From an uncultured Bacteroidales bacterium (GTDB lineage Bacteria; Bacteroidota; Bacteroidia; Bacteroidales; F082), in assembly GCA_947305795.1 (NCBI GenBank), contig CAMZEK010000012.1:1-55455 (forward strand): a stretch of 55,455 nt of DNA. The letters run 5' to 3'. Of the stretch, positions 1-55,455 are shown in pieces. The position numbers were made by a program, and so were the translations under genes. Position 1 is the stretch's first letter, and the number at the start of each line of letters is the position of its first letter. The notes beneath the pieces are model-generated. The model worked only from the letters and a program-made list of their open reading frames with translations, had not been told where the DNA came from and ran no database searches.

Positions 1-1348
1 TCAACGCCTTGAACGCCTGGCGCGAGAGCAGCAAAATCACGATGATGTTCACCCATGCCATAGTGCCCACGCCAATGTCGCCAAGATCCCACATCGCCTT
101 GGCCTCATGCAAAGAGCCAAAGAACACCATGCCAACCACACCGATACGCAGCACCCAAATCAAGACATGTTCTAATTTGCCCTTGCCAAAAAGATAGACA
201 AGGTTAGTTTCCGCATAGTAATAATACGCCATGATGGTCGTGAAGGCAAAGAAAAACAGGGCGTATGACACGACGACACCGCCAAAATGGTTCCCCAAAA
301 GCGTACTCAAGGCAGCGGTGGTATAGCTGACATCGGGCGCACCCAATGTTACACCCTCGGCGGCAATAAGGATGTTGCCCGAAGCGTCGAAAACGTTGTA
401 GGTCTTGCAGGCCAAAATCATCACGGCGGTGGCGGTGCATACCAATAAGGTGTCGATATACACCGAAAACGCCTGCACCAATCCCTGCTTGACGGGATGC
501 GACACCTTGGCCGCGCCCGCCACGATGGCACCCGTGCCTTGGCCGGCCTCGTTGCTGTAGATGCCGCGCTTCACGCCCCACGCGATGGTCGAGCCGAGGA
601 TGCCGCCCAAGGCTTGATTCATGCCAAACGCGCTTCGTATCATGTCCATGAACACGTCAGGCACTTCGCGGATATGGAAAGCCAACACGACAAGCGAGAG
701 CAGCACATACAAAACCGCCATAAACGGTGCCACGATTTGTGCCACGTTGGCGATGCGCTTCACGCCTCCCATCACCACCAAGCCGATGAGCACAGCGACA
801 ATGGCGCCAATCCATACAGCATCGATATGATAGGTGTTGGCAAACGAAATGGCGATGCCATTGGACTGCACTGGAGGCAGAAACAAGCCACAAGCCAGCA
901 CCGCGATGGCAGCAAAAACGACCGCGAGCCATTTGCTATGCAGACCCTTCTCTATATAATAGGCCGGACCACCACGAAACTGTCCCTTGTGTTCTTCCTT
1001 ATAGATTTGTGCCAAAGTCGCCTCGGAAAAGGCCGAACCTGCACCAAGGAAGGCTATAATCCACATCCAGACGATGGCACCTGGGCCGCCATAGCCGATG
1101 GCTGTGGCCACACCGACAATGTTGCCAGTACCCACACGTCCCGACAAAGCCATTGAAAAAGCCTGAAACGAGGTGATGCCCGTCTTCTGGCTCTTGTCCG
1201 TCGAGAAGAGCAGCCGCGCCATTTCGCGGAAACGCCGCACCTGCACGAAGCGTGTACCGATAGAGAAATACAAGCCTGCCAAAAGGCAAATAGCCACCAA
1301 TGCCGGGCTCCACACATAACCGCTGATTGTGTTTATGATTTGTTCCAT
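1..1348 (-). CDS. Sodium:alanine symporter family (AGCS) protein, 3' end beyond window
   Basis: Partial gene read leftward from an ATG at 1348, with no stop before the window edge, so at least 449 residues are present and only the extreme C terminus is missing. AGCS carriers import alanine or glycine with Na+ across the inner membrane. The reading frame gives many hydrophobic segments, the family signature GRVGTGNIVGV at residues 70-80, and a SNEAGQGTG segment typical of the family. A TATCTTTG -7 box lies at 1371-1378 (minus strand), 22 bases before the start. The gene is separate from cobW upstream, whose terminator lies at 1421-1455. Substrate (alanine, glycine or another small amino acid) cannot be told from sequence. 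Confidence 0.9.
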   Translation of the reverse strand, partial: MEQIINTISGYVWSPALVAICLLAGLYFSIGTRFVQVRRFREMARLLFSTDKSQKTGITSFQAFSMALSGRVGTGNIVGVATAIGYGGPGAIVWMWIIAFLGAGSAFSEATLAQIYKEEHKGQFRGGPAYYIEKGLHSKWLAVVFAAIAVLACGLFLPPVQSNGIAISFANTYHIDAVWIGAIVAVLIGLVVMGGVKRIANVAQIVAPFMAVLYVLLSLVVLAFHIREVPDVFMDMIRSAFGMNQALGGILGSTIAWGVKRGIYSNEAGQGTGAIVAGAAKVSHPVKQGLVQAFSVYIDTLLVCTATAVMILACKTYNVFDASGNILIAAEGVTLGAPDVSYTTAALSTLLGNHFGGVVVSYALFFFAFTTIMAYYYYAETNLVYLFGKGKLEHVLIWVLRIGVVGMVFFGSLHEAKAMWDLGDIGVGTMAWVNIIVILLLSRQAFKAL

Positions 1349-1420
1349 AGAATTTGCTGTTTTGAAGGGTCAAAGATACGTTTTTTTATCACAAAACTCT
1401 CAAAACCATCAAAACTTCAT

Positions 1421-1455
1421 AAAAACAAGGCTGCCTACCCAACCGGGTGGCAGCC
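1421..1455 (-). terminator. Intrinsic terminator after the cobW-like gene
   Basis: A strong hairpin pairs GGCTGCC (1429-1435) with GGCAGCC (1449-1455), extended by ACCC/GGGT around an AACC loop. Read on the minus strand it is followed by a T-rich run (TTGTTTTTA). It lies 77 bases beyond the stop of the minus-strand CobW gene. A second hairpin (GAAAGCCGCC at 1457-1466 with GGCGGGCTTTC at 1471-1481, one bulge) precedes it. Confidence 0.7.
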
Positions 1456-1531
1456 AGAAAGCCGCCGGTTGGCGGGCTTTCCAACGTCAAAATACTGTTT
1501 TGCTAGTTTTGTAGATTTTGTGACAATACAA

Positions 1532-2788
1532 TCACCGCGTTAAGCAAGCATCCAAATCCTGCTTTAAAGCTTCTTTATCAAGATGTTGCCCGATGAAGAC
1601 CAGTTTCTGCATACGGTCGCCGTAGGTGTCGTCCCAATCGCGGCGGAGGGTAGGCTCGCGATCCATCATGATGGCCAACTCGTTGGCGGGCATGGTGGCA
1701 AACCACATTCCAGCATCGCGCAACTGCACCTGCTTGCCCGCTTGCTCGAAGATGTAGCAGTTATCCATCTCGTTCTTGAAGTAGCAGATGCCCTTCACAC
1801 GGATGACATTCTTCGGCAACTTGCGCGCCACAAATTCATCGAAACGCGCCATGTTGAACGGCTGGCGACGGTAATACACGTATGTGCCAATACCATATTC
1901 CTCCACTTCGCCGCCCTCGTGGTCGTGGTGATGATGGTGGTGATGGCCATGCTCTTCTTCATCGTCAGCATCGTCATGTTCATGATGATGGTGATCGTGC
2001 TCATCCTCATCGTGGTCGTGATGATGCTCTTCTTCATCGTCATCATCGTCCTCAATGACAGCACCTTCCACTTCCTTGATCCATGTGGCAGAGGTGGCCA
2101 CTTTGTCAAAATCGAACATGTGGGTATTGAGGATTTTTTCGAAATCGACTTCGCCGTAATCGCAAGGGATGATTTCGGCGGTGGGCTGCAAGGCACGAAT
2201 GATGCTCTTCACACGACCCAATTCCTCGGGGGTGACTTCCGAAGCCTTGTTGAGCAAGATGATGTTGCAGAACTCAATCTGCTGGATGACAAGGCTTTCC
2301 AAGTCGTCCTCGGCCAAGTTTTTCTTCATCAGGTCATCGCCACAGCTGAACTCGCTTTGCATCCGCAGTGCATCGACGACGGTTACGATGCAGTCAAGGA
2401 TTGGAATACCGTCTTTGGTGAGTTGCCAAGCCATGTCGGGGAAAGAACAAATGGTCTGGGCAATCGGCTCTGGTTCGCAAATGCCGCTGGCCTCGATAAC
2501 GATGTAGTCGAACTTCTGCATGACGATAATCTCGTGCAACTGCTGAATCAAGTCCATCTTCAAAGTGCAGCAGATGCAGCCATTCTGCAAGGCGACCAAA
2601 CTGTCATCCTTTTGGCCTACGACACCGCCTTTTTCAATCAGGTCGGCGTCGATGTTCACTTCGCCTATGTCGTTGACAATCACAGCGAACTTGATGCCCT
2701 TGCGGTTGTTCAGAATCTTGTTGACCAAAGTGGTCTTGCCGCTGCCGAGATAACCAGTGAGCAGCAATACAGGTATGTCTTTTTTCAT
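1532..2788 (-). CDS. CobW/COG0523 family GTPase (metallochaperone), His-rich
   Basis: P-loop GTPase of the G3E/COG0523 family, whose members deliver metals (often zinc or cobalt) to target proteins in the cytoplasm. Walker A GYLGSGKT is at residues 12-19 and the metal-binding CICC motif at 71-74. A long Asp/Glu/His-rich linker spans about residues 245-292 and precedes a CobW C-terminal domain. The G4 guanine-specificity motif, usually NKxD, reads NKAS here (about residue 180), so its last Asp is missing. Length 418 fits the family. A TACCTTTG box at 2814-2821 (minus) gives a promoter that diverges from the msrC-like gene. I saw no clear Zur box. The metal is unknown; zinc is the usual guess from the His stretch. 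Confidence 0.9.
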   Translation of the reverse strand: MKKDIPVLLLTGYLGSGKTTLVNKILNNRKGIKFAVIVNDIGEVNIDADLIEKGGVVGQKDDSLVALQNGCICCTLKMDLIQQLHEIIVMQKFDYIVIEASGICEPEPIAQTICSFPDMAWQLTKDGIPILDCIVTVVDALRMQSEFSCGDDLMKKNLAEDDLESLVIQQIEFCNIILLNKASEVTPEELGRVKSIIRALQPTAEIIPCDYGEVDFEKILNTHMFDFDKVATSATWIKEVEGAVIEDDDDDEEEHHHDHDEDEHDHHHHEHDDADDEEEHGHHHHHHHDHEGGEVEEYGIGTYVYYRRQPFNMARFDEFVARKLPKNVIRVKGICYFKNEMDNCYIFEQAGKQVQLRDAGMWFATMPANELAIMMDREPTLRRDWDDTYGDRMQKLVFIGQHLDKEALKQDLDACLTR

Positions 2789-2813
2789 TTTTCGTGCTTT
2801 TTAAAACGAGGTG

Positions 2814-2878
2814 CAAAGGTAAGAAAATTCAAGATTTAAAGATTCAAAATTCAAGATTTAAGATTTTTACTACTTTTG
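2814..2878. promoter_or_regulatory. Divergent promoter region, cobW-like / msrC-like
   Basis: Two -7 boxes of the Bacteroidota TAnnTTTG type point away from each other: TACCTTTG on the minus strand (2821-2814) for the CobW gene and TACTTTTG on the plus strand (2871-2878) for the methionine sulfoxide reductase. Between them is an AT-rich stretch with repeated AATTCAAGATTTAA-like units (about 2826-2866). Confidence 0.65.
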
Positions 2879-2896
2879 CAGAAATAAGAAATAAAT

Positions 2897-3349
2897 ATGA
2901 GCAAGCAAGACGACTATAAACTCCTATTATCGCAAATCAAGGCGATGGTGAAGGACGAAAGCGACCCCGTCGCGAATATGGCCAATGTGGCCGCACTAAT
3001 ACAAGAGGCGTTCCATTTCTGGTGGACGGGCTTCTACCGTGTCATTGGCAACCAATTGGTGCTCGGGCCATTCCAAGGCCCCGTGGCTTGCACCCGAATC
3101 GGCTTCGGCAAAGGCGTTTGCGGCACTTCATGGAAAGAACGCAAAACCCTTGTGGTTGAGGATGTGGAGCAATTTCCCGGCCATATCGCATGCAGCAGCG
3201 AGTCGCGGAGCGAAATCGTGGTGCCTTTATATAAAGGTGATGAAGTCATCGGCGTGTTGGACATCGATAGCGAGCGTTTGGCTACTTTCGATGCCATTGA
3301 CAAGGAATGGCTGGAGCAGATTGCCGAAGTGGTTTCCAGCGCTTTATAG
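2897..3349 (+). CDS. msrC: GAF-domain free methionine-(R)-sulfoxide reductase (fRMsr)
   Basis: Reduces free methionine-R-sulfoxide to methionine in the cytoplasm. The 150-residue protein is a single GAF domain. Its three cysteines C65, C75 and C99 have spacings of 10 and 24, the same as the catalytic cysteines 84, 94 and 118 of E. coli fRMsr (known from the family). The conserved FWWTGFY and VLDIDS segments are present. A TACTTTTG box lies 18 bases upstream of the start. The stop overlaps the convergent LysR gene by 6 bases. Confidence 0.92.
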   Translation: MSKQDDYKLLLSQIKAMVKDESDPVANMANVAALIQEAFHFWWTGFYRVIGNQLVLGPFQGPVACTRIGFGKGVCGTSWKERKTLVVEDVEQFPGHIACSSESRSEIVVPLYKGDEVIGVLDIDSERLATFDAIDKEWLEQIAEVVSSAL

Positions 3350-4270
3350 CCTTAAATACTCGGTCATAATCACGCTGTCCCACAACTCGTAAGGGATGAT
3401 GGCTTTTATCGACCTTATCACGATGTTCATAATCTGCTCGTGAATGTAATCTTTCCTAATGGCAAGGCAGATGGTCCTTTTCGGTACAGGGTTGACGATG
3501 GGCTTCAGGCATTTTCGCATCGACGCCGACAGAAACTTGATATGTGTCTCAGGGATAATGGTGATGCCCCCGCTTTCGTTGGCGATTTGCAGCAAGATTC
3601 CCACACGTCCACCTTCATACATCTTTTCGTAGGTGAAAGTTTCGCCTGGCCTCAACATGGACCTATCGAACAAGCGAACGCCGTCTTTCATAATCCAAAC
3701 CGGGTTGTCTAAGACATGGCCACGTTCCAAACTCTCATGTCGCGCCATGGCATTTTCGGGAGAGACATAGGCGAAGAACCTTTCATAATATAAAGGTATC
3801 TCCAACAAGTCTTGGTCGTTGACAGGGGCCGTCAAAACACCCATATCTATCTCAGCTTTTTTCAGTTTGGAGATGATGGTGGAGGTAATCATTTCCTCCG
3901 TCCGTAGTCGCAGCGCAGGATAACGCAGCCTCATGAACTTGAACATTTCCGCCATTAGCACGGGTGCCACTGAAGTCGTCATGGCGATATTCAAATCGCC
4001 GGAGCAAAGTTCTTTCTCCGAACGCGTCAGTTCGACCAATTGCTTGGAGTGATAGACCACCTGCCGGGCCTCGTCAATCACTTTCCTGCCGATTTCCGTC
4101 ACCGAAACGGGGTGCGTCTCCCGATTGAAAATCCTCACATCCAATTCCTCTTCCAATTTTTTCACCATCAAACTCATGGTGGATTGCGTCACGCCACAAG
4201 CCTCGGCAGCCTCAACGAAATAGCCGTGATCCTCAATGGCGATAATGTATTCCAATTGTTGCAGGGTCAT
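3344..4270 (-). CDS. LysR-family regulator, OxyR-like but without the redox cysteine pair
   Basis: Transcription regulator of 308 residues: N-terminal winged helix-turn-helix (residues 1-60, with the LysR pattern EAAEACGVTQSTMSLMVKKL) followed by a periplasmic-binding-like effector domain. The overall sequence resembles Bacteroidota OxyR, but the segment where OxyR has its first redox cysteine (WLLxEGHC-like) reads VWIMKDGVRLF, and no cysteine pair follows. It may therefore sense something other than peroxide. It is divergent from trkH, with its own TATCTTTG box at 4292-4299 (minus), so trkH is a candidate target. Its 3' end overlaps the msrC-like gene by 6 bases. Confidence 0.85.
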   Translation of the reverse strand: MTLQQLEYIIAIEDHGYFVEAAEACGVTQSTMSLMVKKLEEELDVRIFNRETHPVSVTEIGRKVIDEARQVVYHSKQLVELTRSEKELCSGDLNIAMTTSVAPVLMAEMFKFMRLRYPALRLRTEEMITSTIISKLKKAEIDMGVLTAPVNDQDLLEIPLYYERFFAYVSPENAMARHESLERGHVLDNPVWIMKDGVRLFDRSMLRPGETFTYEKMYEGGRVGILLQIANESGGITIIPETHIKFLSASMRKCLKPIVNPVPKRTICLAIRKDYIHEQIMNIVIRSIKAIIPYELWDSVIMTEYLRL

Positions 4271-4291
4271 TTTTATTGATTTTTATCAATG

Positions 4292-4342
4292 CAAAGATAG
4301 TAATTATTGTATTGACTCATAAAAACCGTCCCAATATTTTTG
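4292..4342. promoter_or_regulatory. Divergent promoters, LysR gene / trkH
   Basis: Minus-strand TATCTTTG box at 4299-4292 for the LysR gene. Plus-strand TTG at 4312-4314, a 20-base spacer, and TATTTTTG at 4335-4342 for trkH. LysR regulators commonly act on the divergent gene, so operator sites are expected here. Confidence 0.65.
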
Positions 4343-4368
4343 CTGCCGTGAATTAAAACCGACAGAAA

Positions 4369-5823
4369 ATGAAAAAATGGAATACTGCCATACGATATGC
4401 TGGCTTTTCTCTCTTCGGTGTCGCCATATTGATGTTCTTATCGGCGTTCATCGCTTTCAGAAACGACATGGACGACAGTTTTGACCCCTTGGTTTTCTCT
4501 GGAATGGTCTCACTCCTCAGCGGATTCTTTGCCATCATCACCACGGAGCCTCAGGAGAACATGAGCGTTGAGGAAGGCTTTTGCATAGTAACAGGCTGTT
4601 GGATTACCGCTTGTTCCTTCGGGGCTCTTCCTTTTTTAATCTGTGGCGGTGAGTTCACTCTGGTCAACGCATTCTTCGAGAGCGTGTCGGGCTTCACCAC
4701 CACTGGTGCCTCTATCCTCAACGACATCGAAGCCTTGCCAAAAGGATTGCAGTTTTGGCGCATCGCCACGGCCTGGATGGGCGGCATCGGTATCGTCACC
4801 CTCGTCTCCTTGGTCATCTCAGGACAACACGACCGTCATTCCGTATTGGCCAGTGCCGAGCTGTCGGATCTCGCCAAATCCTACTACGGCGGACGCAAAA
4901 AGAACTTCGTTTACAGGATGCTTGCCGTCTACCTGTTCATCACATTGGCTTCGACCATTGCATTGAAACTCACCAAGATGCCGTGGTTTGATGCACTTAC
5001 CATGGGCATGTCGGCCTGCAGCACCTGCGGCTTCTGCATCAAGAATACCAGCGTAGAGTTTTACAACAACGTCGCAGTGGAAATCATCCTCATTGCCGCC
5101 ATGCTGATGGGGGCCACCAACTTTAGCCTGATGTTCTCGACAGTGTGGCCCGACAAACGCACCCGTAAGAACCTCTTCAACACACAAGTCGTCCGATGGT
5201 TCCTCGCCCTCGTCGCCATTGCCATCCTCATAGTCTCAGCCAATCTGTACTTCAGCGGTTATTGCCCCACTTTCGCGAGAGCTTTGCGATTGGCCGCCTT
5301 CCAAGTCTGTTCGCTTTCCACCACTACGGGCTTCGCCACCGCCGACACCAGCCTTTGGCCCTCGGGAAGTATCAGCATTCTGTTGCTTTGCTCCTTGGTT
5401 TGCGGATGCTCAGGTTCTACCTCGGGCGGCATGAAGATGGACCGTTTCGTCATCGTCGTCAAGAGTCTGAAAAGCATGGTAAACTCGCTCATTGGGGTCA
5501 AGAATATCAATCGGACCAAATTGGATGGGCAAGTGAAAACGGAAGAAAACGTCACCTCAATATTGACTTTCATGGGCACCTACCTCCTCATCATCGCCAT
5601 CGGTACCATCATTTTTGCCATCAGCATGGATTTCCGGACCTCGCTTTCGGCAGCCATCGCCTGCATGGGCAGTGTCGGTCCTGGATTCGGCGAAGTCGGC
5701 TCGATGGGCAATTACGCCGGACTGTTAGGATTCCAAAAAGTGACGGCCATGATCATCATGCTTTTGGGTCGTGTTGAGATTTTCCCGATGTTGATTGCCG
5801 TGAAAAGCCTTTTTAGCCGATGA
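4369..5823 (+). CDS. trkH: TrkH/KtrB family potassium uptake protein
   Basis: Inner-membrane pore subunit of a K+ uptake system, 484 residues with about ten hydrophobic segments. The first selectivity-filter segment reads SGFTTTGAS, and the other pore loops follow in order (STCGF, STTTGFAT and MGSVGPGFGEVGSMG). A TrkA/KtrA-type regulatory NAD-binding subunit would normally partner it, but none is adjacent. The DUF389 gene follows after 79 bases. The divergent LysR gene may control it. Confidence 0.92.
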   Translation: MKKWNTAIRYAGFSLFGVAILMFLSAFIAFRNDMDDSFDPLVFSGMVSLLSGFFAIITTEPQENMSVEEGFCIVTGCWITACSFGALPFLICGGEFTLVNAFFESVSGFTTTGASILNDIEALPKGLQFWRIATAWMGGIGIVTLVSLVISGQHDRHSVLASAELSDLAKSYYGGRKKNFVYRMLAVYLFITLASTIALKLTKMPWFDALTMGMSACSTCGFCIKNTSVEFYNNVAVEIILIAAMLMGATNFSLMFSTVWPDKRTRKNLFNTQVVRWFLALVAIAILIVSANLYFSGYCPTFARALRLAAFQVCSLSTTTGFATADTSLWPSGSISILLLCSLVCGCSGSTSGGMKMDRFVIVVKSLKSMVNSLIGVKNINRTKLDGQVKTEENVTSILTFMGTYLLIIAIGTIIFAISMDFRTSLSAAIACMGSVGPGFGEVGSMGNYAGLLGFQKVTAMIIMLLGRVEIFPMLIAVKSLFSR

Positions 5824-5902
5824 CCCCTTGCACAATTCAAGAATTTTGCAGTTCTTTGCACGAAATTTATTCTAAAACCAACTCGAAAAACGCCATATAC
5901 CA

Positions 5903-7279
5903 ATGAAATACATCCTTAAAAAAATCCTCGTTTACCTCAAATCGCTCATCCACATCTCGGACGAAATCGACTACGAGAACGCCAGCAACAGCATCAGGAA
6001 GAACATTGCTTTTAAGGGCACCAACGTGTTCATCCTCGCCTGTGCCATCATCATCGCTTCGGTCGGCCTCAACGTCAATTCCATCCCGGTCATCATTGGC
6101 GCCATGTTGGTCTCGCCCGTGATGGGGCCTATCTTAGGCTTCGGTTTGGGTCTTGGTACCGAGGATAACGACTTGGTAAAGAACTCATTGAAGAACTTCG
6201 GCGTCATGGTGGGTATCAGCATCATCGCGTCCTCGCTATTTTTCCTTTTGAGCCCCTTGAGTCTGGCCAATCCTTCCGAGCTGTTGGCGCGCACCAACCC
6301 CACCATCTACGATGTACTCATCGCTTTGTTCGGTGGTTTGGCTGGCATCATTGAGACCTCACGCAAGGACAAAGGCAGCGTCATCACGGGCGTGGCCATC
6401 GCCACCGCGCTCATGCCGCCGCTCTGCACCGTAGGCTACGGCATCTCCATCTGGAAAGGGCAGGTCATCTTCGGCGCACTCTACTTGTTCATCATCAATA
6501 GCATCTTCATCGCCCTGGCTACCTTCGCCGCCGTGAAATACTTTCGTTTCCCCATCGTAGAGACCACCGACGAGACCCACAAGCATCTGCCCAAGAAATG
6601 GGTTGTCGCCATCTTGCTCATCGTCATCGTGCCGAGCATCATCTCTGCCATCAGCGTCATCAAGGAAAACAACTTCAAAATCCACGCTGAAAAGGTGGTG
6701 AACGAAAACAAGAACCTCGGCAAATGCTTCATCTATGACCATAAGGCCACTTATTCAAGGAAGTCGCCGACGCTGGAACTGTTTCTCGCCGGCGAGACCT
6801 TGACCGATGAAGCCAAAAAGAAACTGTACCACTGTGCAGAAGAATACGGCATCACACGTAGCCAGATCATCTTCCATGAAGATGCTACAAGTATGCGTCA
6901 AGAACTGTCAGAAGTGGAAATCATCAAAGGCATTTACGAACACAACGACAAGCAAATCAAAGTCTTAAATGACAGCATCGGCAAATTGGAAACCTTACTC
7001 TCCGACTATAAGAACAAGGAGATTCCCGTCGATGCCATCTCCAAGGAACTTTTCGCTCAATATCCCAACATCACTGACATCAGCCTAACGCGCGGCTCGA
7101 CGGTAAACGCCGCCAATGGCCAGCTGACAGAGCAAATCGTGGCTTTCCTCACCACCAACGAGTCGATGGATGCCGAACAGCACGACCGTATCGAACGCTG
7201 GCTGAAGGTCCGATTGGAAAACGAGAATGTTTTGGTGGTCATCAATATCACGAATGGAACAGAAAAAGCCGCTAATTAG
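5903..7279 (+). CDS. DUF389 (TIGR00341-type) membrane protein
   Basis: Membrane protein of 458 residues with a DUF389 core in the first half: hydrophobic helices with the conserved NSIPVIIGAMLVSPVMGPI and ATALMPPLCTVGYG segments. The second half (from about residue 250) is hydrophilic and contains a helical stretch around 340-380, probably extracytoplasmic or cytoplasmic. Function of the family is unknown. It lies just downstream of trkH on the same strand and may share its transcript. A terminator hairpin overlaps its stop codon. Confidence 0.88.
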   Translation: MKYILKKILVYLKSLIHISDEIDYENASNSIRKNIAFKGTNVFILACAIIIASVGLNVNSIPVIIGAMLVSPVMGPILGFGLGLGTEDNDLVKNSLKNFGVMVGISIIASSLFFLLSPLSLANPSELLARTNPTIYDVLIALFGGLAGIIETSRKDKGSVITGVAIATALMPPLCTVGYGISIWKGQVIFGALYLFIINSIFIALATFAAVKYFRFPIVETTDETHKHLPKKWVVAILLIVIVPSIISAISVIKENNFKIHAEKVVNENKNLGKCFIYDHKATYSRKSPTLELFLAGETLTDEAKKKLYHCAEEYGITRSQIIFHEDATSMRQELSEVEIIKGIYEHNDKQIKVLNDSIGKLETLLSDYKNKEIPVDAISKELFAQYPNITDISLTRGSTVNAANGQLTEQIVAFLTTNESMDAEQHDRIERWLKVRLENENVLVVINITNGTEKAAN

Positions 7280-7288
7280 CGGTTTTTT
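7269..7288 (+). terminator. Intrinsic terminator overlapping the DUF389 stop codon
   Basis: Palindrome CCGCT-AATT-AGCGG (7269-7282) followed by TTTTTT. The TAG stop (7277-7279) sits inside the hairpin, so terminator and coding end overlap. Confidence 0.85.
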
Positions 7289-7357
7289 GATTGCACACTA
7301 TGAAGCAATAGAGACAGCTCATGCTGCCAGAATCTCTCGCCGAAACAGATTTTTTCC

Positions 7358-7365
7358 TATTTTTG
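7358..7365 (+). promoter_or_regulatory. -7 box for the AttH-like / PEP-utilising enzyme pair
   Basis: TATTTTTG matches the Bacteroidota TAnnTTTG consensus and lies 46 bases before the ATG at 7412. No clear TTG -33 element is at the usual spacing. Confidence 0.55.
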
Positions 7366-7411
7366 CGCCCATTAATCATACAATTATATCCTATACCCAT
7401 CACCCTTGAAT

Positions 7412-8428
7412 ATGTTCTACGGTTTTAAAAAGAGAATAATCTGCAAGTCACTAGATAAAAAAATCAAGCAAAACCCTTTTGATTATCAATACGCTGAGCG
7501 TTTTTCGCTCGAAGGTGAAAACGACCCATTGATAAACAACTCCTATTATTTTTCTGCCCATGATGAGAAAATGTCATTCTTTGCACGTTTAGGCAAGAGG
7601 ATTAATGCGGAAGAAACATGGTTTGCGATTTATTTGGAAAACAAAATCTATTCGTTAAAACAGGAGTCTTTTCCAACTGGCAGTTCTCCCCTCTTGATTG
7701 TAAAAACCGATGGCAATTGGGTCCTTTCCTATCAAGGCAAACTGAATGAAAAGGATGAAATTGTCCTTCATGCAACCTTTGTTGCCAACCAAAAACCCAT
7801 TGATTTTACGAGCAATATGCCAGCAGAAAGAATGGCCATCGGGATTGCCAACGAAAAATGGAACAAAGCATTTTTTGAGCAACTGCAAAATGTCAGCGGG
7901 CAGTGCCATTATGAACAAGAAGGGGTACTGGAAGGACAATTGACCTTGAATGGCAGGACGATGGATTTCCATTTGCCCTGTGTGCGTGACCATTCTTTCG
8001 GGAAACGGGATTGGAATTACATGAACAATCACCTTTGGCTGATGGCGGTTTCGCCTTCCCGCCAATTCAATTATTCCTTGGTTTCTTATCCTGTCATGAG
8101 CGTATTGGAAGTGGGCAATTATCGAGACGAAGCAGGATTGCATTATTTGTTGCAGGCAGATTTAGATTTGCATCAGATTAATCAAGGGACGGTACCTCAA
8201 GAATTGTCGTTCCATGTGAAATTGGATAATGGCCAAAAAATCAGCGTCAAGGCCAAGGTATTGGCCGGAGTGACCTACCATTTCCAAAATGGCCAGTATG
8301 TTTTGCATGAGAATATCGCGGAGTTTTCAATTGACGGGAGAGTCTGTCGTGGCATTTTCGAAATCGGCTTTAATGGCGACAAAAACCGTTGGTTTAATCA
8401 AAGAAAGTTGGAGAATATCAAAAGATGA
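7412..8428 (+). CDS. AttH/CrtC-like (DUF7064-type) hypothetical protein, partner of the PEP-utilising enzyme
   Basis: About 338 residues, no signal peptide or membrane segment. I chose ATG 7412; a TTG two codons earlier (7406) is an alternative. The fold is inferred as an AttH/CrtC-like double beta barrel from two segments: SFFARLGKR...ETWFAIYL near residue 52 and the strongly conserved-looking RDHSFGKRDW near residues 191-200. A similar DHS-G-RDW segment occurs, as far as I recall, in the N-terminal part of animal proteins fused to a PEP-synthase-like enzyme. The stop overlaps the start of the next gene by 4 bases (ATGA), so the two are translationally coupled and likely work together. Substrate unknown. 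Confidence 0.6.
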   Translation: MFYGFKKRIICKSLDKKIKQNPFDYQYAERFSLEGENDPLINNSYYFSAHDEKMSFFARLGKRINAEETWFAIYLENKIYSLKQESFPTGSSPLLIVKTDGNWVLSYQGKLNEKDEIVLHATFVANQKPIDFTSNMPAERMAIGIANEKWNKAFFEQLQNVSGQCHYEQEGVLEGQLTLNGRTMDFHLPCVRDHSFGKRDWNYMNNHLWLMAVSPSRQFNYSLVSYPVMSVLEVGNYRDEAGLHYLLQADLDLHQINQGTVPQELSFHVKLDNGQKISVKAKVLAGVTYHFQNGQYVLHENIAEFSIDGRVCRGIFEIGFNGDKNRWFNQRKLENIKR

Positions 8429-10767
8429 AAATATATCAATTAGGAGAATTGCCCGAGGATGTTTATCCAGTGGTAGGTGGGAAAGCGACAGGATTGGATT
8501 TGTTGGTTAAACATCATTTCACCGTCCCAAAAGGTTTTGTAATCACCGAAATAGAGCAAATTGATGAAGAAGTTGTCTATCAAGCTTTTGATGCCTTAAA
8601 AGTCAAGCAAGTGTCGGTACGTTCTTCGGCCTCGAACGAAGACCTGTCGACGGCTTCCAATGCCGGCCAATATGAGACCTGCTTGTTCGTCGACCGCCTT
8701 CATCTATTGGAAAGCATCCGAAAATGTTTGGCCTCCTTGGATTCCCATCGCGTCAAGGATTATGCCCAGCACTTTGAGTTGAGCCAAGGAACGATGAATA
8801 TTGTCGTTCAAGAGATGGTTGACAGCGACAAAGCAGGGGTAATGTTCACTGCCAATCCGAACAATGGCTCAGCCATCTTGATTGAAGCGGTCGAAGGGCA
8901 AGGCGAAAACTTGGTTTCCGGGCAAGTCACCGCCCATCGCTATGAGATTTCCCGCAAGTATTATCGTTCATGCAGTGATGATTTGCTCGATGAAAGCGAA
9001 ATCAAACTGCTTTATGAGGCCGGAAAGAAGATACGAACGGCTTTTGGCGAAGAGAAAGATATTGAGTGGGCCATAAAAGATGATGCGTTGTATCTTTTGC
9101 AGACGCGCCCCATTACAACAGAAATCATTGATATTGAAGAATTTGACCGTGACGACGACATCAGCGGGCATCTGTTTACCAAAAGGAATGTCGGAGAAAT
9201 GATGCCGGGAGCCGTCACCCCGCTGACCTTAACCACCTCCGCGAAAGCCATCGACTATGGAATGCGTTACATGCTTTCCATCGCAGGGGTTTATACATCG
9301 CCAAACGAAGAAAAGCCATTGCGGTTGATTTCCTCCATATCAGGGCATCTGTTCTTTGACATGAATTTGCTGTACAACATGTACGCGAAGGTCGGCATCG
9401 CCAATCCGCAGTCGATGAATCTGTCCATCATGGGTGAGTATCACGATTATCCACCCATAACCGTCCCTTTTGCCAATCCGTTTGTCCGTGTCATCAATTC
9501 CTTCAAGTTTTTGAAGTTTGTGTACTCGGGTCATCGTGCCATGAAGAAATTTGATGCCTTGTTGACTAAAGTTCACTTTGCAGCGACCTCTTCTTATCGG
9601 GAATTGTATAAAAGCATCGATGCGAATCTCGCCTATTTGGATGAAAGCCTCATCTACCATTATGCTTCTTCCGCTTATTCTGGCAGAACGACCAGCACCC
9701 TTTATATGATGCTTGACAAGGAATTTCCTGACAAAAAAGAGTATCAATCCTTCCTGTCGCATCTGCTGACCAACATCCCGAATATCGAAAGCGCCGATAT
9801 ATTGTCGCGCTTGCAGGACTTGGCGGTGTTGATTAAAAAGCAAGAACCGAAAGCCATAAGTTTCCGTGCCAACGAATTGTTGGAATTCATCAAAAACAAT
9901 GCGGAAATCAACGTGAAATATCAAGATTTTCTGGCTCACCATGGTCATCGCTGCATCAAAGAGGCGGAACTGAGAAACAAGCCATGGAGAGAAGACGAGA
10001 TTCCGCTGATGAACTATTTGTTGTGCATCATCAAATCAACAACGGATTGTGTCCAAAAGGATGAAAAGATTGACTATCGCAAGGAATTCGCTTTTATCAA
10101 AAACCCGCTGTTAAAATCAGCTTCCATATCGTTTGCCAAAAAAGCCCGACAAGCCGTTGTGGATCGTGAATACACGAAATCGCGATTGATTAGAATCATT
10201 GATTTATTCAAAATACAATATTCCCGATTGGCTGAGCTTTTGGTGGCTGATCATCTGCTTTCGGATGAGGACTTGATTTACTTTTTGACACACGATGAAA
10301 TCGGCCAACTGATTGATGGCGACGCGAATCTTCTTCCTCTTGCCATCAGAAGGCGAAAAGCCAACGCCATTCAAGAAGAACTGTCGTTTGACGATATTTA
10401 TATTGGCAAACCCATAGCGGAAGTCTTTGATGTTGAGCCAAGTGACGGCGTGATTAAAGGCATTCCGGTCTCGAATGGGGAATGTGAAGGAATTGTTCAT
10501 ATCATTTACTCTCCCGAGGATGCGAATCAATTGCAAAAGGGGGAAATCATGGTGGCAAGATTCACGGACATTGGTTGGACGCCCTATTATTCCATCGTCA
10601 ACGGCTTGATTACCGAGATTGGTTCCTCTTTATCTCACGGTGCAGTCGTGGCGAGGGAATATGGCCTGCCCACCATCGTCAACGTGAAAGGGGCAACGAA
10701 AATACTGAAAAACGGCGACCATATTAAAATGAATGCTACCAAAGGCACGATTAGAATATGGACTTAG
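8425..10767 (+). CDS. PEP/pyruvate-binding, rifampicin phosphotransferase-like enzyme
   Basis: A 780-residue protein with an N-terminal PPDK/PEP-synthase ATP-grasp domain (GGKATGLDLL near residue 18, VRSSASNEDL near 67, AGQYET near 82, LLQTRPIT near 227). A long variable middle region (about 250-680) follows. At the C terminus is a swivelling phosphohistidine domain with GSSLSHGAVVAREYGLP near residues 733-749, whose His is the expected phosphocarrier. This architecture fits rifampicin phosphotransferase-type enzymes, which pass the beta-phosphate of ATP to a small molecule. The canonical PEP synthase C-terminal TIM barrel is absent. True substrate is unknown and rifampicin should not be assumed. 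Coupled by ATGA overlap to the AttH-like gene. Confidence 0.78.
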   Translation: MKIYQLGELPEDVYPVVGGKATGLDLLVKHHFTVPKGFVITEIEQIDEEVVYQAFDALKVKQVSVRSSASNEDLSTASNAGQYETCLFVDRLHLLESIRKCLASLDSHRVKDYAQHFELSQGTMNIVVQEMVDSDKAGVMFTANPNNGSAILIEAVEGQGENLVSGQVTAHRYEISRKYYRSCSDDLLDESEIKLLYEAGKKIRTAFGEEKDIEWAIKDDALYLLQTRPITTEIIDIEEFDRDDDISGHLFTKRNVGEMMPGAVTPLTLTTSAKAIDYGMRYMLSIAGVYTSPNEEKPLRLISSISGHLFFDMNLLYNMYAKVGIANPQSMNLSIMGEYHDYPPITVPFANPFVRVINSFKFLKFVYSGHRAMKKFDALLTKVHFAATSSYRELYKSIDANLAYLDESLIYHYASSAYSGRTTSTLYMMLDKEFPDKKEYQSFLSHLLTNIPNIESADILSRLQDLAVLIKKQEPKAISFRANELLEFIKNNAEINVKYQDFLAHHGHRCIKEAELRNKPWREDEIPLMNYLLCIIKSTTDCVQKDEKIDYRKEFAFIKNPLLKSASISFAKKARQAVVDREYTKSRLIRIIDLFKIQYSRLAELLVADHLLSDEDLIYFLTHDEIGQLIDGDANLLPLAIRRRKANAIQEELSFDDIYIGKPIAEVFDVEPSDGVIKGIPVSNGECEGIVHIIYSPEDANQLQKGEIMVARFTDIGWTPYYSIVNGLITEIGSSLSHGAVVAREYGLPTIVNVKGATKILKNGDHIKMNATKGTIRIWT

Positions 10768-10832
10768 CGGAGCTTTATCTTGATGTCCGCGAGTTCAAGA
10801 AATGAGGATTAAACATTATAGAAGACACAACC

Positions 10833-12113
10833 ATGAACGGCATAGATGAAATAAGCAAGAAAAGGCTCTATATCGAGGGGCTGAAACAGGCCATTGCCCT
10901 GCCTCTGCCTGAGGAACTCAGCCGCGACTTGGAGGAAATCTTCCAAGACGATGAGACTGAAGAAGACATCAAGGAAACGATGAGGTTTTGGATAGAGGTG
11001 GAGGGGCCTTTCTGCAACGCCATTGTCTTTGTCCACAACAACCGCTTCCTTGTGGAGGAAAAGGAGGCCATCCTCAACGGGGATGAGGAAACGCCCTTCA
11101 TGATGCCTGACGTGATTTTCAACATCTTGCGGACACTGCTCAAGACTACCGTCATGGAGTTTCTTTCCGTCCTGCAAATCCCATCAAACGAAAAGGCCCA
11201 ACTGCTTGACTGTGTCGAGCGCGACGACAAAACAGGGGTCTCTTCTTTGCTCGAACGTACCCAATGCGACACCACGGCTTTGGCCAAATTATGTTCCAAT
11301 TGCATGGATTGTTCATCCACGGGTTTCGAGATGAAGGGTGACGACCTTGCTTATTATCTCGACCATGTCGTGAGCTTCCTCAAAAAGAAAGAGAGTGCCG
11401 ATGGCGAGAAAATGTTGGAAGCCGTGAAGCGTTTCCAGCCTTCCGCCGAGGTGCTGCTGGCCGACGACGACAGCGACGAAGCCCTGAACAACTATTTTGC
11501 CGACTACCGTCATTTCTTGGAAACCGATTTGGCCACCAATCTCCATTACTATTGGGATTGGTACGACGATTTCACCCTGAAGGAGCGCAACCTGATAGAG
11601 CCGATTCTCGACAACCCCTTGGCCGTGGACTTGGTGAACCGGATTTGGAAAGACTATGAGGCCGCGCTACTTGGCGGTTCCTTCTCCCTTCCCGACGACT
11701 TCTTCCACTCGAAATGCGTCGCCGATGACACGGAACACCTGCACATCAAACTGTCCGTTGAGGACAAGGGCACGGAGCTTTTCACCGAGTTCATCAACTA
11801 TGTGGCTGAGAAGGGCTATATCGAAGACAGCCCCGCCGTGAAAAACCTCTTCGCCTATCGCCTGACAGGATATTACAGGCCCGAAGGCGACCTGCCGACC
11901 ATCGTCTGGAACGGAAAAAACGGCAAGTCCTACGAGCTCATCTACATCCTCCGTCACCTCTGCGACCGCGCCGATTACAAGAAGATGCGCCGTTTCTTCG
12001 AAGGCCCCGAATGGGTGAAGGAAAAGGACAGCAGCTATGCCCACTCAGCGGATTCCGAATTCAGGAGAAAAATGACGGAGTTTTATCCTGGTGTTTGTGA
12101 GTTCAAGAAGTGA
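10833..12113 (+). CDS. Hypothetical acidic protein
   Basis: A 426-residue cytoplasmic-looking protein that I do not recognise. It is acidic and mostly helical in appearance, with no signal peptide or membrane segment. It has a Cys pair region (CSNCMDCSS near residue 155) and a C-terminal segment (about 360-426) rich in aromatic and charged residues that looks like a small separate domain. It follows the PEP-utilising enzyme by 65 bases, on the same strand, without an obvious terminator, so co-transcription is possible. Base composition is close to the core genes to its left, so the island to the right probably starts after it. Confidence 0.7.
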   Translation: MNGIDEISKKRLYIEGLKQAIALPLPEELSRDLEEIFQDDETEEDIKETMRFWIEVEGPFCNAIVFVHNNRFLVEEKEAILNGDEETPFMMPDVIFNILRTLLKTTVMEFLSVLQIPSNEKAQLLDCVERDDKTGVSSLLERTQCDTTALAKLCSNCMDCSSTGFEMKGDDLAYYLDHVVSFLKKKESADGEKMLEAVKRFQPSAEVLLADDDSDEALNNYFADYRHFLETDLATNLHYYWDWYDDFTLKERNLIEPILDNPLAVDLVNRIWKDYEAALLGGSFSLPDDFFHSKCVADDTEHLHIKLSVEDKGTELFTEFINYVAEKGYIEDSPAVKNLFAYRLTGYYRPEGDLPTIVWNGKNGKSYELIYILRHLCDRADYKKMRRFFEGPEWVKEKDSSYAHSADSEFRRKMTEFYPGVCEFKK

Positions 12114-12156
12114 TTTTTCAAACATTTTGAGAACCAAATATTTATCCGACAGCAAA

Positions 12157-12228
12157 CGACAACAAACGACTACTGTCGACAACAAACGTTTAATCAACGG
12201 CTTAGTCTTGACAGAGTTTTCATCTTTG
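12157..12228 (+). promoter_or_regulatory. Direct repeats and -7 box before the 12256 gene
   Basis: Two exact copies of CGACAACAAACG lie at 12157-12168 and 12177-12188, 20 bases apart start to start (two helical turns). A CATCTTTG box (7 of 8 to TAnnTTTG) lies at 12221-12228, 27 bases before the chosen ATG. The repeats could bind a regulator on one face of the helix. Confidence 0.45.
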
Positions 12229-12255
12229 TGGTGTGAAACAATTAAACCCGCAAAT

Positions 12256-12774
12256 ATGGGAACACAAGAAAACATCAAAAGCAACCTGACGGAAAAGAAG
12301 CCTGCAGCCAAGACAACCCCCGAATACATTGAGGGCAACCCAACGGAGAAGACGAAAAGCCCGGAAAGACGTCGTTTAATTGAGAGTTATTATGAATCGT
12401 TGTGGAAAGAACTGCAGCGGGAAAACGGGACGAATGGCATTTTCAACCCGTTTTTGGGTGTTACTGTCATTGTCAAGAAAGGAGAAAGCGACAAAAAGAC
12501 AATCAATCGCGCTTCTGCTGACTGGAAATCGACCTTTGCCGTAAAACATCTAAAGCAAGTCATCACATCAGCTCATGGAAAAGAAGACGCACCTGTTTAT
12601 GTGGAACCCAAGACGGGAACACAAAAAAAGAACGGTTACAAGAATATGGCCATCCTATATTATGAGTTTATCCACCCCGAGACAGCGTATTTGAACTTTA
12701 CGGTAAAACTGACAATAGGAATCAAAAGCGACGGGAAACATGTTCAGTATTGTGTGAATAAGATAGAGGTATAA
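12256..12774 (+). CDS. Hypothetical protein, possible LPD/BECR-type domain at C terminus
   Basis: I chose ATG 12256 (172 residues). The frame stays open back to 12091, but that part overlaps the previous gene and the promoter-like region. Residues 1-45 are Lys/Thr/Pro-rich and probably disordered. From about residue 85 a compact alpha/beta domain appears (FAVKHLKQVITSAHG, then beta strands ending in VQYCVNKIEV). This weakly resembles domains in large polyvalent phage/conjugative proteins and RelE/barnase-like folds. That reading is a guess, because no catalytic residue can be assigned. A hairpin follows at 12783-12833. Confidence 0.6.
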   Translation: MGTQENIKSNLTEKKPAAKTTPEYIEGNPTEKTKSPERRRLIESYYESLWKELQRENGTNGIFNPFLGVTVIVKKGESDKKTINRASADWKSTFAVKHLKQVITSAHGKEDAPVYVEPKTGTQKKNGYKNMAILYYEFIHPETAYLNFTVKLTIGIKSDGKHVQYCVNKIEV

Positions 12775-12838
12775 AACAAAAACCAATCGTATCCAGCGAT
12801 TACCCTAACCGATAGGGAACACATACGATGTGGTTTTC
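12775..12838 (-). ncRNA. Candidate small RNA, minus strand
   Basis: On the minus strand a TAATTTTG -7 box (12852-12845) is followed about 7 bases later by a 60-65 base stretch dominated by a hairpin. ATCGTAT (12786-12792) pairs with ATACGAT (12823-12829), extended by CCA/TGG and with an inner CCCTA/TAGGG hairpin (12803-12817). A T-rich tail (GGTTTTTGTTTT) follows. The promoter segment GATTTTGTTGTA-TTTTGCAG closely resembles that of the tRNA-Ala gene at 20342. The hairpin could instead just be a terminator for the gene ending at 12774. Confidence 0.4.
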
Positions 12839-12934
12839 TGCCTGCAAAATTACAACAAAATCCAAAACACCGCCATAAACATTGAAAAATAATTCCCGAA
12901 ATCAGGAAAAGCCGTTTGGCCAAACCCTATTTCC

Positions 12935-12985
12935 ACTATAAGTTTACTATAATCCCCGCCAGCATGGGCGGATTGCCTATTTTTG
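12935..12985 (+). promoter_or_regulatory. Island promoter module, copy A
   Basis: Box ACTATAA-N4-ACTATAATCCCC at 12935-12957, then TATTTTTG -7 element at 12978-12985. The distance from box start to -7 start is 43 bases. Copies B (16368-16418) and C (18674-18724) have the same box at the same distance. It points toward the DUF6140-like and EF-Tu-barrel genes. The two ACTAYAA half-sites are 11 bases apart, about one helical turn. Confidence 0.75.
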
Positions 12986-13345
12986 CCGAAAAACTTGAGG
13001 GAAAGATGAAACCGAAGAAAAAACACCGACAAACTGAGCATTGGTCTGAAAAATGACTATATTTGCAGCGAGTTGGGGGAGAAATCCCGACTCGGCAAGG
13101 AAGGCATTCTAAGTTCCAAGCAGTGAAATCGCCAACAAACTCACGGGAACGAAGACCGATGCTCACCTTTTGTTTTGATGTCAATTGGTGCCCGAAGCAC
13201 CGACTTGATAACAAGCAAGCGTGGGATATTTGTTCTTCGGTTCATTCGTGAAGGGTGTTTGGCGATACCTACTGCTTGATGGACTGATTGGCTTAGGTCT
13301 CACGCTTTTCTTGCAAGAATAGAACAACCAACTAAACAAGCAATT
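12986..13345 (+). other. Long leader region before the DUF6140-like gene
   Basis: This stretch of about 360 bases has no convincing full-length gene. It holds a 16-codon reading frame at 13006-13056 (begins MKPKKKHRQTEHW, after a GAGGGAAAG purine run). A second -7 box TATATTTG follows at 13058-13065, then about 280 bases of leader. An open frame continues across 13063-13251 but has no family features. It could be a regulatory leader or decayed coding sequence. Confidence 0.4.
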
Positions 13346-13564
13346 ATGTTATACAGAATCACAGTAAAGAACCCGAAACTAAGCAACGGCATCCGAGTAG
13401 AAAAAGGAATGTCCGTGGACATAGTAAGCAACAGCATGAGCAACCCCGTAACAACCAACGGCGGACAAGTCGTAGTGGATGCTTTCATGCGGATTTATGG
13501 AATTGATATTAAGAAAGCTGGTGCTTTGAGCATGGCTTATTTGGATGTAGAAAGGATTAGGTGA
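13346..13564 (+). CDS. Small DUF6140-like protein
   Basis: A 72-residue protein starting LYRITVKNPKLSNG and containing VEKGMSVDIVSNSMSNPV and AFMRIYGIDIKKAGAL. This resembles small Bacteroides proteins filed, as I recall, under DUF6140; function unknown. The stop is 1 base before the start of the 693-residue gene, so the two form an operon. It is downstream of island promoter copy A and of a second -7 box at 13058-13065. Confidence 0.7.
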   Translation: MLYRITVKNPKLSNGIRVEKGMSVDIVSNSMSNPVTTNGGQVVVDAFMRIYGIDIKKAGALSMAYLDVERIR

Positions 13565-13565
13565 T

Positions 13566-15647
13566 ATGGGAAAAACAAATATTGAGATTCTTAAAGAAAA
13601 AGAGATTCAGATGTTCAATGCGTTTAATTCGAGACAACATAAACTAACAATTGCATTGGCAGATGAGATACTAGATAATCCTGATGTTGATGAAGAAACA
13701 ATCATGATCTCAAAATGGAGAAAGGCAAATAGCTTTGCATCATTAGGTCGTAATCTTTGGAACTGGGATTATTCGCCAAATGATGAAAAGAATAAAGAAG
13801 CGAGAGAACTTTTATCTCAAGCTAGAGATTTGTATTATGATTATGGAAATGAATATGGGTGGAATGATGATATCGTTTTTGAATTATTATGGATAAATAA
13901 TACATGGGAATATTCCATTTTAGCTAGAAATTTTGCAATAATCTTATTGGGTTCAGACAATCAATCTTACAAGTCAATAGCGGCGGAAGTATATGACACA
14001 AGTACCAAGTTTATTATGCAAGAGTTTAGTAAATATATTGATAATGCTTGGTATTACGAATTGGATGAAGATGAAAGGAAAGACGAGGAACTTGTTGAAA
14101 ATGCACGGATGGATGCTATTGATTCCATGTTTACCAATAATATCCCATATGAATCACGGAAATATGTGTATATTGGTCGTAACATACAGCAGATTGCAGG
14201 AACATATCAACTTTATGACAGAGAAAGAATAATCAACTGGATTTTCACTCTTGACCAACTTCCGCCAGATATGGTTTTCCCATCATTAAGCCGTCCGCAG
14301 TCAGGGCTTTATATGGCACATCCTGTTTTGACAGACCACTATTATCCAATGAAAAGTGCTGAAGAAGCATTGTTTATGGAAAAGGTAAGGGAATTTTGTT
14401 GGTTTGTGCAATGCTTGGGTGCAACAAGGGTTTCTTTCCATTCCAACAAAGGCTTGTCGGTCTCGCAAGGAATGGGCTCAACAATGAACGTCGAAGCGCA
14501 AGTTGGGATAAAAGCTGTCAATATTGGTGGCGGATACAGTAATACGATGAGACAAGACAATGCCTATACTTCCAACCAACAAGTGGAACTTGTCCAAAAC
14601 TTCGCTCCGAAAAAGAAAGCCTATTGTCCCGATGATTTGATTTGGCTTGATTCTGATCCAGCATGGAAAATGCTGCTCAAACAAAGACTTGAGGGTGGCA
14701 TTATGGAATACACCTATAAGATTTCATCTTCTGAAACTTGCCAAATGTCAACAAATGAGATGGAATCAGTGAAAGCAAATTTTGAGTATATGATGATTAA
14801 AGCCAATGGCAGTTATGATGTTAGCACTGATAAGACTTTCAGTAGCAACGAAGAAACCGAATGGTCAATTCATGTTGAGTTCGCACCATTGGAAGAATTA
14901 ACAGAAGAGCCAAACAAAACAAAATCAGATAATAATCAAAGCGAAACGACCATGAACGATTACGAAAAAATGGACGGAACCATGAGCCTCACAAAAGAAC
15001 AAGTTAGAGAATATAACACAAGAGCCGATAACTCTTTTTCTATGGTAATAAGTGATGTGAGGCAATTGGAGAATTATCCAGAAAAGCCTGTAGCACTTGG
15101 TCGTATATGGTCGGGAAACATTGATACAGATAAAGATAATCATATTGTAATTGTAGATAATGATGGAGGGTTCTTGAAAGCCGAGGTTTTCGGAGTATTC
15201 ATGTTCAATAAAATCCTGAAAGATGCAGAATGTGGTGATGCCTGTGGTATTATTATAGATGGCGTGGGGTTTGATGATTTAGCAGTTGGCTCAACAATCT
15301 ATCTTGCATCTGAACATGAAAGTTTACAAAGTGAACTTACTGAAGCCGAGCAAGAATATCTTGACATGGTAAAGGAATGTTTTGAAGACGGCGAAATTGG
15401 TAGCCGCGAACGCAAACTGCTTGACAAGATTCGTATAAAAAACGGCATTTCAGAGGAAAGAGCCAAAGAGTTGGAATCAACTTTAACCGTTCCGCAATTA
15501 ACCGATGATGAAAAGGAATATCTTGAAGCCTATAAGGATGCTTGCGAGGACGGCAAAGTGTCTGATAAACAACGCCGATTGTTGGAAAAGTTGAGAGTTA
15601 TGTATGGTATTTCTGAGGAGAGGGCAAAGCTATTGGAAAACATTTGA
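13566..15647 (+). CDS. Large hypothetical protein with EF-Tu domain-2-like barrel and C-terminal helical repeats
   Basis: A 693-residue protein of unknown function, no signal peptide. The N-terminal part (1-270) is helical and Trp/Tyr/Asp-rich. The middle (about 275-450) is beta-rich with a Gly/Ser segment (GLSVSQGMGSTMNVEAQVG) and ends in SSNEETEWSIHVEFAPLE. Residues about 489-581 align by eye with domain 2 of EF-Tu: FSMVISDV, GRIWSGNI, VFGVFMFNKIL, GDACGIIIDGV. No GTPase domain precedes it. Residues about 595-693 are two tandem copies of a roughly 50-residue helical repeat (EYLE...DGxxSxxxRxLLxKxR...GISEERAKxLE). Lower GC than flanking core genes suggests transfer. Such modular proteins occur in conflict systems, but no effector is evident here. 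Confidence 0.72.
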   Translation: MGKTNIEILKEKEIQMFNAFNSRQHKLTIALADEILDNPDVDEETIMISKWRKANSFASLGRNLWNWDYSPNDEKNKEARELLSQARDLYYDYGNEYGWNDDIVFELLWINNTWEYSILARNFAIILLGSDNQSYKSIAAEVYDTSTKFIMQEFSKYIDNAWYYELDEDERKDEELVENARMDAIDSMFTNNIPYESRKYVYIGRNIQQIAGTYQLYDRERIINWIFTLDQLPPDMVFPSLSRPQSGLYMAHPVLTDHYYPMKSAEEALFMEKVREFCWFVQCLGATRVSFHSNKGLSVSQGMGSTMNVEAQVGIKAVNIGGGYSNTMRQDNAYTSNQQVELVQNFAPKKKAYCPDDLIWLDSDPAWKMLLKQRLEGGIMEYTYKISSSETCQMSTNEMESVKANFEYMMIKANGSYDVSTDKTFSSNEETEWSIHVEFAPLEELTEEPNKTKSDNNQSETTMNDYEKMDGTMSLTKEQVREYNTRADNSFSMVISDVRQLENYPEKPVALGRIWSGNIDTDKDNHIVIVDNDGGFLKAEVFGVFMFNKILKDAECGDACGIIIDGVGFDDLAVGSTIYLASEHESLQSELTEAEQEYLDMVKECFEDGEIGSRERKLLDKIRIKNGISEERAKELESTLTVPQLTDDEKEYLEAYKDACEDGKVSDKQRRLLEKLRVMYGISEERAKLLENI

Positions 15648-16060
15648 TATTCAACATTATGTGAAAAAGCCTCTTCAACTTTAACCCGCCAGCCTACCGA
15701 TTATTCACGGTTACAAAGAAGGTTGTTATACTGTATGGCTGGTTGTGAGTCTAATAATGCGACAGAACGGTTGTGTCAAAATGGCAGCTTTTATAATGAC
15801 ATATTTGACTTTTAAGTCGCACCGTATTTATAATAAAAAAGCATATTAATATATTCATTATCATTGTATTAATAAGTTTTATCAATATTGTTTTTGTTTG
15901 GGTATTATTGACAATTTGGCAGTTTTGATTAATTGGCAAGAGATTTGATAAGACATTAACATCCGATGAAAATTCAAGCCGAGAGTCTATCGGCAGGAGG
16001 GTTGGAAGGAAATCTATTCAACTTTTGGAAGCGGGACTAATAATAAACAACTTTATAATT
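15648..16060 (+). other. AT-rich intergenic region
   Basis: About 410 bases without a supportable gene. The centre (15790-15950) is very AT-rich. A pair of similar units, TTGGCA (15916-15921) with TTTGAT (15924-15929) and TTGGCA (15933-15938) with TTTGAT (15944-15949), forms a short imperfect direct repeat. CATATTTG near 15800 is a weak -7 candidate. No clear terminator follows the 693-residue gene. Confidence 0.4.
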
Positions 16061-16231
16061 ATGTCAAAATTCAACAAAAAGAACCCAAGCAAAAATACGG
16101 GTAACCTATGGACTACTATGGTCGATACCATGAAATCGGGTAATCCTGTTGTGGTAAAGGGCGTGGTTGCTGTAGGTATTGTTATGATGGTTGTAACTGC
16201 AACTTGCACAATCGGCCAACTTTTCAAATGA
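16061..16231 (+). CDS. Small single-pass membrane protein
   Basis: I chose ATG 16061, giving 56 residues; the frame is open 12 codons further upstream, but the region before it is not protein-like. The N-terminal 28 residues are polar and Lys/Asn-rich (begins MSKFNKKNPSKNTGN), followed by one hydrophobic helix (VVVKGVVAVGIVMMVVTATCTI). No cleavage site is clear, so a membrane-anchored small protein is likely. Not recognised. A long-stem inverted repeat lies 70 bases downstream. Small membrane proteins of this kind can be toxins or regulators, but nothing here proves that. Confidence 0.5.
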   Translation: MSKFNKKNPSKNTGNLWTTMVDTMKSGNPVVVKGVVAVGIVMMVVTATCTIGQLFK

Positions 16232-16302
16232 ACCGAGTAATGTTGTTGGATATTTCGCCCCCAACAATGATTTAACAACTCATTATCACCATCACTGGTA
16301 AA

Positions 16303-16347
16303 GAGGAATCCGACTCAAGGTTTTTATTAGCCTCACGCGGATTCCTC
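16303..16347. repeat. Perfect 10-bp inverted repeat
   Basis: GAGGAATCCG at 16303-16312 pairs with CGGATTCCTC at 16338-16347 around a 25-base loop. It lies between the small membrane protein and island promoter copy B. It lacks a long T tail on the plus strand, so it is a weak terminator and might instead be a structured or regulatory site. Confidence 0.6.
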
Positions 16348-16357
16348 AATATTATTA

Positions 16358-16418
16358 ACTATAATCTACTATAACTCTACTACAATCCCAAAGCGCATTT
16401 CCCATTGGCGTAGTTTTG
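16358..16418 (+). promoter_or_regulatory. Island promoter module, copy B (three half-sites)
   Basis: Half-sites ACTATAA at 16358 and 16368 and ACTACAA at 16379 are spaced 10 and 11 bases. The last two form the same box as copies A and C (ACTATAA-N4-ACTACAATCCC, 16368-16389). The -7 element TAGTTTTG is at 16411-16418, exactly 43 bases from the box start. The DnaB-like gene begins at 16442. Confidence 0.75.
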
Positions 16419-16441
16419 CAGCGTAAGTAAAACGCCACATT

Positions 16442-17119
16442 ATGGGAAATGCATTCGCAAAATCAGAAATCGAAGTAATCAAAGCGCAAGAAGCCGAAAA
16501 GAAAAGCAGTTTGGGGAAGTATTTGAACAAGCACATTGCTCCTGGGCATGTGTATGTCGTCGAACAAATCCCCAACTTGATGGCATCTTGTCTTTACCAT
16601 ATCAGCAAACCCATGCTTGTGTTCTCTTCAAAAGCAATTGACGCTCAACTTCTTATGGAGGCGGCAGAAAGCGAAGCCAACGCCCATTCTTCAAAATCAG
16701 GAAAGAACGATCCAAATGGTTTTTCCAATGATATAATCATCGGAAAGAAGCTAAGTGAATTGGAAAAGAGGCCGATTTGGATTGACGACAGCGAGAACCT
16801 TATGGCGATGAATCTGTATGCCCGCTGCCTAAAACTGAGGATGGAGCATAACCTACAGGTTGTTGTGATGGACGATTATCGCTTCCTGCTTGATGATTTC
16901 TTTCAGGAAATCCCTGACGAACTGAAGCTAACCATGCTTCAGAGTCTTTCGGAAAAACTAGGAATCGCTATCATCGCTCAAAAGTGTCCGATAGATGAAA
17001 CCATAGAAGTGGGGAGCAAAAACAACACTTTGATTTTCCATAACAAGTGGTGGGATGATACACCAAAAAGCGAACAAGAAACGGGGTCTGGTTCAATCTT
17101 TGACTATTGGGAATCATGA
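16442..17119 (+). CDS. DnaB-like RecA-fold protein lacking Walker A
   Basis: A 225-residue protein that aligns by eye with the C-terminal ATPase domain of replicative helicase DnaB. APGHVYVVEQIPNL sits where DnaB has its Walker A. It is followed by PMLVFSSKAIDAQLLM (compare FSLEM), RPIWIDDSENLMAMNLYARC (compare PIYIDD), the Walker B-like VVVMDDYRFL, and IIAQKCP (compare ALSQ). The GKT/S of Walker A is gone, so ATP hydrolysis is unlikely. It may bind the host helicase or another RecA-fold partner as a decoy or adaptor (inference). It is driven by island promoter copy B, and its stop overlaps the next start by 4 bases. Confidence 0.65.
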   Translation: MGNAFAKSEIEVIKAQEAEKKSSLGKYLNKHIAPGHVYVVEQIPNLMASCLYHISKPMLVFSSKAIDAQLLMEAAESEANAHSSKSGKNDPNGFSNDIIIGKKLSELEKRPIWIDDSENLMAMNLYARCLKLRMEHNLQVVVMDDYRFLLDDFFQEIPDELKLTMLQSLSEKLGIAIIAQKCPIDETIEVGSKNNTLIFHNKWWDDTPKSEQETGSGSIFDYWES

Positions 17120-17874
17120 AAAACAAAAACCCCTTCTGGATGAAATTAGACTGGCGTGGTGCCCGTCCGCTCACGCTCCGCGAACTCATCATGAAAACCT
17201 ATTTTGAGTCGATGATGGACATTATCATCGACTTTGACCCCAAAATGACCAACCAGGCAGCGGCCTATTTGAGAGCTTGCGAGTGCATCAGGGACATGAA
17301 AGTGAAATACAATCCGGAAGAGATTCTTGCGAAATACGAATACGACATGCCTTTCATCTCTATATTGGAGGGACAGCGTTGGAGCGAGTGGCTGGGAAGT
17401 CCTGTGAGGAGAGCCAAAGACCTCAAATGCACCGACACCGAATTGGCCGCCCATTGCCTTTGGCATTTGACCTTCTACGGCTACACGCCAAAAGAACAAA
17501 GAGAAATCGCCGACCGTGAGAATGAAGAGTTGGAAAAAGAAATGCGGAACGATGAGTTGTGTTTGTGCGACGACATCTATACTGACGAGGAAATCAAGGA
17601 GTTTGCTTTGAGCGGATTATCAAGGGTCAGGGATGAAGTGTTGGAAAGGCTGTTCACTCCCGAAGAAATCGTCGAAATCAAGAAACGCCGCAAGGCTCAT
17701 GTCGACGCTGAAAACGCAAGGAGGGATGCTGCCGATGAGGAGGAAAGGAAACAATTGGAGCAAGACGCAGCATTGAAGTTGGAATTGAGGAAGAAGGCCG
17801 AGGAAGAGAGACGGAGGGAGTGGTATCGCAAATGGAGGAGAAGCAGGCAACGAAACAAACTTAAAAAGCGATGA
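17116..17874 (+). CDS. Hypothetical protein with charged C-terminal helix
   Basis: Start ATG 17116 overlaps the previous stop as ATGA, giving 252 residues and translational coupling to the DnaB-like gene. Not recognised. The N-terminal 130 residues are mixed helical (TLRELIMKTYFESMMDIIID). From about residue 190 to the end it is a long Lys/Glu/Arg-rich helix, probably a coiled coil or a nucleic-acid-binding tail ending in RSRQRNKLKKR. With its neighbour it may form a two-protein complex. Confidence 0.7.
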   Translation: MKNKNPFWMKLDWRGARPLTLRELIMKTYFESMMDIIIDFDPKMTNQAAAYLRACECIRDMKVKYNPEEILAKYEYDMPFISILEGQRWSEWLGSPVRRAKDLKCTDTELAAHCLWHLTFYGYTPKEQREIADRENEELEKEMRNDELCLCDDIYTDEEIKEFALSGLSRVRDEVLERLFTPEEIVEIKKRRKAHVDAENARRDAADEEERKQLEQDAALKLELRKKAEEERRREWYRKWRRSRQRNKLKKR

Positions 17875-17890
17875 GGAAATCAAATTAATT

Positions 17891-17952
17891 CCACAACACT
17901 GAAAAAAATCAGCAAATTAGTTGTGGAGAACGGAAAAAGTTGTTTATCTTTG
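17891..17952 (+). promoter_or_regulatory. Promoter and inverted repeat for the small RNA candidate
   Basis: CCACAAC (17891-17897) and GTTGTGG (17920-17926) form a perfect inverted repeat. TTG at 17921-17923 and TATCTTTG at 17945-17952 are a plausible -33/-7 pair (spacer 21). The inverted repeat covers the -33 position, as a repressor site would. Confidence 0.55.
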
Positions 17953-17958
17953 CAGCGT

Positions 17959-18056
17959 CAGAAATGACTAATCCGGTATTTTCCGTGTGGGAGTAAGACT
18001 ACACCGCCCCTGCTCCAAAATTAAAGGATGGAGACCAACAACGGCCTCCATTTTTT
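17959..18056 (+). ncRNA. Candidate small RNA with intrinsic terminator
   Basis: About 95 bases between a good -7 box (17945-17952) and a terminator-like hairpin (ATGGAG at 18028-18033 with CTCCAT at 18046-18051, then TTTTTT). The interior can pair GTGT/ACAC or GGAG/CTCC (about 17986-18016). No start codon with a sensible reading frame is present, and the plus strand has no gene immediately after. I do not recognise an RNA family. Confidence 0.55.
18028..18056. terminator. Shared terminator between the small RNA and the minus-strand nuclease-like gene
   Basis: Hairpin ATGGAG...CTCCAT followed by six T on the plus strand. The minus-strand gene stops at 18055, and in that direction the hairpin is followed by a T-rich CCTTTAATTTT, so it can serve both strands. 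Confidence 0.65.
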
Positions 18057-18597
18057 ATTTCCCGAATTCCTTACGGAACTTCCTGACGAAATCCTTTTGC
18101 AAAACAAAGTTCCGCTTTATGGAAAGCGAAACCTTCCCCTTGAAAATGAGTACCTCCAACGCTTGGGCGTTTTGCTCAAAATAACTCTTGATCTGAACGG
18201 CTAACAGACCTCCATTGTAACGAGTAGTCATGTTCAATAGCACATGGTTCGACTGGCTTGTTGAATCCGTCAACCGATTCGAAGCCGATGAACTTCCTTG
18301 TATGATCTTTAGCTCATACATTCTATAAACGCCTTTTCGTTCGAAGATGAAATCCGCCGTGTTTATCCCACTCGGATTAGGAAGAATATAAACCTTGTAA
18401 CCATGCGAAACAGCCTTATGGGCAGCGTTAAGCAGGTTGCTGTAATCGTCTTCGCTTTCACTGCCTACAGAATAGATATCAACCTCATTCTCAATAGGAT
18501 GAAAATCGCCCATACGGGCAATCCGTTCCACCTGATGGGAATAGTCGGCTCCTTTCAGGGTGTGAAGTTTGGCAAGTTCTGCTGCAATGTCGCTCAT
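18055..18597 (-). CDS. Hypothetical protein, possible PD-(D/E)XK/CdiA_C-like nuclease
   Basis: I chose ATG 18597 (180 residues). The frame is open to 18795, but the upstream 66 codons cover a TAACTTTG -7 box (18623-18616, minus) and island promoter copy C. The 5' leader would be only about 10-15 bases. The C-terminal half has INTADFIFERKGVYRMYELKII, a D-x(n)-E-x-K pattern typical of PD-(D/E)XK nucleases and of the CdiA_C tRNase-like group. It is followed by a Gln/Ser segment (TSQSNHVLLNM) and a beta-rich end. Antitoxin not seen. The function is an inference from pattern only. Confidence 0.6.
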   Translation of the reverse strand: MSDIAAELAKLHTLKGADYSHQVERIARMGDFHPIENEVDIYSVGSESEDDYSNLLNAAHKAVSHGYKVYILPNPSGINTADFIFERKGVYRMYELKIIQGSSSASNRLTDSTSQSNHVLLNMTTRYNGGLLAVQIKSYFEQNAQALEVLIFKGKVSLSIKRNFVLQKDFVRKFRKEFGK

Positions 18598-18673
18598 GGT
18601 TGGTTTTATTCGGCCCAAAGTTATGAAAAACAATGTTTGTTTTGGTGTAGTTCTCAAACAAATGACATATTCC

Positions 18674-18724
18674 ACTATAACTTTACTACAATCCCCAACC
18701 GCATTTGCAAGAGCGATATTTTTG
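18674..18724 (+). promoter_or_regulatory. Island promoter module, copy C
   Basis: Box ACTATAA-N4-ACTACAATCCCC at 18674-18696, preceded by TTCC as in copy A. The -7 element TATTTTTG at 18717-18724 is 43 bases from the box start, as in copies A and B. A second -7 box TAATTTTG lies at 18785-18792. The DUF5131 gene starts at 18868. Confidence 0.75.
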
Positions 18725-18867
18725 TGTCCGTTATCAAAACAAATGCATAAAGTGTCAATAAACAATCGGGAAACGGCTTTTTTGTAATTTTGCACCTTGA
18801 AGATATATGCGGCGCTTATCGTGACCCGATTTGTGAAATGCTATTACAAACCCGTAAGCACTAAGGA

Positions 18868-19671
18868 ATGTCCGAACACTGGGAAATATACGCCGATTGG
18901 AATCCGTGGCACGGTTGCACCAAAATCAGCCCTGGGTGCAAATACTGCTACGTTTACCGTCAGGATGAGATGTACGGCAGCGAGATTTCGAGCAGTGAGT
19001 GCCGCAAGACGGGCAATTTCAACCTACCGATGAAGAAGAAACGCGACAAGTCGTGGAAGATTGAGAGCGGCAAGATTGTCTTCACTTGTTTCACCTCCGA
19101 TTTCCTCCTGAAAGACGCGGACAAATGGCGACCTGAATGCTGGAGGATGATGAAGCAACGGAGCGACCTCTGGTTCTTTTTCTTCACCAAACGCATCGAC
19201 CGCTTCATGGAATGTGTGCCCGACGACTGGGGCGAGGGCTATGACAATGTCATTGTGGGATGCACGGTGGAAAACCAGGAAATGGCCAGCTATCGTTTGC
19301 CCATTTTTCTGTCCCTTCCCATCAAGCATAAAAGCATCATCGTTTCACCCATTCTCACCGCCGTAGACCTTACTCCTTATCTGAATGAAACGATTGAGGA
19401 AGTGTCGGTTGGCGGAGAGTCGGGAGTGAATGCAAGGCCATGTGATTACGACTGGATACTTGATATCAGGAAGCAATGCGTTTCAAAAGACGTTCCTTTT
19501 CGCTTTCACCAGACAGGTGCCCATTTCATCAAGGACGGAAAAATGTTCCGTGTTCCACGATGCTACCAACTCAGTCAAGCCCACAAGGCCAACATCGACT
19601 ACAAGATTGGCAACTACCTTGTCCCGGAAAAGGTGAAATTCGAATGGAAAGACAGTGATTATCACGATTGA
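18868..19671 (+). CDS. DUF5131 family protein (phage Gp37/Gp68-like, radical SAM-like)
   Basis: A 267-residue protein with the family N terminus WNPWHGCTKISPGCKYCY. Cysteines C17, C24 and C27 (C-x6-C-x2-C) suggest a 4Fe-4S radical SAM centre, as inferred for DUF5131. Later family segments include FTCFTSDF, FFFTKRIDRF and VSVGGESG. An in-frame TAA just before the AAGGA-ATG fixes the start. Reaction unknown; homologues are frequent in phages and mobile elements. The alpha/beta hydrolase follows after 6 bases. Downstream of island promoter copy C. Confidence 0.88.
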   Translation: MSEHWEIYADWNPWHGCTKISPGCKYCYVYRQDEMYGSEISSSECRKTGNFNLPMKKKRDKSWKIESGKIVFTCFTSDFLLKDADKWRPECWRMMKQRSDLWFFFFTKRIDRFMECVPDDWGEGYDNVIVGCTVENQEMASYRLPIFLSLPIKHKSIIVSPILTAVDLTPYLNETIEEVSVGGESGVNARPCDYDWILDIRKQCVSKDVPFRFHQTGAHFIKDGKMFRVPRCYQLSQAHKANIDYKIGNYLVPEKVKFEWKDSDYHD

Positions 19672-19677
19672 TTAAAT

Positions 19678-20229
19678 ATGAACGCAATCTTATACATACA
19701 CGGAAAAGACGGAAGTGCCTCTGAAAGCGAGCATTACAAGCCTCTGTTTCCAGATTGTAAAGTCATGGGGCTGGACTATCAGACTTTTACCCCATGGGAG
19801 ACAAGGATTGAAATACACAAAGCCGTTGAGGAACTGAAAACCAAACATGAAGACATCATCCTGATAGCCAACAGCATCGGGGCTTTCTTCTGCTTGAACG
19901 CGAACATTGACAGTATGATTCAGAAGGCTTATTTCATTTCACCTGTGGTTGACATGGAGAAGTTAAATGGCATTGAATTGACAGGAGAATGGCTTCGCTA
20001 TGTCAAGAATCATCCCATTAAATGGAACGCACCGACACATATTCTGTATGGAAGCAACGACAACCTGATTTCGTTCGATACCGTTAGCGACTTTGCAAAA
20101 AAGCACAAGGCCTCCCTAACCGTGATGGAAGGTGGCGAACATTGGTTTCACACGGAAGAGCAGATGCGGTTCTTGGATGAATGGATTAGGAAATGCGAGA
20201 CGAATGAGTCAATCCTTCTCTTGTATTAA
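19678..20229 (+). CDS. Small alpha/beta hydrolase (RBBP9/YdeN-like)
   Basis: A 183-residue serine hydrolase fold: nucleophile S66 in ANSIGA, an acid in YGSNDNLIS, and His in GGEHWFHT near the C terminus. The N terminus reads AILYIHGKDGS, the oxyanion-hole region. It lies 6 bases after the DUF5131 gene, probably co-transcribed. Substrate unknown. A strong terminator follows 5 bases after its stop. Confidence 0.82.
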   Translation: MNAILYIHGKDGSASESEHYKPLFPDCKVMGLDYQTFTPWETRIEIHKAVEELKTKHEDIILIANSIGAFFCLNANIDSMIQKAYFISPVVDMEKLNGIELTGEWLRYVKNHPIKWNAPTHILYGSNDNLISFDTVSDFAKKHKASLTVMEGGEHWFHTEEQMRFLDEWIRKCETNESILLLY

Positions 20230-20233
20230 AAAC

Positions 20234-20257
20234 AAAAACCCGCTGAGGCGGGTTTTT
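20234..20257. terminator. Bidirectional intrinsic terminator
   Basis: Perfect 10-base stem AAAAACCCGC (20234-20243) with GCGGGTTTTT (20248-20257) and loop TGAG. On the plus strand it ends the hydrolase gene; on the minus strand it ends the tRNA-Ala transcript. Confidence 0.9.
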
Positions 20258-20269
20258 CCATTGATTCCG

Positions 20270-20342
20270 TGGAGATTACCGGACTCGAACCGGCCACCTT
20301 CAGATTGCGAACCTGACGCTCTACCAGATGAGCTAAATCCCC
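20270..20342 (-). tRNA. tRNA-Ala (anticodon CGC)
   Basis: A 73-base cloverleaf on the minus strand. The acceptor stem GGGGATT pairs with AATCTCC and includes the G3-U70 wobble that marks alanine tRNAs. D arm GCTCATCTGGTAGAGC, anticodon stem TCAGG/TCTGA with loop TTCGCAA (anticodon CGC), T arm CCGGTTCGAGTCCGG, discriminator A. CCA is not encoded. A TATTTTTG -7 box lies upstream at 20362-20355 (minus). Confidence 0.95.
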
Positions 20343-20354
20343 CAATCGCGGCTG

Positions 20355-20475
20355 CAAAAATACAACAAAATCGAATATACCGACCTAATTTGATTCAAAA
20401 TTATCCATTTAGATTCCAAATTCGTCACATTTGTCGAGGATACTTTGCAGGCTTTTGAAAATAAGTGTATTTTTG
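20355..20475. promoter_or_regulatory. Divergent promoters, tRNA-Ala / kinase gene
   Basis: Minus-strand TATTTTTG at 20362-20355 for the tRNA; plus-strand TATTTTTG at 20468-20475 for the kinase gene at 20521. Confidence 0.6.
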
Positions 20476-20520
20476 CCGTTCCGTTTTCACGGATTGAAGA
20501 CTAATCAAATCAATACTACT

Positions 20521-21390
20521 ATGAATATCGAAGAATATATCGTTTTTAGGGTCAACGCACTGCTTCATGCCCACGACGCCAAAATCTTGATGCGCTTGGA
20601 AGGCGGCATGAGCAATTATACATACGTCGTTGAGTGTCAAGGCAAAAAATACACCTACCGCGTGCCGGGAAAGTTCGCCGAAAGGTTCGTCGACCGCGAC
20701 GAGGAATGGGCCAACATCCAGGAAGTGGACCGCTTGGGACTGAACAACGTGACGACCTACGTGGAAATCCGCTCAGGCGAGAAGTTGGCTGAGTACGTGG
20801 AAGGCACCATCATGAGCACTACCGATGTGGTTTCCTACAACGAAATGTCGGTGAAAGCATTGAAGAAAATCCACGGCAGCGACTTGAAATTCAACGATTA
20901 CAACGCTTTTGGCCGTCTCGATACTTACCAAAACTATTGCATAGAGATGGGTTTCACACACCCTCAAGAATATCTCGATCTCCGTAACAAGTTGGAAGAG
21001 TTGCGCAAGCAATACGTCAGCGTGCCAATGGTGCCCTGTCATTGCGACTACCAACCTACCAACCTCGTCATCAGCGGGGATAAGCTGTATGTGCTGGATT
21101 GGGAGTTTGCTGGCATGAACGATCCGTTCTACGACATCGCTTGCTACGGCAATGCGGGTTTTGATAAGGCGCTTTCTCTGCTTGAAGCATACGTAGGCCA
21201 CAAACCGACTGAGGAAGAATTGAAGCGTCTCTATTTCCACCGCGCTTTCCAGTGCCTGCAATGGTACAACGTGGCTATCTTCAAGGACAGAGTTGGCCTG
21301 AGTAAAGACTTGAACATGGATTTCAATGCCGTGGCGTTGATGTTTTTGGGTATGGCGAAAGATTTGTTGGAGAATTACGACAATCTTTAG
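20521..21390 (+). CDS. Choline/ethanolamine kinase-like (LicA/APH fold) phosphotransferase
   Basis: I chose ATG 20521 (289 residues), since the open frame to 20431 runs through the -7 box. The APH-type kinase core is clear: GGMSNYTYVV nucleotide-binding loop near residue 26, catalytic loop CHCDYQPTNLV near 180, and the metal-binding LDWEFAGMNDPFYDIA. This is typical of choline kinases of the LicA group, which make phosphocholine or phosphoethanolamine for surface lipids or glycans. Substrate is not proven. Followed by a region with nested inverted repeats. Confidence 0.82.
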   Translation: MNIEEYIVFRVNALLHAHDAKILMRLEGGMSNYTYVVECQGKKYTYRVPGKFAERFVDRDEEWANIQEVDRLGLNNVTTYVEIRSGEKLAEYVEGTIMSTTDVVSYNEMSVKALKKIHGSDLKFNDYNAFGRLDTYQNYCIEMGFTHPQEYLDLRNKLEELRKQYVSVPMVPCHCDYQPTNLVISGDKLYVLDWEFAGMNDPFYDIACYGNAGFDKALSLLEAYVGHKPTEEELKRLYFHRAFQCLQWYNVAIFKDRVGLSKDLNMDFNAVALMFLGMAKDLLENYDNL

Positions 21391-21432
21391 CAGGTTTTAG
21401 AAGGCTTGTCTTCCTATGTAAGTAATCACAGA

Positions 21433-21578
21433 CCTCAGAAGGCATGTCATTCCAAGGTAGAATGGTGCGTGAGGATGGAATCTATGCTTTCTGAGGCCAC
21501 CTGAAAGGTAATTGCTTCTCCACGCCACCGCCCATAGATTCCTTGCTACCCACACATACCAACACACGGAATGACATG
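21433..21578. repeat. Nested inverted-repeat element
   Basis: In the 250-base gap after the kinase gene, CATGTCATTCC (21443-21453) is the exact inverted match of GGAATGACATG (21568-21578). Inside it, GGAATCTATG (21477-21486) matches CATAGATTCC (21533-21542). Together they form a long interrupted hairpin of about 135 bases with no coding potential. It resembles miniature palindromic elements of Bacteroidales intergenic regions. Confidence 0.65.
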
Positions 21579-21643
21579 GTCGGCTAGTTTTACACCACAA
21601 AGGGCACGAACCTCTGTTGGTATGACGTGAGAGACTGGAATTT

Positions 21644-22003
21644 TCAATACAAGAAGTCAGCTGCAGTGAAGCCGCCGAAATCCCCATCCAAACCCAAGTC
21701 GGCTTTGGCTTCGTCGGAGAGCATGTCAATGCTCCAAACAGGGTCAAAGGTGAGTTCCACATCGACATTCTTTACGCCCATGATGGCCTGCACGCGCTGC
21801 TTCACCTCAGCAGGCAAAGTCTCCGCCACGGGACAATTGGGGGCCGTCACGGTCATCACAATCTTCACGTTGCCTTCTTCATCGACCTCAACACCGTATA
21901 TCAGGTGCAGCGTCCAAATGTCGACGGGAATCTCTGGGTCGTAGATGGTCTTCAGAACCGAGATAACGGTATCTTTCAAGGTGTTGGTTTCTTCCTGTGT
22001 CAT
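21644..22003 (-). CDS. SufT/DUF59 (MIP18-type) Fe-S assembly protein
   Basis: A 119-residue DUF59 protein with the core DPEIPVDIWTLHLIYGV and the conserved APNCPVAE cysteine (about residue 57). In bacteria this family helps mature Fe-S clusters together with the Suf system. The start overlaps the stop of SufE by 4 bases (22000-22003), so the two are co-translated. The C-terminal extension ending in GGFTAADFLY is variable in the family. Confidence 0.88.
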   Translation of the reverse strand: MTQEETNTLKDTVISVLKTIYDPEIPVDIWTLHLIYGVEVDEEGNVKIVMTVTAPNCPVAETLPAEVKQRVQAIMGVKNVDVELTFDPVWSIDMLSDEAKADLGLDGDFGGFTAADFLY

Positions 22004-22428
22004 GCTTGTCCCTCCTTCAATTTAAAAGCCTCTGCATAGAGCAGCATCTGTTTCAACATAGCCAATAGGCCGTTGGAACGTGTTGGGCTCAAATGCTCCT
22101 TCAGCCCGATTTCGTCCAAAAAGCCCAAGTCGGCGGCCAAAATATCCTCCGGAGTTTGACCTGAGAACACCTTGATTAATAGGTTGACGATGCCCTTGGT
22201 GATAACCGCGTCGCTGTCGGCGGTGTAATATACCTTGTCGTCTTTCAACTCAGCGTTGAGCCACACACGCGACTGGCAGCCATTGATAAGGTGAGCCTCG
22301 TCACGGTATTTGTCGTCGATAATCGGGCACTCCTTCCCCATCTCGATGAGCATGGCGTAGCGGTCCATCCAGTCGTCAAACATGGAGAAATCCTCCACTA
22401 TGGAATCTTGTATTTCCTTGATTGTCAT
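22000..22428 (-). CDS. sufE: SufE family sulfur acceptor
   Basis: SufE takes persulfide sulfur from the cysteine desulfurase SufS and passes it to the SufBCD scaffold. The 142-residue protein has the catalytic cysteine in NGCQSRVW (about residue 50) and the SufE fold pattern, with the C-terminal LSPTRSNGLLAML segment. SufS and SufBCD are not in this window, so the rest of the pathway lies elsewhere. Confidence 0.92.
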   Translation of the reverse strand: MTIKEIQDSIVEDFSMFDDWMDRYAMLIEMGKECPIIDDKYRDEAHLINGCQSRVWLNAELKDDKVYYTADSDAVITKGIVNLLIKVFSGQTPEDILAADLGFLDEIGLKEHLSPTRSNGLLAMLKQMLLYAEAFKLKEGQA

Positions 22429-22434
22429 TTTCTT

Positions 22435-22471
22435 TTTAACAAAAAAGCGGAGAACATTTGTTCTCCGCTTT
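22435..22471 (-). terminator. Intrinsic terminator of the T9SS-protein gene
   Basis: Perfect 11-base stem AAAGCGGAGAA (22444-22454) with TTCTCCGCTTT (22461-22471). On the minus strand it is followed by TTTTTTG. It lies between the secreted-protein gene and sufE. Confidence 0.88.
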
Positions 22472-22489
22472 ATCTTAAAAACCAGTTAT

Positions 22490-25411
22490 TTAGTAGACGA
22501 GGAATTTCACACTGGAGGTACGGCTACCCTCACTTAGGCGGAGGATATAGGAACCCGTGCTCAACTCGCTTGTATTTACTGTGATTTCGTAAGAACCCTT
22601 TGCCATGCGGCCCAAGTTCTGATCCATCACCAAACGGCCCATCATGTCATAAACTTGATAATTGACATTCTGGTTGCCAATCACATCAAATTTGACGTTT
22701 GCTTGAGTGTGAACGGGATTCGGATAGATACTCACCGTCATTTCGGCCACTTCGTTCTGAGCTTCCGGAATGTCAGTACCAGAAACCAACTTGTAGTTCT
22801 CGCAACGGAACACGCCCTTGCCATAAGTGGCAGCATAAATGATACCTGTGTTGCAAACACCAGGATACAGGTTAACAATCGTATCTTCGGGGCTCATAAG
22901 GACAACTTGTTGATCTGCATGGTTGAGAAGTTGCTGCTTCAGTTCCATGACCGGCACTTCGCCCAGCATGTGAGAGTCGGCGACCCAGTTGACATTATCA
23001 ATGCTCTTGGTCCTGTAAATGCCACGCTCGGTACCGAGAATGACATGACCCGTCGACATTTCAATCACAGACGAGTATACCGGCATCTTGGGCAGGTAGG
23101 CCTGCTTGGAAGTGAAAGTAGGAGCATCGGAAAGAGCATTGGTCGAATAATACACATAGTTCTCATTGCCATAGTTGCCCAAGGTGACGATAACCTTATT
23201 GGCATCGCGCGGGTCAACAGCCACCGAAGTGACGCATTGTCCGTCGATAGGCAATTCAACAGCGATGGTGGTCACTTGGAAGTCGTCGCCAGTGATAGAA
23301 CCAGTAGCGTCATCAACAACGGTATTCAGGTTGGAAAGGCGATACAAGTTACCTTCTTTGGTTCCTACCCAAAGATGGTCACCGTCAGCGGACATGCCAA
23401 AGCTCAAAGGCTCACCCACAAAACCGCTGTTGGCCTTGTTGGCCACGCAATACCATGTAGGAGCCGACGCGAAACGCAAAGGAGTGCGCGTGACATAAAC
23501 CGCATTGGTGAAAGCCACATAAAGACGTGAGCTGATGGGATCGTGAATGTCAATGGAATCGCCCGCGGCCAAGGATGCGGTCAACGTGTAATCAAACGGA
23601 TAGCGGTTGTTGCTCATGCATTGCACTATGGTACCAGCATGCATCGTATGCGTGGTAGTGTTCTTGATCCAAACCGTATCAAGATTGGCTTCATCGTCAA
23701 AGTCTTCGAACAGAAGGATAGGCAGACGGAAAGAAGAAGAGCTGATGCTCAAATTCTCAAGGAAGTTGGTGGAAACCCAGTCTTCACCTGCTGTTTCAGA
23801 ACGTGACACCGTAGGAGTACCATCATTCTTATAAGTGACAAAAATAGTATTGGAGTTGATGGCAGAGATAGCACAAGGACCAGCTTGAGCGGATTCGTTA
23901 TACGCACCTAGGTTATAGCCCGACGGGTTAATCCATTCTGCATAACCCATCGTGTTTGTATTGGGTTCACCTTCGATGAGCACTGTACCGTGGTCAAGAC
24001 CAGCGGCAAGAATGCGTGTGTTCGATCCCGAAACACCAACACTGAACATACGAGTAGTGATGTAATTTCTGTTGCAATTGCTGAAACTGAAAACACCGCT
24101 ATTGATGGTAGCCTTGTAGATACCACCGTCTGTGCCAATGTAGCATTCCTTGGTATTCTTGGGGTTGAACGTCATAGCGTGAAGTCCGACATGGAGATAG
24201 GTCGACAAATAATAAGCGCTGCTTGCTCCGTTGGTAACTTGTTCTGTGATGAAGTAACCTTCCTGGTTCGCAGGTTTTTGCAGCTTCCATAAATTGTAGC
24301 CCAACAAATAAACAATGCCACTCGAAGTGGGATCAACGACCAAGCCGTGGTTGTAGAGGCCATAGCCTTCATACACATTGTGACCGTAACCAGAGCTGAC
24401 AGCAGGAAGTGCCATCTTCCAAGTTTGACCCTTGTTGTAGGACACATAAAGTCCAGTATGAGTACCATCGGCAGCAATCACTGCGGCATAAATTATATTG
24501 GCATCCGAAGGTGCAACAGCAATATCAAGCAAACCAGCAGCAGTAGGAAGGGCAATGATGTTGTTGTCGTCATCATACTGGATGCTTGCATCTGAATGGC
24601 AAACGAGGTTGCCTACCGTGCCGACATAAATCTTACCTAATGAAGAAACGACAAGATTATTATCAGCAGTAACCTTAACTTGAGCGCAAGCATCTTCCAG
24701 AGCGGTGCCCCAAGTGATGCCTTTGTCGTTGGAATACTTCAAACCGCCGTTTGTAGCTGCCACCAACATATTGCCAGCCAAAGCGAGGTCGTTGACGAAA
24801 GCCCAACCTTCACTGTCATCGTTTGCGGCAGGAACAGTAGCATCGAGTGGGACGATAACGTCATTGGAGTTGATTTTGTAGATACCGCCACCCACGAAGC
24901 TGTTGTCATAACCCTGCTGGCTCAGGCCGTTGTAATCAACTGCGCCGTTGCCGTCGCCAGTACCAACGTAGATGTTACCTTCGGCATCCTGTACCATTGA
25001 GCTTACCATCAAATCTTTGTTGCCCACTTGGTGCCATGTGATACCAAAATTGTAGGTTTTGTAAACGCCACCGCCTTTTGAGCCGATGTAAACAACACCA
25101 TCCACTTTATTGTCGTAGATGATGGCAGTGGTCTGACCGCCCAGATTGTCAGGACCCATGCTGAGCCAATACAAAGTCTCATCGGGAGAATAGGGACCGT
25201 CTTTCGATACGCTTTGCGTAGCTTTAAGCATCATGGCAGGATCAATCAGACCCGTGTGTTGGTTGACACGGAGTTCACTCATGAAACGTTCTGCCGTAGG
25301 AGTTCCTTGCGTGCGCGGAACATAGTGTCCGCCATTGTCAGCGATGGACATCGACTGACCTAAGATCATGATTACCAGTAGTAAACTGAAGGGTAAAAAT
25401 CTCTTTTTCAT
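22490..25411 (-). CDS. Secreted BNR/VPS10-like repeat protein with T9SS C-terminal sorting domain
   Basis: A 973-residue secreted protein. A signal peptide (KRFLPFSLLLVIMILGQSMS) is followed by a long region of repeated beta-propeller-type blades with GITW, GxxY and SxDxGxTW-like segments (for example NFGITWHQVG, NDKGITWGTA, YNKGQTWKMA), as in sialidase/VPS10 domains. The last 80 residues (YPNPVHTQANVKFDV ... GSYILRLSEGSRTSSVKFLVY) are a type A type IX secretion sorting domain, so it is exported to or through the outer membrane. Ligand or substrate unknown. A TATATTTG box lies at 25493-25500 (minus), 82 bases before the start. Confidence 0.88.
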   Translation of the reverse strand: MKKRFLPFSLLLVIMILGQSMSIADNGGHYVPRTQGTPTAERFMSELRVNQHTGLIDPAMMLKATQSVSKDGPYSPDETLYWLSMGPDNLGGQTTAIIYDNKVDGVVYIGSKGGGVYKTYNFGITWHQVGNKDLMVSSMVQDAEGNIYVGTGDGNGAVDYNGLSQQGYDNSFVGGGIYKINSNDVIVPLDATVPAANDDSEGWAFVNDLALAGNMLVAATNGGLKYSNDKGITWGTALEDACAQVKVTADNNLVVSSLGKIYVGTVGNLVCHSDASIQYDDDNNIIALPTAAGLLDIAVAPSDANIIYAAVIAADGTHTGLYVSYNKGQTWKMALPAVSSGYGHNVYEGYGLYNHGLVVDPTSSGIVYLLGYNLWKLQKPANQEGYFITEQVTNGASSAYYLSTYLHVGLHAMTFNPKNTKECYIGTDGGIYKATINSGVFSFSNCNRNYITTRMFSVGVSGSNTRILAAGLDHGTVLIEGEPNTNTMGYAEWINPSGYNLGAYNESAQAGPCAISAINSNTIFVTYKNDGTPTVSRSETAGEDWVSTNFLENLSISSSSFRLPILLFEDFDDEANLDTVWIKNTTTHTMHAGTIVQCMSNNRYPFDYTLTASLAAGDSIDIHDPISSRLYVAFTNAVYVTRTPLRFASAPTWYCVANKANSGFVGEPLSFGMSADGDHLWVGTKEGNLYRLSNLNTVVDDATGSITGDDFQVTTIAVELPIDGQCVTSVAVDPRDANKVIVTLGNYGNENYVYYSTNALSDAPTFTSKQAYLPKMPVYSSVIEMSTGHVILGTERGIYRTKSIDNVNWVADSHMLGEVPVMELKQQLLNHADQQVVLMSPEDTIVNLYPGVCNTGIIYAATYGKGVFRCENYKLVSGTDIPEAQNEVAEMTVSIYPNPVHTQANVKFDVIGNQNVNYQVYDMMGRLVMDQNLGRMAKGSYEITVNTSELSTGSYILRLSEGSRTSSVKFLVY

Positions 25412-25583
25412 ATCACTATAATTTGATTAACTATCTGTTTGATAAACAATTTTACTATAGATTTCACACCATATTATTGAAATTATGGTCTGCAAATATA
25501 GGACATTCTCTCAAAGAAAATACAAAAAGAGGCAAAAAAAATGATTTTTTTCTCAAAATTTTCTTTTTTCAGCCACAAATCCG

Positions 25584-26351
25584 TCAAAATGGGAGCATGG
25601 TTTCGGCTTGCAACCAACCAACGCTGCCGTTCGCAATCTTGATTTTGTTCCATCCGTCGGCTTGGTCAAGAATCTGCACTTTGGTACCTTCATGGAGCAC
25701 AAACAAGTCGACACTGACCTCGTTGGGCGTACTTTTCACGGTCACGGTGGGCGTCATGATGATGGCTTGGTCTTCCGTCAGTGAAGCACGTTTCTGCTGC
25801 GAGGCGAAAACCACCGACAGCGCCAACAAAAGCATAAAGAGAATGCCAACAAAGAAACCCAACTTCCGCAAGCCCATGCGTCGCGAACGCAGAAACATGA
25901 AGGCCATAACAAGCAACAGAGCAAAAGCCACAAGCGAAAGCACCGTCCATTGCTGACCGGACAAGGCATTGCCCAATCCCTTCCAGCCCTTGACAATGAA
26001 CGACTGCGGCACTTCTTCAATCTTGTCGACGATGGCAAGGTTGGCGATAGCGAGATTGGTTTTCACGTCCTCATTGCTCGGGTCGAGTTTGAGGGCCTTC
26101 TCGTAATAGTATATCGCCATGGGGTATTCGCGCATCTTGTAATAGGTGTTACCCATGTTGAGATACAGCAGTGCCGATTCAAGGTCGGCAGCAGTGATAC
26201 GGTTGTAGAGCATCAAAGCCGAGTCGTAACTGCCTGCGTTGTAGGCCGCATTAGCCTGTTCAAACCATTGTTGAGCTTCCTGCTGTGCCTTCGCTCCCAT
26301 CGAGACGGCCAACAGCAACGACATCAATATTAATAAGGTGTATCGTCTCAT
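25584..26351 (-). CDS. batE: BatE: TPR and SH3-type protein
   Basis: Last gene of the Bat operon, 255 residues. Signal peptide (about 1-22), TPR repeats (residues 23-110, for example ALLYLNMGNTYYKM), two central hydrophobic helices (about 132-182) and a C-terminal bacterial SH3-like domain (VKSTPNEVSVDLFVLHEGTKV and IANGSVGWLQ). In Bacteroides the Bat proteins support aerotolerance, and BatE is thought to sit at the inner membrane facing the periplasm. Gap to batD is 18 bases. Confidence 0.85.
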   Translation of the reverse strand: MRRYTLLILMSLLLAVSMGAKAQQEAQQWFEQANAAYNAGSYDSALMLYNRITAADLESALLYLNMGNTYYKMREYPMAIYYYEKALKLDPSNEDVKTNLAIANLAIVDKIEEVPQSFIVKGWKGLGNALSGQQWTVLSLVAFALLLVMAFMFLRSRRMGLRKLGFFVGILFMLLLALSVVFASQQKRASLTEDQAIIMTPTVTVKSTPNEVSVDLFVLHEGTKVQILDQADGWNKIKIANGSVGWLQAETMLPF

Positions 26352-26369
26352 CTTTTTTCCCTTTCCTCT

Positions 26370-28244
26370 TTACAAAACTTTTTCCGCTTTGGTGATTACT
26401 TCAATGCCTTTCTGGTAGAGATCGCCCATCTTCTCCTCCGCGCTTCCTGGGGCGAATCGGGCAAACTCGCAACTGTTCAGTGTATCAATGAATTGGTTCG
26501 TGAGGTCATCTGGGACGTTCTTCTCTTTCATGGCCTCGCTCACTGTATCCATCGAAAGCTTCGAGCGCTCAATGCCTAACTTGTCGGAAATGTAGCCCCA
26601 CAAGGCTTGCGACATTTCGATGTAGAAGTTATCCTGGTCTTTCACTTTCAAATATTGCTCGGCCTTCTTGAGACGACCACGCGCCACTTTGGTAGCTTTC
26701 TTGTTGCGATTGGCCATGGTGTCCTGCTTCTGTTGCTCGTGTTTCTTGGAAACCAACAGCAAGACAATGAAAGCCAGCAACATGGCAAGCAAGATAACGA
26801 AATAGGCCGGTGTGCCAAAGAATACTGAATGCTTCGGCTTCAGTTGCGCTTTTCCAGTCATGATGTGGCGGATGTCGCTGCCCAAATACTTAATGCCCTC
26901 TTGGTTGGAGGCGTAGATGCTGCCATCGCCTTCCTCGCCACTGCCCTTCTCCACATGGATGCTGTAGGCTTCAGACTGTATGGTCGAATAGGTGCCATTG
27001 GCCGGATTGAAGAAGCTGAACTCCACAGGAGCAAGGTTGAAGTTGCCCGCCCTACGCGGAATGACCAAATACTCGGCTTTTTTCGTTCCCGATAAGCCTT
27101 GTGCAGTGACATTAGGTGAAACGGTGATTTTCGGATCATAGACCTCGAAATCAGGCGGAAACACAGGCGCAGGCATTTGGAGCAACTCAATGTTGCCGCT
27201 ACCCACGACAGTGAGTGTAAGCGTGAAGGCTTCGTTGGTCTTCAACTCAGTCTTGTCGATGTCGGACCTGAAGTTGTAGTTGCCCACCGCACCTGCAAAG
27301 CTGTCAGGCTTTTGGTTGGCAGGCAGACTCTTCACGTCGACGGTGAGGGTGTTGGTGGACAACTCCTTCTTCACGTTGACGATGTTGCGGTTGAAGAACG
27401 GGTCGTTGAAGAAGATGTCGAAGGGATCGTTGCTCTGACGGCGGTTGCTTTCCGTCCTGACCTGCGCAATACACTCGATGCTCATCGGATCGAGGGTCAA
27501 GGCACCACTGCGCTGCGGCACCACGATAACTTTTTGGATTTCGGCCACCGTGTATTCCACACCGTTGACGTATTCCGAAGTCTGGCGCAAGGAGCCGCTG
27601 TTGTCAGAGATGTCCTTGGTCCAAAAGCCGGCGTATGACGGCATTTTGTCCACTGACAGCGACGACACAGGGACTTTGGTGTAGAGCTTGTAGGTCAGCA
27701 CCATCTGCTCACCAACATATAGCGTTCTCTTGGAAGGTATTACCTTGAGGAACAGATCTTTGCCGCTCACTTGCGGGTCGTTTGTGTTTGTGGATGAGCT
27801 GCTTTGGCTTGTGTTGCCGCCCGATGCTCCACTCGATGCATTGGCATGGCTGCCGTCATCGGGAAGCACTTGAATATCAAAAGGTTCACTGGAGATTTTG
27901 TCGCCCTTCACCGTCAGCGAAGCCGACCCAACATGGAAGGTGCCTTCCTTGTAGGCCTGCAAAGCAAAGGTGTAGGTGCATTTAACCGTGTGTGACATCG
28001 AGCCGTTCACCATCGAAAAACTGGAACTCGTCGAGGTGAAGGGGCCGCCCACCACGGTAAAACCTTCAAACGATGGCGCACTGAAATTCTTGCCCTCTGC
28101 GTTGGCCTCGAAAACCACCTGAAAACGTTCACCTACAGCGACTTGCTTCTTTGCGGAAACGGTGAGTGTGGGGGTGTCTTGCGCCCGCATGGTCATGGGT
28201 GCGACACATACGATGAACAATAATAAAGCGAATATCTTCTTCAT
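26370..28244 (-). CDS. batD: BatD (oxygen tolerance) membrane protein
   Basis: I chose ATG 28244 (624 residues, start MKKIFALLLF). The upstream TTG frame overlaps the TATTTTTG -7 box at 28273-28266 and would not be transcribed from it. The protein has a signal peptide, a large periplasmic region of Ig-like beta domains with the BatD core (GEQMVLTYKLYTKVPV, NEAFTLTLTVVGSGN), one C-terminal transmembrane helix (FVILLAMLLAFIVLLLV, about 490) and a cytoplasmic tail. The local promoter may give extra expression of batD-batE. Confidence 0.86.
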   Translation of the reverse strand: MKKIFALLLFIVCVAPMTMRAQDTPTLTVSAKKQVAVGERFQVVFEANAEGKNFSAPSFEGFTVVGGPFTSTSSSFSMVNGSMSHTVKCTYTFALQAYKEGTFHVGSASLTVKGDKISSEPFDIQVLPDDGSHANASSGASGGNTSQSSSSTNTNDPQVSGKDLFLKVIPSKRTLYVGEQMVLTYKLYTKVPVSSLSVDKMPSYAGFWTKDISDNSGSLRQTSEYVNGVEYTVAEIQKVIVVPQRSGALTLDPMSIECIAQVRTESNRRQSNDPFDIFFNDPFFNRNIVNVKKELSTNTLTVDVKSLPANQKPDSFAGAVGNYNFRSDIDKTELKTNEAFTLTLTVVGSGNIELLQMPAPVFPPDFEVYDPKITVSPNVTAQGLSGTKKAEYLVIPRRAGNFNLAPVEFSFFNPANGTYSTIQSEAYSIHVEKGSGEEGDGSIYASNQEGIKYLGSDIRHIMTGKAQLKPKHSVFFGTPAYFVILLAMLLAFIVLLLVSKKHEQQKQDTMANRNKKATKVARGRLKKAEQYLKVKDQDNFYIEMSQALWGYISDKLGIERSKLSMDTVSEAMKEKNVPDDLTNQFIDTLNSCEFARFAPGSAEEKMGDLYQKGIEVITKAEKVL

Positions 28245-28265
28245 GGATTCGTTGTTTTCGGGTTG

Positions 28266-28304
28266 CAAAAATACAATTTTTAGGCGGACGCAAGCATTGC
28301 GTCC
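28266..28304 (-). promoter_or_regulatory. Internal promoter and REP-like palindrome between batC and batD
   Basis: A minus-strand TATTTTTG -7 box (28273-28266) lies 22 bases before batD. Next to it is the palindrome GGACGCAA-GCA-TTGCGTCC (28286-28304), similar to those at 33904-33955. Confidence 0.6.
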
Positions 28305-28309
28305 CTACA

Positions 28310-29938
28310 TTACCAATCCTTGTCGGATTTTTTCTTGGGTTGCTGGCGAACCTTCTGCTCATTAACCTTCTCCATCGTCTGTTTCTCCTGATTCTCAAGG
28401 GCATCCAACATGCGCTGCGCGTCTTCCTTCGACATTTCCTGACTTTGTTGCTGCTGTTGTTGTTGGTTCTGCTGCTGATCCTGATTCTGTTGGTCTTGTT
28501 GTTGGTCCTGCTGGTCTTGTTGATCTTGTTGCTGGTCTTGGTTTTGCTGCTGTTGCTGCTGGTCCTGACCTTCGCTCTTCTCAAAGATCGCCGAAACCTC
28601 CACGTCAAAGTCAGGCATGGTGAAAAAATTGCCCAAAGGCTGCACCTTTATTGCGGTGTCGCCCACCTGATAGATGACATATTCCTTGAACTGGTAGCCT
28701 GGCTCAGGCGCATTACGCAAGGCAACCGTCTCGCGACGTGTAGCTTCGGAAACATCCAAAAGCACGTGGCCGCCTTCGATGGTCGTGTCGGCTTCAACTT
28801 TGTAATAATCGGTAGCTTCGACGAATGAGGCCTTCACAGTGACGTCGGATTCAATCATCTGGAAGACATTGTCATCGCTCATGGGTGCGGATTCGGTGGC
28901 GTCCTTGTCGCTGACCACACGAAGCTCGCCCAACTGGAAACCTTTGTCTGGCTTCACAATGATACCAATGTTCTGTCCAGGTTTGGCCAAGCTGTCGGTG
29001 ACGGAAATCGTACCATTGGAAACGCTGTCGATGCTGACTTTCAGCGCAGTGCGGAAGGTGGCCGTCACCGTCACGTCGAAGTCAGGCATTTGGAACACGG
29101 TATCTTTGACTGGCACTGTATCGTTGCGGCTACCTGTCTTATACACCGTGAACTTGTCCACCATATAGCCGTCCTCACCTATGCCTTTCAAAACAACTTG
29201 CTGGCCTTCAATGGCTTTTGTCTTGTCGGCGCGCACCGTGCCGTTCTTGATGTTCTTTTCAATCTCGATCTTGTGCGCCTGCTTAAACTCAGCCGACACC
29301 AAAACATCAAACTTGGGCATGACGAAACTGTTGCCACTCACATCGACACGCACCTCCTGATTGTCGGCACGAACCACGATATAAGACGACAGCGCATAGT
29401 TGTCATCTGCCTTCGAAGAAAGCATAACACGCTGACCATTAAAGGCTTCCGTTTCGCTCGCCTCTACCCTGCCATGTTCTGGCTGTACCACCCAAATCTT
29501 GCTTTTCACCAAATGGGCACGGCAATATTCGAGGTTGTAGAGAGCGTTCTCATTGTCGGGATTCAGTTTCAGCGACACCTTATATATATTAAAGGCATCG
29601 TAAAACTTGCCCTGTTCGAGGAGGCAGTTGCCCATGTTATAGACCGCATTCGACTTCAGCTTAGCATCGGGCGACATCTCGACCACCTTTTGGAAGGCTT
29701 CGTAGGCCGCATCATAATTTTGCTGCGCAAAAAGCGCGTCGCCAAGGTTGAACTGCGCGTTGGCGTTGTTGGGTCGCGCTTCCAAAGCTTTCTTGTAATT
29801 GACCTCCGCCTCAGTAAAGTTCGACTTCTTGTATTGGCGGTTGCCTTTCCGTATCAATTTCTCGTCAGTCTGTGCTGTTGCCGAGACGACAGAAAGAACC
29901 AACGCAATGGCTGTCAGATATTTACAAAACGTTTTCAT
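28310..29938 (-). CDS. batC: BatC TPR protein with inserted beta-repeat block
   Basis: A 542-residue protein. Signal peptide (1-22), TPR repeats (about 25-150) as in BatC, then an unusual insert (about 155-450) of four InlB B-repeat-like (Flg_new-type) beta units. Their ends read FVMPKFDVLVSAEF, FQMPDFDVTVTATF, FQMIESDVTVKASF and FTMPDFDVEVSAIF. After the insert comes a long Gln/Asp-rich run (about 455-500) and a Lys-rich tail. Usual BatC proteins have TPRs plus a Gln/Glu-rich tail only. The start of batC overlaps the end of batB (29935-29938). Confidence 0.8.
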   Translation of the reverse strand: MKTFCKYLTAIALVLSVVSATAQTDEKLIRKGNRQYKKSNFTEAEVNYKKALEARPNNANAQFNLGDALFAQQNYDAAYEAFQKVVEMSPDAKLKSNAVYNMGNCLLEQGKFYDAFNIYKVSLKLNPDNENALYNLEYCRAHLVKSKIWVVQPEHGRVEASETEAFNGQRVMLSSKADDNYALSSYIVVRADNQEVRVDVSGNSFVMPKFDVLVSAEFKQAHKIEIEKNIKNGTVRADKTKAIEGQQVVLKGIGEDGYMVDKFTVYKTGSRNDTVPVKDTVFQMPDFDVTVTATFRTALKVSIDSVSNGTISVTDSLAKPGQNIGIIVKPDKGFQLGELRVVSDKDATESAPMSDDNVFQMIESDVTVKASFVEATDYYKVEADTTIEGGHVLLDVSEATRRETVALRNAPEPGYQFKEYVIYQVGDTAIKVQPLGNFFTMPDFDVEVSAIFEKSEGQDQQQQQQNQDQQQDQQDQQDQQQDQQNQDQQQNQQQQQQQSQEMSKEDAQRMLDALENQEKQTMEKVNEQKVRQQPKKKSDKDW

Positions 29939-30984
29939 GCTTTTTTCTCAAAAATGTTAAACTTCCTCTCCCACTCGCGTTTGCCCGACGAGATGAAAAT
30001 CTCAACCAGCAAGAGGATGATGGCGAATGCCACAAACCATTGGAACTGATCGTCGTAGTCGGTGAAGACCTTAGCTTCGATTTCCGACTTGTCCAATTTC
30101 GCGATGTCGCTGTAAATCTTCTCCAAACCCACGTTGGAGTTACTGGCGCGGACATAAATTCCGTTGCCTGCAGCGGCGATTTTTTGCAGCATCTGCTCAT
30201 CGAGGCGCGTGATGATGGTGTTGCCGTTCTTGTCCTTGCGGTAGCCCGTCTGTTGTCCGTACTTGTTGTATTCCGGAATCGGGGCGCCCTCGACCAAACC
30301 CATGCCGATGGTATAGATACGGATGCCTTGTTTGGCCGCTTCCTGCGCTGCTTTCACGGCAGCATCGTTTTCATGGTCTTCGCCGTCGGAGATGATGACG
30401 ATGGCCTTGCTGTGTTCCTCGTCGGAGAACGACTTGACAGCCAAGTTGATAGCCTCGGCAATGGCTGTACCTTGCGAAGCGACGAGGCTGGTGTTCACTG
30501 TCGAGAGGAACATCTTCGCCGCCGAATAGTCGGTGGTGATGGGCAGTTGCACAAAAGCCTTATCAGCAAACACGATGACCCCGATGCGGTCGCCTTTCAA
30601 TTCGTTGATAAGCTTGTTGATGGCTTGCTTGGAGCGTTCGAGACGGCTCGGCACAATGTCCTCGGCATTCATCGAATTGGAAACGTCAACGGCCAAATAG
30701 AGGTCTATGCCCTCTCGCTTCACCTCTTCCATCTTGCTGCCACTCTGCAAGTTGGCCAAAGCCAAAATCAGCGAGGCCACTATCAGCAGGAAGACGACAA
30801 ACTTGAAATTAGCGCGGCGATTGGAATGGCTTGGCACCAGATAATCGCGCATCCCGATTTGGGCGAAACGCTCAAAACGACGCTTTTGCCCAACGCGGAA
30901 CAGGATATAAATAATGACTAATACTGGTATGACTATCAACCAATAAAGGTACTCAGGATGTTCAAATCGCAATACGTTTTCCAT
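29935..30984 (-). CDS. batB: BatB: VWA-domain membrane protein
   Basis: A 349-residue protein with two N-terminal transmembrane helices (residues about 10-28 and 58-75), a von Willebrand A domain with the MIDAS motif DVSNS (about residue 94) and a C-terminal helix (FVAFAIILLLVEIFI). VWA domains of BatA/BatB bind divalent metal and mediate assembly driven by MoxR. It lies 4 bases from batA. Confidence 0.88.
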   Translation of the reverse strand: MENVLRFEHPEYLYWLIVIPVLVIIYILFRVGQKRRFERFAQIGMRDYLVPSHSNRRANFKFVVFLLIVASLILALANLQSGSKMEEVKREGIDLYLAVDVSNSMNAEDIVPSRLERSKQAINKLINELKGDRIGVIVFADKAFVQLPITTDYSAAKMFLSTVNTSLVASQGTAIAEAINLAVKSFSDEEHSKAIVIISDGEDHENDAAVKAAQEAAKQGIRIYTIGMGLVEGAPIPEYNKYGQQTGYRKDKNGNTIITRLDEQMLQKIAAAGNGIYVRASNSNVGLEKIYSDIAKLDKSEIEAKVFTDYDDQFQWFVAFAIILLLVEIFISSGKREWERKFNIFEKKA

Positions 30985-30988
30985 GACT

Positions 30989-31987
30989 TCAATCGGTTAA
31001 AGTTCTGAAAATAGTCTTACGCAACAGGAATTCGAGTAGCAACAAGGCCAAAGCCCATGCCACCAACGGATAAAACTCCTCGTGAAGGCGGCGGAACTCC
31101 GTCACTTCGATTTTGGAGCGTTCCAACTTGTCGATTTCCTGAAAAACTTCGTCCAGCTTTTGGTTGGAAGTGGCGCGGAAATACTTGCCGCCCGACATGT
31201 TGGCGATTTGCGTGAGCAGTTTTTCGTCAATCTCAACCTTCACTTGCTGGATTTGTGTGCCGAAAGGTGTTTGAACAGGATAAGGTGCTGTACCATAAGT
31301 ACCTACGCCAATCGTATAAACGCGGATACCGAACAACTTGGCCATCTCGCCCGCCGTATAGGGGTCAACCGAACCTGCTGTGTTGAGGCCATCGGTAAGC
31401 AAAATAATGACCTTTGAAATAGCTTCGCTGTCCTTGAGTCGGCTGATGGCCGTGGCCAATCCGTCGCCGATGGCGGTGCCGTCCTCGATGAGGCCGTTTT
31501 TCATCTCAGCCAGCATGTTGAGCATCACGCCGTGGTCGGTGGTCAGCGGTACTTGCGTAAAGGTCTCGCCAGAAAAGATGACCAAACCCATGCGGTCGCC
31601 TGGACGACCTTTCACGAAATCGGAAGCGAGGTTTTTGGCGGCAGTGAGGCGGTCGGGCTTGAGGTCGCGGGCCAGCATGGAACCCGACACGTCCATCGCC
31701 ATCACGATGTCAATGCCTTCAATGTTGGAGGTCGAGTTGGTCGAAGAGCTTTGCGGACGCGCCAAGGCCACGATAAGTAGCGCCATAGCTGCGATCTTCA
31801 AGACAAAAAGCAGGTGACGCAGGTAGGCCTTCCACGTCTTGGGCAGTTGCGTGAAACCCTTCATGTCGGAGAAGCGCACTGAAGCTTCCTGCTTCTTGTG
31901 ACGCAACACATACCAAAGGATGGCAAGCGGCACCAACAACAAGAGCCACAGCAGTTTAGGATTCGCAAATTCAATGTTTTCAAACAT
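30989..31987 (-). CDS. batA: BatA: VWA-domain membrane protein
   Basis: A 332-residue homologue of BatB. N-terminal helices (about 11-28 and 60-78), VWA domain with MIDAS DVSGS (about residue 98) and a C-terminal transmembrane helix (LVAWALALLLLEFLL). Overlaps the end of the upstream gene by 8 bases. It is probably a partner of BatB in a MoxR-dependent complex. Confidence 0.88.
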   Translation of the reverse strand: MFENIEFANPKLLWLLLLVPLAILWYVLRHKKQEASVRFSDMKGFTQLPKTWKAYLRHLLFVLKIAAMALLIVALARPQSSSTNSTSNIEGIDIVMAMDVSGSMLARDLKPDRLTAAKNLASDFVKGRPGDRMGLVIFSGETFTQVPLTTDHGVMLNMLAEMKNGLIEDGTAIGDGLATAISRLKDSEAISKVIILLTDGLNTAGSVDPYTAGEMAKLFGIRVYTIGVGTYGTAPYPVQTPFGTQIQQVKVEIDEKLLTQIANMSGGKYFRATSNQKLDEVFQEIDKLERSKIEVTEFRRLHEEFYPLVAWALALLLLEFLLRKTIFRTLTD

Positions 31988-32999
31988 GGTTGGCAGCCTC
32001 CTTTCCTTCCGCTTCAGCCAGTTTCAAGTTCCTTTGCTGGGTCTCTTCCTTGGCCTTCATGTCCTGATAATGGGCATAGCTCTCGTTTACGAAGTCTGTC
32101 ATGTTGTTCATGGCAATGTCGTTTTCAAGGTTACTCGCATTGTATTTCGCAAACTTCACCAAATCAGCGATTTCCATCGTATCTTTGAGCTTGTTGTAAG
32201 CCTCCGTCGAGAAACGCAGCGGCTTGATTTCCTCCAAGATGTCATCGGTGGTCATTTCGACCGCATTCACGCCAAACTGTCCCTCGATGTACTCGCGGGC
32301 GATATCGGTCAGCATGGAGAAATACTCCTTCACCTTACCCGATTGCCAAAGCTTTTGTTGGCGCAAGTTTTCGAGGTCGTTGATGGCCTTAGTGTAAGGC
32401 GGAATCACAGGGCCTTTGATGATGTTGCCGTCTGCATCGATTTTCGGCTTGCGGCGCTTGACGAAGAGCCAGATGCCGAGACCCACCAGCACAGCAAGCA
32501 AGGCGACCAAAATCCACGGAAACACCTCTTTCATACGTATGGGTGCGGCAATCGGCTCCACGATGGGCTTATAAGGCTGCAAAGTATCCACAACCATCGT
32601 AGTAGCATATAAATCAATGGGTTCCGTGAAAGCTTTCAGGCGCATCGGGTCGTCAAACGACTTGGCGTATGTAAGACCCACGGCGGGCAACTGGATTTGG
32701 CCCGTGTCGAAAGTCATTAACGTAAGTTGCTGCTGCACAATGACATTGCTGTCCGCATCGGCGGTACGCTCCACATTGCCGCGTTTGATGATGTCGATTT
32801 GCTCCGACAACGTGTCCGTCATAAAATCATTCCATTCCACAAACCAACCGTAAGGCACTTTCAGGCTCAAATCGAGCGTGAAAGGCTTGCCTACTTGCAC
32901 TTTTGTGTCGCTGACTTTGCCTTCCACCTCCACTTGTTGCGCCTTGAAATGGCCACACAAGGCAAATATCGCCATCAAAAACAAAATGGTTTTCTTCAT
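31980..32999 (-). CDS. Bat-operon periplasmic/membrane protein (DUF4381/BatI-like position)
   Basis: A 339-residue protein with a signal peptide (KTILFLMAIFALCGHFKAQ), a beta-rich periplasmic part (21-165), one transmembrane helix (PWILVALLAVLVGLGIWLFV, about 178) and a helical cytoplasmic part (230-320). Its position between the DUF58 gene and batA matches the unnamed component seen in many Bat operons. Both ends overlap neighbours (32996-32999 and 31980-31987). Function unknown beyond the operon context. Confidence 0.75.
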   Translation of the reverse strand: MKKTILFLMAIFALCGHFKAQQVEVEGKVSDTKVQVGKPFTLDLSLKVPYGWFVEWNDFMTDTLSEQIDIIKRGNVERTADADSNVIVQQQLTLMTFDTGQIQLPAVGLTYAKSFDDPMRLKAFTEPIDLYATTMVVDTLQPYKPIVEPIAAPIRMKEVFPWILVALLAVLVGLGIWLFVKRRKPKIDADGNIIKGPVIPPYTKAINDLENLRQQKLWQSGKVKEYFSMLTDIAREYIEGQFGVNAVEMTTDDILEEIKPLRFSTEAYNKLKDTMEIADLVKFAKYNASNLENDIAMNNMTDFVNESYAHYQDMKAKEETQQRNLKLAEAEGKEAANHV

Positions 33000-33874
33000 C
33001 TTCTTGCCTCCCTTTTCTTGAAGAGTTGCATCAAAGGTTTTACATAGTCTTCATCGGTGTAAATCAACGAGTTGTCGATGCCGTGTTTGGTAAATTCGCG
33101 GTTGAGTTCCGCCGATTTGTACTGAATCATTTGGCGGTAGGCTTCGTTCCATGCGCGGCTTGAGGTGTCCACCCAGCGTTCCTTGCCCGTCTCCGAGTCG
33201 CGGAACTTCACCAAACCCACCTTCGGGATGTCCATCTCGCGGCGGTCTGTGATGCGCAACGCGACCAAGTCATGCTTGTTGGCACAAATCTGCATCTCCT
33301 TCTCGAAGCTCTTGTCTGTCATGAAGTCGGAAATAAGGAAGGCCGTGGTGCGGCGCTTGATGGCCGAAGTCAGGAAGCGCAAGCCTTCGCCGAGGTCGGT
33401 GCCTCGTTCCGTCGGCTCAAAATCAACGATCTCGCGGATGATACGCAAGATATGCGAACTGCCCTTCTTCGGCGGAATGAATTTCTCAATCTTGCTGCTG
33501 AAGAAAATGACGCCCACCTTGTCGTTGTTCTGGATGGCAGAAAACGCCAAAACTGCTGCCAATTCGGCAGTCAAGTCGCGCTTCGACTGCGTTTGCGAGC
33601 CGAAGTCATTGGAACCCGACACGTCGATGAGCAGCATCACCGTCATCTCACGCTCTTCCTCGAAAATCTTGACGAAAGGCTTGTTGAAACGGGCGGTGAC
33701 GTTCCAGTCGATGTTGCGGATGTCGTCGCCGTACTCGTACTCTCGCACCTCGCTGAAGGTCATACCACGTCCTTTGAAGGCGCTGTGGTACTGCCCCGAA
33801 AAGATGTGGTTCGAGAGGCCCCGCGTCTTGATTTCGATTTTGCGGACTTTTTTGAATATTTCTGTTGATTCCAT
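32996..33874 (-). CDS. DUF58 domain protein of the MoxR/Bat operon
   Basis: A 292-residue DUF58 protein with the signature FSEVREYEYGDDIRNIDWNVTAR near residue 40 and a VWA-like core with LLIDVSGS (about 82). DUF58 proteins are almost always coded next to MoxR. The overlap with the following gene (4 bases) points to coupled translation. Confidence 0.9.
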   Translation of the reverse strand: MESTEIFKKVRKIEIKTRGLSNHIFSGQYHSAFKGRGMTFSEVREYEYGDDIRNIDWNVTARFNKPFVKIFEEEREMTVMLLIDVSGSNDFGSQTQSKRDLTAELAAVLAFSAIQNNDKVGVIFFSSKIEKFIPPKKGSSHILRIIREIVDFEPTERGTDLGEGLRFLTSAIKRRTTAFLISDFMTDKSFEKEMQICANKHDLVALRITDRREMDIPKVGLVKFRDSETGKERWVDTSSRAWNEAYRQMIQYKSAELNREFTKHGIDNSLIYTDEDYVKPLMQLFKKREARR

Positions 33875-33903
33875 AAATAAATCAAACCATTACGATACGT
33901 TTT

Positions 33904-33955
33904 TGGCGGACGCACACGGTGCGTTATTTTAACGGGTGCACGCGGTGCGTCCCTA
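33904..33955. repeat. REP-like palindromes
   Basis: Two linked palindromic units, ACGCAC-ACG-GTGCGT (33910-33924) and a related GTGCACGCGGTGCGTCCC segment, in the 84-base gap between moxR and the DUF58 gene. Related palindromes are at 28286-28304, 34987-34999 and 36403-36415. The GTAGGGACG- core is shared in both orientations. Confidence 0.7.
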
Positions 33956-33958
33956 CGA

Positions 33959-34951
33959 TTACGGGACCTCGACGGTATTCAATATTTCGTTGATGATTTC
34001 TTCGGTCGTAATATTCTCAGCCTCAGCCTCGTAGGTCAAACCGATACGGTGACGCATCACATCAGGAGCCACAGCACGGATGTCCTCGGGAATGACGTAG
34101 CCACGGTGCTTGATGAAGGCATAGGCCTTGGCTGCCAACGCCAAATTGATGGTGGCACGCGGCGAGCCACCGTAGCTAATCATGTTGGCGAACTTCTTCA
34201 ACTTATAATCAGAAGGATAACGCGAGGCGAAGACGATGTCGGTGATGTAATTCTCAATCTTCTCGTCAAGGTAAATCTCGCGGCACACCTCACGGGCGCG
34301 GATGATATCTTCTGGCTTCACCACAGCATTGATTTTCGCGCCAGCACTCGCAATGTTCTGACGCAGAATCAGTTTCTCCTCGTCCTTTTTGGGATAGTTG
34401 ATGACCACCTTCAGCATGAAACGGTCCACCTGAGCCTCAGGCAGCGGATAGGTACCTTCCTGCTCAATGGGGTTTTGCGTGGCCATAACCAAGAATGGGT
34501 CAGGCAGTTGGAAGGTTTCGTCGCCGATAGTCACCTGATGCTCCTGCATGGCTTCAAGTAAAGCGCTCTGCACCTTGGCGGGCGAACGGTTGATTTCGTC
34601 GGCGAGGACAAAGTTGGCGAAGATGGGGCCTCGGCGCACCACAAACTCTTCCTTCTTCTGGCTGTAAATCAGCGTGCCGATGAGGTCGGCAGGCAGCAAA
34701 TCAGGAGTAAATTGGATGCGGGCGAAGTCGGCATCAATGGCACTAGCCATCGACTTGATGGCCAAGGTCTTTGCCAGACCCGGTACACCTTCAAGCAGGA
34801 TGTGACCGTTTGCCAGCAGGCCGATAAGCAGGCGTTCGGTCATCTGTTTCTGTCCGACGATGACCTTGTTCATTTCGAGGTTGATAAGGTCGAGAAATTG
34901 GCTCTCCCTTTGGATTTTTTCGTTCAGTTCACGAATGTCTGTCTCTATCAT
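33959..34951 (-). CDS. moxR: MoxR family AAA+ ATPase
   Basis: A 330-residue AAA+ ATPase with Walker A GVPGLAKT (about residue 55), Walker B LADEINRS (about 115), sensor ATQNPIEQEG (about 152) and arginine finger AQVDRFM. It is the chaperone-like motor that acts on VWA proteins such as BatA/BatB. First gene of the operon running to batE. A minus-strand TACTTTTG -7 box lies at 35030-35023, with a GCCCC-TAC-GGGGC hairpin (34987-34999) in the leader. Confidence 0.92.
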   Translation of the reverse strand: MIETDIRELNEKIQRESQFLDLINLEMNKVIVGQKQMTERLLIGLLANGHILLEGVPGLAKTLAIKSMASAIDADFARIQFTPDLLPADLIGTLIYSQKKEEFVVRRGPIFANFVLADEINRSPAKVQSALLEAMQEHQVTIGDETFQLPDPFLVMATQNPIEQEGTYPLPEAQVDRFMLKVVINYPKKDEEKLILRQNIASAGAKINAVVKPEDIIRAREVCREIYLDEKIENYITDIVFASRYPSDYKLKKFANMISYGGSPRATINLALAAKAYAFIKHRGYVIPEDIRAVAPDVMRHRIGLTYEAEAENITTEEIINEILNTVEVP

Positions 34952-34986
34952 TTTTTTGTTATTTAGTTGTCAGTTATTGTAAGGTC

Positions 34987-35102
34987 GCCCCTACGGGGCT
35001 TTTTCGCTCGTCAAAAAGCGTGCAAAAGTAGTTATTGTCAGATTGAATAACTCCTATTTAATAAAAATATTGCGGGAAAATCATCCTTATTTTCTACTTT
35101 TG
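34987..35102. promoter_or_regulatory. Divergent promoter region, moxR / aspartate kinase
   Basis: Minus-strand TACTTTTG box at 35030-35023 (moxR) and plus-strand TACTTTTG at 35095-35102 (kinase, 20 bases before its ATG). The hairpin GCCCC-TAC-GGGGC plus TTTTT at 34987-35004 lies in the moxR leader. Confidence 0.7.
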
Positions 35103-35121
35103 CAGCATAAACAAATCGATT

Positions 35122-36402
35122 ATGATCCGAAAAATCTATAAATTCGGCGGCGCGTCGGTGAAAGATGCCGATGCTGTGCGCAACTTGGCCGACATTGTAA
35201 GCCAACACAAGGACGAGGACATTATGCTTGTGGTCTCCGCTATGGGCAAGACGACCAACATGTTGGAGAAGGTTTTGGCCGACTTCCGCGAACACGACGG
35301 ACAACTCGGCATGGAGGCCCTGCACGAAGTCATCGCCTACCACGACGGCATCATCAACGGACTTTTCGGCGAGGATGCCAATTCTGATTTTGGCGAGAAC
35401 ATCGCTGGACTTTTCATTGAGCTTTGGGAGAAGCTGCAAAAGACCGACGAGCCCTACGACTACCAATACGACCAAACTGTGTGCTACGGCGAACTCATCT
35501 CGACCAGCATCATCCACGAATACCTCAACAAATGCGACATCCCCACCCGCTGGTTAGATGCCCGGAAATATGTCATCGCCGAGGACGACACCCACTACCG
35601 TGCCGCCAATCCCGACTGGGACGAAACGCGACTGAAAATCAGCAAACTGAACGATGAACATATCAGAGGTATCGTATGCCTGACGCAGGGTTTCATCGGC
35701 GGCACTGCCGATGGCAAACACAGTGTCACCCTCGGGCGCGAAGGCTCCGACTTCACTGCAGCCATCTTCGCCAACTGCCTTGATGCCGAGGAGGTCACCA
35801 TCTGGAAGGATGTGGATGGTCTGCTCAACGCCGACCCAAAACGCTTCGCCGACACGGTTCAGCTACCGCATATCCCCTACTCCGAAGCCATCGAATTGGC
35901 TTTCTATGGTGCCACTGTCATTCACCCCAAAACAATCAAGCCACTGCAAAACAAGGGAATAACACTCAAGGTGCAGTCGTTCTTGAACCCCGACCATGAA
36001 CCTACCGTCATCGATGGAGCGCACCATAGAAATGATGAGAACATTCCTTCCTTCATTGTCAAGGACAACCAAACGCTGGTGTCTATCTCTCCCCGCGACT
36101 ACTCGTTTATGGACGAACGCAACCTGAAAACCATCTTCGCCGTTTGCGCCGACCTGAACATCCACGCCAACATGATCCAGACCTCCGCCTTGATGCTCTC
36201 GTTCTGCTTCGATAGCGACAAAACCAAGCTAAAGCAACTGATGGCCAACCTCAAAGAAGATTTCAGCATCAAATACAATGATGGGCTGCAATTGTTCACC
36301 ATCAGACACTACACGGATGATTCGGAGCAAGATTTCATCAAGGGTCGGAAAATCCTCATCAAACAAGGAAGTCGCTCAACTTTACAATTCGTATTAAGTT
36401 AA
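35122..36402 (+). CDS. lysC: Monofunctional aspartate kinase
   Basis: Phosphorylates aspartate, the first step toward lysine, threonine, methionine and diaminopimelate. The 426-residue protein begins with the substrate signature KFGGASVKDADAVR (residue 7), contains TLGREGSDFTAA (about 202) and DVDGLLNADPKRF, and ends in ACT-type regulatory domains (from about 305). No homoserine dehydrogenase is fused. Promoter TACTTTTG at 35095-35102. Confidence 0.88.
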   Translation: MIRKIYKFGGASVKDADAVRNLADIVSQHKDEDIMLVVSAMGKTTNMLEKVLADFREHDGQLGMEALHEVIAYHDGIINGLFGEDANSDFGENIAGLFIELWEKLQKTDEPYDYQYDQTVCYGELISTSIIHEYLNKCDIPTRWLDARKYVIAEDDTHYRAANPDWDETRLKISKLNDEHIRGIVCLTQGFIGGTADGKHSVTLGREGSDFTAAIFANCLDAEEVTIWKDVDGLLNADPKRFADTVQLPHIPYSEAIELAFYGATVIHPKTIKPLQNKGITLKVQSFLNPDHEPTVIDGAHHRNDENIPSFIVKDNQTLVSISPRDYSFMDERNLKTIFAVCADLNIHANMIQTSALMLSFCFDSDKTKLKQLMANLKEDFSIKYNDGLQLFTIRHYTDDSEQDFIKGRKILIKQGSRSTLQFVLS

Positions 36403-36443
36403 GTCCCGTAGGGACGACGGAACTTAGGCAGGAATCCCTGCCT
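36403..36443. repeat. Short palindromes between aspartate kinase and tsaA
   Basis: GTCCC-GTA-GGGAC (36403-36415) and AGGCAGG-AATC-CCTGCCT (36426-36443), the second followed by CAAAAAAA. The first shares the GTAGGGACG core of the other REP-like units. Confidence 0.55.
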
Positions 36444-36458
36444 CAAAAAAACAAACAG

Positions 36459-37127
36459 TTGAAAATCATTGCCCACATAGAAACCGATTTCCCGACCAAG
36501 TTCGGCATTCCGAGGCAGAGTGGCATCGTGGCTTCGTTGCAGGGGCGCATCATTTTTGAGCCGGAATACCGCAATACGGAGGCCGTACGTGGTTTGGAGG
36601 AGTTTTCACACATTTGGTTGATTTGGGAGTTTTCAGAGGCTGTGCGCGACACTTGGTCGCCGACGGTGCGCCCACCGCGATTGGGCGGCAATGTCCGCAA
36701 AGGGGTGTTCGCCACGCGCTCGCCCTTCCGACCCAATCCCATCGGGCTTTCGTCGGTGAAGCTGGAACACATCGAAATCGACCCAAAACTCGGTCCTGTT
36801 TTGTATGTTTCAGGCGCAGACCTGATGGATGACACGCCCATCTACGACATCAAGCCCTACATCGCCTACACCGACAGTCACCCAGAGGCCGTCAGCGGAT
36901 TCGCCTCGAAACCAGCGGAATACCTTTTGGAAGTCGATTTTCCTGAAAACTTGTTGGAAAAAGTGCCTTCCTCTCAACGTGAAAGCCTTATTGAAGTGTT
37001 GGCCCATGACCCAAGACCTCAATACCAAGATGATCCCGAACGCGTATATGGTATGGTTTTCGGCGGAATGGAAGTAAAGTTCCGCGTAGAAAATAGGCAA
37101 CTTATTGTGCTGAATTTAAACGATTAA
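36459..37127 (+). CDS. tsaA: TsaA/TrmO-type tRNA (t6A) N6-methyltransferase
   Basis: A 222-residue protein of the YaeB/TrmO family, which methylates t6A37 in tRNA-Thr using SAM. Family segments present: PRQSGIVASLQGRI, EFSHIWLIWEF, RPPRLGGNVRKGVFATRS-PFRPNPIGLS and DLMDDTPIYDIKPYIAY. The start is a TTG; no ATG fits. The stop overlaps the convergent SGNH-like gene by 4 bases. Confidence 0.88.
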   Translation: MKIIAHIETDFPTKFGIPRQSGIVASLQGRIIFEPEYRNTEAVRGLEEFSHIWLIWEFSEAVRDTWSPTVRPPRLGGNVRKGVFATRSPFRPNPIGLSSVKLEHIEIDPKLGPVLYVSGADLMDDTPIYDIKPYIAYTDSHPEAVSGFASKPAEYLLEVDFPENLLEKVPSSQRESLIEVLAHDPRPQYQDDPERVYGMVFGGMEVKFRVENRQLIVLNLND

Positions 37128-38596
37128 CGATCCGATTCTCCTTTCACTCCAGTCTTCATGTATGCTGGCCGAAATGAGATGTCCAAGCCTTTCACAGAAA
37201 CAGGTGCCGCAAAAGGATTGTACACAAAAATCTTAAAATGCCGCGCCGAACGTAAAACCGAATCCACAGGCAAGGTGAAAGTAACAAAATCCCATTGCCC
37301 GACCGCCGTTATCTTATCTTGGATTGGATAGTATATTGCATTGCTATTCTCCTCAGAATCATACCATTGCACAGCAAGCACAGCCTCATGTGAACGGTCT
37401 TTTTGGCAAACCTCGAACTCCACATTGACCTTCTCCCAATCGGGATGGAGGTCGGCAGTGGGCATATCCAATGTGTAGCTATAAGGTTGCGCTGCGTCAA
37501 TGCTGATGGCATCGCGGAAATAGAAATGACCGTCGTCGGCGACCACAGAACAAGTATCATCAAAAGCATCTGGATACAATTCCTTCAATGCCAATGCAAT
37601 ACGCCGCGCAACAATATGTCGGCCCTCTGCATAATAATGCTCCGTCGTCCAGTTTTGGTCAATGAAATTGACATCGCGAACAAGATTCAAGTTATCCACC
37701 ACCGTGACATGTTCCAACGCACCATAACGTTTTACCAAATAATCGCGGTTCATCTTCATCAGGAAAATCAAGTCCTTGCCCACCAATTCGTTGGCCTTGT
37801 CCACATTCTCAGGCAAGAGATTGAAAATCAAGTTCCAACCTCTTTTTTGACATAAATCCACAATGGCGTCGAAATCCTTGATGCGCGGATTGTCATCCTT
37901 GATTTGGAAGGCGTATGCTTTGATGTAATGACAGGCCAAAATGGTCAAATCCTGGTCATAATTCCCATGCACATCAACAAAACCATGTCGATTCATCGCC
38001 ATATCCCATTGATTGGTTGTTTTCCATTCAAAATCGTATGGAAACTCAATCGGGTCGCTTTTCCAATGCTTGTTAACGATTTTGTCCCATTCCGCTTCAC
38101 TGCGAATCGGATACGCCTTGAAAGCCAGCAAGAAACGGTTCACCAAAGGAGGATAATCCTTCAACAATACCAATTGCTTTTGCAATGGCGTTTCCAAATT
38201 GGAGTAAATCCATCCCGCATCAAAGGAGCGCAGGTTCATCGTGACTACCACGGTCTCCACGGCGGACTTTTTCGGAATTTGCTTCAGCAGGTTGTAATAG
38301 ATTTCCGCGTGCGAGGCATCCTTGGTCATGTCACCACAGCGGAGGTTAGGGAAATACGCCCAAACCATGTCGCTGATTTTCCGCTGGTCGCTTTCGGCCC
38401 AGCCGTAGGTGCGGTTCGACGACTCGCCGAGATACACGATGCGACAACTATCGGCCACCACCTGACGAGGCAGGTTGACCATGTCGGAATGCGCCTGCAA
38501 GTCCTTTTCGTAGAACCACTTGGAATAGACCCAGTTCATGGCCACAAGCAGCATTGCAACGATCCCTATGCGTATCAACAACTTCTTCATGGTCAA
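37124..38596 (-). CDS. DltD/AlgJ-like (SGNH-type) membrane-anchored partner of MBOAT
   Basis: A 490-residue protein with an N-terminal membrane anchor (LLIRIGIVAMLLVAMNWV) and an extracytoplasmic region with an SGNH-like first block YLGESSNRTYGW (about residue 54) and a late TEHYYAEGRHIVARR segment that could supply the His. The start overlaps the end of the MBOAT gene by 4 bases. This pairing is typical of O-acyltransferase systems such as AlgI/AlgJ and DltB/DltD, where the partner passes the acyl group to a surface glycan. The actual substrate is unknown. Confidence 0.7.
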   Translation of the reverse strand: MTMKKLLIRIGIVAMLLVAMNWVYSKWFYEKDLQAHSDMVNLPRQVVADSCRIVYLGESSNRTYGWAESDQRKISDMVWAYFPNLRCGDMTKDASHAEIYYNLLKQIPKKSAVETVVVTMNLRSFDAGWIYSNLETPLQKQLVLLKDYPPLVNRFLLAFKAYPIRSEAEWDKIVNKHWKSDPIEFPYDFEWKTTNQWDMAMNRHGFVDVHGNYDQDLTILACHYIKAYAFQIKDDNPRIKDFDAIVDLCQKRGWNLIFNLLPENVDKANELVGKDLIFLMKMNRDYLVKRYGALEHVTVVDNLNLVRDVNFIDQNWTTEHYYAEGRHIVARRIALALKELYPDAFDDTCSVVADDGHFYFRDAISIDAAQPYSYTLDMPTADLHPDWEKVNVEFEVCQKDRSHEAVLAVQWYDSEENSNAIYYPIQDKITAVGQWDFVTFTLPVDSVLRSARHFKIFVYNPFAAPVSVKGLDISFRPAYMKTGVKGESDR

Positions 38597-40011
38597 AACT
38601 GGAAATAGATGAATGGGAAACTATTGACACTCGAACACGCGATGACCAAGAAGATGAGCAAAGCGTATATTAACCACCTGACAATCATTGGTTTGTCCTC
38701 GCACCACGCATCGAAACGGGTGTTGAAAAGCAGCAAGTCGGAAAGGATAAACAGACCGAGATAGAGCCATACTTCCGGCTTGACAGCCAGACTTTGTCCA
38801 CCATCGAAATTGGTGACCGCCGCCGCGAAAATGTCGCGCATATTGGCGAAATCGGTGGCACGAAACATCACCCAAAACAGCGTGACCAACACGAAAGTCT
38901 TCGCAATACGCAGCACATCTATGCTGACACTCAACCACTTGGACTTGGGTTCCAATGTCGGGACATGCTGTTTCAGCGCCTTCTCGACGATATGCAGCAA
39001 GCCGTGCGCGAAGCCCCAAAACAGGAAAGTCCAGGCCGCGCCGTGCCAAATGCCACTCAGCACAAAAACGACCATGATGTTGAATGCCCATCGCCCAAAT
39101 TTCACACGGCTGCCGCCCAAGGGTATGTAAACATAGTCGCGGAACCAAGTGGAGAGCGAGATGTGCCAACGGTGCCAAAACTCGCCGATGTTCTTGGCCA
39201 AATAAGGTGTGCGGAAGTTGTCACTGATGTCGAAACCCATCAGTTTGGCACTGCCCAAGGCAATCGTGGAATAGCCAAAGAAGTCGCAATAAATCTGGAA
39301 ACTATAGAACGCCATGGCCAGCATGACACTCCATGAGTTGTATTCCGCTGGATTGGCATACACCTCATCGACATACGCGCCCAAATGGTCGGCTACCACC
39401 ATCTTGATGAACAAGCCGAACAGGATGAGCCTCATACCTTTAGAGATGTTCTCGTAACGGAAGTCTTTATGTTCGTGCAGTTGCCTCAAGAGGTTGCCTG
39501 GTCGCTCAATAGGTCCGGTGACCAACTGCGGGAAAAACATCACATAAAGCGAGTAATAACCGAAGTGCCGCTCCGCCTTTTGGTGGCCACGATACACTTC
39601 GATGACATAGCTCATGCTTTGGAAGGTATGGAACGACAAGCCGATGGGCAAGATGATATTCACCGTAGTATGTACATCCAGCCCAAGCTTTTGGCACAGC
39701 CACACAAAATTGTCGTTGATAAAACCTAAATACTTGAAAATGAACAACACCAACAGCGTCGAAACAATGCTGATGACGAGAAAGGTCTTTTTCTTCTTAG
39801 GTTCGTTTTCATGCTTTTCCATCAAAAGGCCCGCCGAATAGTCAATGACGATGGTGACAAGCAGGATGAGGATGTACCTGGGTACAAACCACATGTAGAA
39901 CACGCAGCTCGCCGCAAGTAACATGAACCAGCGCGCCTTTTGTGGCAACAGGTAAAACAGCAGCACCACAATAGGCAGGAAGATGACAAACTCTATGGAG
40001 TTAAAGACCAT
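38593..40011 (-). CDS. MBOAT family O-acyltransferase (AlgI/DltB-like)
   Basis: A 472-residue polytopic protein with many hydrophobic helices and the MBOAT catalytic region VFVLSGIWHGAAWTFLFWG (His about residue 327). Conserved LPIGLSFHTFQSMSY and GPIERPGNLL segments fit AlgI. MBOATs move acyl groups across or at the membrane to a glycan. It lies 19 bases after the Omp28-like gene and overlaps its SGNH-like partner. Confidence 0.88.
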   Translation of the reverse strand: MVFNSIEFVIFLPIVVLLFYLLPQKARWFMLLAASCVFYMWFVPRYILILLVTIVIDYSAGLLMEKHENEPKKKKTFLVISIVSTLLVLFIFKYLGFINDNFVWLCQKLGLDVHTTVNIILPIGLSFHTFQSMSYVIEVYRGHQKAERHFGYYSLYVMFFPQLVTGPIERPGNLLRQLHEHKDFRYENISKGMRLILFGLFIKMVVADHLGAYVDEVYANPAEYNSWSVMLAMAFYSFQIYCDFFGYSTIALGSAKLMGFDISDNFRTPYLAKNIGEFWHRWHISLSTWFRDYVYIPLGGSRVKFGRWAFNIMVVFVLSGIWHGAAWTFLFWGFAHGLLHIVEKALKQHVPTLEPKSKWLSVSIDVLRIAKTFVLVTLFWVMFRATDFANMRDIFAAAVTNFDGGQSLAVKPEVWLYLGLFILSDLLLFNTRFDAWCEDKPMIVRWLIYALLIFLVIACSSVNSFPFIYFQF

Positions 40012-40030
40012 ATAATTCTCTCAATCACAG

Positions 40031-40837
40031 TTACTTAACCTTATCCATCGTCGTATGCATAATCTTGCCATCCGACTTGTCGTAGATGTAGGTCAGAACG
40101 TAGCATTGGTCGACGTTGTAAATGGAATCCAACACGATGCTGTTGTTTATAGTAAAGTCGTCATCCACATAGAAGGAGCCACTGGAAACAAGTTGCCCAT
40201 CGGCACCGTTCAACGTGCCACGGAACACGTTGCGGAACACATACTCCTTGTTCACACCACCTGGAACGGTTTGCCAGCCGACGATGCTGTCCTCCACGAG
40301 GCAGACCGTGGCGTAATACTGACCCTCGCCATCACCCGTGGGATAGAAATGGTTTTCCACGCTCAGGAGACGGGAAGCCTCGTCGTAGGTGTTGAAGGTT
40401 AAAATGTCGAATAGCTGGACTTCACTCAGCGCGTTAGCCACTGGCGTGTCTATTTGCTCCACGTTGAGCGTGTTACCATCCGTAAGTGCCACATGGTCAA
40501 CGGCAAACAAGGGATTGGAATCGTGGTTGTTATACCATTCAGTGCCTTCATCGGTGAGAAAATCCGGGAACTGACCCATCGGCGTTGCTAAATAGCCTGC
40601 ATGAACACTCATGATGAAAATACAGTCTTCGCCCAAACGGTGCTGAAGCTCATGGGCATACTCCGCCGCCTCAGGACAATTCACGCAACGCGCACCCGTA
40701 AAGTCTTTGATGAGCACAGTCTTGCTGCCGCCTGTAGGTGCATAGGGCTTGTGTGTATTGTTGATGTCGATTTTGTCGCAGCCTATTGCTAAAAATACCA
40801 AGGCTGCCATGATTGTAATTATGGATAACTTTTTCAT
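40031..40837 (-). CDS. Omp28-related lipoprotein with thioredoxin-like CxxC
   Basis: A 268-residue lipoprotein: lipobox FLAIGC at residues 15-20, then a thioredoxin-like segment with KDFTGARCVNCPEA (CxxC). The later domain (about 150-268) is beta-rich as in Omp28 of Porphyromonas. Probably at the outer membrane. It follows the DUF6029 gene by 11 bases and the TlpA-like gene precedes both, suggesting a redox or surface-assembly role in common. Confidence 0.82.
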   Translation of the reverse strand: MKKLSIITIMAALVFLAIGCDKIDINNTHKPYAPTGGSKTVLIKDFTGARCVNCPEAAEYAHELQHRLGEDCIFIMSVHAGYLATPMGQFPDFLTDEGTEWYNNHDSNPLFAVDHVALTDGNTLNVEQIDTPVANALSEVQLFDILTFNTYDEASRLLSVENHFYPTGDGEGQYYATVCLVEDSIVGWQTVPGGVNKEYVFRNVFRGTLNGADGQLVSSGSFYVDDDFTINNSIVLDSIYNVDQCYVLTYIYDKSDGKIMHTTMDKVK

Positions 40838-40848
40838 TGTTAGTCAGT

Positions 40849-42588
40849 TTAGAATGAAGTTGAAACCGTTAACGTAACCCCTGAAGAAGCGGGTACCGTG
40901 CGGCACACGCCACCGACGCACACCACACCTTCGCTTTGGCGACCAGCACTCAGCATGACACGCGTGGCATCGTGAATGTAGCTGACCGTGCCTGTGAAGT
41001 AATGGTCGCGGTACTCCTCGACGGGGTTGCCGTAGTTCCACTTGTCGGCGAGACTGAACGACCAGTGGGGCGAAATAGTGTATTCCAACAAGGCCGCAGC
41101 CCAATGGCCACGCTTCTGATAGTCTTTCTTTTCGCTCTCGTCATACGCATAGCCTTTGTGGACTTCATTTTCCCAAAGTCCCTGAAGCTCAAGACGTAAG
41201 CTTTGTTTTTTGTTGATTTTGTATGTCACATCCAAGAAGCCGATATTGGCCTTAACGACGGGTGCAGCAGCATGACCTTCGATAGTTTCGATGTCGTAAT
41301 ACAAGTTGATGTATTGCGCCGTAATATGCCAATCCTTGCTGATTTTCTTGTCGATTTCAAAGTTGATGTCGCGGAAGAAACGATGTTTGCTGACCGCAAA
41401 GAATTTGGAAGCATAGCCCAAAGTGCCAGGCTTGTTAATGACCATCTGGTTATTGACCATAATGGAGTCGCGCACAATATCGTTCACCTGACTCATGTTA
41501 AGGGCGAGTTTGGTGCCATATTTTCCACCGAGAGCCGTGCCTTTCGGAATAGTGTAGTTCACTTGGAATTGTGCCGCCATCTCACCGTTGGGCTGGGTCG
41601 AATAGGTGTACATCGACGGCAGGCTGTGCGTGTGCGTGTAATTAATAGGTGGGATGAAGTTGATGTCAAGGTCGTTCTGCTTGCCCGTGTACATCGACTT
41701 AAAGCTCATATTGTCAACGCGTTTCACCTGAAGCACAGCACCAAAGCCCTTCTGCGAATAGCTCAGCGAAGCCATTAAAGCCTGACCTTCTCTGTAGATG
41801 AAGTTGTTGATAGCCGAAGGGTCGTTGATTCTGTAGGCATATTCTGTGCTGAAAGCCCAGTTGCCATAGCCCAAGTTGAGGCGACCGGCAGCAGCACCCA
41901 CATTTTCGGGAATATAGTAGAACAGGCTCATGTCATATTGCTTCTTGCTGACGAAACTACCACCGATGCTCATCCTGAATTTGGAGTCGTTCAAGGCGGG
42001 AATGCTTTGGTTCAAATCCCATTCGCCGTCCACACCACGCACGATGCCACGATAGTCATCGATAGAAAAGTCACGCTCCAAATAAGGAGCCCAGTAGAAA
42101 CGTTGGCGGCCATACACGCCTTTCAATGTCACGCCTTTGACAGGACGCAGCACCACACGAGCACCGCGCAAGGCATTGTCCATGCCCAGGGACCATTCCT
42201 CGTAGGTGCGAAACACGAGACCGCTACCAAATTGGTCGTAGATGTCGCCCACGGTCATGCCGATGAAGCCATTGTCATAGGTAGCAAAGAAATTGGCCAC
42301 ACCCACGCCATTCAGCTCGCTGCGGAAACCATTCATTTCAGGTAGAAACGCCTCGAAACGTATACCCGCTGAGAAGTTGCCGTTGGTGTAGTTAATCTTT
42401 CCGAAGCCGTTGATACCAAACTTCTTACCGTAAAGATCTGTGATGTCGATGCCCTTGTCGAGCATGTAATACTGCGCGTCGGTCTGGAAACTGCCGCTCA
42501 CTTGGCTGTTTTCAAGAAACGACTGAGCACTCCCCTTGAAACTGACCGTCAAAGCGAGTGCGAGCAAAAATAGTATGTGTTTTCGCAT
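40849..42588 (-). CDS. DUF6029-type outer-membrane beta-barrel protein
   Basis: A 579-residue protein with a signal peptide (KHILFLLALALTVSFKGSAQ) and a long run of alternating beta strands ending in an aromatic C-terminal strand (VTLTVSTSF), typical of an outer-membrane barrel. The N-terminal segment SFQTDAQYYMLDKGIDI matches my memory of DUF6029 proteins, always near Omp28 and TlpA genes in Bacteroidales. Function unknown. Confidence 0.78.
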   Translation of the reverse strand: MRKHILFLLALALTVSFKGSAQSFLENSQVSGSFQTDAQYYMLDKGIDITDLYGKKFGINGFGKINYTNGNFSAGIRFEAFLPEMNGFRSELNGVGVANFFATYDNGFIGMTVGDIYDQFGSGLVFRTYEEWSLGMDNALRGARVVLRPVKGVTLKGVYGRQRFYWAPYLERDFSIDDYRGIVRGVDGEWDLNQSIPALNDSKFRMSIGGSFVSKKQYDMSLFYYIPENVGAAAGRLNLGYGNWAFSTEYAYRINDPSAINNFIYREGQALMASLSYSQKGFGAVLQVKRVDNMSFKSMYTGKQNDLDINFIPPINYTHTHSLPSMYTYSTQPNGEMAAQFQVNYTIPKGTALGGKYGTKLALNMSQVNDIVRDSIMVNNQMVINKPGTLGYASKFFAVSKHRFFRDINFEIDKKISKDWHITAQYINLYYDIETIEGHAAAPVVKANIGFLDVTYKINKKQSLRLELQGLWENEVHKGYAYDESEKKDYQKRGHWAAALLEYTISPHWSFSLADKWNYGNPVEEYRDHYFTGTVSYIHDATRVMLSAGRQSEGVVCVGGVCRTVPASSGVTLTVSTSF

Positions 42589-42599
42589 AACCTATTGAT

Positions 42600-43103
42600 T
42601 TACTTTTTCTTCTTTGCGATTTTTAGGATTTCCTCGTAAAGTTCGTCTTCACCGCCCTCGATGTAACCTGTGTGCTGATAAACGAGCTTGCCGTTGCCGT
42701 CAAAAAGGAAAGTGTGCGGAGGATTGCTCACGTTCATGGCACGTTTCAGGTCTCCGTTCACGTCAAGCAGGATGTCGAAATCCCAGCCCTTGCCTTCCAC
42801 GACGGGTTTCACTTTGGCTGTCGAGCGCGAGTCGTCGATGGAGACGGAATAAATCTTCACGCCAGTTTCGTCCTGCCAATCTTCATAAACGTCGTTCAAG
42901 GCGTTGTGTTCCTTGATGCATGGACCGCACCATGTAGCCCAGAAGGTAAGAACGATAGGGTTGCCGTTGTTCGTGAGTTTGGCGATGTTCACATCCTTGC
43001 CGTCCAAGTTCTTAATGGTCACGTTCGGCAAATCTGTCTTCGATTGCGCATGAAGGCCAGTGAAAACCAAGGCCATCAGCAAAAGTGTCATTAGCTTTTT
43101 CAT
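42600..43103 (-). CDS. TlpA/ResA-like thioredoxin-fold disulfide reductase
   Basis: A 167-residue exported protein: signal peptide (KLMTLLLMALVFTGLHAQ) and a thioredoxin fold with active site WATWCGPCIKEH. TlpA-type proteins reduce periplasmic disulfides. First gene of the operon TlpA, DUF6029, Omp28, possibly also the MBOAT pair. An AT-rich direct-repeat stretch (43109-43150) lies upstream. Confidence 0.88.
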   Translation of the reverse strand: MKKLMTLLLMALVFTGLHAQSKTDLPNVTIKNLDGKDVNIAKLTNNGNPIVLTFWATWCGPCIKEHNALNDVYEDWQDETGVKIYSVSIDDSRSTAKVKPVVEGKGWDFDILLDVNGDLKRAMNVSNPPHTFLFDGNGKLVYQHTGYIEGGEDELYEEILKIAKKKK

Positions 43104-43171
43104 TTCAATTTGTGATTTAAAGATTTAATATTCAAAGATTTAAAAATTCAAAATTCATCATTCTGCATTCA

Positions 43172-44167
43172 TCATTCCTCATCGATTTGGCAATAAACCT
43201 CAAGCAACTTGCAGTACTGTTCCGCCCTGACGGTCACCTTTTTGATGAGGTTCGGAATCAGGACGCACTCGCCTTGATTAACAAAAACCGCGCCATTTTC
43301 CCATTTCAGTGTAAAATTTCCGTTCGTACAGAGCAAAATGACGAAAGAATCGAGGTTTTTATAATCCTTTTCCATCTCGCCCTGAAGCTGGAGTAAATTG
43401 GTGACAAAATACTGACAATCAACAACGGGAACGGTCTTGTTCATCACATCTGGCACCTCTATTCTGTAACTTTCAGGCATTGTTCCATCAATAGCCTCTA
43501 CCGACTGCGGAATGTGTAATTCGCGACGCATTCCAGCCACATCGATGCGATCCCAATCATAGATGCGGTAGGTGGTGTCGCTGGTCTGCTGGATTTCAGC
43601 CACCATGATGCCTGGTCCAAGCGCATGAACGCGGCCTGCCGGAATAAAGAAGACATCGTTTGCCTCCACCTGCTCATGGTTCAGAACCTCTTGCAAAGTA
43701 TTGGTTTCCAAAGTTTTCACATAATCCATGCGTGTCATTTCGCGATTAAAGCCCATGACAAGCTCGGCTTCCTTGTCGGCTTGCATTACATACCACATCT
43801 CGGTTTTTCCGTTGCCCAAGCCGCGTTTTTCAGCCAGCTCATCGTCGGGATGCACCTGAACCGAGAGCCAATCGTTGGCGTCGATGATTTTCAGCAACAG
43901 CGGAAACTGCTCGCCGTATTTGTCGAACACGCTTTCACCCACCAAGTCGCCCATGAAAGTCTCCACGAGATCGTTGATCTCGTCACCCTCAAAGTCGCCG
44001 TTGGCGATTTCGCTTTGTTCATCCCAAACGCCCGACAACAGCCACACCTCGCCACAGTTGGGCAGCGGACCATAGTCCATGCCAAGGACTTCCTTGATTT
44101 TCCTTCCGCCCCAGATTTTGTCTTTGAAAATAGGCTTGAATTTTAGTGGATATAGTATGGTTGACAT
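43172..44167 (-). CDS. manA: Class I mannose-6-phosphate isomerase
   Basis: Interconverts mannose-6-phosphate and fructose-6-phosphate. The 331-residue cupin enzyme has the zinc-site segment WLSVQVHPDDELAEKRG (about residue 97), KTEMWYVMQA and IPAGRVHALGPG. It diverges from the amidohydrolase, with a TATCTTTG box at 44197-44190 (minus) 23 bases before its start. Confidence 0.92.
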   Translation of the reverse strand: MSTILYPLKFKPIFKDKIWGGRKIKEVLGMDYGPLPNCGEVWLLSGVWDEQSEIANGDFEGDEINDLVETFMGDLVGESVFDKYGEQFPLLLKIIDANDWLSVQVHPDDELAEKRGLGNGKTEMWYVMQADKEAELVMGFNREMTRMDYVKTLETNTLQEVLNHEQVEANDVFFIPAGRVHALGPGIMVAEIQQTSDTTYRIYDWDRIDVAGMRRELHIPQSVEAIDGTMPESYRIEVPDVMNKTVPVVDCQYFVTNLLQLQGEMEKDYKNLDSFVILLCTNGNFTLKWENGAVFVNQGECVLIPNLIKKVTVRAEQYCKLLEVYCQIDEE

Positions 44168-44189
44168 AGAATTACAAAATTTCGCGGGG

Positions 44190-44237
44190 CAAAGATAAGA
44201 TTAAATCCCGAACACATTGCGAAAAAGCGTAGTTTTG
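44190..44237. promoter_or_regulatory. Divergent promoters, manA / amidohydrolase
   Basis: Minus-strand TATCTTTG (44197-44190) for manA; plus-strand TAGTTTTG (44230-44237) for the amidohydrolase, 16 bases before its ATG at 44254. Confidence 0.65.
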
Positions 44238-44253
44238 TCGCAAAATTCGTTTT

Positions 44254-45384
44254 ATGCAAAACCTCATCGAACTGCGGCATATCCTTCATGCGCACCCCGA
44301 ATTGTCGGGCCAAGAAGCATTGACTAACAAAATCTTGAACGAATGGGTAAAGCAGACCAAGCCTGACCAACTCATCGAAAAGATCGGTGGCCATGGTTTG
44401 GCGGCCATGTATAAAGGTGCAAAACCCGGCAAGCGCATCCTCATCCGTGGCGACATTGACGCGCTCCACATCCCTGAACCGAACGGCCTCCCCTACCGTT
44501 CACAGAACCAAGGCTTTTCGCACAAATGCGGTCACGACGGTCACGCCACCATGCTCTGTGGACTGGCGCAATGGCTCGGTGAGCAGCGTCCCGACCAAGG
44601 CGAGGTGGTGCTGCTCTTCCAGCCCGCCGAAGAAATTGGGCAAGGCGCACAAGCTATTATTGACGACCCGCAATTCGCGCAAATCAAGCCCGATGTGGCC
44701 TACGGGTTGCACAACCTGCCTGGCTTTGAGAAAGGTAAAATCATGGTGCGCGAAGGATGCTTTGCGGCGGCTTCTTTCGGTCTGAAACTGGTTTTCGATG
44801 GTCGCACGGCACACGCCTCACAGCCCGAGACGGGTCATAGTCCATCGGAACTGCTGGCTCAACTCATCCACCACTTAGAGAAAAAACGCGAGCAACTGAA
44901 AGCCGTCAAGCCTTTGACCACCTTTGTCATCACCCATGCCATCTTGGGCGAGGAGACCTTCGGCGTGGCACCCGGACATGCCGAGATTTGGCTCACCTTG
45001 CGCAGCTTCAACGATCGCAACCTTGAACTGATGTCGACTGAAATCATTGAGTTCTGCCGTGCCAAAGCCAAAGACTACCTCTTCGATTTCAATTTCTCCA
45101 TGCACGAAGCCTTTGCCGCCACCAACAGCGATGCCCACTGCGTGAAAACCATCGAACAAGCTGCCAAAAACCTTGAATTGAACCTTGGTCATTTGGAAGA
45201 GCCTTTCCGCTGGTCGGAGGACTTCGGAAGGTTTGGAAGCGTTTGTCCTATCGGTTTCTTCGGATTGGGTTCAGGTTTGGAGCAACCCGCCCTTCACGAC
45301 CCGATGTTTGATTTTCCCGATGATATTTTGGAGATTGGGATGGGGATGTTTTGGGAGATAATAAGGTTGGAATTGGAGGGATAA
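44254..45384 (+). CDS. M20-family amidohydrolase (HipO/IAA-amino acid hydrolase type)
   Basis: Zinc-dependent amide hydrolase of 376 residues. The metal sites are recognisable in RGDIDALHIPE, SHKCGHDGHATMLCGLA and QPAEEIGQGAQAI, with a late AFAATNSDAH segment. Family members split N-acyl amino acids. A regulatory dimerisation domain (about 175-290) is present. Last core gene before the defence island. Confidence 0.88.
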   Translation: MQNLIELRHILHAHPELSGQEALTNKILNEWVKQTKPDQLIEKIGGHGLAAMYKGAKPGKRILIRGDIDALHIPEPNGLPYRSQNQGFSHKCGHDGHATMLCGLAQWLGEQRPDQGEVVLLFQPAEEIGQGAQAIIDDPQFAQIKPDVAYGLHNLPGFEKGKIMVREGCFAAASFGLKLVFDGRTAHASQPETGHSPSELLAQLIHHLEKKREQLKAVKPLTTFVITHAILGEETFGVAPGHAEIWLTLRSFNDRNLELMSTEIIEFCRAKAKDYLFDFNFSMHEAFAATNSDAHCVKTIEQAAKNLELNLGHLEEPFRWSEDFGRFGSVCPIGFFGLGSGLEQPALHDPMFDFPDDILEIGMGMFWEIIRLELEG

Positions 45385-45439
45385 ACCCACAAAAACCGTT
45401 TAGTATACAGTTTACCAAAAAATTTTTGCAAGAATACTA

Positions 45440-45469
45440 TTGACTTTTACAAAAAAGTTTGTATTTTTG
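45440..45469 (+). promoter_or_regulatory. Promoter of the restriction-modification operon
   Basis: TTG at 45440-45442, a 19-base spacer and TATTTTTG at 45462-45469, a perfect match to the Bacteroidota TTG-N19-TAnnTTTG consensus. The first ATG of the half HsdS is at 45474, only 4 bases downstream, so the mRNA would be nearly or fully leaderless. Confidence 0.85.
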
Positions 45470-45473
45470 CAGC

Positions 45474-46055
45474 ATGACTATATATAGTAATACATATACT
45501 AATATAAAGAAGAAGATCTCTGAAATAGCAGAAGTGGTTTCTGGCGTATATCTGCAGACCGCACCCTACGGGGAAATTGCTTATTTGCAGATAAAAGACC
45601 TGATTTCCGAATCGCCCGAGAAAACTGCCTCAAAAGTAATTCTTTCTCCCAAAAACGAACGTTACCTGTTGGCAAAAGGCGACCTGTTGTTTGCCGGAAA
45701 AGGGACAACCTACCTTTGCAAGGTGTTTGACCTCGACATTCCAGCCATCGCCTCAACCACCTTATATATAATTCGCCTTACCTCAAAAGACATCCTTCCC
45801 GACTACCTTTGCTGGTATTTGAATCAACCCAGCGTGATGGCACTGATGAAAGCCCAACAAGTGGGTACGGGCACACCGCTCATCCACAAACAAGTCGTTG
45901 AAGACTTTGAAATCCCTGTTCCAGATTTAGAGACACAACAACGCATTGTGGAATTGGCGAAACTTCAAGCCAAGGAAAAAGAACTTTACCAAGCCATTGC
46001 CGAAAAACGGCAACTGCTTACCAACCAACTCATAATGAATAAATTAAACAAATAG
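45474..46055 (+). CDS. hsdS: Half-length type I specificity subunit (HsdS, one target-recognition domain)
   Basis: I chose ATG 45474 (193 residues), right after the -7 box; the ATG at 45459 lies before it. The protein begins like one HsdS half (KKKISEIAEVVSGVY), holds one target-recognition domain (about 15-140) and ends in one conserved helix (ETQQRIVELAKLQAKEKELYQ). Normal HsdS has two such halves, so it may act as a dimer, as known for engineered half-S subunits, or modify specificity. It lies 2 bases upstream of hsdM. Confidence 0.82.
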   Translation: MTIYSNTYTNIKKKISEIAEVVSGVYLQTAPYGEIAYLQIKDLISESPEKTASKVILSPKNERYLLAKGDLLFAGKGTTYLCKVFDLDIPAIASTTLYIIRLTSKDILPDYLCWYLNQPSVMALMKAQQVGTGTPLIHKQVVEDFEIPVPDLETQQRIVELAKLQAKEKELYQAIAEKRQLLTNQLIMNKLNK

Positions 46056-46057
46056 AT

Positions 46058-47587
46058 ATGGAAACCAAGAAAATCACCCAAGACGACATCAACCGCACAG
46101 TTTGGAAGGCCTGCGACACGTTTCGCGGCGTCATCGACCCGAGCCAGTACAAGGACTACATCCTCACGATGCTGTTCCTGAAATATGTCAGCGATGTGTA
46201 TAAGTCTAAGCTAAACGACTACCTTAAAAAATATGATGGCGACTTGGAACGCGCCGAGCGTGCTATGCGTCACGAGCGCTTCGTGGTGCCTGAAAAGAGT
46301 TCGTTCGACTACCTCTACGAGCATCGGAACGCCACCAACATCGGCGAACTAATTGACGAAGCGCTGGCCGACCTCGAAGACGCCAACCGCGAGAAGATGA
46401 GCAGCGAAGACGGCAGCAGCATCTTCCGCAATATCAGCTTCAACAGCGCCAATCTGGGTGAGACCAAAGAGAAAAACGCCCGTCTGAAAAACCTCTTGCA
46501 GGATTTCAACGGGGTGGATTTGGACGAGTCGCATTTGGAGAACAACGACATCATCGGCGATGCGTACATGTATCTCGTCTCCACCTTTGCGGGCGAGGCC
46601 GGTAAGAAAGCAGGTGACTTCTTCACACCAGCCGAGGTCTCCACGCTGTTGGCCCAACTGACCAAGAGCAAGCCTGGCGCACGTATCTGTGACGTCACCT
46701 GTGGTTCAGGATCGTTGCTGATCAAGGCGGGCAAGGAAGTGGGCAACAACAACTTCTCGCTCTATGGGCAAGAGGTAAACGGCAGCACTTGGGCCTTGGC
46801 CATGATGAACATGTTCCTGCACGGCTTCGACAATGCCGTCATCCGTTGGGGCGACACTTTGCGCAACCCCAAGCTGAAAGCCAACGACAAACTGATGAAG
46901 TTCGACACGGTGGTTGCCAATCCGCCTTTCAGCCTCGACAAATGGGGTGCAGAGGAAGCCGCCAGCGACCCTTACAACCGCTTCTGGCGCGGCATCCCAC
47001 CCAAGAGCAAGGGCGACTGGGCTTTTATCAGCCACATGCTGGAAGTGGCCGACGACCAAAACGGCAAAGTGGGTGTCATCATCCCTCACGGCGTGCTGTT
47101 CCGTGGCGGCAGCGAAGGCAAGATTCGCCAGTACATCCTTGAAAACGAACACACTTTGGAAGCCGTCTTTGGTCTGCCCGCTAACCTGTTCTACGGCACA
47201 GGCATTCCTGCCGCCATCGCCATCTTCCGCAAGGGTCGTGGCTCAAAGAACGTGTTGTTCATCGATGCCAGCCGCGAGTACGAAAACGGCAAGAACCAGA
47301 ACAAGCTCCGCCCGCAAGACATCGAGCACATCGTGGGCATCTACCGCAAGTTTGCCAATGGCGAGTTGCAGCCTGGCGTAGTGGAAGACAAATACGCCTA
47401 CGTGGCCACCCCCGACGAAATCCGCGAGAACGACTTCAACCTCAATATCCCGCGCTATGTGGACACCTACGAAGAAGAAGCCGAAATCGACATCCCCGCC
47501 GTGCAGAAAGAGATTGAGCACCTGGAGACGGAACTGGCCGAGGTGCAGGGAAAAATGAAAGAGTATTTGAAGGAATTAGGATATTAA
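46058..47587 (+). CDS. hsdM: Type I restriction-modification methyltransferase subunit HsdM
   Basis: SAM-dependent adenine-N6 methyltransferase, 509 residues. The N-terminal HsdM helical domain starts DDINRTVWKACDTFRGVID. The catalytic domain has motif I DVTCGSGSLL (about 213) and motif IV NPPF (about 289), preceded by GDFFTPAEVSTLL. GC-rich codon use contrasts with the later Pycsar genes. With HsdS it methylates, and with HsdR (not in the window) it would restrict. Confidence 0.94.
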   Translation: METKKITQDDINRTVWKACDTFRGVIDPSQYKDYILTMLFLKYVSDVYKSKLNDYLKKYDGDLERAERAMRHERFVVPEKSSFDYLYEHRNATNIGELIDEALADLEDANREKMSSEDGSSIFRNISFNSANLGETKEKNARLKNLLQDFNGVDLDESHLENNDIIGDAYMYLVSTFAGEAGKKAGDFFTPAEVSTLLAQLTKSKPGARICDVTCGSGSLLIKAGKEVGNNNFSLYGQEVNGSTWALAMMNMFLHGFDNAVIRWGDTLRNPKLKANDKLMKFDTVVANPPFSLDKWGAEEAASDPYNRFWRGIPPKSKGDWAFISHMLEVADDQNGKVGVIIPHGVLFRGGSEGKIRQYILENEHTLEAVFGLPANLFYGTGIPAAIAIFRKGRGSKNVLFIDASREYENGKNQNKLRPQDIEHIVGIYRKFANGELQPGVVEDKYAYVATPDEIRENDFNLNIPRYVDTYEEEAEIDIPAVQKEIEHLETELAEVQGKMKEYLKELGY

Positions 47588-47601
47588 AACAACATAGAAT
47601 T

Positions 47602-48927
47602 ATGAACAAAATAGAAACACTATTCAACGAATGGCAGTCGCTTCAACCTGTAAAGGAGGAGTACCAACAAAGACTCGACCAGAAATTCATGCTGGAGTTC
47701 AACTACAACTCCAACCACATTGAAGGCAATACCCTTACCTACGGGCAAACAGAAATGCTACTTATGTTTGGAAAGGTAGTGGAAGAAGCCAATATGAAAG
47801 ACCTTGAAGAAATGAAGGCTTCCAATGTCGGATTGAAAATGGTAAAAGAGATGGCTTTGGACAAGGAGCAGCCCCTCACTGAGTATTTCATTAGAACTCT
47901 ACATAAGACTTTGCTCCGTGAGGATTACACTGTTTATAGTCAACTGCCTAACGGCACGAGCACTTCGTATGAAGTACACGCTGGACAATACAAGACCCGC
48001 CCAAATTCTGTTATCACAGTCACTGGCGAGCGCTTCGAATATGCCTCGCCCGAAGAAACACCGGCCTTGATGACGGATTTGCTCCAATGGTATAACCAAG
48101 CCGAGACAGAAGGAGCCATGACACCCATAGAACTGGCGTCATTATTCCATTATCGCTATATCCGAATTCATCCATTTGAAGATGGAAATGGCAGAATATC
48201 ACGATTGATGGTCAATTATATTTTATATCGTCACGGTTATCCCATGATCGTCGTAAAAAGTGCAGATAAAACGAACTATCTCACCGCGCTTAACCGTTGC
48301 GATGTGGCAATTGGTCCCGTCCCTTCCGATGGCGCTCACGCCGAGCTATCCCAAATCACACCCTTTGTTGAATACATGAGCAAATGCCTAATAAGATCAT
48401 TGGAAATCAGTATCAAAGGTGCAAAAGGGGAAAGCATTGAAGAAGCCGACGATTGGAGAAAGAATCTCAAAACCAAGTATCGTAATCAAATCAACAAGCC
48501 TGAAGTAACTGAAGTCACCGAAAAAAAAGTGAAAGAAGAATTCTCTGAATTATTGAAACACATTGACAAAGAATTATCCGAGTTTTATTCAGTGTTCACT
48601 TCCGTCAAATGGAAACCTTCGAATGGCAAATTCTTACAGCATGAGGAAGGTTACTACTATACCAATATTGGTTTCTCCAAAGAGTTTGGCAACATAAATA
48701 CTGGTTTTATCATTAGCATCCACTTAACCGTTCAACAATTCATACACAAAACGACTATATCCTTCGGCAAATGGGGAGTATCAAGTTCTCCTTTCTACAA
48801 TAAAGAGTTATCGTATACAGAGTCTCTTACCGACCAAGACAAGGAAGACATTGTCAATGTGATAGGCAAACTGATTAATCAGTTTTTCGAAACCCAGGGC
48901 TTTACCACCCATGGTCCACGCTTTTAG
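47602..48927 (+). CDS. Fic-domain protein (class II, N-terminal inhibitory helix)
   Basis: A 441-residue protein with the Fic active-site motif HPFEDGNGRISR near residue 190. Its N terminus has SNHIEGN (S37, E41, G42), matching the inhibitory (S/T)xxxE(G/N) helix, so it is probably self-inhibited until triggered. Fic enzymes transfer AMP from ATP to protein hydroxyls. The C-terminal half (about 300-441) is a separate domain that I do not recognise. It sits between hsdM and the full hsdS, an arrangement often seen in Bacteroidota. Confidence 0.88.
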   Translation: MNKIETLFNEWQSLQPVKEEYQQRLDQKFMLEFNYNSNHIEGNTLTYGQTEMLLMFGKVVEEANMKDLEEMKASNVGLKMVKEMALDKEQPLTEYFIRTLHKTLLREDYTVYSQLPNGTSTSYEVHAGQYKTRPNSVITVTGERFEYASPEETPALMTDLLQWYNQAETEGAMTPIELASLFHYRYIRIHPFEDGNGRISRLMVNYILYRHGYPMIVVKSADKTNYLTALNRCDVAIGPVPSDGAHAELSQITPFVEYMSKCLIRSLEISIKGAKGESIEEADDWRKNLKTKYRNQINKPEVTEVTEKKVKEEFSELLKHIDKELSEFYSVFTSVKWKPSNGKFLQHEEGYYYTNIGFSKEFGNINTGFIISIHLTVQQFIHKTTISFGKWGVSSSPFYNKELSYTESLTDQDKEDIVNVIGKLINQFFETQGFTTHGPRF

Positions 48928-48992
48928 CCATTAAACAACGAGAAAACATAGAAAAAGTGCGACGCTGTCGCACCAATTACAACAAAAGGAAT

Positions 48993-50231
48993 ATGAACGA
49001 CAACCAACATATCCCCTCCGGCTACAAGCCCTCACCCCTCGGCCCCATTCCCGAAGATTGGGAAGTGAAGAGGTTGGGGGAAATAGGCTCATTCAAAAAC
49101 GGGCTAAACTTCACGCCAAATGAAGATGGGGTTTCATATTATTTTCTCGGAGTTGGCGATTTTCAAGACAAAACTGATATTCACGCAAATGAATTAAATC
49201 AGATACGATTAGCAAACGAATTAGACCAAGAATATCATCTAAAAGATGATGATTTAGTTTTTGTTCGTTCAAATGGAAGCAAATCGTTGGTTGGACGCTG
49301 TGTTATTATTCATGCCAACCACATAAAGGCAACATACAGCGGTTTTTGTATCCGTTTCCGAACAACCAGTGAAGAAACAAGTACCCAATACATAAAGCAT
49401 ATTATTGATGCTGGATATTTACAACGTTTTTTGCAATATGAAGGTCGAGGCACAAATATCACCAACCTCAACCAAGAAATCTTGGGAAGACTAACATTTC
49501 CTTTACCAAACCTCAAAGAACAGCAAAACATACTAAACGTTCTTTCACTTTGGGACACCACCATAGCCAAGCAGACCGAATTGGTTGAGCAACTTACCCT
49601 GCGCAAGCGCGGCCTCATGCAGCAACTGCTCACGGGGAAGAAGCGACTGAAAGGGTTTGGGGGAGGCAATTTCCATAGACTTGGCAACTACATTTCCGAA
49701 TGCAACAGAAGAAACAATGGTTGCAAACGTGTATTATCAGTTACCAACACAAGAGGTTTTATCCTCCAAGAAGAACAATTCGACAAAATTGTAGCAAGTA
49801 ACGACACGAGCAACTACAAAGTAGTTCGTCGAGGTGAGTTTGCCTATAATCCATCTAGGGTAAACGTTGGCTCTTTGGCTATGCTAAAAGAATATGACGA
49901 AGGCATTTTAAGTCCAATGTACATCGTTTTCAAAGCCAACGAAAACATTAACAAAACATATTTGTTACAATGTCTCCAATCATGGTGGTTCAAAGGACAC
50001 ATCCCTGCCTACACGCAAGGAAGTGTCCGAGATAGTCTTTCTTTCGATGGTTTATGCTCTATGAAATTCTACATTCCGACACTTCAAGAGCAAAAGGCCA
50101 TTTCTGCCATCTTGGAGCAAGCCGACAAAGAAATCGAGATACAAAAACAAAAACTTACAGCCATGCAGGAGCAAAAGAAGGGGCTGATGCAGGTGTTGTT
50201 GACAGGGAAGAAACGCATAATAACAATCTAG
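48993..50231 (+). CDS. hsdS: Full-length type I specificity subunit HsdS
   Basis: I chose ATG 48993 (412 residues) with AAAAGGAAT before it. Two target-recognition domains (about 20-180 and 220-370) are separated and followed by similar helices (KQTELVEQLTLRKRGLMQQLLTGKKRLKG and the C-terminal KEIEIQKQKLTAMQEQKKGLMQVLLTGKKR). The repeated GLMQxLLTGKKR supports a two-half S subunit. PycC begins 1 base after its stop. Confidence 0.9.
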   Translation: MNDNQHIPSGYKPSPLGPIPEDWEVKRLGEIGSFKNGLNFTPNEDGVSYYFLGVGDFQDKTDIHANELNQIRLANELDQEYHLKDDDLVFVRSNGSKSLVGRCVIIHANHIKATYSGFCIRFRTTSEETSTQYIKHIIDAGYLQRFLQYEGRGTNITNLNQEILGRLTFPLPNLKEQQNILNVLSLWDTTIAKQTELVEQLTLRKRGLMQQLLTGKKRLKGFGGGNFHRLGNYISECNRRNNGCKRVLSVTNTRGFILQEEQFDKIVASNDTSNYKVVRRGEFAYNPSRVNVGSLAMLKEYDEGILSPMYIVFKANENINKTYLLQCLQSWWFKGHIPAYTQGSVRDSLSFDGLCSMKFYIPTLQEQKAISAILEQADKEIEIQKQKLTAMQEQKKGLMQVLLTGKKRIITI

Positions 50232-50232
50232 T

Positions 50233-50964
50233 ATGACATTAAAAGAAGACATAATCAAAAAAGCAAAAGAAATAGAATCTGAAACTTTTCAAGTTGAAGA
50301 AGTTTCATACGTGCCAACTATTTCTAATAGCAAACTCACTTTTGGATGCAAAGGTTTAGAGTTTGAAGCCACAGTCCTCTATATTGACATGAGAGGTTCA
50401 ACTGCGATTTTGAACATTCACAGAAAAAGAGTAGTAGCCAAAATACACATGCTGTATTATCATGCAATAGTAAAAATCGCCAAAGCTACGGGGGGCGAAA
50501 TCAGGAGCTTTAATGGAGATAGCTTACTGGTTTTTTATCCAGGCAACACAAAAGAAACATTATCGAATGCGGTAAAGGCTGCAATGCAGATGAAATATGC
50601 TATAAAGATTTTACTAAATGATAATTTGAAAAACTATACAGATATTGACTTTGGAATAGGGATTGATCACGGCAAGATTTTAGCCACTAAAGTCGGAGTT
50701 GGCGGAACCGATGAAACAAAAGACCTTATTTGGATAGGTAATGCCGTGAATAAATCGACAAAAATTAGCGATCAATGCCAATCTGATGATAATATTGGAA
50801 TATCTGAATTTGTGTACAACAATCTAACAGATGATATTAAATATGTACTAATAGACGGCATTTGGGGCAAATACAAAAAGGATATTTGGAATAGTTTCAA
50901 CTTCAATTACAATTCGAACCGCGAAAACTATTATACAACTATTTATCATTTTACTTTTACATAA
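50233..50964 (+). CDS. pycC: Pycsar-type class III nucleotide cyclase
   Basis: A 243-residue class III cyclase. Metal-binding Asp D52 in YIDMRGST and D96 in SFNGDSLLVFY are separated by 44 residues as in active cyclases; DFGIGIDHGKI and IGNAVN follow. Placed directly before a PycTM-type membrane effector, it matches Pycsar anti-phage systems, in which infection makes cCMP or cUMP that triggers the effector. Which base is used cannot be told. The gene is AT-rich compared with hsdM, suggesting separate acquisition. Confidence 0.82.
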   Translation: MTLKEDIIKKAKEIESETFQVEEVSYVPTISNSKLTFGCKGLEFEATVLYIDMRGSTAILNIHRKRVVAKIHMLYYHAIVKIAKATGGEIRSFNGDSLLVFYPGNTKETLSNAVKAAMQMKYAIKILLNDNLKNYTDIDFGIGIDHGKILATKVGVGGTDETKDLIWIGNAVNKSTKISDQCQSDDNIGISEFVYNNLTDDIKYVLIDGIWGKYKKDIWNSFNFNYNSNRENYYTTIYHFTFT

Positions 50965-50975
50965 AAAAACATCAT

Positions 50976-51533
50976 ATGAACACAGAACAGAAAAATAATT
51001 ATAGCATAGAAGTCCACAATCAAATCATAGGATGGACCGAAAACTGCGACACAAAAGCCTCCATTGTGCTTGCTTTTATTGGAGTACTCGTATCCGTTGT
51101 TTTTACCAGTGAGTTTATATTAGGCACAATAGGGGCCCAAATCAATAATATCATAACATATTGGCGCGATGGTTCAGGATCATTTAGTATACTATCCACA
51201 ATGATGTTTGTTTCATTATTAGGATTTGTAACATTCATGAGTTTATGTTGTTATTATTCAATATTATCTCTAAAAGCAAATATCAAATGTGCCGATGATT
51301 CTATCATATTCTTCGGAAAAATAGCACTAAACACAAAAGAAGAATATATAGAAAAAGTCAACAAAATGACCGAGGAGGAATTTGAAACTGATAAATTATC
51401 CCAAATTCATAATTGTGCGACAATCTGCGACAACAAATTCAAAAACTACAATAAGAGCATGAAATATCTTTCATTTGGATTATTGTGTTTTATCTGTTTT
51501 ATCCTTTTTACAATAATACTGAAAGCTATCTGA
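50976..51533 (+). CDS. pycTM: PycTM-like Pycsar membrane effector
   Basis: A 185-residue protein with three hydrophobic segments (about 28-50, 73-100 and 162-184) and the effector-family start HNQIIGWTENCDTKASIVLAFIGVL, which fits the Pycsar effector (DUF5706-like) pattern D-x-KAS. The middle polar part (about 105-155) would lie in the cytoplasm. After binding the cyclic pyrimidine nucleotide such proteins damage the membrane and stop cell growth. Pairing with the cyclase 11 bases upstream supports the assignment. Confidence 0.8.
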   Translation: MNTEQKNNYSIEVHNQIIGWTENCDTKASIVLAFIGVLVSVVFTSEFILGTIGAQINNIITYWRDGSGSFSILSTMMFVSLLGFVTFMSLCCYYSILSLKANIKCADDSIIFFGKIALNTKEEYIEKVNKMTEEEFETDKLSQIHNCATICDNKFKNYNKSMKYLSFGLLCFICFILFTIILKAI

Positions 51534-51569
51534 TCTTCTAAACGTCTTTAGCATAAAAACGCAACCGCT

Positions 51570-53051
51570 ATGATAACAAAACCCGAACTACAAGACCTAC
51601 TGCAAAGCACCGAGACCTATCGGGTGGAGCGCACCACCTCCACTAGCGACATGGACAAGTTCCAAGAAGCCATCTGTGCTTTCTCCAACGACTTGCCCAA
51701 TTCCAGGAAAAAAGGGTATCTGATCATTGGAGCCTACGACAACGGCACACTATCGGGGCTGAAAGTCGATGATGCCCTGCTCAAGAAGATCGCCGCCATC
51801 CGTTCCGACGGAAACATCCTGCCCTTGCCTATCATGTCGGTCGAACGCTTCGAGTTCCCCGAAGGCGACCTGCTTGTGGCCGAGGTCTCGCCTTCGCTGC
51901 TTCCGCCTGTGCGGTATCGTGGCCGGACATTCGTGCGCATTGGCCCTCGCCGCGACATCGCCACCGAAGCGGAAGAACGCATCCTTTTGGAGCGCAGGAC
52001 TTCCTATATGGCCACTTTTGACGCCATGCCCTGCCTGGATGCAACAATAGATGACATTGACACAGCTTTTATCAAGCAGGAATATCTCCCGCAGGTTATC
52101 GACGAAGAGGTGTTGTCCAGCGACAAACGAGACATCAAAGAACAATTGGCCGCCATACATCTGTACGATTTGACACATGATTGTCCCACTAATGCAGCTA
52201 TTATCTTGTTTGGCACAAATCCACGTCATTTCTTGCCCGGATTCTATATCCAATTTGTTCGTTTTGCCGGGAATGCTATCGGAGGGCAGGTTCTCAATGA
52301 AAAACGGTTCCAAGGACCTCTTTATCAACTCCTGCCTGAATTGGAATTGTTCGTCAGCAACGCCATTATCACACAACGGCCCGTGCCTATAAGTCTTTTT
52401 CGGGAAAAAACAGTCAACAATTACCCCAACAACGCCTTACGCGAATTGCTGATGAACGCTTGCATGCACCGTGATTATCAGTCGAATATGCCCATCCGAC
52501 TCTATCAATTTGACGACCATATCGAAATTATGAATGCAGGCGGTCTATACGGCGAAGCGCGTCCCGAGAATTTCCCCACAGTGAATGACTACCGTAATCC
52601 CATCGTAGCCGAAGCGATGAAGGAGATAAAATATGTCAATATGTTTAATCAAGGCATTAGGCGTGTGCAAGAAATGCTGCGGGAAAATGACAACGAAGAA
52701 GCCGTCTTCGATGTGACTAAACTCACCGTATTTGTGGTAAACGTGTTCTCAACTATTGATGACGCCAGGGGTGTCCCTCAAGATGTCCCTCAAGATGTCC
52801 CTCAAGATGTCCCTCAAGATGGCACTCAAGATGGCACTCAAGGTGATACCCAAGATGATACTCAAGGTGATATTCTTGATGCTTGGATTGAAGCCCAAAT
52901 AAGGAACAATCCCAAAGTGACAACTGAAGAATTAGCAAAAGCAAGTGGGTTCACTTCTAAAACCATTAAGCGACACATTTTAAAACTCCCCCATATCAAA
53001 TATGTCGGCAGCGGCTATAGTGGACATTGGGAAATAGACAATACCAAATAA
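51570..53051 (+). CDS. AlbA_2/Schlafen-like ATP-binding protein with 12-bp repeat tract
   Basis: A 493-residue protein: AlbA_2 domain (about 10-130, FSNDLPNSRKKGYLIIGAYDNG), a GHKL-type ATP-binding C-terminal domain (about 285-385, NNALRELLMNACMHRDYQ), a repeat tract at residues 401-432 (VPQD, GTQD, GDTQ units, coded at 52770-52865) and a winged-helix end (434-493). The 12-base units keep the frame, so their number can change freely. These proteins are frequent in defence islands, with likely roles in nucleic-acid binding or regulation. Higher GC than the Pycsar pair. Confidence 0.82.
   Translation: MITKPELQDLLQSTETYRVERTTSTSDMDKFQEAICAFSNDLPNSRKKGYLIIGAYDNGTLSGLKVDDALLKKIAAIRSDGNILPLPIMSVERFEFPEGDLLVAEVSPSLLPPVRYRGRTFVRIGPRRDIATEAEERILLERRTSYMATFDAMPCLDATIDDIDTAFIKQEYLPQVIDEEVLSSDKRDIKEQLAAIHLYDLTHDCPTNAAIILFGTNPRHFLPGFYIQFVRFAGNAIGGQVLNEKRFQGPLYQLLPELELFVSNAIITQRPVPISLFREKTVNNYPNNALRELLMNACMHRDYQSNMPIRLYQFDDHIEIMNAGGLYGEARPENFPTVNDYRNPIVAEAMKEIKYVNMFNQGIRRVQEMLRENDNEEAVFDVTKLTVFVVNVFSTIDDARGVPQDVPQDVPQDVPQDGTQDGTQGDTQDDTQGDILDAWIEAQIRNNPKVTTEELAKASGFTSKTIKRHILKLPHIKYVGSGYSGHWEIDNTK
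52770..52865 (+). repeat. Tandem 12-bp repeat inside the AlbA_2 gene
   Basis: Eight consecutive 12-base units: GGTGTCCCTCAA, three GATGTCCCTCAA, two GATGGCACTCAA, GGTGATACCCAA and GATGATACTCAA. They code for acidic VPQD/GTQD-type spacers between the ATPase part and the winged helix. Confidence 0.9.
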
Positions 53052-53151
53052 GAACTTGGTCTATCAATTTAGTCACCAACCAAGGGAATGGTTAAGTTGT
53101 TAATCATATTGTTGAAAATAAATATATTACGAACAAAAAAAATAGACTATC

Positions 53152-53862
53152 ATGAAAGGTCCTAACGAAATACAATATCTCGACATTGAGTTCAAATACT
53201 CTTTCAGTTCTCCTCTTGGGCCTTTGGAAGGCGAACGATATATACAAGATATTGCTGTCGAAATAATCAAAACCGATGAATACGGGAACAACCCTGTTAT
53301 CATCGGGAAAGGCAACGTAAAGATTTTACTATTAGCACAAGCCATAAATGACAATTACGACATCTTTGAGATCTTCGACACCGAATCATATACCATGCGC
53401 ATCGGCAATATGATCTATGATTTCGACAATTATGAAATCAAGGAAGATTTGCAAAGAAAGTTGTTTGGAGACGGCATTATGATCAATCCAAATATCTGCA
53501 TTTTCGAAAGAATGATGATTCTTCCAGAATACAGAGGATTAGGAATTGGTGCCAAATTTGTCAAAGACAGGTTTCATTATTTCAATACCGCTTGCGGTCT
53601 CATCGTCATGCAGCCATTCCCCCTCCAACTCGAGTCATCACACACTTTGGGAAGGGACAATGAGTTTGAAAGCAAAATGGGGTATGAAAAGATGGAACAT
53701 GATTCGAGAAAAGCCATGAAGAGCTTAAAAGACTATTACAAAAGAATCGGATACATCACCGTTAGAGGATATAAAGACCTAATGTTTCTTATCCCCGATT
53801 TCAAAAACGATAAACTTGATGCCATCGATTTAGAAGAATCGTTAATTAACCCAAAACCATAA
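53152..53862 (+). CDS. GNAT-like acetyltransferase domain protein
   Basis: A 236-residue protein. Near residues 120-138 it has FERMMILPEYRGLGIGAKFV, the acetyl-CoA-binding pattern R-G-x-G-x-G/A of GNAT enzymes, flanked by beta strands as in that fold. The N-terminal 100 residues are beta-rich and not recognised. Acceptor unknown. It lies 5 bases before the second AlbA_2 gene on the same strand. Confidence 0.72.
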   Translation: MKGPNEIQYLDIEFKYSFSSPLGPLEGERYIQDIAVEIIKTDEYGNNPVIIGKGNVKILLLAQAINDNYDIFEIFDTESYTMRIGNMIYDFDNYEIKEDLQRKLFGDGIMINPNICIFERMMILPEYRGLGIGAKFVKDRFHYFNTACGLIVMQPFPLQLESSHTLGRDNEFESKMGYEKMEHDSRKAMKSLKDYYKRIGYITVRGYKDLMFLIPDFKNDKLDAIDLEESLINPKP

Positions 53863-53867
53863 ACATC

Positions 53868-55388
53868 ATGACCCTTCCAGTAAACATAGAATCGCTAATT
53901 GACGGCCGTGTGGTCGAAAGCGACAGAATCGAATTCAAGAAAGGATGGAACCCCGATGCCATCTACCGCACCATCTGCGCCTTCGCCAATGATTTTGAAG
54001 ACACCAGCGGCGGCTATATCGTTGTCGGCGTCGAAGAAGAAAAAGGCAGAGCCAAACGGCCTGTCTGTGGCGTAAGCCTTAACGAATTGGATGAGATTCA
54101 GAAATCAATGATCGGGTTCAACAACCTCATCCAACCCTATTATCAGCCACGAACCGTCATTGAGGATGTGGATGGGAAAAAAGTGTTCATCATTTGGGTT
54201 ACTGCTGGCGACCGACGGCCTTACAAGGTGCCCGATTACGTAACCGCCAAGCACAAAGAATACAACTACTATATCCGATACAACTCCAGTTCAATCGTAG
54301 CCAAAGGCGAATATGAGATGGAACTGATGAATTTGGCCAACCGTGTTCCGTTTGACGACAGGGGAAACATCACAGCAAGCATCAACGACGTGTCAATGCT
54401 ACTAATAAGGGATTATCTCACGCAAACAAACAGCAAATTGGTCGAACAAATGGAAACTATGACACCGACCCAAGTTCTTCAACAAATGGATTTACTTGAC
54501 GGGCCCATGGAAGACCTACGGGTTAAGAACATCGCGTTGATGATGTTTTCTTACCATCCAGAAAAATTCTTCCCGAAAACTCAAGTCGAGATTGTAATCT
54601 ATCCGAAAGGAAAAGAATTAGACCCTGACAATTTTATTGAGTTGGAGCCCATACAAGGACCTATACATCTGATTATCGGGAAAACGCTCGACTATCTTAA
54701 GACCATGGTCATTCGGCAAAAAATCGCAAAAGTCGCGACAAAAGCTGAAGCCAATAGAACCTATAACTACCCGTACCAAGCCATTGAAGAAGCAGTTGTG
54801 AATGCCTTATATCACCGTTCGTATCAAGAACGCGAGCCTGTAGAAATATCCATTATGCCCGAGCAAATAGAAATTATCAGCTATAGCGGTGCAGATCGAA
54901 GCATCAAATTGGAAGATCTTCGGGCTGGCAAACGTGTTCATGCAAGAAGATACAGGAACAGAAGATTAGGGGATTTCTTGAAAGAGTTGGACCTAACTGA
55001 AGGCCGTGGTACTGGTATGCCAACAATTAAAAAAGAACTGGAGAAAAACGGATCTGGTAATGCATCCTTCGAATCCGACGAAGAGAGGACTTATTTCTAT
55101 GTTTCCCTACCTTGCCACAAGGATTTTATCTGCAAAGAATTAATGATTGACGAAGAAGGGCATATACGCGAACGGAAATCGACCTTAGAAATGACTGGTG
55201 ATGTGAGGAAACAAATATTTGAGTTAATCGCAGCCAACAATCACATCACACGGCGTGAATTATCAGAATCAACTGGCATCAATCAATCTGCAATCCAGAA
55301 GCACATTGTTGCACTTATCAACAATGGAAACATTGAAAGAAAAGGCAGAACCAGAGGCAGCTATTTCATCATCATCAAAAACATCTGA
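53868..55388 (+). CDS. AlbA_2/Schlafen-like ATP-binding protein (second)
   Basis: A 506-residue protein of the same type as the one at 51570. AlbA_2 domain (about 10-140, VESDRIEFKKGW and TICAFANDFEDTSGGYIVVGV), GHKL-like region (about 300-400, PYQAIEEAVVNALYHRSYQ and GRGTGMPTIKKEL) and a C-terminal winged helix (about 440-506, ITRRELSESTGINQSAIQKHI). It has no internal repeat tract, but a 12-base repeat (GGTGGTCAAATA) starts 14 bases after its stop in another frame. Confidence 0.85.
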   Translation: MTLPVNIESLIDGRVVESDRIEFKKGWNPDAIYRTICAFANDFEDTSGGYIVVGVEEEKGRAKRPVCGVSLNELDEIQKSMIGFNNLIQPYYQPRTVIEDVDGKKVFIIWVTAGDRRPYKVPDYVTAKHKEYNYYIRYNSSSIVAKGEYEMELMNLANRVPFDDRGNITASINDVSMLLIRDYLTQTNSKLVEQMETMTPTQVLQQMDLLDGPMEDLRVKNIALMMFSYHPEKFFPKTQVEIVIYPKGKELDPDNFIELEPIQGPIHLIIGKTLDYLKTMVIRQKIAKVATKAEANRTYNYPYQAIEEAVVNALYHRSYQEREPVEISIMPEQIEIISYSGADRSIKLEDLRAGKRVHARRYRNRRLGDFLKELDLTEGRGTGMPTIKKELEKNGSGNASFESDEERTYFYVSLPCHKDFICKELMIDEEGHIRERKSTLEMTGDVRKQIFELIAANNHITRRELSESTGINQSAIQKHIVALINNGNIERKGRTRGSYFIIIKNI

Positions 55389-55401
55389 CAATTATCTAAC
55401 A

Positions 55402-55455
55402 GGTGGTCAAATAGGTGGTCAAATAGGTGGTCAAATAGGTGGTCAAATAGGTGGT
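55402..55455 (+). repeat. Tandem 12-bp repeat running off the window
   Basis: At least 4.5 copies of GGTGGTCAAATA from 55402 to the right edge. In frame with 55399 it codes (Gly-Gly-Gln-Ile)n, like the spacer repeats of other AlbA_2 proteins. This frame is open upstream past an ATG at 55324 but differs from the CDS that stops at 55388. Confidence 0.85.

Follow-up and report, generated by a model that had tools for sequence, protein, structure and literature searches.

A tandem-repeat box at a fixed distance from sigma-A-type promoters in Bacteroidales accessory islands, the putative operator of a common activator

An accessory island in an uncultured Bacteroidales bacterium of the F082 lineage carries three promoters preceded by what appears to be one and the same sequence box, raising the question of whether the genes behind them are switched together and, if so, by what. 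The window, the whole stretch of DNA analysed here, comprises 55,455 nucleotides of contig CAMZEK010000012.1. Direct reading of the sequence confirmed the box ACTATAA-N4-ACTAYAATCCC, which the initial annotation had placed at 12935, 16368 and 18674, together with a -7 octamer exactly 43 bases from the box start in all three cases (3/3) and an extra half-site, ACTATAATCT, 10 bp upstream of box B. The three octamers conform to TAnnTTTG, the -7 element of the Bacteroidota sigma-A type. The features of the island and its borders are as follows:

10833..12113, + strand: F1, an orphan 426-aa protein at the left end of the island, with no box before the window copy
12935..12956, + strand: box A, two direct half-sites with a period of 11 bp
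12978..12985, + strand: -7 element of promoter A, TATTTTTG, at +43 from the start of box A
13058..13065, + strand: P2, a second conserved promoter-like block before the structured RNA, with the -7-like TATATTTG
13063..13313, + strand: conserved structured RNA (z -6.6 for 13064-13345)
13346..13564, + strand: DUF6140 protein, 72 aa (PF19637, E 1.5e-35)
13566..15647, + strand: 693-aa protein with an EF-Tu domain-2-like barrel
16358..16389, + strand: box B including the third half-site upstream (16358-16367), the two main half-sites being 16368-16389
16411..16418, + strand: -7 element of promoter B, TAGTTTTG, at +43 from the box start at 16368
16442..17119, + strand: DnaB_C-like protein, 225 aa
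17107..17874, + strand: DUF6557-like protein
18674..18695, + strand: box C
18717..18724, + strand: -7 element of promoter C, TATTTTTG, at +43 from the start of box C
18868..19671, + strand: DUF5131 protein, 267 aa, matching the PADLOC candidates PDC-M30B and PDC-M41B
19678..20229, + strand: serine-hydrolase-like protein, 183 aa (weak Pfam matches)
20269..20342, - strand: tRNA-Ala(CGC), its 3′ end towards the island, forming the right border

The box had been noticed nowhere else in the window, and a search allowing up to three mismatches returned the same three matches only, against 0.03 expected; none of 100 shuffles reached three. In the assembly (2.56 Mb, 80% complete) these are furthermore the sole matches at up to two mismatches (reversed control: 1). 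Across the genus, the element is found in its 11-bp or 10-bp form in 28 of 99 genomes (model E≤1e-5); within a genome it is mostly restricted to a single contig, and it lies in accessory islands. The form seen in the window has an 11-bp period, while the commoner form in the relatives, ACTATAATYC-ACTACATTC, repeats at 10 bp. The half-sites had been described as 10-11 bases apart, a range that holds over 58 boxes, with the shorter period prevailing (10 bp in 46, 11 bp in 12). A degenerate third half-site often lies upstream of the two main ones.

The first half-site and the -7 element are a constant 43 bp apart in both spacing classes. A box-only search for the 10-bp form in the 99 genomes, in which no -7 element was demanded, yielded 45 matches in 25 genomes against three for the reversed control. 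TAnnTT[T/C]G stands exactly at +43 in 40 of 44 boxes checked and at no other distance from +19 to about +70 in any of the 44; the remaining four have a degenerate octamer at +43, and the 45th box likewise has TAnnTT[T/C]G there. When both classes are taken together (58 boxes in 38 loci, a set partly selected for possessing such promoters), the -7 element is at +43 in 50 boxes (reversed control: 6) and at none of the other distances between 15 and about 87. Searches for the 11-bp form plus -7 with three mismatches allowed gave 28 matches against 27 in the reversed control, and only near-exact matches rise above it (eight with zero mismatches). The box is thus absent from the rest of the assembly and fixed at +43 in the relatives, rather than common at random distances from -7 elements, and a chance origin is rejected by the shuffles, the whole-assembly search, the box-only search of the genus and the fixed spacing.

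Beyond the genus the signal fades. In 74 other genomes of the family, searched with strict filters that lose weak sites, a single model match was found at E≤1e-4 (6.7e-5), with no box plus -7 there at up to five mismatches, and a wide spread past the genus is accordingly rejected. The exact 11-bp form occurs in only two (G000 and G067) of 393 genomes of the order, a sample that includes five from this genus, and the G067 copy has no -7 element. Among contigs of 85k species, a search for the box plus -7 at variable distance returned 25 matches in 24 stretches, seven of them at 43; five of these seven lie on four uncultured RUG Bacteroidales/Bacteroidia contigs, while the remainder look like chance. 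Viral contigs gave no match to the exact 11-bp form, and a virus-borne signal was rejected, the sole viral match to the 10-bp form lacking a -7 at +43 and looking like chance. The same applies to tandem ACTATAATCGT repeats in G096, which were discarded as boxes.

A transcription start site map of Flavobacterium places the sigma-A -7 box at -12 to -5. If the island octamers are placed likewise, the box would span about -55 to -36, adjoining the -33 region. Box and -7 element stay conserved despite low identity of the spacer between them, which averages 0.43 in the 10-bp class (28 sites) and 0.38 in the 11-bp class (5 sites) for non-redundant sites with -7 at +43. The promoters share the -7 element of Bacteroidota sigma-A promoters and, in 16 of the 28 non-redundant 10-bp-class sites, a TTG at -34 to -32; among distinct 10-bp-class sites, 34/48 have a TTG in the normal -33 place. 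They differ from ordinary sigma-A promoters in the extra tandem-repeat box directly upstream and, in the 11-bp class, in lacking the -33 TTG (absent from 9/9 distinct sites). The promoters share ancestry, and hence the sites are not independent events. Over 15 sites, own-pair complementarity for a hairpin around the -7 element exceeds that of permuted pairs (49 of 20000 permutations did as well), but the hairpin was dropped as a general feature, being carried by few sites: it is strongest in window promoter B, followed by G128, G105b and G114.

The initial annotation joined the three operons into one regulon, and homologues in 28 loci, the window among them, were compared. The DnaB-like family is directly box-led in two of four relatives (G105 and G113), with one that is not and one at a contig end. 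The DUF6557-like family is directly box-led in four of six (G102, G133, G104 and G108), and in the other two (G067 and G113) one or two small genes lie between box and gene. DUF6140 belongs to a box-led unit in three of four relatives, behind the RNA leader in G107 and G117 and behind another gene in G102, the fourth being at a contig end. The box is therefore not absent upstream of the homologues, and the single-regulon proposal, partly supported overall, survives this check for these three families; the DUF5131 and hydrolase genes of the third operon have no homologue in the 28 loci compared. F1, present in 23 of the 99 genomes and in 21 of the 28 box genomes, is box-preceded in G119, G102, G116 and G117, with a degenerate -7 in the last three. 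The structured RNA, with compensatory change in 5 of 58 consensus pairs, was rejected as a box-dependent gene, since it also occurs with its own P2 in G049, G062, G076 and G120, four genomes that lack a strong box match. Each locus holds one to four copies of the box on a single strand, ahead of unrelated genes. In the 19 loci with two or more sites scoring ≥18 bits, the 51 sites of this strength are all co-oriented, one strand per locus, and of seven weaker matches one (L147) is on the opposite strand.

We consider it probable, at roughly 0.6, that the box serves as operator for a dedicated, putative activator of an island-confined regulon, acting at sigma-A promoters with a geometry like that of the PHO box. 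Its protomers would bind head-to-tail on one face of the DNA beside the -33 region, and once bound would recruit sigma-A RNA polymerase. The reader had been proposed to be an activator or a sigma-like factor; the former is the likelier and the latter the less likely, because the -7 element is of the ordinary sigma-A type and a -33 TTG is retained in many promoters of the 10-bp class.

The initial annotation knew of no described system with this signature, a statement that holds only in part: the PHO box shares the 7+4+7 arrangement of direct repeats, although the box differs in sequence from the PHO consensus. A PHO box has a 4-nt gap between its two 7-nt direct repeats, and a PhoB dimer has been modelled with its protomers in tandem, covering -35 and the DNA upstream of it and contacting sigma and alpha. 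The head-to-tail 7+4+7 arrangement of PHO-box and OmpR/PhoB operators recurs in the 11-bp class, to which all three window boxes belong, whereas the 11-nt period differs from the majority 10-bp class (46/58 boxes). Both kinds of element would lie beside the -35 region, but PHO-type operators cover it, whereas the box, if at about -55 to -36, would only adjoin -33. OmpR/PhoB operators are read by a response regulator, and a Pfam scan of 50 proteins, a sample of the ORFs of the window and related islands, detected none; the box is also confined to one island type. In the literature text searched, the three box strings, DUF6140 and DUF6557 were not mentioned, and the titles and abstract openings returned for regulons of this type held nothing relevant.

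Candidate readers were sought among the proteins of the islands. A LysR-family gene at 3347-4270 lies outside the island, and sites of this family are usually inverted repeats. Some relatives' islands encode regulator-like proteins, namely a Schlafen AlbA_2 protein and, below the cut-off, a DUF6377-like protein. F1 was rejected, having no recognisable DNA-binding fold and being absent, in the sequence searched, from seven box genomes, as was F2, a zinc-ribbon protein of many islands that is absent from the 80%-complete window genome.

The boxes also seem to bound exchangeable modules, because pairwise sequence similarity often breaks sharply there. Among 24 hand-chosen sites (276 pairs, 80-bp flanks), 31 pairs exceed 80% identity on at least one flank. 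In 20 of these the upstream flank differs (0.33-0.50) and the downstream flank matches (0.81-0.97), in four the upstream matches (0.81-0.97) and the downstream differs (0.39-0.53), and in seven both are alike. G102 and window positions 12157-12954 share 97.5% identity, ending inside box A. With a dedicated activator as reader, incoming genes would enter the regulon once the module carrying them has been joined there, as similarity breaks at the box in both directions. A fuller version, in which the box combines the roles of operator and joining point, and a tRNA- or tmRNA-associated island without its own recombinase swaps modules there and places newcomers under an activator of a new kind, is doubtful. 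That the box is chiefly the recombination junction of a cassette array, with the promoter carried along at the cassette edge, is unlikely. The flank patterns, the co-orientation of the arrays and the tRNA or tmRNA 3′ ends at or near one island end (10 of 16 relatives scanned, and the window) would agree with it. However, 12 of the 13 box genomes tested, the window included, have no tyrosine recombinase (PF00589, the only family searched) on the island contig, contigs being incomplete; G119 has one 3.6 kb past its last box. In the 11 loci scanned, no repeat of the tRNA end was found on the opposite side of the island, and a pure recombination site needs no -7 element at a fixed 43 bp.

Integron cassette arrays are modular and co-oriented, with units bounded by a repeated element, a layout resembling that seen here, although the linked integrase (PF00589) is absent in 12/13 genomes tested and the repeated element of the island stands ahead of the gene and contains its promoter. 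The rAID orphan-immunity arrays of Bacteroidales combine co-oriented accessory genes with conserved intergenic motifs (PMC12247911). Both traits recur here (19/19 multi-site loci at ≥18 bits), whereas the tyrosine recombinase linked to rAID arrays is absent in 12/13 genomes tested (on incomplete contigs), and the island motif consists of a promoter and an operator-like box. rAID genes encode orphan immunity proteins and are under 41% GC; the 1-kb blocks from 12000 to 19999 have 37-47% GC, and no immunity family was found among the proteins scanned with Pfam.

Less likely still is a UP-like constitutive booster, copied with a mobile promoter module and served by no regulator. The shared ancestry of the 5′ leaders of many sites, the A+T-rich upstream element adjoining -35 and the lack of a reader among the proteins scanned fit such a booster, but the box is highly specific in sequence, its repeats are phased at 10-11 bp, and it is missing from the rest of the assembly, where a general booster would help too. 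Least probable is that the box belongs to an extended promoter recognised, with no separate activator, by an alternative sigma or other RNA polymerase-associated factor, for which the rigid distance from box to -7 and the occurrence of TATTTTCG or TACTTTCG, and in a few cases TTTCTTCG, instead of TAnnTTTG would speak, whereas the otherwise ordinary sigma-A -7 and frequent -33 TTG (34/48, as above) speak against it, and a sigma factor alone would be an unexpected reader of two or three repeats at -55 to -36.

The reuse of one promoter signature ahead of many unrelated genes suggests, at the level of sequence, their common switching by one putative regulator. If so, one regulon would unite many accessory genes that are unrelated, mostly uncharacterised and in some cases candidates for defence functions, and its members could be listed from sequence alone through the rigid promoter signature. 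This would give a handle on finding the regulator and its trigger, and would provide a testable case of horizontally acquired genes coming under common control in Bacteroidales.

The initial annotation had described three promoters of the accessory island that share an upstream box of two direct half-sites, ACTATAA-N4-ACTAYAATCCC (copies A, B and C at 12935, 16368 and 18674), with a -7 element (TAnnTTTG) beginning 43 bases after the box start (+43). Direct reading of the sequence confirmed each box with its -7 octamer at a spacing of 43 bases, as well as the additional half-site described for copy B. No such box had been noticed elsewhere in the window, and this held at up to 3 mismatches (0.03 copies expected), while a search of the genome assembly (88 contigs, 80% complete) returned no additional box at up to 2 mismatches.

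Two forms of the box can be distinguished among relatives. The first, found in the window, has half-sites 11 bp apart and, with 1 mismatch allowed, is matched in 8/173 genomes of the family, being followed by a -7 element at +43 in the window genome and two relatives, G100 and G119. A further genome, G102, carries a first copy with a degenerate octamer in the -7 place and a second, slightly different copy with a -7 element, while the matches in the remaining four genomes look like chance. A looser 11-bp pattern including the -7 element (3 mismatches) performed no better than its reversed control, with 28 and 27 matches, respectively. The second form came to light when individual loci were scanned for the downstream half-site together with a -7 element. 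Its half-sites are 10 bp apart, and its -7 element lies 33 bases from the second of them and, as before, 43 from the first. A sequence-only profile built from 14 promoters gave matches at E<=1e-5 in 28 of the 99 genomes compared in the genus (the window genome included), on one contig in most of these and on two in G105, G128 and G099. At E<=0.1 some match appears in every genome, so that weak matches represent noise, and among other genomes of the family only 1/74 gave a match (E<=1e-4).

The distance was tested with the 10-bp box alone as query (1 mismatch), omitting the -7 element, which yielded 45 places in 25/99 genomes versus three for the reversed pattern. TAnnTT[T/C]G lies at +43 in 40 of 44 examined boxes and at no other distance from +19 to about +70 in any of the 44; the other four carry TTTCTTCG (three) or TATTTTGC (one) at +43, and the 45th box (G105:C73) likewise has its -7 element there. 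With both spacing classes searched, 38 loci (564 kb) contain 58 boxes versus six in the reversed control, with a -7 element at +43 in 42 of the 46 10-bp boxes and 8 of the 12 11-bp boxes and none at another distance, although the box-only search is the fairer count because such promoters had in part guided the choice of these loci. Two of the 12 11-bp boxes are a simple-repeat tract in G096 and look like chance. The sites are not independent, owing to common descent. Removal of similar spacers leaves 28 sites of the 10-bp class (mean spacer identity 0.43) and five of the 11-bp class (0.38), all drawn from sites with a -7 element at +43. The spacers have diverged while the distance has remained constant in both box counts, which argues for selection acting on the box-to--7 distance.

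Placing the sigma-A -7 element at -12 to -5, as in a Flavobacterium map (PMC9723704), would put the box at about -55 to -36. The 10-bp-class consensus reads actATTTTTT, ACTATAATTC and ACTACATTCCATTG in succession, then 19 bases and TATTTT(T/C)G, so that a third, degenerate repeat is present upstream of the box. TTG occupies -34 to -32 in 16/28 non-redundant sites of this class (34/48 distinct sites) and in 0/9 distinct sites of the 11-bp class. An inverted repeat surrounds the -7 element of promoter B (16396-16460), its right arm covering the start codon of the DnaB-like gene. Such repeats also occur in promoters of the relatives' loci L047, L045 and L106, and their arms vary among homologues, yet complementarity is kept in several.

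The 80-bp flanks of 24 hand-chosen sites were compared in all 276 pairs, those over 80% identical being considered alike. At least one flank is alike in 31 pairs: downstream only in 20, upstream only in four and both sides in seven. The clearest break is seen in G102, which is 97.5% identical to window positions 12157-12954 and unrelated to the window from the final bases of the box onward; the -7 element nevertheless lies at +43. Judging from these flanks, promoter selection alone does not explain the pairs alike upstream only, and the box may also serve as a joining point at which sequence is exchanged.

Gene maps of 28 loci place an orphan gene (F1) at the left end of the island, often with an ATPase gene next, followed by accessory modules. 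The right end carries a pair encoding a 60-aa protein (F3) and a zinc-ribbon protein (F2), preceded by a box in many islands. The window features concerned are:

10833-12113: F1, orphan protein of largely helical structure (pLDDT 84.5)
13027-13066: another conserved block resembling a promoter, GAGCATTGGTCTGAAAAATG..TATATTTG, ahead of the structured RNA
13063-13313: conserved structured RNA
13566-15647: 693-aa protein with an EF-Tu domain-2-like barrel inside
20269-20342: tRNA-Ala, right border of the island

F1 is matched by neither Pfam nor PADLOC, nor by any PDB entry at E<=0.001, and has 352 relatives among public proteins. Pfam found no GTPase domain in the 693-aa protein, the C-terminal part of which is matched by proteins in other genomes of the genus. 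In the window, L143, L150, L157 and L044, the right end directly adjoins a tRNA or tmRNA gene whose 3' end points toward the island. In L146, L148, L149, L151, L153 and L159 such a gene, likewise oriented, is located 0.7-3.9 kb from F2, and the remaining 6/16 loci scanned have none at this end. The border gene varies between islands (tRNA-Ala, tRNA-Ser or tmRNA), and no end repeat was detectable in the 11 scanned loci bordered by tRNA/tmRNA 3' ends. In each of the 19 loci that contain at least two sites scoring 18 bits or more (51 sites in total), these sites are co-oriented; nine loci have a single site, and one of seven weaker matches (L147) is on the opposite strand. Box-led genes encode DnaB-like, DUF6557-like, DUF6140, zinc-ribbon, AbiH/FGE-domain and weakly SprT-like proteins, with one of four DnaB-like relatives not directly box-led. 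The DUF5131 protein and two ATPases of relatives match PADLOC candidates.

Promoter A is followed by the second promoter-like block, within which a 16-codon ORF starting at an ATG near 13007 ends, and by the structured RNA. The latter folds with a z-score of -6.6 against 200 shuffles (13064-13345), and compensatory changes affect 5/58 consensus pairs in an alignment of 12 members. It recurs in L042, L106 (two copies), L152, L146 (two), L148, L047, L151, L143 and L150, and Rfam returned no match at the gathering score for the window or at E<=0.5 for the four loci searched. It is found, partly as fragments, in 22/99 genomes of the genus, four of which lack a strong box match. Since the second block and the RNA also exist without boxes, the box need not be their sole control.

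The window form of the box has the same 7+4+7 plan as the PHO box (PMC4415409), but the majority form differs in its 10-bp period. In PMC3348028, PhoB is modelled as binding the PHO box in tandem, in contact with sigma and alpha. By analogy, the box may work like a PHO-box-type operator. Membership is not claimed, because a Pfam scan of 50 proteins yielded no reader gene and because of the period of the majority form. Our comparison demonstrates, at the level of sequence, that unrelated island genes have sigma-A-type promoters in which operator-like repeats occupy a rigidly fixed position. We suggest that an activator would bind the box cooperatively, head-to-tail, and that the box-led genes may respond to a single common trigger.
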